A stretch of 39,327 nt of DNA, taken from an uncultured bacterium. Its GTDB lineage: Bacteria > Patescibacteriota > Minisyncoccia > Phycocordibacterales > GWA1-40-21. This document shows, one piece after another, positions 1 to 39,327 of this stretch. The DNA lies in NCBI GenBank assembly GCA_903822075.1, contig CAIJNK010000003.1, positions 1 to 39,327 on the forward strand, in the 5' to 3' direction. The notes beneath the pieces are model-generated. The model searched no databases, was not told the origin of the DNA, and saw nothing but the letters and a program-made list of their open reading frames with translations. The translations under genes were made by a program, and so were the position numbers. Within the stretch, counting starts at the first letter, position 1; each line of letters starts with the position of its first letter.

Positions 1-393
1 ATAGAAAACATCAAACCACAAGGCCTCGGATGTGTTCTGCATAATCCGAACCTCATACGGCCCGCCGCTTTTCTGCCCTCGATAGTACCCACCATCCGTT
101 GACCACCATATGAACTCCCAGGTTTCAACGAGTTGTATCTCATGGCTGCCTAAAGGTGTTGTCGGAATTACCACACTGCAAGTAACCGCGTTCCCCTTCG
201 GACTTTTCCAGTAATTCAGATAAAGACCCCAGAGTGTGAGTTTGAGTAGAAGAAAACCAATAAGCCAAAGCAAGATCCAACCGATTTTTCTCCAATTGGG
301 AATTCTATCGATTTTGGTAACAATCAATCCAACCAACCCAATCAGAATAATTAGGACTGTAAGTCCAGCAATAATCCAAATTATCCTTTCCAT
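1..393 (-). CDS. Partial hypothetical membrane protein, open at the window edge (MERIIWIIAGLTVLIILIGLVGLIVTKIDRIPNWRKIGWILLWLIGFLLLKLTLWG...)
   Basis: Uninterrupted minus-strand frame from ATG at 393 to the window start; AGGAGG-like SD upstream; two hydrophobic segments; follows the SPFH gene on the same strand. Missing from the ORF track because it has no stop in the window. Confidence 0.75.
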   Translation of the reverse strand, partial: MERIIWIIAGLTVLIILIGLVGLIVTKIDRIPNWRKIGWILLWLIGFLLLKLTLWGLYLNYWKSPKGNAVTCSVVIPTTPLGSHEIQLVETWEFIWWSTDGGYYRGQKSGGPYEVRIMQNTSEALWFDVFY

Positions 394-398
394 TATAT

Positions 399-1424
399 TT
401 ATCCTCCTTTCTTCTTATCAGCCGATATGGCCAGAAGAGATCCGCTTCCATTGACAAGGGTTGTCAGGTTACCCATAACGCTCTGTTTCTCGGCAGTAAT
501 AACTTTGGCGGTAGCCTCTGAATTTTTACCAATACTTCCATGCTTTTTAGCATAGACTTCGGCCTCGGCATCGCCTCTTAGAGTTATGGCCTGTGCTTCC
601 TGTTCGGCGATAAACACAGAAGCAAAAGCTCTCTCTGTTTCTTTATCCACAAAACTTATCTCAGCCAGATTTACAGCGTCTATATGTTGTCCGCAGACTT
701 CTCCTAGTGAAATATTGCCGGGCCTCGGTACATTCAGGTCAAGTATTTGCTCGGCATAGCCAGAATTCCTAATCCCATTCTGAACGGCAGAGACTTGACT
801 ACTGTCGTTATTGGATGAAACCAGAGTGCGTATACTTCTGGTACCAAAAAAGTCGCGGCTGGCTCCCAGAACCGCCATAAAGACCGGTATGGTCCAACTA
901 ATGGGCAAACTGAGACCTTTGGAAGCATCAAGGGTAGATAACTTCAGCTGAAGTCTTATCTTTAACCTGACTCCGTCTTTGGTCATAAAATGTGCCGTCA
1001 AAGGATATGAACCTTCGACAAATATTGAGGAGGCTTCTTTTTCGATATATCTAAATTCCGGGTCTTTACCCTCCGTTATCTCTTCAATGGCTTCAACGGC
1101 GATTTTGTATTTATAGACGTCATCTAAGCCGATGAAATAGGCGCCAAAGCGTCTCCAATAGAAGTTTCTTGAAATGAATTCTCCTATCTCGACTCTACCT
1201 GTTTGCTGATTTACGTGTCTGTCTTTACCAACAATATTCCCAAAAAAACTAACAATCCGACCACCCCGTTTTCTGGCCTTGATTCGGCCTAATTTGGGAC
1301 TGGAAAAGAAAGTATCTTTTTCTGCCAGAACGGGGATAAAAACACGACCGCAAAGATATAAGCCCGTCGGCAGAAATACAAAAAGTATTACAAAAATGAT
1401 CATTAAAAATAGTGGTACAGTCAT
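399..1424 (-). CDS. SPFH/band-7 domain membrane protein
   Basis: N-terminal TM then band-7-like region with AEQEAQAITLRGDAEAEVYAKK tail; start chosen at MTVPLFLM (ATG 1424) rather than track start 1556. Confidence 0.6.
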   Translation of the reverse strand: MTVPLFLMIIFVILFVFLPTGLYLCGRVFIPVLAEKDTFFSSPKLGRIKARKRGGRIVSFFGNIVGKDRHVNQQTGRVEIGEFISRNFYWRRFGAYFIGLDDVYKYKIAVEAIEEITEGKDPEFRYIEKEASSIFVEGSYPLTAHFMTKDGVRLKIRLQLKLSTLDASKGLSLPISWTIPVFMAVLGASRDFFGTRSIRTLVSSNNDSSQVSAVQNGIRNSGYAEQILDLNVPRPGNISLGEVCGQHIDAVNLAEISFVDKETERAFASVFIAEQEAQAITLRGDAEAEVYAKKHGSIGKNSEATAKVITAEKQSVMGNLTTLVNGSGSLLAISADKKKGG

Positions 1425-1563
1425 ATGCAAACCTTTCTGCGTGTTAACGCAATTTACTTTTTGTTTCCTTAACTTGTCAAAGAACTTTTTCCAGTCTGTT
1501 GTAAGTTTAACACCGCTAGTGGTTAATAGATAGCAAGGATTTGTTTCCCTGTGCATAAGAAAA

Positions 1564-1598
1564 CCTCACAAGCAACCGCGCGGGTTTTGCTTGTGAGG
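1564..1598 (-). terminator. Rho-independent terminator for 1605-1832
   Basis: CCTCACAAGCAA...TTGCTTGTGAGG 12-bp inverted repeat followed by T-rich tract on minus strand. Confidence 0.75.
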
Positions 1599-1604
1599 TC
1601 ACGT

Positions 1605-1832
1605 TTAGGTTGTTACCTTGGGCACGAGCTTGAACCCCCGTCGAAAAATAAAAAGCCAGCGTTGGGGTGTAAACTCGGTGCCGCATTTCTGGCACTCTGG
1701 GTCAACCGCATAGGGTAGCATACCGCCAAATTGCCTTTGCTTGACGGCTCCGCCGCACGCAGGGCAGGAGCGGAAACTACCGTCACGGTTAACTAGTTTG
1801 CGTTTCGGTATCCATCTAATTTTCTTCGGCAC
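1605..1832 (-). CDS. Small zinc-ribbon protein, hypothetical
   Basis: GTG start after GGAGGAAGAAGGAGGG SD; two CxxC pairs (CPAC...CQKC). Confidence 0.65.
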   Translation of the reverse strand: MPKKIRWIPKRKLVNRDGSFRSCPACGGAVKQRQFGGMLPYAVDPECQKCGTEFTPQRWLFIFRRGFKLVPKVTT

Positions 1833-1919
1833 TTTGACCCTCCTTCTTCCTCCTTTAAGCTTGTCTGTTTACAAGGTACCACCTAACAAAAGTATCGTCA
1901 AATAATTAGCAAAAGAAAA

Positions 1920-1953
1920 CCGCCCAGTGGACCTGAGTGGTCACTTTGGGCGG
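1920..1953 (-). terminator. Rho-independent terminator for 1965-2267
   Basis: CCGCCCA...TGGGCGG inverted repeat followed on minus strand by TTTTCTTTT. Confidence 0.7.
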
Positions 1954-1964
1954 GTATGGCTCGG

Positions 1965-2267
1965 CTACCAGTAATATTCCATTTGATCATTCTCAACTTG
2001 GCGCCACCCCGGATAGTCACCGTTCGGGATACAGTGATCCCAAGTAACGATGCTGAATCCCTTGCAGGTTTGAGAGGTGTGAACCGTCCCACAATGGATC
2101 TCACTGTCTTGTGCCTGAGGAAAGGTCTCCTTGAGTTTGGCGGCCATTTCCTGAAAAGCGGTAATGGTTCCCTTATTATAACCGACAAGCAGATGGACGT
2201 GGGCAAAGGTCATTCCATCTTTTTGTGGCATATCTTTCCGCCAGTAAATAAAACGTCTTTCACTCAT
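1965..2267 (-). CDS. Hypothetical protein, 100 aa
   Basis: CCAGGAGGGAAAATG SD and start; own promoter and terminator. Confidence 0.65.
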   Translation of the reverse strand: MSERRFIYWRKDMPQKDGMTFAHVHLLVGYNKGTITAFQEMAAKLKETFPQAQDSEIHCGTVHTSQTCKGFSIVTWDHCIPNGDYPGWRQVENDQMEYYW

Positions 2268-2303
2268 TTTCCCTCCTGGTGTTCGTGGTTAACTCTATAT
2301 TGG

Positions 2304-2332
2304 AGTGTAGCACCTTTTAGATTTTCTGTCAA
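2304..2332 (-). promoter_or_regulatory. Sigma70-type promoter for 1965-2267
   Basis: Minus strand TTGACA (2332-2327), 17-bp spacer, TACACT (2309-2304). Confidence 0.7.
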
Positions 2333-2333
2333 G

Positions 2334-2405
2334 TGACCCTATGGAGAGTCGAACTCCACTTCTAGCCTTGAGAAGGCTATGTCCTAACCGATAGACGATA
2401 GGGCC
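2334..2405 (-). tRNA. tRNA-Glu, anticodon CTC
   Basis: Minus strand GGCCCTA...TAGGGTC acceptor stem, D arm, TAGCC-TTCTCAA-GGCTA anticodon arm, TGGAG-TTCGACT-CTCCA T arm; CCA not encoded. Confidence 0.92.
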
Positions 2406-2462
2406 AATATTTACTAACCAAAAGAATATAACACTTTTTTGTAAAAAATCAAAGCAAAAAAA

Positions 2463-2489
2463 GATGCTCGACCGGAACGGGCGAGCATC
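2463..2489 (-). terminator. Rho-independent terminator for 2514-2819
   Basis: GATGCTCG...CGAGCATC inverted repeat, T-run on minus strand. Confidence 0.75.
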
Positions 2490-2513
2490 ACAAGCGAGGG
2501 AAGTGAATAGAGT

Positions 2514-2819
2514 TTAACCGAAGATGTCCTTTCTGTTTCGGAATCCTTCAGTCACTTCCGGTAGCGGCAGTGAGATCATTGGTCGCGGCCGATTTACCGG
2601 AACAATGACCGTTGTACCTTTCTTTTGCCGGACAACAGTCGGCAGGTCCTTTTTCAACTCATTCACAACCTCAGTCTCATTGGTGAGAGGGATTCGGTAA
2701 AAATCAAATACCAATCTCACGGCTTTTTCAGCGGATTTGACTGGTTTTTCCCTTCGGACCATAAAGTTCTTGGCTAGACGGACCAGACGGGGAACGTCCT
2801 GGCATAGTGGGATCTCCAT
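2514..2819 (-). CDS. Hypothetical protein, 101 aa
   Basis: AAGGAGGATTACATG start region; promoter TTGACA-N17-TATAGT at 2903-2875. Confidence 0.65.
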   Translation of the reverse strand: MEIPLCQDVPRLVRLAKNFMVRREKPVKSAEKAVRLVFDFYRIPLTNETEVVNELKKDLPTVVRQKKGTTVIVPVNRPRPMISLPLPEVTEGFRNRKDIFG

Positions 2820-2931
2820 GTAATCCTCCTTCTTGGGGTTAAAGCGATTGTATCCCTAAAGACCAACTCCTCCAACTATACAGGTAAATATAGTTAATGT
2901 CAAGCGTATCTTTAGGGCGAAAAATATAAAA

Positions 2932-2966
2932 AGACACCTTGGCAAAACAGATTGCTTTGGGTGTCT
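2932..2966 (-). terminator. Rho-independent terminator for 2993-3268
   Basis: AGACACC...GGTGTCT inverted repeat followed by TTTTTA on minus strand. Confidence 0.6.
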
Positions 2967-2992
2967 CTGTGTGAGGATGACTTTTGGCGTCA

Positions 2993-3268
2993 CTATTCGT
3001 GAGGTTTCTTTTGCGTTTTTTCCTTGATTCGTCTAGCCATTTCCTGGCAGACTATATGAAGATCTTTCATGTTCCCGCCAAGCGTTATGCGGGCTGCCTC
3101 AGCGCTGATAGTGATGCTTGCCCCACTGTTTTCTCGAAGCCTTTCGGCCTCAACAACAATTCTCTCAATCATCTGCGTTTTACCAGCCGGGATCACACCA
3201 TTCATAAAAAGCACATCCTTTTCTAGACGCCAAACTTGTATAGAACAATCTGCATCAATTAATAGCAA
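2993..3268 (-). CDS. Hypothetical protein, up to 91 aa
   Basis: Open frame ending just before a terminator; start uncertain. Confidence 0.5.
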   Translation of the reverse strand: MLLIDADCSIQVWRLEKDVLFMNGVIPAGKTQMIERIVVEAERLRENSGASITISAEAARITLGGNMKDLHIVCQEMARRIKEKTQKKPHE

Positions 3269-3312
3269 AACAGCATTAATTGGCTATGACAGAGATGTAT
3301 GAAATTAGCAAT

Positions 3313-3768
3313 CTAATTAAAAAGACTTTCCACTACTTCTTTGACGTCAGTACCATCAGCCATTCCTTTGAATTCTTTCATCAGGGCACCCATAAATTTA
3401 CCCAGACCGGCTTTGTCGGTCACATTGAGCTCGGTTTTTTTGGCCAAGGCAATTTTTTTTATTTCCTCCTTGCTCATCATTTTCGGCAGGAAAGTTTCCA
3501 GGATTTTCAATTCGGCATTTTCGGTTTCCACCAAGTCCATCCGGTTACCTTTGGTAAATTGGTCAATGGAATCTTTTCTTTGTTTGACGGCTCGCTTGAT
3601 AACAGCAATCGCTTCGTCATCAGTGAGTTCGGATTGAGGCGTCTTGCCTTTGGCTACGAGCTCATTGGTAAAGCTGGTTACCAAACCGCGGAGCACGGTC
3701 AGCCGGACCGCATCATGGGCAATCATCGCTCCTTTTATACTATCGCGCATTTCTTGTTGTATGGACAT
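3313..3768 (-). CDS. yqeY: GatB/YqeY domain protein
   Basis: MSIQQEMRDSIKGAMIAHDAVRLTVLRGLVTSFTNELVAKGKTP...DDEAIAVIKRAVKQRKDSIDQF family pattern. Confidence 0.9.
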   Translation of the reverse strand: MSIQQEMRDSIKGAMIAHDAVRLTVLRGLVTSFTNELVAKGKTPQSELTDDEAIAVIKRAVKQRKDSIDQFTKGNRMDLVETENAELKILETFLPKMMSKEEIKKIALAKKTELNVTDKAGLGKFMGALMKEFKGMADGTDVKEVVESLFN

Positions 3769-3789
3769 GTTATTTTGTATTTAAGACAA

Positions 3790-3869
3790 TGAAGATTGTT
3801 TGATTTTAAAATGTCTGGTTGAGCCGTTCTATGGGCGACCCGAGGACTTTTAAAATTAAATAATCTTTA
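3790..3869 (-). ncRNA. Conserved leader hairpin element, copy A (upstream of yqeY)
   Basis: 66-bp core (3797-3862) shared with copies at 7016-7107 and 21608-21703; inner stem ATTTTAAAAGTC/GACaTTTTAAAAT; internal loop ATTTA/CAAAC; outer stem AAGATT/AATCTT. Confidence 0.75.
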
Positions 3870-3931
3870 TCTTCTGGTTATTAACTCTATGATACTATCA
3901 CATTTTGGCTTTAATTGGTATAATGTGACAT

Positions 3932-4993
3932 ATGGAAATTATTTTAATTATCGTTTTAGTCCTGGTTTTATTGGCTTTGGCCGTTTTGATTTGGCAGAAT
4001 ATCAATCGGAACAAAATGCCGGACGAGGTAAAAAAAGACGATACCGGTTTGAATTTGATTTTACAGCAAATAAACGAGTTGAACCGGACGGTGGACAGCA
4101 AGATCAGTGAGAACAGCCGGCATATGAACGATTCTATTCGTAATCAGTTCAGCGAATCAGCTAAGTTGATAAAAGACGTAACCCAGGGTTTAACCAAACT
4201 TGATGAGACGAACCGGCAGGTGGTCAGTTTTGCGGATCAGCTTCAGTCCCTTCAAGATATTTTGAAGAACCCAAAGCACCGCGGAATTTTAGGTGAATAT
4301 TATCTGGAAACTTTATTGCAAAATGTGTTGGCGCCGACGCAATATAAGATGCAATATGCTTTTGCCAATGGGGAGATAGTGGATGCGGCGGTGTTTGTGA
4401 GAGATAAGATCATTCCGGTGGACTCCAAGTTTTCTCTGGAAAATTATAACAAGCTTTCCGTGGAGCAAAATCCACAAGAAAAAGAAAAGTTGGAAAAAGC
4501 CTTTGTGAACGATTTGAAACTGCGCATCCAGGAAACGTCCAAATATATTCGGCCAAAAGAGGGGACGATGGACTTTGCTTTTATGTTTATTCCGCACGAG
4601 GCTATTTATTATGATTTGCTGGTCAATAAGATTGGCGCCATCACGGAAGAAACGGACAATCTGATTCAGCGCGCTGCCAATAAATACAAGGTGATTATCG
4701 TTTCGCCTACTTCTTTCCTGGCGTATTTGCAAACGGTCCTGCAAGGTTTGAAAGCGATGCAGATTGAAGAGTCCGCCAAGGAAATTAGAAAAAATGTGGA
4801 AGGTTTGCAGAAGCACTTGAAAACTTTTGAGGAATATCAGGGCAAGCTCGGTAATGCCTTGGCCACCACAGTGAATCATTTCAATGCGTCAAATAAGGAG
4901 TTTAAAAAGATTGATAAAGATGTTGTGCGTATTACCGGTACCGAATCAGATATTGAGCTTTTGGAAGTGTCCCGGCCGGAGACGGAAGAGTAG
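3932..4993 (+). CDS. rmuC: DNA recombination protein RmuC family
   Basis: N-terminal TM, coiled coil, then RGILGEYYLETLLQNVL and VDSKFSLENY motifs of RmuC. Confidence 0.92.
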   Translation: MEIILIIVLVLVLLALAVLIWQNINRNKMPDEVKKDDTGLNLILQQINELNRTVDSKISENSRHMNDSIRNQFSESAKLIKDVTQGLTKLDETNRQVVSFADQLQSLQDILKNPKHRGILGEYYLETLLQNVLAPTQYKMQYAFANGEIVDAAVFVRDKIIPVDSKFSLENYNKLSVEQNPQEKEKLEKAFVNDLKLRIQETSKYIRPKEGTMDFAFMFIPHEAIYYDLLVNKIGAITEETDNLIQRAANKYKVIIVSPTSFLAYLQTVLQGLKAMQIEESAKEIRKNVEGLQKHLKTFEEYQGKLGNALATTVNHFNASNKEFKKIDKDVVRITGTESDIELLEVSRPETEE

Positions 4994-5002
4994 ATTTTAT
5001 TT

Positions 5003-5659
5003 ATGAAAATATATCAATTTAGTTGTCGGGAGGTAAATGGTATTGATTTAAGGCAGGCGAATGCGGTTCTTAGACATGGGCCGGATTTAATAATAAGGGA
5101 GGCACCAGGCACAGATAAAGGGCCTGTCCTGGTCATAAACCCCAATGATTCAGTCAAAATACAGCAAGCTAAATTAAAGGAAATAATCGTAGGGCTCAGG
5201 AAGACGGCAAAGAAATACCCGTGGGTAATGTCTGATGTTAAAATCTATGAAAATGCCATTGAGCTTTTACTTGGAGGTCATAAATTGAAAATGTATGATG
5301 TGGATGCTCCAAGCGAATTACTGAGGGAAACCATTATTAATAAATGGAACCTTATAGATAAGCCAAGACGCCGGGGTATTCATTTGCTGTGGTGGGTCTA
5401 CATATATCTTAGGGAAAAGATAATGTCTAAAAATATTCAGCCGTTATTAAAAAATGAAAACCAGATGGTGCTTATGTTCATGCAAAAATTTCATTGGCTG
5501 AATGTTAAATTTTTACTTACTAAACCCAAAAGAGATGATATTTGGCAGTATTATTTTGGAAAATTTAAGGGTGTTGATGAGAAAAATATTTCCGATTTTA
5601 TTAAGGCAAAGAATATGGTACTGTACAAATACTGGTTGAAACATTCTGATTTTGTCTAA
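5003..5659 (+). CDS. Hypothetical protein, 218 aa
   Basis: Long ORF 9 nt after rmuC. Confidence 0.6.
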   Translation: MKIYQFSCREVNGIDLRQANAVLRHGPDLIIREAPGTDKGPVLVINPNDSVKIQQAKLKEIIVGLRKTAKKYPWVMSDVKIYENAIELLLGGHKLKMYDVDAPSELLRETIINKWNLIDKPRRRGIHLLWWVYIYLREKIMSKNIQPLLKNENQMVLMFMQKFHWLNVKFLLTKPKRDDIWQYYFGKFKGVDEKNISDFIKAKNMVLYKYWLKHSDFV

Positions 5660-5719
5660 CATCTTTTTTTGGATGTGAATGGTATTATTAACGTTTATTA
5701 GAATTAATTTAATAAAAAT

Positions 5720-6313
5720 ATGAGTTTTGAATCATACAGTGGAGATATTCAAGAGAATCAGGGAGAAAGACTGAATAAAGATGAGGCGGTTGAAAAAGAA
5801 ACGACTATTCTCGAACGATTTCGGAAAGGTTCACATGCCGCCAAATTATTTTTTGCCATGATGACTTTGAGCACAAATATGGCATTTGGACAGGCAGATG
5901 GGACAGCGAGAAGTAGTGAAGTTGGAACAAACACTGTAAATGTTGAACAGACTCAAAATGTAAAGAGACAGTGGGAAGATTTGGCCAAAGAGCAAGAAAA
6001 AGCGAAAGAAATCCAAAAAGAAAACGAGAGAATCTCGAAAATGGTTGAGAGTATTTCTACCGCAAATAAAGATTCAGCAGCCAAAGTAAAAAAAGTCACG
6101 GAAGACCTGCAAGAAGATCTGAAAAAAAGAGCAGAAGATGCTAAACGAAATCCGCAACCTTCTCCGAGTAATTCATCTCAAAATAAAATAGATGAAATGA
6201 TGAAAAAAGTTAAGGATCAAGAGAAAGCCGCTTATGGTGATTTTAAGGCAAAAACGGGGGTTGACGTAAACGACATTTTAAAAGTTTTTGGAGGTAAGGC
6301 TGATTTAAAATAA
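5720..6313 (+). CDS. Hypothetical protein with internal hydrophobic segment and charged coiled coil
   Basis: Long ORF; KLFFAMMTLSTNMAFG segment followed by Lys/Glu-rich helix. Confidence 0.6.
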   Translation: MSFESYSGDIQENQGERLNKDEAVEKETTILERFRKGSHAAKLFFAMMTLSTNMAFGQADGTARSSEVGTNTVNVEQTQNVKRQWEDLAKEQEKAKEIQKENERISKMVESISTANKDSAAKVKKVTEDLQEDLKKRAEDAKRNPQPSPSNSSQNKIDEMMKKVKDQEKAAYGDFKAKTGVDVNDILKVFGGKADLK

Positions 6314-6319
6314 TATCCT

Positions 6320-6574
6320 ATGAATATATTTGATAATACAAATCTGACGACTGAGGAACGACGAGAAATTCAAGGAATAATTGATATCGTTTGTGGCGGT
6401 AATCAAGAGACCGAGGGCGTGGTAATTAAAGCTTTTCAGGACGATCCAAATTTGCTATATAAGATGAGAGATATTTTAGTAGCCAAAAAACTAGCCGTTC
6501 AGTCTGGTAGCAAGAAGGATTTTGACCGGATTATTAAAGAAGAAGAGATACTTCTAGACTCATTGGTGGCTTAA
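6320..6574 (+). CDS. Hypothetical protein, 84 aa
   Basis: ORF 6 nt after 5720-6313, same strand. Confidence 0.55.
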   Translation: MNIFDNTNLTTEERREIQGIIDIVCGGNQETEGVVIKAFQDDPNLLYKMRDILVAKKLAVQSGSKKDFDRIIKEEEILLDSLVA

Positions 6575-6622
6575 TAAATAAGGGCTATTGCATAATTTTT
6601 ATTTTCGTGTAATATACACCCT

Positions 6623-6940
6623 ATGGAATTTGCCGTGATAAAAACCGGAGGAAAACAGTATAAAGTCGCCGTGGGCGATTCTGTTAAGATTGAGAAAATC
6701 ACCGGTGAATACAAGGAAGGTGATAAGCTCACTTTTGATCAGGTTTTGCTTGTGGACAACGGTAAGGATACCACTATTGGTACCCCCGTCATCAAAGGCG
6801 CTGAGGTTAAAGCCACTTTGGAAAAAATTGGCCGAGCTCAGAAGATCACCGTCATTCATTACAAGCAGAAGAGCCGATACTTCAAGAAAAACGGACACCG
6901 ACAGCCTTTCTTTCAAGTTAAAATAGACGCCATCAAGTAA
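6623..6940 (+). CDS. rplU: 50S ribosomal protein L21
   Basis: MEFAVIKTGGKQYKVAVGDSVKIEKI...ITVIHYKQKSRYFKKNGHRQPFFQVKI. Confidence 0.96.
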   Translation: MEFAVIKTGGKQYKVAVGDSVKIEKITGEYKEGDKLTFDQVLLVDNGKDTTIGTPVIKGAEVKATLEKIGRAQKITVIHYKQKSRYFKKNGHRQPFFQVKIDAIK

Positions 6941-6962
6941 AACCGCCCCCGAAAAGGCGGTT
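6941..6962 (+). terminator. Rho-independent terminator of rplU
   Basis: AACCGCC CCCGAAAA GGCGGTT then TTCTTATTTT. Confidence 0.8.
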
Positions 6963-6985
6963 TTCTTATTTTTGCAAAATTAATG

Positions 6986-6991
6986 TATAAT
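6986..6991 (+). promoter_or_regulatory. -10 hexamer TATAAT of the pyrG promoter
   Basis: TGTATAATG; predicted TSS lies just before the leader hairpin. Confidence 0.5.
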
Positions 6992-7015
6992 GCTTTAGTA
7001 ATTATTAATTAAATA

Positions 7016-7107
7016 TGAAAATCATAGATATTTAATTTTAAAAGTCCTCGGGTCGCCCACAGAAAGGCTCAACCAGACATTTTAAAATCAAACATTTATA
7101 ATTTTCA
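7016..7107 (+). ncRNA. Conserved leader hairpin element, copy B (upstream of pyrG)
   Basis: Same core as copies A and C; outer stem TGAAAAT-C-ATAGAT / ATTTAT-A-ATTTTCA; ends 8 nt before ATG. Confidence 0.8.
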
Positions 7108-7115
7108 AATACAAA

Positions 7116-8759
7116 ATGAAAAATCATAAATACATTTTCGTGACGGGTGGGGTGATGTCAGGGGTGGGCAAGGGAATCGCGGCGTCATCCATTGGCGCTA
7201 TTTTTAAGGCTAGGGGTTTTGCGGTGACGATGATAAAGATTGATCCTTATGTGAACGTGGATGCCGGAACTATGAACCCCACGGAGCATGGCGAAGTATT
7301 CGTATTGGAGGATGGTGATGAGTGTGATCAGGATATGGGAAATTATGAAAGATTTTTGAATATTTCCTTGACTCGGACCAATTATATGACCACCGGCCGG
7401 GTGTATCAGGAGGTGATTCGCAAGGAAAGAAATTTGGAATATAAAGGGAAATGCGTTTCCGTTATACCAGACATAACAGACGAAGTAATCAGGCGGATTG
7501 AATTAGCTTCAGATAAGGCCGACTCGGACATTACTATTATTGAAGTGGGGGGGACGATTGGTGAATATCAAAATATGCTTTTCTTGGAGGCAGCTCGTAT
7601 TATGAAGGGCAGGGCACATGACGATGTGGCATTTGTAATGGTGAGTTATTTACCAATTCCATCAAAAGTTGGCGAGATGAAAACCAAGCCAACCCAATTT
7701 GCCTCGAGCACCCTAAATAGTGCCGGTATTCAGACGGATGTGATTATTGCCAGGGCGTCTGTTCCGATTGATCAGAAACGTAAGGACAAGATTGCCATGT
7801 ATTGTAATATTCGACCCGAAGGCGTGATTTCCGCACCTGATATTGAAAGCATATATGATGTACCGCTGAATTTTGAAAAAGATAATATCAGCAGTGTTTT
7901 GGGTAGCGTTTTAAAATTGGATATGACCGATAAACCGCTTAATTTTGGCCCATGGCAGGCTTTTGTGAAGAAATCTAAGGCGGTGAAAAAAGAAGTGAAT
8001 ATTGCCGTCGTGGGAAAGTATTTTAGCTCCGGGGATTTTATCCTGTCCGATGTGTATATCACTGTTTTGGAAGCCTTAAAATATTCCGCATATAAATTGG
8101 ATCATAAAGTCAAACTGCATTATCTCGGCTCGCAACAGTTTGAGAAAGACCCGAAGAAGTTGAAAGATTTGAAAAAGTATGACGGTATTTTGGTGCCGGG
8201 TGGTTTTGGCTCCACCGGCATTGAAGGGATTATTTCTGTCATCAAATATGCCAGAGAGAATAAAATCCCATATTTTGGCTTATGTTACGGCATGCAACTT
8301 TTGGTGATTGAATTTGCCCGGAATGTTTTGAAATTGAAAGATGCCAATACGGCAGAGATAGACAAGAACTCTAAAAACTTGGTGATAGATATTATGCCGG
8401 ATCAAAAACAAAAATTAGCGGAAGGAAATTATGGTGGCAGTATGCGCTTGGGAGCCTATGAAGCAGTTCTGGGACGTGGAACCATTGCTCATGATGCTTA
8501 TAAGCAAGATGCCATTCAGGAAAGACATCGTCACCGTTATGAAGTGAGTCCGGATTATATTCAAAAACTGACGGATGCCGGTCTGGTCTTTTCCGGTAAG
8601 TCACCGGACGGCACTTTGATGGAAATCGCCGAGCTCCCTAAAAAGGTTCATCCATTTTTCCTTGGTACCCAGTTTCATCCAGAGTTTCTGGCTCGTCCGC
8701 TCGTTCCACACCCGCTATTTACTGCTTTCATTAAAGCCTCAATTAAAAATATGAAATAA
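7116..8759 (+). CDS. pyrG: CTP synthase
   Basis: YIFVTGGVMSGVGKGIAASSIG, GTIGEYQ and C-terminal glutaminase GLCYGMQ / GTQFHPE. Confidence 0.97.
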   Translation: MKNHKYIFVTGGVMSGVGKGIAASSIGAIFKARGFAVTMIKIDPYVNVDAGTMNPTEHGEVFVLEDGDECDQDMGNYERFLNISLTRTNYMTTGRVYQEVIRKERNLEYKGKCVSVIPDITDEVIRRIELASDKADSDITIIEVGGTIGEYQNMLFLEAARIMKGRAHDDVAFVMVSYLPIPSKVGEMKTKPTQFASSTLNSAGIQTDVIIARASVPIDQKRKDKIAMYCNIRPEGVISAPDIESIYDVPLNFEKDNISSVLGSVLKLDMTDKPLNFGPWQAFVKKSKAVKKEVNIAVVGKYFSSGDFILSDVYITVLEALKYSAYKLDHKVKLHYLGSQQFEKDPKKLKDLKKYDGILVPGGFGSTGIEGIISVIKYARENKIPYFGLCYGMQLLVIEFARNVLKLKDANTAEIDKNSKNLVIDIMPDQKQKLAEGNYGGSMRLGAYEAVLGRGTIAHDAYKQDAIQERHRHRYEVSPDYIQKLTDAGLVFSGKSPDGTLMEIAELPKKVHPFFLGTQFHPEFLARPLVPHPLFTAFIKASIKNMK

Positions 8760-8762
8760 AAA

Positions 8763-8790
8763 AATTCCCCACTCAGGTGAGCGGGGAATT
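8763..8790. terminator. Bidirectional terminator between pyrG and 8814-9335
   Basis: AATTCCCC...GGGGAATT inverted repeat between convergent genes. Confidence 0.7.
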
Positions 8791-8813
8791 CGGTACACGG
8801 CAGTTTTATGTCG

Positions 8814-9335
8814 TTACCGGTTGATGGTCACGAAGTAACCAAGGACATCATTTCTTTGTCCAATATCAAGGTTGGGGGCGATTGAAACGTTGGGCGAACC
8901 ATGTTCCTTGCGCCAGGCGGCCAGGGTCTCTCCGAAGACCTTGCCATACATCGGACGGTCATAACCATTGCCTGGGTATTCGAAGTAATACACCCCGCAA
9001 CCAAAGCTGTGGATTAGCATCTGGTATGATGCATTACCACATTGAACCGTCTTTCCAGGCTTGGTTCCGTTTGGTTCGGTCCAGTCAAGGTCGGCCAGGT
9101 TTTTCTCAGCCTTATTGACGGCGGCCACAACGGCATTGGAATTGTCATCCTCGAGTTGGACCTGCGAATCAAGGTTTTTCTTTTCGACCGGGGTCACGCT
9201 CTGGGTACCGTTGCTACCAACAGTGACCTGAACAATGTACCAGTGCGAATCGGCCGGTGCGGCCGTGACTTGGTTTGAACCAATCAGACTGAAAAACAGA
9301 ACCGCAAACGCCATCATTTTCAATATGCTTTTCAC
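8814..9335 (-). CDS. Secreted hypothetical protein
   Basis: Signal peptide MKSILKMMAFAVLFFSLIGSNQVTAAPA; AAAGGAGAAGAG SD; promoter TTGACT-N17-TATACT. Confidence 0.65.
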   Translation of the reverse strand: MKSILKMMAFAVLFFSLIGSNQVTAAPADSHWYIVQVTVGSNGTQSVTPVEKKNLDSQVQLEDDNSNAVVAAVNKAEKNLADLDWTEPNGTKPGKTVQCGNASYQMLIHSFGCGVYYFEYPGNGYDRPMYGKVFGETLAAWRKEHGSPNVSIAPNLDIGQRNDVLGYFVTINR

Positions 9336-9405
9336 TGTCTCTTCTCCTTTACTGTGGGGTTTCCACTTCTTTTTGGGTAACTTACCCGTTGCTATTCTGT
9401 TTTTA

Positions 9406-9434
9406 AGTATAGCATATTACATCACTAAAGTCAA
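9406..9434 (-). promoter_or_regulatory. Sigma70-type promoter for 8814-9335
   Basis: Minus strand TTGACT (9434-9429), 17-bp spacer, TATACT (9411-9406). Confidence 0.7.
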
Positions 9435-9463
9435 GCACTGTTGTGTAATCAAAGCTCAGGGTT

Positions 9464-10081
9464 TTAACTTCTATTTTTAAGGGCATTTTTGATGGTATCC
9501 GTATCAGAGTATTCAAGTTCGGTGCCGGTGGAAAGGCCGCGGCCAAGATGGGAGATTTTTAAATTGTATTTGGTGATGAGCGGGTTCAAAGCTTGGATGA
9601 TGAAGTCGGCTGTGTATTCACTTTCCGGATTTACACTAAAGCCGAGGATTATTTCTTTGAGTTCTTTCTCAGCTTTTTTTTCTACTGTTTTAAGTAATTC
9701 ATTCAAATGGATTTTGGTTTCCGGATTTTTGTCTAGGATGGGAACCGTGCCACCGAGCACAAAATACTTGCCATTAAAATAATGGCTTTTTTCAATATTT
9801 TCCAAATCAATATCTCGGGCTACGATCATGAGTACGTTTTCGTCACGGTTTTTGCTACCACAAATATCACATAAAGGAGTAACCTGTTTGCCTTTGGTAA
9901 AGTACCGAAAACATTCCTGACAAATGATAATTTCGTTTTGTAATTCGTTTACTAAACTGGTAAATTCTCGTAAATAATTTCTATTCCTGGTTAATAGGAA
10001 ATATACAAAACGCTTTGCTTGCCGTGGTCCAATCCCGGGAAAACTTTTGAATATTTCTGTCAGTTTATCAATCGAATCCAT
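9464..10081 (-). CDS. recR: Recombination mediator RecR
   Basis: FPGIGPRQAKRFVYFLL, CxxC zinc finger (CQEC...CDIC), Toprim region and GLSTGTELEYSD. Confidence 0.95.
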   Translation of the reverse strand: MDSIDKLTEIFKSFPGIGPRQAKRFVYFLLTRNRNYLREFTSLVNELQNEIIICQECFRYFTKGKQVTPLCDICGSKNRDENVLMIVARDIDLENIEKSHYFNGKYFVLGGTVPILDKNPETKIHLNELLKTVEKKAEKELKEIILGFSVNPESEYTADFIIQALNPLITKYNLKISHLGRGLSTGTELEYSDTDTIKNALKNRS

Positions 10082-10091
10082 CGTATTAAAA

Positions 10092-11492
10092 TTAGAATGC
10101 TACATTATCATTTTTGCCGGCACTGTCAAAGTCCCTAAACTCAGAATTATTTTTATCCAAATCCATAAAACTGGAGCGGCTTTGTTCGAAGTAAAGACTG
10201 GTCATGCCGGTCGGACCATTTCGGTGTTTTTCAATCAAAACTTCCACAATGTTGGTTTTTTCACTCTCTTCCTTGTATTTGTCTTCGCGGTGAAGGAACA
10301 TAACAACATCGGCATCCTGCTCAATAGAACCAGAGTCACGCAAGTCAGACAAGCGAGGTCGTCCACCACGTTGTTCCACCGCACGGGAAAGCTGGGATAG
10401 GGCCAGCACCGGAACATCAAATTCACGCGCCAAGTGCTTGAGCGAGCGGGAAATTTCCGTCACTTGCTGAACCACATTATCGCTATTTTTGCTCGAAACC
10501 GGGGCCATGAGCTGCAAATAGTCCACTACCACCAAGCCGATCCCTCTTTCGTTTTTTAAGCGACGCACAACTCCGCGCATCTTCATGATATTATTGGCCG
10601 GCTGATCATCTACGAAAATCGGGGCTTTGGACAAGACATCTAAAGAATCACGAATTCGCTCAAAATCACTGTCGAGCTTTAAGCCACCCGTTCGTAATTT
10701 CCAGGCATCCACTTTAGCTTCGGCGGCCATCATTCTGTCGACTAATTGTTGGTTGGACATTTCCAGAGAGAAAATAACCACGGGAATATTATGTTTGACC
10801 GCGGCTTGTCTCGCGATATCGAGAGCAAAAGAGGTTTTACCCATGGACGGCCGAGCGGCCAAAATGATCAGGTCGGATTTTTGTAAACCAGACAGTTTGG
10901 AGTCTAAATCTTTAAAACCGGTCGGTACACCACGTAGCTCATCTTTGCTTTTATGCAACTTGTCCAATCTTTCCCAAGCCTCACCCAGAGCGTCTTTTAT
11001 CTCAATAAATTTATTTGAGGTTTTTCCTTGGGTCACTTCATAGATTTTCTTCTCCGCCATATCGAGAAGAGTAGTGATGTCCTCCGCTTCTTCATAGCCA
11101 AGCATGGAAATATGCTCCGAGGCTTCAATCAGCTGGCGCATGATATATTTTTTCTGGACTATCTCCGCATAATGTTCGGCGTTGGCGGAGGATGGGACAA
11201 GGTTTACCAGTTCAGTCAAATAACCGGTACCACCGATTTGTTCTATTTGGCTTTTTTCTGTCAGTCTGGCTGATAAAGTCAGTAGGTCAATCGGTTCACT
11301 TTTTTGGAACAGTTCACCCATGGCCTGGAAAATAATTCGATGCTTTTCGGCATAGAAGGCCTCGGGTTTGATAATGTCCATAATCTCATGGATAGCTTCT
11401 GGCCGGAGCATCACGGAACCCAGTAAGGCACGTTCAGAGTCAATATTATTTGGTGGTATTCTGGTGACAGTTTTTTTTATGTTTTGAACCAT
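10092..11492 (-). CDS. dnaB: Replicative DNA helicase
   Basis: PPNNIDSERALLGSVM, ARPSMGKTSFALDIA, VVDYLQLM, SGSIEQDADVVMFLHR. Confidence 0.97.
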   Translation of the reverse strand: MVQNIKKTVTRIPPNNIDSERALLGSVMLRPEAIHEIMDIIKPEAFYAEKHRIIFQAMGELFQKSEPIDLLTLSARLTEKSQIEQIGGTGYLTELVNLVPSSANAEHYAEIVQKKYIMRQLIEASEHISMLGYEEAEDITTLLDMAEKKIYEVTQGKTSNKFIEIKDALGEAWERLDKLHKSKDELRGVPTGFKDLDSKLSGLQKSDLIILAARPSMGKTSFALDIARQAAVKHNIPVVIFSLEMSNQQLVDRMMAAEAKVDAWKLRTGGLKLDSDFERIRDSLDVLSKAPIFVDDQPANNIMKMRGVVRRLKNERGIGLVVVDYLQLMAPVSSKNSDNVVQQVTEISRSLKHLAREFDVPVLALSQLSRAVEQRGGRPRLSDLRDSGSIEQDADVVMFLHREDKYKEESEKTNIVEVLIEKHRNGPTGMTSLYFEQSRSSFMDLDKNNSEFRDFDSAGKNDNVAF

Positions 11493-11604
11493 CTGGCTAT
11501 TCTAGCATGGCCTATTTAAAATCCACAAACGGCAAAAGAGCATATTCTGTGGGTACCTTGTGGAGAAAAACTTTTGTATGGTATACTTGGCATATTAATA
11601 ACCG

Positions 11605-11627
11605 AGAAGTAAAAATATTTTACTTCT
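11605..11627 (+). promoter_or_regulatory. 5'UTR hairpin upstream of the DsbA-like gene
   Basis: AGAAGTAAAA ATA TTTTACTTCT, perfect 10-bp stem, between TATACT (11582-11587) and ATG 11644. Confidence 0.55.
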
Positions 11628-11643
11628 TTTAAAAAACAAATAA

Positions 11644-12453
11644 ATGGAAAAAGAGACAAAATCAACATATTCAACGCCTATCGCCATTGTCATTGCTGGG
11701 GTAGTCATTGCCGGCGCCTTGTATTTTAGCGACAGTAAAAAAGCGGAAAGTCCCACCCCGCCGGTTGCCGCTGTAAAACAACAGTCTACCCTTGATCAAA
11801 TCAGGCCTGTTTCGGCCGATGATCATATCCGCGGTAATCCCAACGCCGACATTATCATCGTTGAGTATTCGGACACGGAATGTCCTTTCTGTGGGCGATT
11901 TCACCAATCTTTGAAACAGGTCATGGATACTTACGGCAAGGATGGAAAAGTGGCTTGGGTATACAGGCATTCTCCTATTGATCAGCTCCATTCCAAATCC
12001 AGACATGAGGCGGCGGCATTAGAATGTGCCAATGAGCTTGGTGGTAATGACAAGTTTTGGGAATACACCGATACTATTTATTCCACCACACCGGCAAATA
12101 ATGGTCTAGATCCTGCTGAATTACCTAAAATTGCCGCTTCCGTTGGTCTGGACGTTGCTAAATTCAACACCTGTCTGACCAGTGGTAAATATGATGCTAA
12201 AATACAGGCAGATGTTCTGAACGCCCAAGCCACTGGCGGTCAAGGAACCCCCTGGAGTGTGTTAGTTCTTAGGGAGGCCATAAGTCAGGACGTAAATGAT
12301 AAGCTTGATCAGTATGTGGTAGCAAATAATATCGTCGATCAAAGTGGAAAACCAATGGTCTATGCTTCAGCTGATAAAAAACTCATAGCTATGAGTGGAG
12401 CTTTGCCTTATCCAATGATTAAGAGTATATTTGATACTATTCTAAATAAATAA
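11644..12453 (+). CDS. DsbA/thioredoxin-fold disulfide oxidoreductase, membrane-anchored
   Basis: N-terminal TM; EYSDTECPFCGRFHQSL (CPFC active site), C-terminal GTPWSVL cis-Pro loop. Confidence 0.9.
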   Translation: MEKETKSTYSTPIAIVIAGVVIAGALYFSDSKKAESPTPPVAAVKQQSTLDQIRPVSADDHIRGNPNADIIIVEYSDTECPFCGRFHQSLKQVMDTYGKDGKVAWVYRHSPIDQLHSKSRHEAAALECANELGGNDKFWEYTDTIYSTTPANNGLDPAELPKIAASVGLDVAKFNTCLTSGKYDAKIQADVLNAQATGGQGTPWSVLVLREAISQDVNDKLDQYVVANNIVDQSGKPMVYASADKKLIAMSGALPYPMIKSIFDTILNK

Positions 12454-12457
12454 TTAT

Positions 12458-12832
12458 ATGCGAATAAATGAAAAAGGGACAAATATGCAGATTACGCCGG
12501 ATATAAAGGATTATCTCTACAAGAAACTTGATCATATTACCAAGTATTTAGATCCAAAGGACGAGAGCGTGTTGTGCGAGGTTGAACTTGGCAAGACCAC
12601 CAATCATCACAAAGCTGGTGAAGTATTCAGGACGGAAATAAACTTACACATTGCCGGTAAAAATCTGCGAGCGGTATCCGAGATGGATGAACTTTTTGCG
12701 TCCATTGACATAGCTAAGGACGAAATGGCGCGGGAACTACAGTCCAATAAAGATAAACAAATTGGGCTGATGCGCCGGGGTGGAGCTAAAATCAAGAATT
12801 TAATCAAAGGAATCTTTAATTCCGAAAAATAA
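12458..12832 (+). CDS. hpf: Ribosome hibernation promoting factor (HPF/RaiA family)
   Basis: [31 protein letters not shown]... [20 protein letters not shown]. Confidence 0.85.
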
Positions 12833-12845
12833 CATAGCATTTATT

Positions 12846-13469
12846 ATGAAGAAATTTATAAATCCTTCGGCTATTTTATATATAGTCATAATCATAATTA
12901 TTACTATACTGATTGGCGTTGCCTCTGGCGGTAAAACGGTAAAATCAACTGAAGTAAAAGATTTAACTCAAAATAACATGACGCAAACAAAGACACAGAT
13001 GGTGACTATGGAAACTAATTTGGGAGACATAAAGCTTGAGCTTTACCCTGACAAGGCACCAAAGACCGTGGAAAACTTCATTAAATTGGCCCAAAGTGGT
13101 CTATACGATGGTACTAAATTTCACCGAGTCATAAAGGGTTTTATGATCCAAGGTGGCGATCCGTATACCAAAGGTGAAGATACCTCTGTCTATGGTACTG
13201 GCGGCCCTGGCTATAAGTTTGCCGATGAGCCAAATGATCTACCTATGGTGGCCGGAATGCTCGCAATGGCTAATAGCGGTCCAAATACCAATGGCAGTCA
13301 GTTCTTCATTATTACCGCTTCTTCTACACCTTGGCTTGTTGGCAAGCACACCGTTTTTGGTAAAGTAATTTCTGGTATGGAGGTGGTAACAAAAATTGAG
13401 AATTCAAAAGTTAATGAAAATAGTCTACCGACCACTCCTGTTGTGGTAAATAAGGTGACCGTGAATTAA
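12846..13469 (+). CDS. Cyclophilin-type peptidyl-prolyl isomerase
   Basis: [46 protein letters not shown]. Confidence 0.95.
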
Positions 13470-13484
13470 TTTCATAAAAAGAAG

Positions 13485-13510
13485 ACCACCGGCAATTTCT
13501 CACCGGTGGT
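13485..13510. terminator. Bidirectional terminator
   Basis: ACCACCGG...CCGGTGGT then T7 between convergent genes. Confidence 0.8.
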
Positions 13511-13516
13511 TTTTTT

Positions 13517-13756
13517 CTACGCTTTCTTCTCAGGCGCCTTTGATGTTGATTCAACCGGAACACAAATGGCTCCGGGATGCCTAGAACAAGCGAGCGCGCA
13601 TGTACCGTCCTCTGGCCAGTGAGCATTGCGATGGTGGCAGTGGTGGTCACACTTTTTGGACAGGCTGCAAGTATTTTGGACCCTCTTCTTGCTTAATGCA
13701 GGTCCTGAACCAAAAATTGCTTGCATCAAGCCGAGTTTTATCGGTCCTGGTGGCAT
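13517..13756 (-). CDS. Small Cys/His-rich hypothetical protein
   Basis: AACAGGAGGAAACTAACATG SD and start; CSLSKKCDHHCHHRNAHWPEDGTCALACSRHPGAIC. Confidence 0.65.
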   Translation of the reverse strand: MPPGPIKLGLMQAIFGSGPALSKKRVQNTCSLSKKCDHHCHHRNAHWPEDGTCALACSRHPGAICVPVESTSKAPEKKA

Positions 13757-13827
13757 GTTAGTTTCCTCCTGTTTAGAACCTAGCTACTCTCTAGGTATTA
13801 GATTACTCCAAAATCAGTCTTTGTCAA

Positions 13828-14685
13828 TTATTGTTTTAAACCTCGTAAAAAATCTTCGTAGCTCATTTCTTTTTTTCCTTCCGGGAGGACTTTCAGGATT
13901 TCAAATTTTCCATCAACATAATTGGCGTCTTTGATTATCACACGGACTTTTTTATTGTCTTTTATTGTGAAGAAAAAAGTGCCAGGCCAAGGCCAAAAGG
14001 CTTTGGTTTTTAAATAACATTTGTATGGGTTATCCGTCTCCAAATCCAACAGACCATCATTCTTTTCTACTTTTTTTGTGAAAGTGGCATCGGTGTGTTT
14101 TTGTTCGATTGATTTTGCTTTTCCTTGCACCCAGTCCGGTATAATTTCAATTAAGATTCTGACCCCTTCCTTGGCCAGGATTTGCTTTAGTAGCGGCAAA
14201 TTAACCGGCCAATTGGGAATTTCGATCTTGGATTGAGCGATGATTGGCCCATGATCAATCTGCTCATCCATTTGCATAATGGTGACACCGACATTTTTTT
14301 CGTCATTCAAGATTTGTTCTTGAAGCGGGGAAGGACCGCGGTATTTTGGCAAAAGCGATGGGTGAATGTTTATTACACCAAATTTTGGCATATCTAAGAT
14401 AATTTTAGGTACGATTTTGCCGTAAGAGGCCACAATAAACAAATCATAACCTTTGAGTTTTTCCAAAAAAACCACATCTTTTAATTTTTCTTGTTCTAGG
14501 AATAACACCTTATTTTCTTCCGCCCAAACTTTAGTTTCAGATTTTGTGAGCTGCATTTTTCTTCCGCTTGGCCGATCAGGTGTGGTAATAATAATATTTG
14601 GAGTTTGTCCGAGTTTTTTCATCTCTTCCAGACAAAAAACCGAAAACCTTGAATTGCCAAAAAAAGCTATTTTAAAATCATTCAT
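13828..14685 (-). CDS. fmt: Methionyl-tRNA formyltransferase
   Basis: IAFFGNSRFSVFCLEEM, INIHPSLLPKYRGPSPLQEQIL; start set at MNDFKIAFFG (14685). Confidence 0.94.
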   Translation of the reverse strand: MNDFKIAFFGNSRFSVFCLEEMKKLGQTPNIIITTPDRPSGRKMQLTKSETKVWAEENKVLFLEQEKLKDVVFLEKLKGYDLFIVASYGKIVPKIILDMPKFGVINIHPSLLPKYRGPSPLQEQILNDEKNVGVTIMQMDEQIDHGPIIAQSKIEIPNWPVNLPLLKQILAKEGVRILIEIIPDWVQGKAKSIEQKHTDATFTKKVEKNDGLLDLETDNPYKCYLKTKAFWPWPGTFFFTIKDNKKVRVIIKDANYVDGKFEILKVLPEGKKEMSYEDFLRGLKQ

Positions 14686-14695
14686 AATATTTTTA

Positions 14696-15256
14696 TTACT
14701 CTGGATTTGTTGAAGCAAGAGGAACCTCTTTTAAATCGGTAGCTTTATCTATAAATAGCACACCGTTCAGGTGGTCAGTTTCGTGTTGAAATATCTGCGC
14801 CAATAGGCCGGTGGCCCCTCTGGTAAATTTCTTACCGTGTTCATCGTAAGCGGTGACTGTAGCCTTTTCCGCCCGTTCCACTTTACCAAAAAAGGGTCGG
14901 ACAGATAAACAGCCTTCGTCCATAATCTGTTTCTTCTTGGAAACCTTGCTGATTTCCGGGTTGATGTAAACGGCATCTTTAATCGCTGCTCGTTCTGCTT
15001 CCGGCGCTTCCTCCAAACCCTTAAGCATTATTTCCACCTTTCTCGAGACGACAAATATCCGGAGCGACAGACCTATCTGTGGGGCGGCAATAGCCACACC
15101 GTCATCCTGGGTCGCCAAGGCGGCACTCATATCCTTAAGTATCTTCTGAATCTTTTCGGTTTTGATTTCACCCACCGGTACCTTCAGAGCTGTCTCTCGC
15201 AAAACCACTTCGCCCTTTTGGACTATGTCGGGAATTTTGTTTGTTAATTTCTTCAT
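14696..15256 (-). CDS. def: Peptide deformylase
   Basis: GVAIAAPQIG, DEGCLS, FQHETDHLNG motifs; start set at MKKLTNKIPDIVQKG. Confidence 0.95.
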   Translation of the reverse strand: MKKLTNKIPDIVQKGEVVLRETALKVPVGEIKTEKIQKILKDMSAALATQDDGVAIAAPQIGLSLRIFVVSRKVEIMLKGLEEAPEAERAAIKDAVYINPEISKVSKKKQIMDEGCLSVRPFFGKVERAEKATVTAYDEHGKKFTRGATGLLAQIFQHETDHLNGVLFIDKATDLKEVPLASTNPE

Positions 15257-15269
15257 TCCTAATAATGTA

Positions 15270-17180
15270 TTATAAAAGGCTCTCCGGGTCAACGTTTATA
15301 GTAAAAGAAGGCGGAAGGGAATTGAGTTTATGGAGTAGGACAGAGTCTACCCACTCCCCACGTTTTATTTTGATCAGGCCGTGCATGCTAAATTTGCCTT
15401 TTTGGATGGGAATAAAAGCGGGAAAAATATCCACTTCATACGGTGCCATATCTTTTTGCAGTTGTTCCATGCCAGCCAGGACGGTTTTCTTATCACCTTG
15501 CAAGGTAACTTTAATAGGGATAGAGAAGGGTGGATAGGATAATACTTCCCGTTCTTTGATTTCGTCCCGGTAAAAGTCTGCTAAGTTGCCAGCGGTGGCG
15601 TATTTGAGAATCTTCTGCTCAATATCTCTAGTTTGGACCAAAAAATTTCGAGAAGTGTAGGCGCGAATTTTCAATAAAATGTTCATCACTTTTTCGTTCA
15701 CCCGAAAATCCGGAATGGAGAAAAAGGAATCAATAGACACCACGGCCGAATTAGCCACCGGATCCTTTAGGTATAGCAACGCCATCTCAGTGCCCAGGAG
15801 GACACTACCGGGCGAGGCATAAAATTTCGCCATAATGTCCAAAGCTTTTTTGTGGGTACTGGCGCTGTCGGAATCAATCTTGAATATTTTAACGTTTGGA
15901 AATTTATTTTTAATTTCTTCTTCAACACCTTCTATGCCAATGCCAAAAGTAGATAATCTCCAGCTCTGACAGTTAACGCATTTTTCCATCGCACTACGAT
16001 GTTCACCGCAACGGTGGCAGAGGAAAAAGTTTTCATTCGTGGCTTTATGTAAAACGGTGGGAGCACCGCAGGAATTGCATTTTACCAAGGTACCGCAGTC
16101 TGCGCAGACAGTTGAAGGAAAAAGACCTCGCCGAGCCACAAAAATAAATAAGTTTTCATCATTATCCTGATTCCTTTGGATCAAATCTAACAGTTCGGCG
16201 CTAAACAACCTAAATTTCGGTTCTTTACCCTCTTGTCCCGTCTTGATATTTTCCGGTAAGGTTTCCCTCATATTGATAAGCTTCAGACTGGCCGTCGTAA
16301 GGGAGCGGAATTTTAACGGTGCCACTTCGAAAATCTCCGCTTCATTGTGGCGCCAGACCGTTTCTGTCCGTAAGAGTAAGTCGCCAAAAATAATCTTAGC
16401 CTTAATTTTCTTGGCCAAAGTTTCCGCAAATATGCGAATATCGGTAAAAGGCCGCCCTTGACTTTTATATGCGCGGGCGTTTTCCTTGTCGACAATGATA
16501 GTACCGATATCGTTCCGAGGCACACCTAGGAAAGTGCCAGTCGCAATAATTAGCGTCGGATGTTCCTCATTGGCGGCCATATTCCAAGTCTCCAACTGTT
16601 CTTTTTTATCCAGTAGGCCATGGAGTACAAACGTGTACTGTTCAATGCCTTTCGATAATTTTTCATATGCTTTCTTGATATCCTGGACGGTTGGCAGACA
16701 AAAGAAAACGGAATAGCCTTTGGCAAATTCTTCTCGAATCAAACTTTTATAGGTGGCGTATCTCTCCTCATCATCGCTTTGGATGACGAGTTTTTCATGC
16801 GCCCGCGGGTTCTTTAGCGGTTTAATTTCTACCTTGATTTTTTCCGCTTCTTCAATGATGGTTTTAGGCACGATTGAATGTAAAATACTGCCAGAGGTGG
16901 TGGCAAAGTAAATGGCCGAATCGGTCACTGCGGTCATAAACTCAGTCGAGAGCAAAGAAGATGACTTGATCTTTTCCACCTTTCTAGTTTCATAAGAGGC
17001 ATTTTTGATTTCTGATTTAACATCGGCCACATCCTCCACGGAGATTACTATCGCCGGTATGGTTTTTTTGCGTAACGGTACTTTAACGACAGAACCAATG
17101 GCTATTTCCGAACCGGTAAAATAGGATAAGCTTTCCTTGCTTATGCCTTTAGCGATTGGAATAACGGACAGCAGTTTCAT
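15270..17180 (-). CDS. priA: Primosomal protein N' (PriA-like), degenerate helicase
   Basis: Zn-binding CADCGTLVKCNSCGAPTVLHK...CHRCGEHRSAMEKCVNCQS and PriA-like C-terminus; start set at MKLLSVIPIAKG. Confidence 0.85.
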   Translation of the reverse strand: MKLLSVIPIAKGISKESLSYFTGSEIAIGSVVKVPLRKKTIPAIVISVEDVADVKSEIKNASYETRKVEKIKSSSLLSTEFMTAVTDSAIYFATTSGSILHSIVPKTIIEEAEKIKVEIKPLKNPRAHEKLVIQSDDEERYATYKSLIREEFAKGYSVFFCLPTVQDIKKAYEKLSKGIEQYTFVLHGLLDKKEQLETWNMAANEEHPTLIIATGTFLGVPRNDIGTIIVDKENARAYKSQGRPFTDIRIFAETLAKKIKAKIIFGDLLLRTETVWRHNEAEIFEVAPLKFRSLTTASLKLINMRETLPENIKTGQEGKEPKFRLFSAELLDLIQRNQDNDENLFIFVARRGLFPSTVCADCGTLVKCNSCGAPTVLHKATNENFFLCHRCGEHRSAMEKCVNCQSWRLSTFGIGIEGVEEEIKNKFPNVKIFKIDSDSASTHKKALDIMAKFYASPGSVLLGTEMALLYLKDPVANSAVVSIDSFFSIPDFRVNEKVMNILLKIRAYTSRNFLVQTRDIEQKILKYATAGNLADFYRDEIKEREVLSYPPFSIPIKVTLQGDKKTVLAGMEQLQKDMAPYEVDIFPAFIPIQKGKFSMHGLIKIKRGEWVDSVLLHKLNSLPPSFTINVDPESLL

Positions 17181-17206
17181 TTGAGCTATATAGTGGCACA
17201 AAACGG

Positions 17207-18502
17207 CTAATCTTTCAAGATTTTGATTTTAGCACCGAGGGTGTTCAAACGCTCGGCAATTTCTTCATAACCACGATTAATGCTGTAGACATTTCTAAGC
17301 ATGGAAACTCCTTTAGCTCCGAGCATCCCGATAAGGAGGATGGCAGCCGGGCGGAGGGCAGGCGGACAGATAACTTCTGCGGACTTAAGTTTTGTTTTTC
17401 CGGTAATATACAATCGGTGAATATCGACTAGATTTGTATTGGCACCAAGCTTGTCTAAATCTTTATAATAAATTGCTCGTTTTTCATATGCCCAATCATG
17501 AATCAATGTGGTACCTTCTGCCTGAGTGGCAATGATGGCAAAAAAGGGAAGATTATCCATATTTAAGCCGGGGTAGGGACGACACTCGATTTTTTCTTCC
17601 AAAGCTTTCAGCTTGGAGGGGAAAATGGTTAGATCGGACAGATTGGTCAGTCCGTTCAGTGATTTATAAAGCTTAGACTTTTTATATTTCAAGCCCATTT
17701 TTTCCAACTTAAGCATCTCTAATTCCAAGAAATCCATCGGGCAACGTTTAACCGTCAGACGTGAATTGGTAACAACAGCACTCGAAATAAAAAACATCGA
17801 TTCAATCGGATCTTCGGACAAATAATAGGTCACATCTTTATTGATATTCTTCACGCCATGCACGGTAAGAGTGGTAGAACCAATACCGTCGATTTTTACT
17901 CCGCATTTCTCCAAATAAAAACACACTTCCTGGCCCATATAATTAGCCGAAGCATATTTGATGGTAGTTTTGCCGGGGATGCCCGCCGCCGCTATGACGG
18001 TATTTTCTGTCACCGTATCTCCGCTTTCATAGAGGATTATTTCGTTCGGTTGTAATTTGGCCGCTTTTACTGCATAACTTTTTGCTTTTGTCTTAATCTC
18101 TACACCTAATTTTTCTAGAGCGAACAGGTGTGGCTTTATGGTTCTTGAGCCCAGGTTGCAGCCTCCCGGCTGAGGTAGTGAAAAGGTTTTGAAATGGTGG
18201 ATTAGCGGGCCAATGAGCATTATGATACTTCTGGTTTTTTCCGCCGATTCTTTGTTTATTTTTTTTAAATCTATTTTCTCCGGTTTTATTTCTAAATCGT
18301 TGTTATTCCAAACTATAGATACGCCAATACTTGATAACACTTCCACCATCCTAAAAACCTCCTCAATTTTGGGTACGTTTTTAATAGTGGTCTTTCCTTT
18401 GTTTAAAAGTGAGGCACAAATCACCCCCATTGCCCCATTCTTTGAAGTTTTGGTGACTATGCTGCCTTTTAATTTATATCCGCCTTCAATTTGAAAATTC
18501 AT
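17207..18502 (-). CDS. murA: UDP-GlcNAc 1-carboxyvinyltransferase-like (MurA family)
   Basis: SKNGAMGVICASLL, PQPGGCNLGSRTIKPHL, INRGYEEIAERLNTLGA; start set at MNFQIEGGYKL. Confidence 0.82.
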   Translation of the reverse strand: MNFQIEGGYKLKGSIVTKTSKNGAMGVICASLLNKGKTTIKNVPKIEEVFRMVEVLSSIGVSIVWNNNDLEIKPEKIDLKKINKESAEKTRSIIMLIGPLIHHFKTFSLPQPGGCNLGSRTIKPHLFALEKLGVEIKTKAKSYAVKAAKLQPNEIILYESGDTVTENTVIAAAGIPGKTTIKYASANYMGQEVCFYLEKCGVKIDGIGSTTLTVHGVKNINKDVTYYLSEDPIESMFFISSAVVTNSRLTVKRCPMDFLELEMLKLEKMGLKYKKSKLYKSLNGLTNLSDLTIFPSKLKALEEKIECRPYPGLNMDNLPFFAIIATQAEGTTLIHDWAYEKRAIYYKDLDKLGANTNLVDIHRLYITGKTKLKSAEVICPPALRPAAILLIGMLGAKGVSMLRNVYSINRGYEEIAERLNTLGAKIKILKD

Positions 18503-18542
18503 GTGCCGAGTATAGCATAATTCGTCAATTATAGGCAAAAAA

Positions 18543-18567
18543 AGAGCTGACTTTTGTCGTCGGCTCT
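18543..18567 (-). terminator. Terminator downstream of 18599-18868
   Basis: AGAGCTGAC...GTCGGCTCT with T7 on minus strand. Confidence 0.7.
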
Positions 18568-18598
18568 CATCTGGCTATCTTCTGGTCTGTTATCATGA

Positions 18599-18868
18599 TT
18601 ACACCGTTATTGAGTGTGGTAGTCCATTTCTTTCCTCGGTGCCGTCTATACCTGGTACCTCGGGGTTAGATAATTGGATTGTTACCCCAATCAACACTTT
18701 GATGGTGGCGCTTTGGGGAACCATACCGCTGGCCTTCAGAGTGGCCAAACGAGTCGCTAAGTGTTCACCAGCTCGATCATCGAATCCTCTTAGATCAGTC
18801 TGCACGATATCGGCGAAGTCACTGAACGCTCTGTCCAGAGTATTTTTTTTCTCCATTATTCCGCACAT
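18599..18868 (-). CDS. Hypothetical protein, about 89 aa
   Basis: GGAGTTTATAAAATG start; promoter TTGACA-N17-TAGACT at 18950-18922; followed by a terminator. Confidence 0.55.
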   Translation of the reverse strand: MCGIMEKKNTLDRAFSDFADIVQTDLRGFDDRAGEHLATRLATLKASGMVPQSATIKVLIGVTIQLSNPEVPGIDGTEERNGLPHSITV

Positions 18869-18988
18869 TTTATAAACTCCATGTTTTTCCTGTATCCTCA
18901 TTGATATTGAAAGCAGACGGCAGTCTAATACAAAAGAGATATAATGTCAAGCTATTGTAAAAGTCTGAAAAAAAGATAAGATAAGCCT

Positions 18989-20002
18989 ATGTCATTCTTT
19001 GCCAAGAAAATCGGGATTGATTTAGGTACAGCTAATACTTTAGTGTTTCTACCGGGCAAAGGTGTGGTCCTTTTTGAGCCATCTGTGGTGGCTGTATCCG
19101 AGCAGGATAATCGAATTTTAGCCGTGGGCATTGAAGCTAAAAAAATGCTTGGGAAAACTCCTGACAGCATCATTGCTTATCGGCCCATGAAAGACGGTGT
19201 GATTGCTGATTACCGCGTGACAGAAGCGATGTTGCGCTATTTCATCGATAAAGCACTAGGTAAATGGAATTTGTTCAAACCGGAAGTGATGGTTTCTGTG
19301 CCGGCCGGCGTAACCTCCACCGAACGCCGTGCGGTGATTGAAGCGGCCATGAAAGCCGGGGCTAAAAATGCTTATGTGGTGAAGGAACCAATTTTGGCCG
19401 CCATTGGCGCGGGGATTCCGATTCAGGAACCGATGGGGCATATGGTGGTGGATATTGGCGGCGGAACGACGGATGTGGCCGTGATTTCTTTGGGTGGTAT
19501 TGTGTCATCCACTTCCGTGAAATGCGCCGGCAATAAAATCGATTATGCGATTGCCGATTATATCAAGAAAACTTTTAACTTGGCGATTGGGGATAAAACC
19601 GCGGAAGATATAAAGATCACCGTGGGTTCCGCCGTGCCGATGGAAGAGGAGCTCACGATGACCATCAAAGGCCGAGATTTTTTGTCCGGTTTGCCCAGAA
19701 CGGCTGAAATAAAAACCAATGAGATTGTAAAAGCTATTGGCAAAGAACTTCGCGATATGGTGAAAGCCATCAAGGATGTGCTCCAGGAAACGCCACCCGA
19801 GCTCGCGGCGGATATCATTGATCAAGGTATCATTATGACCGGCGGTTCGTCTCAACTTCGAAACCTTGCCGAGCTTGTTTTTCGTCGAACTGGTGTGAAG
19901 GCAGTGGTCGCCAAGGATCCTATGTATTGCGTGGCCAAAGGCACCGGTATTGCTCTTGAACACCTTGATGTCTACAAAAAAGCGGTGATTGCGAAGAGGT
20001 AG
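18989..20002 (+). CDS. mreB: Rod shape-determining protein MreB, paralog 1
   Basis: KIGIDLGTANTLVFLPGKGVVLFEPSVVA, VVDIGGGTTDVAVISLGGIV, GGSSQLRNLAE. Confidence 0.94.
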   Translation: MSFFAKKIGIDLGTANTLVFLPGKGVVLFEPSVVAVSEQDNRILAVGIEAKKMLGKTPDSIIAYRPMKDGVIADYRVTEAMLRYFIDKALGKWNLFKPEVMVSVPAGVTSTERRAVIEAAMKAGAKNAYVVKEPILAAIGAGIPIQEPMGHMVVDIGGGTTDVAVISLGGIVSSTSVKCAGNKIDYAIADYIKKTFNLAIGDKTAEDIKITVGSAVPMEEELTMTIKGRDFLSGLPRTAEIKTNEIVKAIGKELRDMVKAIKDVLQETPPELAADIIDQGIIMTGGSSQLRNLAELVFRRTGVKAVVAKDPMYCVAKGTGIALEHLDVYKKAVIAKR

Positions 20003-20047
20003 GGTTTGTGATATATTTTTTGTAGACAAAATCAAGGAGATAATACA

Positions 20048-20182
20048 ATGTGGCTCTTTATTTCAGGGGTTGTGGTCGGGGTTATTCTTTCAATTATCGT
20101 AGCTTTTGCAGTGCTTGAGTGTTCTCTGAGACGAAGTTTTTTTCATAAAATAATAATGAGCGGAGGAGAGAACAAACAATAG
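20048..20182 (+). CDS. Un-annotated 44-aa single-TM protein (MWLFISGVVVGVILSIIVAFAVLECSLRRSFFHKIIMSGGENKQ)
   Basis: CAAGGAGATAATACAATG SD and start, TAG at 20180; below the ORF-track length cutoff. Confidence 0.6.
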   Translation: MWLFISGVVVGVILSIIVAFAVLECSLRRSFFHKIIMSGGENKQ

Positions 20183-20240
20183 GTCCCGATAAAGTAGTGG
20201 CTGGCTCCTAGATCAATAGTAAGGTATGGAGGGAAGCTTC

Positions 20241-20462
20241 ATGAATAATCGGAATCACTTTTTCGTCTATCTGTTTCTGACCCTGCTCATCATTCTTTTT
20301 GTGAAGTTCTTCTGGTTCTGTCTTGGTGTGACATGCACCCTCGCAATTATCGGTGTCATTGTCTGCATTGTTAAGCGGATTAATAACGAACGGATAATGA
20401 GACCATATCTAGCTCACCAGGAAAGGAGACAACAGCAAGAGTGGCTGCGTCGGTGGTTGTGA
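20241..20462 (+). CDS. Small two-TM hypothetical protein
   Basis: TATGGAGGGAAGCTTCATG: SD positioned for ATG 20241 rather than the track's 20226. Confidence 0.65.
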   Translation: MNNRNHFFVYLFLTLLIILFVKFFWFCLGVTCTLAIIGVIVCIVKRINNERIMRPYLAHQERRQQQEWLRRWL

Positions 20463-20502
20463 GTCCTAACGGGAGGGTTTCCAAGCTCTCAAGTTGGGGC
20501 TC
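20461..20502 (+). terminator. Terminator-like hairpin T1
   Basis: GAGTCCTAA...TTGGGGCTC then TTTTGTTATAT. Confidence 0.65.
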
Positions 20503-20592
20503 TTTTGTTATATTGATAAAAGATCGTGTTTGCGAGAAAATAAATTTTGTGATATTTTTATGTGAGAAAGGACAAAAAAGGAGGAGCTTGTT

Positions 20593-20796
20593 ATGTGGTG
20601 TTTGGAATATACTGAACAGACGAGCCGTAAGAGCATCGCTATGCCTGTGAGCTACCCCTTGAAGGGTGTGACTACTTTGCGTGATCACAAGAAAGCCTTA
20701 TCGTTGGCTACCGACTTGCTTTCAAGGCAAAAGGGAGGGAAGTGGGATAGATTTGCACAGGACCCACATTTGGTCTGGAAGGAGAGCCTTCCTTAA
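20593..20796 (+). CDS. Hypothetical protein, 67 aa
   Basis: AAAAAAGGAGGAGCTTGTTATG strong SD. Confidence 0.6.
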   Translation: MWCLEYTEQTSRKSIAMPVSYPLKGVTTLRDHKKALSLATDLLSRQKGGKWDRFAQDPHLVWKESLP

Positions 20797-20816
20797 GAAC
20801 AAGAACATGGGTGGAC

Positions 20817-20856
20817 GAGTCCCAATCAAGGGTGTCAACCTTTCAGGTTGGGACTC
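20817..20856 (+). terminator. Terminator-like hairpin T2
   Basis: GAGTCCCAA...TTGGGACTC then TTTTGCTGTTT. Confidence 0.7.
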
Positions 20857-20885
20857 TTTTGCTGTTTACGTGGTATAATGGCTCT

Positions 20886-21587
20886 ATGAGGCAAATACGC
20901 GATACCTACAAAAAGACAGGGAGACTTCATCATGCCTATGCTATCTTGGGTGAAAAAGAAAGGGTGAGAGAAGAACTTTTTGCATTTTTAACAAAAGATT
21001 TGAAATTTCCAGTGACAGGCAATCAGGATTTTTGGCACGGAGAGTTTAACGTTTTTAAAATTGCGGATAGCCGGGCTTTGAATGTGGCACATTTGAATTT
21101 ACCGGTAAAATATGACAAGAAAGTCTTTGTTGTTTTTGCGAATTTCATGACCAAGGATGCTCAGAATTCCTTACTGAAGATTTTTGAGGAACCGCGGGCG
21201 GACACTGTTTTCTTTTTAGTTCTTCCCACCGCTTCTGGTCTTCTTCCAACTTTGAAATCCAGACTTATTTTTGGAGAAATCAGTGACGAGGAGAATAGTC
21301 TGTTAAAAGCAGAAGAATTTTTAAAAGCCAAGATTGGCAAGAGGTTAGAAATAGTCAGTAAGATCACCAAAGATATCAAGGATGAAAAGCTGACTAAGAA
21401 TGATGCTATCAATTTCATGAAAAATTTAGAGAAGGTGATTAAGAATAATCACAAGACAAAAAAAACCAATGGTAGTCGGGATGAAAGTCTGTTGGTCATT
21501 GAAGATATTGAAAAAGCCATCAGTTATGCCGGAGACGAATCACCTTCCATTAAAGTCATTTTGGAACATTTGGCGCTTGTGCTATAA
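20886..21587 (+). CDS. holB: DNA polymerase III delta prime-like subunit (HolB family)
   Basis: KTGRLHHAYAILGEKERVRE, KDAQNSLLKIFEEPRADTVFFLV; start revised from 20811 to ATG 20886, 6 bp after TATAAT. Confidence 0.8.
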   Translation: MRQIRDTYKKTGRLHHAYAILGEKERVREELFAFLTKDLKFPVTGNQDFWHGEFNVFKIADSRALNVAHLNLPVKYDKKVFVVFANFMTKDAQNSLLKIFEEPRADTVFFLVLPTASGLLPTLKSRLIFGEISDEENSLLKAEEFLKAKIGKRLEIVSKITKDIKDEKLTKNDAINFMKNLEKVIKNNHKTKKTNGSRDESLLVIEDIEKAISYAGDESPSIKVILEHLALVL

Positions 21588-21607
21588 TAGGTATATTAGT
21601 TTATTAA

Positions 21608-21703
21608 TTTGAAAAAAGTAAATATTTAATTTTAAAAGTCCTCGGGTCGCCCACAGAACGGCTCAACCAGACATTTTAAAATCAAACACTTTCTTTTTTC
21701 TAA
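21608..21703 (+). ncRNA. Conserved leader hairpin element, copy C (upstream of frr)
   Basis: Same core as A and B; outer stem TTTGAAAAAAGTAAAT / ACTTTCTTTTTTCTAA (13 of 16 paired); ends 11 nt before ATG. Confidence 0.8.
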
Positions 21704-21714
21704 GCAACAAACAT

Positions 21715-22266
21715 ATGCAATACGACTTCACAAAATTAAAGAATAAGGTTAAGGAGACTGAAGAATGGATGAAAAAGGAATACACCGGAATAAGGACCGG
21801 TATGGCTTCTCCACAGCTTTTAGACAGCGTAGTGGTGGAAAGTTATGGCCAACGAATGCCTTTGAATCAAGTGGGTTCTGTGAGTATTGCGGACCCAAAA
21901 TCTTTACTGGTTACCCCATGGGATGCGTCACAGGTAAAGGCGGTAGAAAAAGCTATCACGGTGGCAAACCTCGGTGTATCTTTAAAGACAGATGAAAAAG
22001 GTGTACGGGTATTTTTTCCTGAATTGACCAGCGAACGCCGAGAAATGCTTATGAAAGTGGCCAAGGAGAAGATGGAACAAGCCAAAATCACTTTGCGAAC
22101 AGCTAGAGATGAAGCGGTCAAAGATATTGAGACCAAAGAAAAAGAAGGTGGTATGGGTGAGGATGATAAGTTTCGTTTCAAAGCCGAGATGCAAAAACTG
22201 GTGGATAGTGGTAATAAAACCTTGGAAGAAATTTTTGTCAAGAAAGAAAAAGAGATAACCGCTTAA
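21715..22266 (+). CDS. frr: Ribosome recycling factor
   Basis: EYTGIRTGMASPQLLDSVVVESYGQRMPLNQVGSVSIADPKSLLVTPWD. Confidence 0.97.
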   Translation: MQYDFTKLKNKVKETEEWMKKEYTGIRTGMASPQLLDSVVVESYGQRMPLNQVGSVSIADPKSLLVTPWDASQVKAVEKAITVANLGVSLKTDEKGVRVFFPELTSERREMLMKVAKEKMEQAKITLRTARDEAVKDIETKEKEGGMGEDDKFRFKAEMQKLVDSGNKTLEEIFVKKEKEITA

Positions 22267-22268
22267 TA

Positions 22269-23318
22269 ATGATCATTGTAATATTCTTAGTAGTACTGGC
22301 AGTCTTGATTTTTGTCCACGAGCTGGGGCATTTTTTGGTGGCAAAAAGAAGTGGAATCAGAGTGGATGAATTTGCCATCGGCTTTCCGCCAAAAATTTTC
22401 AGTTGGACGAGAGGCGAGACCAAATATGTTTTGAATCTCATCCCCTTTGGCGGTTACGTAAAAATATTTGGGGAGAATCCGGATGATGAAAGTATGACCG
22501 GCGCGGACAGCAAGCGCAGTTTTGTGAATGCCAAGAAATGGAAACAGGTTTGTGTTTTAGTGGCAGGCATCGGCATGAATATTATTTTTGCCTGGATTTT
22601 GATCTCCATTTCTTTTATGGTTGGTTCAAATGGAAACCAAATTGTCCTGACTTCCGTGGCAGAAAAGTCACCAGCTCAGCAAGCCGGTTTGATGCAAGGT
22701 GATAAAATAATTTCCGTAGATTCTATTACAGGTAAGGATTTAAGTACCGATGTCATCATTAAGGATATAAGTAATAATACTACCGGGGCAGTCAGTGTTA
22801 CTTTTGAGCGCAAGGGGGTTGTAAAACAAGTAAACGTCACACCAGAATTCAATAAGGTTGAAAATAAAAAAATTGTCGGCATATACATGGAGAATATCAA
22901 TATCGAAAAGGTTAATCCATTTCTTGCCATGTGGGATGGCTTAAAATTAACTGCTAGCACCTTTGGACAAGTTACGCTTGGTTTAATCCTATTTATTTTT
23001 CACGCCGTAAGTGGGCATGCGGATTATTCACAAGTTTCCGGACCGGTAGGAATTGTCGGTATGGTCGGTGATGCGGTGAATTTTGGTTTTGCTTATCTTT
23101 TAGTCTTTGTAGCGTTTATCTCTTTAAGCCTCGCCGCCATAAATCTGGTGCCTTTTCCGGCCTTAGATGGCGGAAGAGTTTTGTTTGTGGCCATTGAAGC
23201 GGTCATCCGTAGGCCTATCAAGCCGGCCATTGCCAATACTGTAAATACGGTCGGTTTCTTTATCTTAATTGGCCTGATGCTGATTGTTACTTATCGGGAT
23301 ATAGTGAAATTATTCTAG
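22269..23318 (+). CDS. rseP: RseP-like site-2 zinc metalloprotease with PDZ domain
   Basis: FVHELGHFLVAKRSGI (HExxH), PDZ region, NLVPFPALDGGRVLF. Confidence 0.94.
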   Translation: MIIVIFLVVLAVLIFVHELGHFLVAKRSGIRVDEFAIGFPPKIFSWTRGETKYVLNLIPFGGYVKIFGENPDDESMTGADSKRSFVNAKKWKQVCVLVAGIGMNIIFAWILISISFMVGSNGNQIVLTSVAEKSPAQQAGLMQGDKIISVDSITGKDLSTDVIIKDISNNTTGAVSVTFERKGVVKQVNVTPEFNKVENKKIVGIYMENINIEKVNPFLAMWDGLKLTASTFGQVTLGLILFIFHAVSGHADYSQVSGPVGIVGMVGDAVNFGFAYLLVFVAFISLSLAAINLVPFPALDGGRVLFVAIEAVIRRPIKPAIANTVNTVGFFILIGLMLIVTYRDIVKLF

Positions 23319-23387
23319 CTTATTAAGGTTTAAAACAACAAAAAGTCAACTATTTTGTTTTTGAAGAAAATAGGCTATCATACGCAT

Positions 23388-24641
23388 ATGTATCAATCAA
23401 AACTTTTTACCAAAACGCGCAAAGAAGCCCCAAAAGATGAGGTTTCCAAGAACGCTCAGCTTCTAATCAAGGCTGGTTTTATCAATAAGGAAATGGCCGG
23501 AGTCTATTCTTTTCTACCTTTGGGTCTACGAGTCCTGAATAAGGTAAATAATGTCATTCGAGACGAGATGAACAAGCTTGGCGGGCAGGAGGTTTTTTTG
23601 ACCTCTCTTCAGGAAAAAGCTAATTGGGAAAAGACTGACCGCTGGAGCGATGAAAAAGTAGACATCTGGTTCAAAACCAAATTAAAAAATGATACCGAGT
23701 TGGGTCTGGCTTTTACACATGAAGAAGCGTTGACAGCTTTGATGAAGAATCATATCCGTTCCTATAAAGATTTACCCGCCTATCCGTATCAGATTCAGAC
23801 CAAGTTTCGAAACGAAACCCGGGCCAAAAGCGGTATTATGCGTTGCCGGGAATTTCCGATGAAAGACATGTATTCCTTTTCAAAGGACACAGCTGAACAT
23901 GAAGCATTCTATGAAAAATCTAAAGCGGCTTATCAGAACATTTTTAACCGGATGGGTTTGGGGGATAAGACCTATATTACTTTTGCCTCCGGCGGAACCT
24001 TTAGTAAATATTCCCATGAGTTTCAAACTGTTTCTTCGGCTGGTGAGGATTTGATCTATATTTGTGATAAATGTAAAATTGCTGTCAACAAAGAAATAAT
24101 CCAGGAACAGAATAAATGCCCTGCCTGCAGCGGTGAAAATTTAAGGGAGGAAAAGGCGGTGGAGGTAGGAAACATTTTCAATTTGGGCACTAAGTTTTCT
24201 GATGCTCTAGATTTAACATATCTGGATGAAAAGGGTGTGCCCCAGAAAGTGATTATGGGTTCATACGGTATCGGTCCGGGTCGTCTAATGGGAACGGTGG
24301 TGGAGACCTTATCTGATGATAACGGTCTGGTTTGGCCCGTTGAAATTTCGCCATTTAGGGTGCATTTGGTGCAAGTGGGAGATAAAGATGATGTCAAGAA
24401 AGCAGCCGAAAATTTATACGAGGAGCTTTGCAAGGCTAGCATCGAAGTCCTATTTGATGATCGTGATTTGCGTCCGGGTGAGAAGTTTGCCGATTCGGAT
24501 TTACTTGGTTTACCGCTCCGCATTATTGTCAGTGAGAAAACCCTGATGAGCAGCGAGTATGAGGTAAAAGAAAGAAAAACCGGCAAAGTTAGTATGGTGA
24601 AGGAAGTTGATATTTGTGATTTTGTTAAAAAATATAAGTAA
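23388..24641 (+). CDS. proS: Prolyl-tRNA synthetase (short form without editing insertion)
   Basis: PLGLRVLNKVNNVIRDEMNKLGGQEV, FRNETRAKSGIMRCREFPMKDMYSF; start revised to MYQSKLFTKTRKEAP. Confidence 0.95.
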   Translation: MYQSKLFTKTRKEAPKDEVSKNAQLLIKAGFINKEMAGVYSFLPLGLRVLNKVNNVIRDEMNKLGGQEVFLTSLQEKANWEKTDRWSDEKVDIWFKTKLKNDTELGLAFTHEEALTALMKNHIRSYKDLPAYPYQIQTKFRNETRAKSGIMRCREFPMKDMYSFSKDTAEHEAFYEKSKAAYQNIFNRMGLGDKTYITFASGGTFSKYSHEFQTVSSAGEDLIYICDKCKIAVNKEIIQEQNKCPACSGENLREEKAVEVGNIFNLGTKFSDALDLTYLDEKGVPQKVIMGSYGIGPGRLMGTVVETLSDDNGLVWPVEISPFRVHLVQVGDKDDVKKAAENLYEELCKASIEVLFDDRDLRPGEKFADSDLLGLPLRIIVSEKTLMSSEYEVKERKTGKVSMVKEVDICDFVKKYK

Positions 24642-25712
24642 ATGGATTTTTTTGCTAAAATAAAAGAAAAGATAAACCGTCGCTTTTCCAATGATATTGG
24701 AATTGATTTGGGTACCGCTAATACTTTGGTTTATCTGGCTGGAAAAGGAATCGTCGTTAACGAACCATCAGTGGTGGCCCTAAATCAAAAAACCGGCCGG
24801 GTGGTGGCTGTGGGCACTCAGGCTAAATCCATGCTTGGCCGAACACCGCCGCACATTGTGGCTGTGCGACCATTGGTGGATGGTGTGATTTCAGACTTTG
24901 AAGTGACTGAGGAAATGATTGCCTACCTGGTTAAAAAGGCTGAGGAACTTTCGCCTAAGCCGCTAGGTCCACGTATTGTGGTAGGTGTACCTTCCGGTGT
25001 TACAAATGTGGAAATTCGAGCGGTGCGCGATGCCACTAGAAATGCCGGCGCGAGAGAAGTTTACATTGTAGAAGAGCCAATGGCTGGAGCAATTGGTATC
25101 AGATTACCAATTAAAAGTCCGGTTGGGAGCATGGTGATAGATATTGGTGGTGGTACTTCGGATATCGCAGTCATTTCTTTGGGCGGTATCGTTAAATCAA
25201 AGAATCTGCGTATTGCCGGTGATAAACTGAACAGTGATATTATTGCGTATATTCGTGGGGAATTTAAGATATTAATTGGTGAAAAAACGGCCGAGGAAAT
25301 AAAAATAAATGTCGGCTCGGTTTTACCGGAGCAGTCCATGGAAGTACCGGTTAAGGGTCGTGACTTGGTAACTGGTTTACCGCGTGAAGTGATAATTACC
25401 GATGGTGACGTGAGGGAGGCCATGGCCCAAAGTATTGCCACTTTAGTGGAAACAGTAAAGGAGGTGTTGGAGACAACGCCGCCCGAAATCGTCTCGGATA
25501 TTATGCAACGAGGAATTTATTTGGTGGGTGGAGGCGCACTGATTCGTGGTCTCGATGTTTTGTTGAATGATGAATTAAAAATCCCGGTTTATATTGCGAG
25601 CGATCCTTTGACCGCCATTGCTCGTGGCACAGGAATTATTTTGGAAAATCTGGAAGATTTTCGCGAGGTTCTAATTGAAAATGAAGATGAATTACCTCCT
25701 AAAAAGCAGTAA
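24642..25712 (+). CDS. mreB: Rod shape-determining protein MreB, paralog 2
   Basis: NDIGIDLGTANTLVYLAGKGIVVNEPSVVALN, MVIDIGGGTSDIAVISLGGIV. Confidence 0.97.
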   Translation: MDFFAKIKEKINRRFSNDIGIDLGTANTLVYLAGKGIVVNEPSVVALNQKTGRVVAVGTQAKSMLGRTPPHIVAVRPLVDGVISDFEVTEEMIAYLVKKAEELSPKPLGPRIVVGVPSGVTNVEIRAVRDATRNAGAREVYIVEEPMAGAIGIRLPIKSPVGSMVIDIGGGTSDIAVISLGGIVKSKNLRIAGDKLNSDIIAYIRGEFKILIGEKTAEEIKINVGSVLPEQSMEVPVKGRDLVTGLPREVIITDGDVREAMAQSIATLVETVKEVLETTPPEIVSDIMQRGIYLVGGGALIRGLDVLLNDELKIPVYIASDPLTAIARGTGIILENLEDFREVLIENEDELPPKKQ

Positions 25713-26478
25713 TTTTGAGGATAGACAAAAGAATGCCCGCAAAAAGGTTGCCGTTACAGCCGGCATCCTGATTTTAGCTGGTTCTATTATAGCCTTTACT
25801 CCGGTCCGAAATATTTTTTTCCTGTTTTCTGAGCCGCTTTGGAAGCTGGAAAGTTCTATCGCCGGTTCCAGTTTTTTTGAATATTTTAAGGCAAAACAAA
25901 CTCTAATTAATGAGAGACAAGCTATGGAGCAGAAACTTTTCTTAGCTGGCGATTTGTTGGCAGTAAATGAAAATCTAAAGACAGAGAATGATAACTTAAA
26001 AGATTTGCTTGGTCGAAAGGACCCAAAAGATAAAACAGTTTTAGCTACTATCCTGGTCAAGCCGCCGCAGACACCTTATGATATGCTTACATTGGACATT
26101 GGCACGGATCATAATGTGAAGGTGGGTGATAAAGTTATCGCCAACGGCAACGTTTATATTGGAGAAATAAGTGAAGTCTTACCTAAAATGTCAAAAGCTT
26201 TTCTATACTCCTCGCCAGGTCGTAAATTGTCCGTGGTGCTTGGCGCCGGTTCTGTGACGGCTGAGGCTGTAGGTATTGGCGGTGGAAACTTTAATATTTT
26301 ATTACCGCGAGAAGTGGAAGTGAAAGAAGGAGATGTAATTGTAATACCGGCTATCAATTCCAATGTATTTGGTATTGTGGAGCAAGTCAACTTTAAGGAT
26401 AAGGATTCCTTCCAAACTGTCCTTTTCAAAAGCCCTGTCAACGTTTCAGAGCTGAGTTTTGTGGAAGTTATAATTTAG
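25687..26478 (+). CDS. mreC: Rod shape-determining protein MreC
   Basis: TM then coiled coil then MreC beta domain; overlaps the mreB 3' end; exact start uncertain among nearby ATGs. Confidence 0.9.
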   Translation: MNYLLKSSNFEDRQKNARKKVAVTAGILILAGSIIAFTPVRNIFFLFSEPLWKLESSIAGSSFFEYFKAKQTLINERQAMEQKLFLAGDLLAVNENLKTENDNLKDLLGRKDPKDKTVLATILVKPPQTPYDMLTLDIGTDHNVKVGDKVIANGNVYIGEISEVLPKMSKAFLYSSPGRKLSVVLGAGSVTAEAVGIGGGNFNILLPREVEVKEGDVIVIPAINSNVFGIVEQVNFKDKDSFQTVLFKSPVNVSELSFVEVII

Positions 26479-26480
26479 AA

Positions 26481-26747
26481 ATGCTAAAACATATAATTTT
26501 AGATGCTTTACTTTTTATTTCCGTAATTATTTGCCCATGGTGGGTGACAGTAATTCTAGCCGTTGGTATTTTGTATCATCTTAGGTTTTTTAATGAGCTC
26601 GTTCTTTTTGGTCTAATGATGGATATTTTGTATGGTAACTTTACTTCCAATCTCCATCCTTTGGATTATAAATTCACTATATTTTTTATTGTTCTCCTCC
26701 TATCTTCCTTTTTAATAAAAAAGAGATTGAAGTTCTACTCCAAATAA
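26481..26747 (+). CDS. MreD-like short membrane protein
   Basis: Hydrophobic 88-aa ORF 2 nt after mreC; assignment by position and topology. Confidence 0.5.
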   Translation: MLKHIILDALLFISVIICPWWVTVILAVGILYHLRFFNELVLFGLMMDILYGNFTSNLHPLDYKFTIFFIVLLLSSFLIKKRLKFYSK

Positions 26748-26881
26748 TATCAGTTTGATCGTAATTAACACCCTGTTAATCTCAGTCTACATATAATCGA
26801 GACAGAAAGGAGGAGGGAGTTCTTTGTTGTTCTTTGTCTCTTGGTTATAACCGTTGAAGTTGGGGGAGAAAAGGAAAATGT

Positions 26882-27274
26882 ATGCATATCCAAATCACGT
26901 CCCCTAGTAAGGGGTGGCCCAGTACGAAGGTGGAAGAAGTAAAGAGAAAGCTCGAGCCCTTATTCAGTAGGGTTGAAACCGAGCTCAAATATTTGGTTCG
27001 TCGTCGTGATGGATTTCGCTGGACGATCATAATTAACGTTAATCCACCCGCGGACGAAGTAACATACCAAGTAAACGTGACTTGGGTCAAAAAAGATTAC
27101 AAAAGCCACACTAACTTGCCATTTGATTTGGGTCGGCTCTCCTCTTCTGAAAGTCGACCACTTGTCTTTTATTTGGCTACCAAGACGTGTGGTCTAGTGA
27201 CTGCAGACATTAGTGATCAGGTGGCCGTCAAACGTCTTGCCCGGTGCGTCATGGATGACATCAGAATCAAGTGA
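26882..27274 (+). CDS. Hypothetical protein, 130 aa
   Basis: AAGGAAAATGTATG start region; TATAAT upstream at about 26792; terminator downstream. Confidence 0.6.
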   Translation: MHIQITSPSKGWPSTKVEEVKRKLEPLFSRVETELKYLVRRRDGFRWTIIINVNPPADEVTYQVNVTWVKKDYKSHTNLPFDLGRLSSSESRPLVFYLATKTCGLVTADISDQVAVKRLARCVMDDIRIK

Positions 27275-27295
27275 TATCTGTATCATGCGATCAAA

Positions 27296-27327
27296 GAGCC
27301 GAGATAAAAGTAATTTTACCTCGGCTT
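27296..27327 (+). terminator. Rho-independent terminator
   Basis: GAGCCGAG...CTCGGCTTC then TCTTTT. Confidence 0.65.
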
Positions 27328-27376
27328 CTCTTTTCGCGCGGATTTGCCTTTTTACAAAAGAAGTGTAAGATAACTC

Positions 27377-27422
27377 TATGGTAACCCCTAGGCGTAACGC
27401 CCAGGGACATTTAGGTTATATA
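27377..27422 (+). promoter_or_regulatory. Structured uvrA leader
   Basis: Inner CCCTAGGCG-TAA-CGCCCAGGG hairpin enclosed by GTAAC/GTTAT; no SD before ATG 27428. Confidence 0.45.
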
Positions 27423-27427
27423 AAGAA

Positions 27428-30010
27428 ATGAAGAAAATAGAAGAGGAAAAAATTGTAATAAAGGGGGCCAGAACTCACAATTTAAAGAACGTGAGTGTGG
27501 AGATGCCACGCAACAAGATGATTGCCTTTACCGGATTATCTGGATCAGGGAAGAGCTCCCTAGCTTTTGATACTATTTTTGCGGAGGGGCAGAGGCGTTA
27601 TATTGAATCGCTTTCTTCTTACGCTCGGCAATTCTTGCGCCAAATGCAAAAACCAGATGTGGATGAAATCACCGGTTTATCACCGGCCATTTCAATCGAT
27701 CAAAAATCCCGGTCAAACAACCCTCGGTCAACCGTAGCTACTATCACGGAAATTTATGATTATTTGCGTATTTTATATGCCAGAATTGGCCGGCCGCATT
27801 GTCTAATTTGCAATCGAGAAATAAAAAAACTATCCAACGAGGAAATTCTGGAAACGATCATTAAGACTGTCACTTCCACCGATGTTTCAAAAAAAGAAAA
27901 AGTGGTTTTAGGCGTGTCCTATGACGACGTAAAAGTAAAAATATTCTCGCCGGTAGTAGTGGGTCGAAAAGGTGAATACTATCAGTTATTGTATGATTTA
28001 CTCTCTAAGGGTTTTGAATGGGTGAAGATTGACGGAGAAATGAAAAAACTTCGCGGTCAAATTATTCTATCCAAGACCAAGAAACACAATATTGATGTTT
28101 TGGTGGACGAGTTTTACGTGAGTGAGTTCAAACATAAAGATAAGAAAGGTCCAACTCGCGAGCGCTTAAGCGAGGCGATTGAGAAAGCTATTGACGAAAG
28201 CAAGGGTCTGTTAAAAATCGAGACAAATAACGAGGAGAAGATGATGTCGGTGAAATTCATGTGCCCATATGATGGGTATTCGTATCCGGAAATTGAGCCT
28301 CGCTTATTTTCTTTCAATTCTCCTTATGGTGCGTGTCCGGAATGTAATGGTTTGGGCACCAAGCACTTTTTTGGTGAGGAGTCATGTGATGTTTGTAATG
28401 GTGCGCGGTTGCGTGAAGAGGCACTTCACGTGCTTTTAAATGACAAGAGTATCGTAGCGCTGACGGCACTCTCCATCACAGACGCCAAGACATTTTTTGA
28501 CAATATCAAACTGACGGAATTGGAGAAAGAAATATCCACCGTGATTGTAAAAGAAATTGATGACCGGTTACGTTTTATGATGGATGTAGGCATTGAGTAT
28601 CTGCAGCTTGATCGCCGCGCGCATACTTTGTCTGGTGGTGAAGCACAGCGTATTCGCTTGGCTTCTCAACTTGGTTCTGGTTTGGTGGGGGCGCTCTACG
28701 TTTTGGACGAACCAACGATCGGTCTGCACTCGCGAGATAATGACCGTTTGATAAAAACATTGGTTGATTTGCGTGATTTGGGTAACACGATTATTGTGGT
28801 GGAGCATGATGAAGACACTATTTATTCCTCGGATTATTTGGTGGATATTGGTCCGGGAGCGGGCGTCCATGGTGGGGAAATAGTGGTGGCTGGTTACTTG
28901 GACAAGTTATTGACGGAAAAGACGAATTCTTCCGGTTCAGTAACTCTGGATTATTTGCGTGGTGATAAAAAAATACCGGTACCAGAAAAAAGACGAGACT
29001 CTGACCGTGGCTCCTTGAAGATAAGGGGCGGAAATATTTTCAACATTAAGAATTTGAATGTGGATGTGCCTTTGGGTAAAATAGTTTGTGTTACTGGTGT
29101 CTCCGGTTCCGGTAAATCCTCGTTTGTTTACGAAATTATCAATAAAAATCTGGATGCCCGATTTACCAAGCGTCATCGTACAAATCAAGTCTATAATTGC
29201 AAAAGTTTTACCGGTACGGAATACGTGAGTCGGGTGATTTTAATTGATCAATCACCAATCGGCCGGACACCGCGGTCAAACCCGGCCACCTATACCGGCG
29301 CTTGGACACATATTCGTGATATGTTTGCGATGAGTATTGAAGCCAAGGCCCGCGGTTGGAAAGCCAATCGTTTCTCCTTTAATGTGGCTGGTGGACGTTG
29401 TGAAGCATGTGAGGGGAATGGCATGATCGAAGTGGAGATGCATTTTTTGCCGACCGTCTATGTGCCGTGCGATGTTTGCGGTGGAAAGAGATTTACTAAG
29501 GAAACCTTGGAGGTAAAATATAATAAGAGGAATATTTGGGAAGTCCTGGATATGACGGTGGAGGAGGCCCTAGAGTTCTTTAAGGATCTGCCGGCGGTCT
29601 ACGATCGTCTAAACGCCCTTCATGATGTGGGGCTAGGTTATTTGAAACTTGGCCAAAGCGCTACCACTCTTTCAGGCGGGGAAGCACAACGGGTGAAAAT
29701 TGCCTCCGAACTCTACAAACCGCATTTGCAAAAAACTATTTACATTTTAGATGAGCCGACGATTGGTTTGCATTATGAGGATGTGAAAAAATTAATTGAA
29801 ATCCTAAACCGACTGGTGGATAATGGGAATTCTGTGCTTATCATTGAGCATAATATGGATGTTATAAAAAGTTCGGACTATGTGATTGATATTGGGCCGG
29901 AAGGTGGGGACAAAGGTGGGGAACTGGTAGCCAAAGGTACGCCCGAAGATGTTGCTAATAATTCTAAATCATATACTGGGAAATATTTGAAGCGTCATTT
30001 AAAAAGGTAA
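27428..30010 (+). CDS. uvrA: UvrABC system protein A
   Basis: GLSGSGKSSLAFDTIFAEGQRRYIESLSSYARQFL, LSGGEAQRIRLASQLGSGL, second ABC signature LSGGEAQRVKIASEL. Confidence 0.97.
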   Translation: MKKIEEEKIVIKGARTHNLKNVSVEMPRNKMIAFTGLSGSGKSSLAFDTIFAEGQRRYIESLSSYARQFLRQMQKPDVDEITGLSPAISIDQKSRSNNPRSTVATITEIYDYLRILYARIGRPHCLICNREIKKLSNEEILETIIKTVTSTDVSKKEKVVLGVSYDDVKVKIFSPVVVGRKGEYYQLLYDLLSKGFEWVKIDGEMKKLRGQIILSKTKKHNIDVLVDEFYVSEFKHKDKKGPTRERLSEAIEKAIDESKGLLKIETNNEEKMMSVKFMCPYDGYSYPEIEPRLFSFNSPYGACPECNGLGTKHFFGEESCDVCNGARLREEALHVLLNDKSIVALTALSITDAKTFFDNIKLTELEKEISTVIVKEIDDRLRFMMDVGIEYLQLDRRAHTLSGGEAQRIRLASQLGSGLVGALYVLDEPTIGLHSRDNDRLIKTLVDLRDLGNTIIVVEHDEDTIYSSDYLVDIGPGAGVHGGEIVVAGYLDKLLTEKTNSSGSVTLDYLRGDKKIPVPEKRRDSDRGSLKIRGGNIFNIKNLNVDVPLGKIVCVTGVSGSGKSSFVYEIINKNLDARFTKRHRTNQVYNCKSFTGTEYVSRVILIDQSPIGRTPRSNPATYTGAWTHIRDMFAMSIEAKARGWKANRFSFNVAGGRCEACEGNGMIEVEMHFLPTVYVPCDVCGGKRFTKETLEVKYNKRNIWEVLDMTVEEALEFFKDLPAVYDRLNALHDVGLGYLKLGQSATTLSGGEAQRVKIASELYKPHLQKTIYILDEPTIGLHYEDVKKLIEILNRLVDNGNSVLIIEHNMDVIKSSDYVIDIGPEGGDKGGELVAKGTPEDVANNSKSYTGKYLKRHLKR

Positions 30011-30016
30011 AAGTTT

Positions 30017-30042
30017 AGCCCCGACGTTCTTGCGTCGGGGCT
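30017..30042. terminator. Bidirectional terminator
   Basis: AGCCCCGACG TTCTTG CGTCGGGGCT perfect 10-bp stem between convergent genes. Confidence 0.75.
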
Positions 30043-30046
30043 AGGT

Positions 30047-30196
30047 CTAGGTATGTAGCCACAAAAGGATGGCTAACAAAGCAATTACGATAATGTAACC
30101 CAGACAACGAGCTGCTGACCTTCCAGAATATGTATCGTTGTGTCGATCCACAATCTGGGAGATAGAGATTTCACTGTCTTCAGACATACTGGTCAT
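30047..30196 (-). CDS. Un-annotated 49-aa single-TM protein (MTSMSEDSEISISQIVDRHNDTYSGRSAARCLGYIIVIALLAILLWLHT)
   Basis: GAGAGGATCACTATG SD and start; TTGACT-N17-TATTAT promoter; terminator downstream; below the ORF-track length cutoff. Confidence 0.65.
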   Translation of the reverse strand: MTSMSEDSEISISQIVDRHNDTYSGRSAARCLGYIIVIALLAILLWLHT

Positions 30197-30219
30197 AGTG
30201 ATCCTCTCGTGAATGGTTC

Positions 30220-30272
30220 TTGACGAAATGAACTTCTTCTATTATAATAGCAAAATAATGTTAAAAAGTCAA
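30220..30272. promoter_or_regulatory. Overlapping divergent promoters for uvrC (+) and the 49-aa ORF (-)
   Basis: Plus: TTGACG 30220-30225, N17, TATAAT 30243-30248. Minus: TTGACT 30272-30267, N17, TATTAT 30249-30244. Shared palindrome CTATTATAATAG 30239-30250. Confidence 0.65.
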
Positions 30273-31511
30273 GACTTAAAAAAGTTTAAGTTACCGGATG
30301 CGCCGGGAGTATATCTCTTCAAGAATAAGGGTAATATCTTATATATTGGCAAAGCTACCTCCTTGAAGGATAGGGTCAAAAGCTATTTTAGTAATGATCT
30401 GATTCAAACTAGAGGGCCGTTCTTGGCAGACTTGATTTACAAGGCTGATAGTATTGATTTTATAAAAACTGACTCGGTTCTAGAGGCTTTGATTATGGAG
30501 TCAAATCTGATTAAGAAATATCAACCAAAATATAACACCAAGGAAAAAGACAATAAGAGTTTTAACTACATCATTATCACAAAAGAAGCTTTTCCCAGAG
30601 TCTTGATCGTGCGTGGTCGGGAGATTGAGAAAGGTCTTAATTATAAAGTCAGGGCAAAGTATGGCCCATACGTAAATGGGGAATCTTTAAAAAATGCCTT
30701 AAAAATAATTCGGAAGATCTTTCCATTTCGAGATAAATGTGTGCCGCTGTCCGGTAAACCTTGTTTTAACAAACAGCTTGGGCTTTGCCCCGGCGTTTGT
30801 GACGGGACAATAGGTAAAAATGATTACTTAAAAATTGTGAGCAAAATTAGTTTGCTTTTAGCTGGAAAAATCAGAAATTTAAGAAATAGTCTGAAAAAAG
30901 AGATGGACTCACTGTCCAAGGAAGGCAAATATGAAAAAGCGAATGAAGTTAAGAAACGCATTTTTTCGCTGGAACATATTCAGGATGTGGCCTTGATTAA
31001 GGAAGATGACCTCACACCAGCCACCTCGTCCTCAGAAGGCCACCCCTCCTTAGAAAAGGCGGGGAAAGGGGAGTTTCGCATTGAGGCTTATGACGCCTCT
31101 CATTTATCCGGCACAAATAATGTGGGGGTACTGGTGGTGATGGAAGATGGGGAACTTAAAAAAAGTGACTATCGAAAATTTATAATAAGGAACAGTAAAG
31201 GTGATGACACTAGTGCGCTGAAAGAAATGCTATCAAGAAGATTGAAACATAAAGAATGGCGTATACCTGATTTTGTGGTGGTGGACGGGGGACTGACGCA
31301 ACTGAATGCCGCTAAACAAATTTTAGAAAAATTTCAAAGTCTAAACTTGTTGAAAATTGTGGCGGTAACTAAGGACGACATGCATAAAGCCAAGGCAATA
31401 ATCGGCGAAGAAAATGTTATAAAAAAATATAAAAGAGAAATTTTATTCATAAACAGTGAAGCGCACCGCTTTGCTATCAGGTATCATAGACAAAAGAGAA
31501 AATTGTGGTAG
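30258..31511 (+). CDS. uvrC: UvrABC system protein C, short form
   Basis: LPDAPGVYLFKNKGNILYIGKATSLKDRVKSYF (GIY-YIG), UVR motif, RIEAYDASHLSGTNNVG; start revised to MLKSQDLKK; no C-terminal HhH seen. Confidence 0.93.
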   Translation: MLKSQDLKKFKLPDAPGVYLFKNKGNILYIGKATSLKDRVKSYFSNDLIQTRGPFLADLIYKADSIDFIKTDSVLEALIMESNLIKKYQPKYNTKEKDNKSFNYIIITKEAFPRVLIVRGREIEKGLNYKVRAKYGPYVNGESLKNALKIIRKIFPFRDKCVPLSGKPCFNKQLGLCPGVCDGTIGKNDYLKIVSKISLLLAGKIRNLRNSLKKEMDSLSKEGKYEKANEVKKRIFSLEHIQDVALIKEDDLTPATSSSEGHPSLEKAGKGEFRIEAYDASHLSGTNNVGVLVVMEDGELKKSDYRKFIIRNSKGDDTSALKEMLSRRLKHKEWRIPDFVVVDGGLTQLNAAKQILEKFQSLNLLKIVAVTKDDMHKAKAIIGEENVIKKYKREILFINSEAHRFAIRYHRQKRKLW

Positions 31512-31558
31512 TCTTAAGCTAGATAGGGAATCTAGGTGGACTTTGAAAGGGAAGCACA

Positions 31559-32041
31559 ATGAAAAATCGAAAAGAGAAGATTTTTGCTTATGTTGGGGTC
31601 TTGGCCGGATTTGTCAGTCTGTTTGTGGGCATCATGGCCGAATACTATTTGTTTTTGGGCCATTATGGCTTCTGGTTCGAGCGTGGATATATCTTTCTCG
31701 CTGGCCTGTTTGCAAGCATTTTCGGACCGCGTTTGGTTTACGCTGGCCTGCAGAAACTGTTATCCGAGACCAGGTATAAGGATTGGCCAGCCGACCTTCG
31801 CCGTTGGTTCCGGAGAGATCATGAGAACATCTATGCGCTCGTTATGGCAGTCTTCGGTATTTTGTTCATTTTGCTTGGTTGGCGTGATGTGGCTTTCTTT
31901 TGGACAAAACTGCCGCAGTCAGTTGATGGTCTGACTAAGTTCTGTCTTTATGCGACGAGCGGAATTATTGTTGCTCTTGGTGGCGCCTTGGTTATTGCTG
32001 TTATTTATATTTGGAAAGAAAGCCGTCGAAAAAGATACTGA
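31559..32041 (+). CDS. Multi-TM hypothetical protein
   Basis: GAAAGGGAAGCACAATG start; four hydrophobic segments. Confidence 0.65.
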   Translation: MKNRKEKIFAYVGVLAGFVSLFVGIMAEYYLFLGHYGFWFERGYIFLAGLFASIFGPRLVYAGLQKLLSETRYKDWPADLRRWFRRDHENIYALVMAVFGILFILLGWRDVAFFWTKLPQSVDGLTKFCLYATSGIIVALGGALVIAVIYIWKESRRKRY

Positions 32042-32060
32042 GTAAGTTTGTTATTTAGGT

Positions 32061-32083
32061 GCCGCCGTTAACCATACGACGGC
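32061..32083 (+). terminator. Rho-independent terminator
   Basis: GCCGCCGT...ACGACGGC then CCTTTTT. Confidence 0.6.
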
Positions 32084-32120
32084 CCTTTTTGCATTTCAAC
32101 ATTCATGATATTATTATTAA

Positions 32121-33107
32121 ATGTCTAAGAAAAAAGTCGGGGTATTAAGAGGTGGACCGTCAGCGGAATATGAGGTGTCATTGAAAACTGGGAAGTCTGT
32201 GATTGATAACCTGTCAGCTCGAGCGGATCTGGCCGATAAGTATGAAGTCCTGGATATTTTTATTGATAAGGAATGTGTCTGGCACTATCAGGGCGCGCCA
32301 ATAAAGCCAGAAAAACTTTTTAAAAAAGTGGATGTTGTTTTTAATGCCTTGCATGGTGCCTATGGTGAAGACGGAACCGTTCAAAAACTACTGGATTATT
32401 TTAATATGCCTTATACCGGTTCTACCGCTTTAGCCTCGGCTGTTGGGATGAATAAAGTTTTATCAAAGAAAGTTTTTAAGAATTATAATTTAAAAACGCC
32501 ATTGCATACAACTGTTTCCAAGAAAGATGATTTACTAACAGAAATAACTAAACTATTTAAAACCTTCCCAATGCCGGCAGTTGTTAAACCGGTAAACGGC
32601 GGCTCGTCCGTAGGGACAGCTATTGCCAGAACCATGACCGATCTGGAAACGGCCGTGGCCGATGCCTTGAAATATTCCAATCAGGCTTTAGTCGAAGAAT
32701 TTATTGCTGGTAAGGAGGCGACTTGCGGGGTAGTCGATAATTTTCGTGGAGAAGAAGTATATTCTCTCCTGCCAGTTGAGATACAAAAACCAGCCGACTC
32801 GACCTTTTTTGATTTTCACGCCAAATACAGTGGGCAATCTTTGGAAATATGTCCAGGAAATTTTACGGCGGATGAAAAGAAAATTATTCAGGATATGGCC
32901 AGGGAGGCACACAAAGCGCTTGGTCTACGTCATTATTCCCGTTCAGATTTTATCATTCACCCTCGTCGTGGCATCTATATCTTAGAGACAAATACTTTAC
33001 CTGGTTTGACAGGTGAATCGCTCTTGCCGAAATCTCTTAAGGCTGTGGGCTGTTCCTTGCCGGACTTTTTGGATCATTTGTTGAAGTTGGCTTTAAACGA
33101 AAAATAG
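32121..33107 (+). CDS. ddl: D-alanine--D-alanine ligase
   Basis: VGVLRGGPSAEYEVSLKTGKSV, FNALHGAYGEDGTVQKLLD, KPVNGGSSVGTAI, LETNTLPGLTGESLLPK. Confidence 0.96.
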   Translation: MSKKKVGVLRGGPSAEYEVSLKTGKSVIDNLSARADLADKYEVLDIFIDKECVWHYQGAPIKPEKLFKKVDVVFNALHGAYGEDGTVQKLLDYFNMPYTGSTALASAVGMNKVLSKKVFKNYNLKTPLHTTVSKKDDLLTEITKLFKTFPMPAVVKPVNGGSSVGTAIARTMTDLETAVADALKYSNQALVEEFIAGKEATCGVVDNFRGEEVYSLLPVEIQKPADSTFFDFHAKYSGQSLEICPGNFTADEKKIIQDMAREAHKALGLRHYSRSDFIIHPRRGIYILETNTLPGLTGESLLPKSLKAVGCSLPDFLDHLLKLALNEK

Positions 33108-33129
33108 AGCAAATATTATTATTAAAAAA

Positions 33130-33152
33130 AGCGACTCAACTCGTGAGTCGCT
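33130..33152. terminator. Bidirectional terminator
   Basis: AGCGACTCA ACTCG TGAGTCGCT flanked by A-run and T-run. Confidence 0.75.
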
Positions 33153-33180
33153 TTTCCTGTCCGAAATAGTCGGCAGGATT

Positions 33181-33678
33181 TTACCGAACGTCCCAGTCTG
33201 GATGGCCTGGAGAGCCGGCGCTTTCAAAGATGGTGACGGTGTAATCCTTGTCACCGGTGAAGTGCATGTAGATGGGATCACCCAGTACACTCGTCGCTAA
33301 GGTCAGGATATCACCCCGGTACGAAAAAATATGCTTACCGACATCTGCCTGGATATTCCTTGTTCCGTTGTCATCTGTGATGGAGAAAGGGACACTACCG
33401 GACCAATTGTTCTGGAAAATGATCTGATGAACCTGCGGAGTGTCCGTATTCCCACCGTTACCACTTCCTGGAACCGGGTTTTGGTTAGTCTGTTGTCCCG
33501 GATTCGTATTCGGTTGATTTGCCTGGCTATTGCCATTATCCGGTTGATTTTGACGTTCAAGGTCCGCCCTATTTTGACCGGGGTCCTTTTCTTTATCACC
33601 GCCACTTTTCTCGCAACCAGTGATTACCAACGCCAAAGGAATCACTACCAAACCTAGCCACGTTTTCAATGTGCTCAT
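33181..33678 (-). CDS. Lipoprotein, hypothetical, with Asn/Gln/Gly-rich linker
   Basis: Lipobox-like LVITGC; low-complexity linker QNQPDNGNSQANQPNTNPGQQTNQNPVPGSGNGGN; GAGAGGTAACAACATATG start. Confidence 0.7.
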   Translation of the reverse strand: MSTLKTWLGLVVIPLALVITGCEKSGGDKEKDPGQNRADLERQNQPDNGNSQANQPNTNPGQQTNQNPVPGSGNGGNTDTPQVHQIIFQNNWSGSVPFSITDDNGTRNIQADVGKHIFSYRGDILTLATSVLGDPIYMHFTGDKDYTVTIFESAGSPGHPDWDVR

Positions 33679-33721
33679 ATGTTGTTACCTCTCTTTGTTT
33701 TTCTATCTAGTCTCTAATTTG

Positions 33722-33750
33722 ATTATACGCCTATATAATTTAATTGTCAA
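33722..33750 (-). promoter_or_regulatory. Perfect consensus sigma70 promoter for the lipoprotein
   Basis: Minus strand TTGACA (33750-33745), N17, TATAAT (33727-33722). Confidence 0.8.
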
Positions 33751-33811
33751 GGGAAAGTGGGCGATATATGATAAGTGTCCATAATAAATCGAATTTGTCT
33801 GGCAGAGCTTA

Positions 33812-34332
33812 CTAAACAGAAAAACCATTTTCATATATTATTCTAAGTTTTTGGAGTCCTCGGTGTAGCTGTACCGCAATAGAATTTTTTGTTTGGCCAG
33901 TTAGCAAAGAAATCTCTTGGAGCGATAAATCTTGTACGTGGCGCATACGCATAACCTGATGGTATGTTTCTGGTAAGCGCTGAATTAAGAGAATAGCTTT
34001 TTTGCCATCCAAGAAATCAATCAAAGGGTCAGAATTCCCAGTGCTTGGCTCAAACCCTTTCTCAAGCAGAATATCAAGTGAGCTGGTTTTGTTTTTGCGA
34101 TACTCGTCAACGATCAGATTATTAAGTACGTGATAAAGAAAGGCTCTCATTAAGTCGATCTTACCGCCTTTGACGAGGTATAGCCATGTTTTCATAAAAG
34201 TATCTTGTACCATGCCTTCCCCCAATTCATGATCGTGAAGTTTAAAAAAGCTCGGGCATTCAAGCCCTTTTCAAAATCGTGATGAGCGGCGGTTAGTATT
34301 TCCTGGCTCTCTCTATTTTCTTTTGTAATCAT
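33812..34332 (-). CDS. ECF-type RNA polymerase sigma factor, split by an internal -1 frameshift
   Basis: ORF 33812-34225 carries sigma regions 2-4 (VQDTFMKTWLYLV..., LSLQEISLLTGQTKNSIAVQLHRGLQKL). The N-terminus MITKENRESQEILTAAHHDFEKGLNARAF is encoded from ATG 34332 in the +1-offset frame and joins at T TTA AAC (34246-34240). Confidence 0.75.
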
Positions 34333-34503
34333 TGTATATTAAGCCGTTTGACGGCGGGTTATATTACCAAGTTATTACCCAGATGAAGCAAATGTCAGTA
34401 ACTTGACCATATCATACTGTATGGACATTACAATAACATTACAGGATGTGTTGGCGACCAAGGTATCGTGTAATAGTTTGGTGCTCAATACGACATCGTA
34501 TAC

Positions 34504-35079
34504 ATGAAAGCAATAAAAAATGAAATTGGACCGGAGTTGATAGAGCATATCTGGGAAAAAAGTTGGACTTACATCAAAACAGTGGTTGATATCGTGCGTG
34601 AACCAGTCTTGATTCTGGATAAAGACTTACGTGTCATGGCGGCCAATGAATCCTTTTATCGGACTTTTCAGGTAGAAAGAATTGACACCGAAAAAAAGAT
34701 AGTTTATCAGTTGGGAAACGGCCAATGGAATATTCCGGCCTTGAGGAAGCTTTTAGAAGATATTTTGCCTAAGAATAGTTTTTTTAAGGGTTTTGAGGTG
34801 ACACATGAGTTCCCGGTGATTGGGCGAAAGATAATCATTTTGAATGCCCGGCAAATTCATTTTAAGGAGGACAGCACTTCCGAGAAATTTCCACCAATTA
34901 TACTTTTGGCAATGGAGGACGTAACCGATATGATGGTGGTGGCTGAAACCTTGGCTGATCACGCCAATCATCTGGAAGTAAAGGTACTGGCAAAGACCCA
35001 TAAGTTGGAAAGTTATATCTTGAAGTTGGAGAAAGAAATGAACCTGCTCAAAAAGAATTCAAAGTCGTCAAATAAATAA
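34504..35079 (+). CDS. PAS-domain protein
   Basis: DIVREPVLILDKDLRVMAANESFYRTFQV...ILLAMEDVTDMM. Confidence 0.75.
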   Translation: MKAIKNEIGPELIEHIWEKSWTYIKTVVDIVREPVLILDKDLRVMAANESFYRTFQVERIDTEKKIVYQLGNGQWNIPALRKLLEDILPKNSFFKGFEVTHEFPVIGRKIIILNARQIHFKEDSTSEKFPPIILLAMEDVTDMMVVAETLADHANHLEVKVLAKTHKLESYILKLEKEMNLLKKNSKSSNK

Positions 35080-35188
35080 ATCGTTGTGTAATATTCATAC
35101 TTTTCACACGTCTGTAATATTGTAAGATAATTGGGTGGTCGACAGTTGAACCCACAGCATTAACAGAAAATCTTAATCAAATAATAAT

Positions 35189-35551
35189 ATGAAAAAATTA
35201 AATTCATTTCTTGGAACCGGTTTCGCACTCTCACTCGCTCTGGTATTTTTGGTTTCTGCGTCAAGTGCTAGCGCCGCTGTGGAGAATATCACTATTGGCG
35301 AGAACATGACCGTTGGTTCCACTGGCTCAGATGTGGTGGTTCTTCAAGGATTATTGTCTGAGCTCGGTTACTTGAATGTCCCGATCAATGTTCCGCTAGG
35401 ATATTTCGGAGCTTTGACTCAGAAAGCCGTTTCTACTTATCAGGCCGCTCAGGGGGTTACGCCAACCGCGGGATACTTCGGCCCAGTCACTAAGTTGGCT
35501 ATGCATCAGGAATTTGCCACTCACAACTGGCTTGGACTACTCAACTGGTAG
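35189..35551 (+). CDS. Secreted peptidoglycan-binding domain 1 protein
   Basis: Signal peptide ending ASSASA; GSDVVVLQGLLSELGYL...GYFGALTQKAVSTYQAAQGVTPTAGYFGPVTK. Confidence 0.88.
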   Translation: MKKLNSFLGTGFALSLALVFLVSASSASAAVENITIGENMTVGSTGSDVVVLQGLLSELGYLNVPINVPLGYFGALTQKAVSTYQAAQGVTPTAGYFGPVTKLAMHQEFATHNWLGLLNW

Positions 35552-35586
35552 CGAATCGTAAACCGCGCAATGTCCAATCTGACAAA

Positions 35587-35612
35587 AACACCGACAATAA
35601 AATGTCGGTGTT
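35587..35612 (+). terminator. Rho-independent terminator
   Basis: AACACCGACA...TGTCGGTGTT then TTTTA. Confidence 0.8.
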
Positions 35613-35627
35613 TTTAGTTGAAATATC

Positions 35628-36122
35628 CTAGCTAATTTCAATCACATGATAAAACGGGTCAACCTTAATTTCACTATCATTTAGGTTAAGCATAATAAAT
35701 TGGTGGATGTAAATATGTTTTAGCCATTCAATTTTAATTTGTATGTCATCACCCTTAAACATGCCGGTATTAACCAAGATTGATTTGAGTAATCTGTTTT
35801 GACTGTGGCAGAACAAGAATTGATGATTATTTAGAATCTTATCTGTGTTAAAGTCACTAACACGGAAAAGTGTTGCAAGATTTTTAAATTTATATACCTT
35901 TCCACAACCAGAATAAGTCTTAGTCATATAGTCATAAACATTTTTAGCTGTCGTTAGTCTGTCTTGGCCTTTTAAAGACAGAGCTAGAATTTTCAATTGA
36001 GAATAATCTTCAGTTTTTGCTTTTCTAAAATAATTTGGATATAAAAAGTACGGTAAAAGTTTAAAAACAAATATGTATGTCAGAAAGATGTATAGAAAAG
36101 TAAGAAGTATGGCACTGAGCAT
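35628..36122 (-). CDS. Hypothetical protein with N-terminal TM
   Basis: Long ORF immediately downstream of the SDR gene on the same strand. Confidence 0.6.
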   Translation of the reverse strand: MLSAILLTFLYIFLTYIFVFKLLPYFLYPNYFRKAKTEDYSQLKILALSLKGQDRLTTAKNVYDYMTKTYSGCGKVYKFKNLATLFRVSDFNTDKILNNHQFLFCHSQNRLLKSILVNTGMFKGDDIQIKIEWLKHIYIHQFIMLNLNDSEIKVDPFYHVIEIS

Positions 36123-36127
36123 AAATC

Positions 36128-36835
36128 TTATGCAGTTATCAGAATATTTTGTCCATTAATATCCTCGGCTTCATCGGAGGCTAGGAATAATATTTTTTCA
36201 GCCACTTTTTCTGGTTTGATCAGTTTGCCCTGAGCCTTCAATTCCTCTTTGGGCGCTCTTAACCAATATCCAGCCCTGACGGCGCTTGGTGATATGGCAT
36301 TGGCTCGGCCAAAAGGAGCTAACAATTTGGTGTACGCTTGCGTGATATTTACTATGGCAGCTTTGGCGGCGGCATAGGAAAGAGATTCAAATTGGCCATC
36401 AGTAGAATAGCGGGAAGAAAGATTAATCATCACTCCGCTTTTTTGTCTTTGAAATACTTCAATCACATATTTTGAAACGTTCATTACGGAAACCAGGTTC
36501 TGTTGCAGAGATTTTACCCAGACTTCAGACGGTCCATTCCACTCATCACCATCAATATATCGTCCAGCGTTATTAACTAATATATCTATTCTTCCAAATT
36601 TTCTAATAGTTTCGTTTACGGCATTTTTAGCCTCAACTTCGTTAATCAAATCAGCCTGGATGGTTAAAGCTTTTTGGCCTAACTTTTCAATCTCAGCAGC
36701 CACTCTTTCAGCACCTTCTTTATTATCTTTATAAGTTATGGCTACGTTTGCGCCGTTTTTGGCAAACATTATGGCGGTAGCTGCTCCAATGCCGCTTGAA
36801 CCGCCAGTGATTAATACAGTTTTGTCTTTGAACAT
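36128..36835 (-). CDS. Short-chain dehydrogenase/reductase
   Basis: VLITGGSSGIGAATAIMFA, VNNAGRY, YAAAKAAIVNIT. The usual catalytic Ser region reads NLSSRYSTDGQFESLSYAAAKAA. Confidence 0.9.
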   Translation of the reverse strand: MFKDKTVLITGGSSGIGAATAIMFAKNGANVAITYKDNKEGAERVAAEIEKLGQKALTIQADLINEVEAKNAVNETIRKFGRIDILVNNAGRYIDGDEWNGPSEVWVKSLQQNLVSVMNVSKYVIEVFQRQKSGVMINLSSRYSTDGQFESLSYAAAKAAIVNITQAYTKLLAPFGRANAISPSAVRAGYWLRAPKEELKAQGKLIKPEKVAEKILFLASDEAEDINGQNILITA

Positions 36836-36869
36836 GAGAACAATATAGCATTGTTATCTTAACAAAAAA

Positions 36870-36900
36870 AGAGCGCACATCCCGAAGGTTTGCGCGCTCT
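36870..36900. terminator. Terminator hairpin
   Basis: AGAGCGC...GCGCTCT with T7 on the minus strand. Confidence 0.65.
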
Positions 36901-36921
36901 ATACCTACTACTGCTGTGTCG

Positions 36922-37233
36922 CTAGTTCAGAATCCCGCAACTTCCTTCGTTGGGGATCCAGAGTACGGCTGTTGGCCATTTGAGACTGGACTGACTCACA
37001 TCCTGTGGAAAGTGTACCACTATCCCGCTTGAGAAAAACGAGATTTTTGTCATCCACCCGATCAGGACATCCCAACGACCAGTCATTCGATACGGGATGG
37101 ATATTCGCTTACCTTCATGATTAGCCTCAAGCAAGGAGGTAACTGAGGGTAAGTTTATCCGCTTAATGTTGATGAATGTTTTCCTTGGATTAATCGGGTA
37201 GCCATTGGCATCTAGGAAATATAACTCGTTCAT
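36922..37233 (-). CDS. Hypothetical protein, 103 aa
   Basis: ORF with AAGGAGAGCTAAGATATG start region; terminator downstream. Confidence 0.6.
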   Translation of the reverse strand: MNELYFLDANGYPINPRKTFINIKRINLPSVTSLLEANHEGKRISIPYRMTGRWDVLIGWMTKISFFSSGIVVHFPQDVSQSSLKWPTAVLWIPNEGSCGILN

Positions 37234-37284
37234 ATCTTAGCTCTCCTTGTTTATCTGTAAGGTTTATCCAGACAGATGTACCGA

Positions 37285-37824
37285 CTACAGTCTTACTTTG
37301 ATGCCTTGTTTTTTGAAATCGTCAGCTAGCTCCACCCATGTCTGCCAGACAACGAAAACTGTCTGTAGAAGAGGTCTATCCGTCTTGTCCTCCACACAGA
37401 AACTGCAATGAATACCTTTCAGTTTTTGATTACAGTCAATCGTTGTTACGAAGGGAGACTGCCCTCGCCAATCCGCCTTCCTCTTAATGTCGGCAATTGT
37501 GATACCCCCTTGCTTCAGAGCGTCAGCAAGCGAGTTGACCCTGACTGACTTCCTGAACCACTCGCTTTCATTAGAGGGTTGAAAGATTTCACACTCCTTG
37601 AAAGCTCCGGTTATAGAACCGTGGGTCGTTAATGTACTGCGGATGTCATCCGTATATGGGTCACCAAATTGGTCAAACAACTCAACCGTTTCAAGAGGCT
37701 TAATGTTAATGACCAGGAAGGTCTCCTTGCCGTTTATTCGAGCGTATGCGTCATTGTCACCTACGTAAACACAATTGTAGACGTGACCCGTTCGCAATTC
37801 CGTAGGACTACATAATTTCTTCAC
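37285..37824 (-). CDS. Hypothetical protein, 179 aa
   Basis: CGGAGGTAGCAGTG (GTG start); promoter TTGACA-N17-TATGCT at 37919-37891. Confidence 0.65.
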   Translation of the reverse strand: MKKLCSPTELRTGHVYNCVYVGDNDAYARINGKETFLVINIKPLETVELFDQFGDPYTDDIRSTLTTHGSITGAFKECEIFQPSNESEWFRKSVRVNSLADALKQGGITIADIKRKADWRGQSPFVTTIDCNQKLKGIHCSFCVEDKTDRPLLQTVFVVWQTWVELADDFKKQGIKVRL

Positions 37825-37890
37825 TGCTACCTCCGTTTATTTTGGGTGTAAATTGATTGAAACACCTTCATCAAAACCAGTCTAGCGTGG

Positions 37891-37919
37891 AGCATATACC
37901 AAAATATATATTTTGTCAA
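37891..37919 (-). promoter_or_regulatory. Sigma70-type promoter for 37285-37824
   Basis: Minus strand TTGACA (37919-37914), N17, TATGCT (37896-37891). Confidence 0.7.
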
Positions 37920-38076
37920 GTTAACACACTGCTACGGCACATAAAACACTCTTTGAAATATCGTGGTTAAAACGTAGCGGGCATCATCGGACTCTATTGG
38001 GACCAGATTATGGCGGAATTGTGGCAGTGGAGCAAGGTGATGGGGTTGTATGAAATAAAATTCGTGTAAAAGAAAA

Positions 38077-38124
38077 AGCCCACTCGTGTGAAAGCGGAAA
38101 CTTTTTCCGCCCACCAAGTGAGCT
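38077..38124 (-). terminator. Terminator of the radical SAM gene
   Basis: AGCTCACT...AGTGGGCT with inner GCGGAAA/TTTCCGC stem, then TTTTTCTTTT on minus strand. Confidence 0.65.
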
Positions 38125-38143
38125 TGCTATACCCTTTCTTCGG

Positions 38144-39142
38144 TCATACTCTTGACCGATATAGGCAGTTACCATCGAAACAGACTGGGTCGTGTCCAGG
38201 AAACTGGTCGAGAATCATTTGGTGAAGTTCACGAACTGAAGAGTCTTGAACCATACCAATGATGGTCTCATTCCCAGGGCAAGGACTCACTCGTCCATCA
38301 CCATAAATCTGAATTCTTTCGACACACGGCATGGTGGCGAAGTTATTCCAGATTATGTGATTGAAACCGAATTGATCCCTATCGATAGAGAGAACCGATT
38401 TCCTCATTTCTTGTCTTGCTCTCACGGTCGGCTCAAGTTCTCGATCAAAACCAATACTGGCACTTCTACCAGCAGGCAGATAGAACGAGAACACTATCCA
38501 GAGGTTGTTTTTGCGACAGAAACGCAGTGTCTCTGCAACCTCACCAATGTTTCGGCTGGAAATGACCATATCGAATCCTAGGCGTGTAGTGCCATCGGGT
38601 TCAACTTGGTTAAAACCAGCTTCCATCAGAAGTTGCAAAGCCTCGTTTCGTTGGTCGAAGTATCTACCCGTCTTGTCGCCGACGACCCAATTCTGGTAAT
38701 CGCCGTTGAACAAACTGTCACACTTCGGGCAAACGCTCGCACCAGTGTCCTTCACTCGCTGAACAAAATCACGGTCTCGCATTTTTGTAGCGACATCCGT
38801 GAAGATGACAGGAATGACTCCCTTGGCCGATGTGTAATCGACTATCTCAAAAAAACACGGGTCGATAGTCGGCTCACCTTCGCCTAAGAAATCAATGGCC
38901 CTTGCCCCCATCTCTGCGACCCCATCGATAACACGCTTAATTTGTTCGAGAGTAAGCGTGCGACGATTTTTGTTGGTGAAGCAGTGGAAACAATTGTGCG
39001 GACACGCTTCTGTCATTGCCCGAAAGTCTACCACAGGCAATTTTCCCTTGAATTCCTGCTCAGTAATATCCCATCCGCGCAAAACTGCGCCTATACCAAC
39101 AGGAACTTTTCCCAGTCCAACGTATGCTTTTTCGGAGAACAT
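38144..39142 (-). CDS. Radical SAM protein with SPASM-like C-terminal cysteines
   Basis: TEACPHNCFHCFTNKN (CX3CX2C), FLGEGEPTIDP, IQIYGDGRVSPCPGNE...DPVCFDGNC; AAAGGAGGAGGACTATG start. Confidence 0.85.
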   Translation of the reverse strand: MFSEKAYVGLGKVPVGIGAVLRGWDITEQEFKGKLPVVDFRAMTEACPHNCFHCFTNKNRRTLTLEQIKRVIDGVAEMGARAIDFLGEGEPTIDPCFFEIVDYTSAKGVIPVIFTDVATKMRDRDFVQRVKDTGASVCPKCDSLFNGDYQNWVVGDKTGRYFDQRNEALQLLMEAGFNQVEPDGTTRLGFDMVISSRNIGEVAETLRFCRKNNLWIVFSFYLPAGRSASIGFDRELEPTVRARQEMRKSVLSIDRDQFGFNHIIWNNFATMPCVERIQIYGDGRVSPCPGNETIIGMVQDSSVRELHQMILDQFPGHDPVCFDGNCLYRSRV

Positions 39143-39285
39143 AGTCCTCCTCCTTTCTTATTCGATGATGCTTAAATTTCGATGTCCAGATCTATTAATA
39201 AACTACCACGATAAGGATATATGTGTCAAATTTCATAATAATTTGGAACCTTCAAACTAGGTTATATCTTCGAGCTAAATAAAAA

Positions 39286-39311
39286 AACTCGAGGCTAAAA
39301 TGCCCCAAGTT
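39286..39311 (-). terminator. Terminator of a minus-strand gene beyond the window end
   Basis: Minus strand AACTTGGGGC ATTTTA GCCTCGAGTT then TTTTT. Confidence 0.65.
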
Positions 39312-39327
39312 TTTCACGATGTGGACC

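Follow-up and report, generated by a model that had tools for sequence, protein, structure and literature searches.

A probably mobile palindromic repeat of Paceibacteria lies upstream of yqeY, pyrG and frr and recurs within protein genes

Three structured elements precede yqeY, pyrG and frr in the stretch of DNA analysed here, a contig stretch of 39,327 nt referred to as the window. Very probably, each is one copy of a mobile palindromic DNA repeat found in Paceibacteria that falls into the same broad class as the Rickettsia palindromic elements and MITEs. The initial annotation had described them as leader elements and had named a MITE-like palindrome as the alternative; it is this alternative that was favoured by sites empty in relatives, by mixed orientation and by in-frame copies in coding sequence. 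What is new here is a modular design, in which several core families each occur on unrelated, perfectly re-paired arms.

The core GTCCTCGGGTCGCCCAYAGAAMGGCTCAACCAGAC was found three times in a scan of the window, where shuffled sequences lead to an expectation of 0, and each time it lay within a 66-nt common unit (Table 1). The near-identical triplet noticed earlier was reproduced in its coordinates, its 66-nt unit and its loop variants. RNAfold recovered both the inner stem and the self-pairing outer stems that had been claimed, with z = -4.8, -5.6, and -3.4 for the three copies, and an inverted-repeat search of the window placed them among its top four. The element is about 90-115 bp long. 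Its core is an asymmetric hairpin with the minimal motif GTCCTCGG...CCAGAC, and an apical stem-loop is usual and variable; the outer arms vary by locus, and in nearly every case the two arms of a copy pair. The distances from arm to ATG stood at 8 nt for pyrG and 11 nt for frr; that for yqeY is about 21-23 nt, depending on the chosen arm end. The names of pyrG and frr were borne out by NCBIfam profiles; yqeY gave no NCBIfam match at 1e-10 and was named by eye alone. Two further palindromes were seen in the window. An mreB-like gene has its stop codon within a perfect 13-bp inverted repeat, TGTCTACAAAAAA/TTTTTTGTAGACA, whose loop measures 34 nt (19969-20028), and 31-nt arms with 81% complementarity (26660-26744) lie within the ORF 26481-26747, which is mreD-like by position.

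Table 1. Element copies in the window and the genes downstream of them
Feature	Position	Strand	Details
Copy A, yqeY leader	3784..3875	-	Core 3813-3847; unit 3797-3862 plus own outer arms; inverted repeat I4; absent in G001
Copy B, pyrG leader	7013..7110	+	Core 7044-7078; unit 7029-7094 plus own outer arms; inverted repeat I2; absent in G001
Copy C, frr leader	21599..21712	+	Core 21638-21672; unit 21623-21688 plus own outer arms; inverted repeat I1
yqeY, downstream of copy A; ordinary host gene	3313..3768	-	Named by eye
pyrG (CTP synthase), downstream of copy B	7116..8759	+	NCBIfam
frr (ribosome recycling factor), downstream of copy C	21715..22266	+	NCBIfam

The description of the element as three-copy holds within the window and not for the whole genome. 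In the genome of the window, G000 (819 kb, 22 contigs), 7 core copies were found at up to 2 mismatches to the query, and the covariance model R1 recovered 9. Elsewhere in G000, copies precede eno, nusA, a zinc-finger gene, and a tRNA-binding-domain gene, and another is inside the terminator hairpin 3' of a KH-domain gene, itself 3' of rpsP. A broken copy (L101, G000:C4:6165-6219), its 3' half interrupted by extra sequence, is located at the 3' end of an rplI-like gene facing a convergent rpmA-like gene (eno, nusA, rpsP and the KH, rplI-like and rpmA-like genes were named by eye). With the same model, the congener G001 yielded 11 copies, and G004 and G006, which represent a second genus of the same family, yielded 25 and 34; single copies were scattered across Paceibacteria; the covariance-model search of the full genome and its relatives, as proposed earlier, has brought out dozens of sites. 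The exact core was present in Nomurabacteria, Zambryskibacteria, and further Paceibacteria. Carriers made up 16 of the 387 genomes sampled from the class, ten of them in a single family, f87, and in a phylum-wide sample at a stricter threshold the matches were confined to the same order. No exact core was found in the viral contigs searched.

Occupied and empty sites were compared between relatives. Six of the eight G000 sites comparable with G001 are empty in the latter, which has no element at yqeY, eno, the KH-gene terminator, pyrG, the zinc-finger gene, or the tRNA-binding-domain gene; a further congener, G002, was left out for most sites because of its fragmented assembly. At the remaining two, frr and nusA, the element is present in both species. 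The frr copy of G001 occupies the same position as copy C, with re-paired arms and apical stem; outside the apical loop, 47 nt are the same in both species, though the flanks differ. In the nusA copy of G001, the apical stem is gone and the inner arms are changed. At the KH-gene terminator, G001 has the hairpin AAAACCACCC-AAATTTGA-GGGTGGTTTTTT without the core, and G000 has the same stem with the core inside. In the second genus, G004 is empty at no fewer than six of the sites occupied in G006 (n = 3, 16, 17, 18, 19, and 20); at two more (n = 9 and 11) there was no copy in the mapped G004 segment, where the flanks are not both cleanly aligned. No target-site duplication was evident at the G006/G004 sites, whose flanks are highly diverged.

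These comparisons also bear on how the element enters a site. The earlier suggestion that it inserts into hairpins does not hold as a general rule, because the empty sister sites at alr, eno, yqeY, and the tRNA-binding-domain gene carry no hairpin. Insertion solely into pre-existing hairpins was rejected; it fits the KH-gene terminator and the common arms of G004, and is contradicted by alr and eno. Inverted duplication of the flank at insertion found no support: compared with their empty sites, alr, eno, and the tRNA-binding-domain gene have gained both arms, and neither arm is the old flank. Elsewhere, a palindrome CCCCTCCCCAGTTTTA..TAAAACTGGGGAGGGG was seen nested in another repeat (L156:9776), and its empty version (L155:14650) suggests a CTCG target duplication.

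The orientation of the copies was examined with respect to the neighbouring genes. In G000, seven of the nine copies are in 5' leaders and all seven are sense, which counts against the mobile-repeat reading. Outside G000, the orientation is mixed and includes antisense copies, and six G004 copies lie between convergent genes. Mixed orientation, copies between convergent genes, and empty sites are together unlike what would be expected of a dedicated leader. The sense placement in a leader, first described for the three window copies, is not uniform in the relatives, where copies also lie in frame within coding sequence.

In-frame copies occur in ten or more protein families, including tgt, uvrC, uvrD/pcrA, polA, alr, mnmA, leuS, cca, def, and pheT, the pheT copy being antisense, and a further coding copy is in an FAD-linked oxidase gene. 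The families of the host proteins were assigned by profile matches, several of which are split in two at the insert. The clearest case is alr, where a linker of 21-27 nt in relatives measures 105 nt in G001; the added 84 bp correspond to 28 codons and include both arms. In uvrC, tgt, and polA, the same loops hold other palindromes with other cores in other f87 species. Such permissive loops, each with a different in-frame palindrome, were seen in uvrC (L229, L231, L237, L238, L242, and L233), tgt (L220), and polA (L262 and L266), and f87 contains further core families, for example CGCCTTCGCCCTCGGAGACATAGGACAGGGAACCCACGGCTCC in uvrC and polA of G330. An excised intron or a bypassed element was rejected for the coding inserts; they preserve the frame and are free of stops, and the simplest reading is that they are translated. 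The Paceibacteria inserts lengthen loops in many essential proteins by about 20-40 codons, and they extend protein-coding palindromes, known mainly from Rickettsia, to the streamlined genomes of Paceibacteria.

The claim that the diverged outer arms of each copy re-pair with their own partner was borne out by permutation. For 14 copies of G000 and G001, the mean self-pairing energy was -11.6 kcal/mol compared to -3.8 kcal/mol for cross pairing, and 0 of 20,000 permutations reached the observed sum. For 17 coding inserts of the studied and sister core families, the values were -23.3 and -6.7 kcal/mol, again with 0 of 20,000 permutations. Between the uvrC inserts of G315 and G338, whose core, CTTTACCCCAGAGGGG.CCTACACG, places them in a sister family distinct from the element of the window, 8 of 27 pairs had changed on both sides and were still paired, and one was broken, around a core common to both. 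Between the frr copies of G000 and G001, there were 3 double changes and 2 broken pairs among 30. Since double-sided covariation is found inside the coding sequence of uvrC, its presence in these palindromes does not prove that the RNA has a function. On the transcript strand, G-U pairs numbered 5 and A-C mismatches 16 in coding copies, and 30 and 35 in co-directional copies, related copies being counted repeatedly in both sets. Selection on RNA should favour G-U; that G-U is not commoner than A-C therefore argues against it, as a supporting and not a decisive point. Covariation had been taken as a sign of selection on RNA or cruciform structure: the covariation is real, but its like in coding uvrC and the lack of G-U enrichment weaken the case for RNA. 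The complementarity of the arms is probably kept at the DNA level, and not by a hairpin that regulates the downstream genes. For RNA discovery this is a warning, because double-sided covariation at orthologous loci arises in coding sequence and cannot alone prove a functional RNA.

Cores and arms were found in differing combinations. G001 contains 53 perfect inverted repeats of element-like shape, compared to 8 once the sequence is shuffled. Among them are several core families, each with arms that differ from copy to copy. In G004, the identical arms GAATTACGAAA..TTTCGTAATTC surround both the studied core and unrelated cores. The same arms with different cores, and the same core with different arms, mean that arms and cores are separable, so that how perfect stems arise and are maintained can be tested directly. 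A separate palindrome family of G001 with the core TCCGTTTAACGGAGTACCTAATCACTCC was observed at L277:9584-9637, L060:14013-14082, and L026:3453-3526; one copy of this family lies upstream of the zinc-finger gene, where G000 has the studied element.

Template switching is a documented cause of perfect stems and multi-base compensatory changes (PMC8794818) and has been proposed for coding palindromes (PMC6649704). On balance, we regard it as the most likely cause of the kept arm complementarity: switching at a stalled hairpin (quasi-palindrome correction) would produce double-sided changes without selection on RNA. Counting against it, several copies of the G000 genus have the same or almost the same 66-nt unit with its internal loop ATTTA/CAAAC kept, and switching should have erased this loop. 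The likeness of the units, together with the conservation at frr, suggests either selection on the unit or a recent spread. Cores may also have been exchanged between hairpins by an event of this kind; we hold this to be somewhat less probable than not. It would account for one and the same core being found on unrelated arms. More tentatively still, and with considerable doubt, these palindromes could be a Paceibacteria superfamily of modular elements whose cores pass between hairpins through template switching during replication, with no transposase dedicated to the task. A stem would stall synthesis, the nascent strand would copy the apical part of another hairpin and then return, and cores would thereby disperse as each locus kept its own re-paired arms. 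If this were true, strong "compensatory" covariation would be a by-product of DNA replication. Alternative routes for the cores would be an unknown recombinase, or transposition followed by fast change of the arms. By whichever route, insertion is probably nearly neutral where it is tolerated, so that copies would persist at permissive sequence, of which the yqeY, pyrG, and frr leaders would be examples.

Alternatively, the element could be a cis-acting, structured part of the 5' UTR with a protein, a ligand, or the ribosome as its binding partner; it would then control yqeY, pyrG, frr, eno, nusA, and others as a regulon, and might replace the Shine-Dalgarno motif. The sense leaders of G000, the presence at frr and nusA in both species, the strongly conserved unit with its internal loop, and the strong fold are all in keeping with this reading. 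We nevertheless consider it very unlikely, given the six sites empty in G001, the mixed orientation with copies between convergent genes, the in-frame coding copies with covariation of their own, and the absence of G-U tolerance. Rfam, searched at gathering and relaxed thresholds, returned only chance miRNA matches, in agreement with the earlier impression that the element belongs to no known family. The Shine-Dalgarno motif is rare throughout the window, being present in 2 and missing in 20 of its 22 confident genes, so its lack at the three leaders is no evidence; moreover, yqeY and eno of G001 have neither the element nor the motif, and the proposed replacement of the motif by the element is not upheld. 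It is less improbable, though still unlikely, that the mobile palindrome was co-opted in this genus at some leaders (frr and nusA), where the hairpin might stabilise the mRNA from its 5' end or modulate translation. Such use would accord with the retention of these two sites in two species while others turn over, with the uniform sense orientation in G000 leaders, and with the frr copy, unchanged over 47 nt outside the apical loop and bearing 3 double-sided substitutions in its arms. However, the G001 nusA copy lacks the apical stem and has altered inner arms, and two retained sites of eight are compatible with chance.

It also counts against the mobile-repeat reading that the searches for Y1 and reverse transcriptase genes yielded no transposase linked to the element, and that no target duplication could be tied to it. 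That the copies are REP-like elements with a Y1 (RAYT) transposase as their mover is suggested by Y1-type genes of about 220-275 aa in many carriers and by the imperfect palindromes of bacterial REPs. But the carriers G000, G094, and G097 have no Y1 match, the non-carriers G003, G005, G007, G010, and G011 have one, no element copy adjoins the Y1 loci examined, and the Y1 gene of G004 is flanked by a hairpin of its own, GGACATCGGATGTCC, which together make this mover very unlikely. This RAYT-like gene and its hairpin (L154/L188, G004:C5:11090-11320) lie in an intergenic gap where G006 has the studied element. Reverse transcriptase was rejected as the mover, because its genes occur in carriers and non-carriers alike and are missing from the carriers G097, G338, G346, and G368.

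In the open-access papers searched on palindromes, MITEs, and REP/RAYT in Patescibacteria, Nomurabacteria, and the Candidate Phyla Radiation, no account of the element was found; an earlier one may exist in the subscription literature. Perfect inverted repeats with co-changing arms are also seen in the coding palindromes of Nematomorpha mitochondria (PMC6649704) and in template-switch hairpins (PMC8794818), which differ in having no conserved mobile core. REP/BIME elements with RAYT (PMC3733652) are likewise imperfect palindromes with conserved asymmetry and many copies; however, the studied element is longer, has no RAYT association, and shows no common GTAG/CGTC tag in the alignment, CTCGTC occurring in one subset only. 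With prokaryotic MITEs (PMC10969869), it has in common that they are short non-coding inverted-repeat elements with many copies and insertion polymorphism. Its terminal arms are shared between copies in G004 and G006 and locus-specific in G000 and G001; no target duplication was seen at its diverged flanks, and no autonomous partner was found among the Y1 and reverse transcriptase genes. The nearest precedents found, the Rickettsia palindromic elements (Ogata 2000 and 2002, summarised in PMC10969869 and PMC6649704), are palindromic repeats of about 100-150 bp with several families per genome, found in frame in many unrelated conserved proteins and also between genes, general features in which the studied element resembles them. 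In contrast to the Rickettsia elements, all matches of the studied element are in Paceibacteria, which belong to another phylum; its outer arms pair within each copy while bearing no relation to those of other copies, and cores of different kinds are carried on the same arms.
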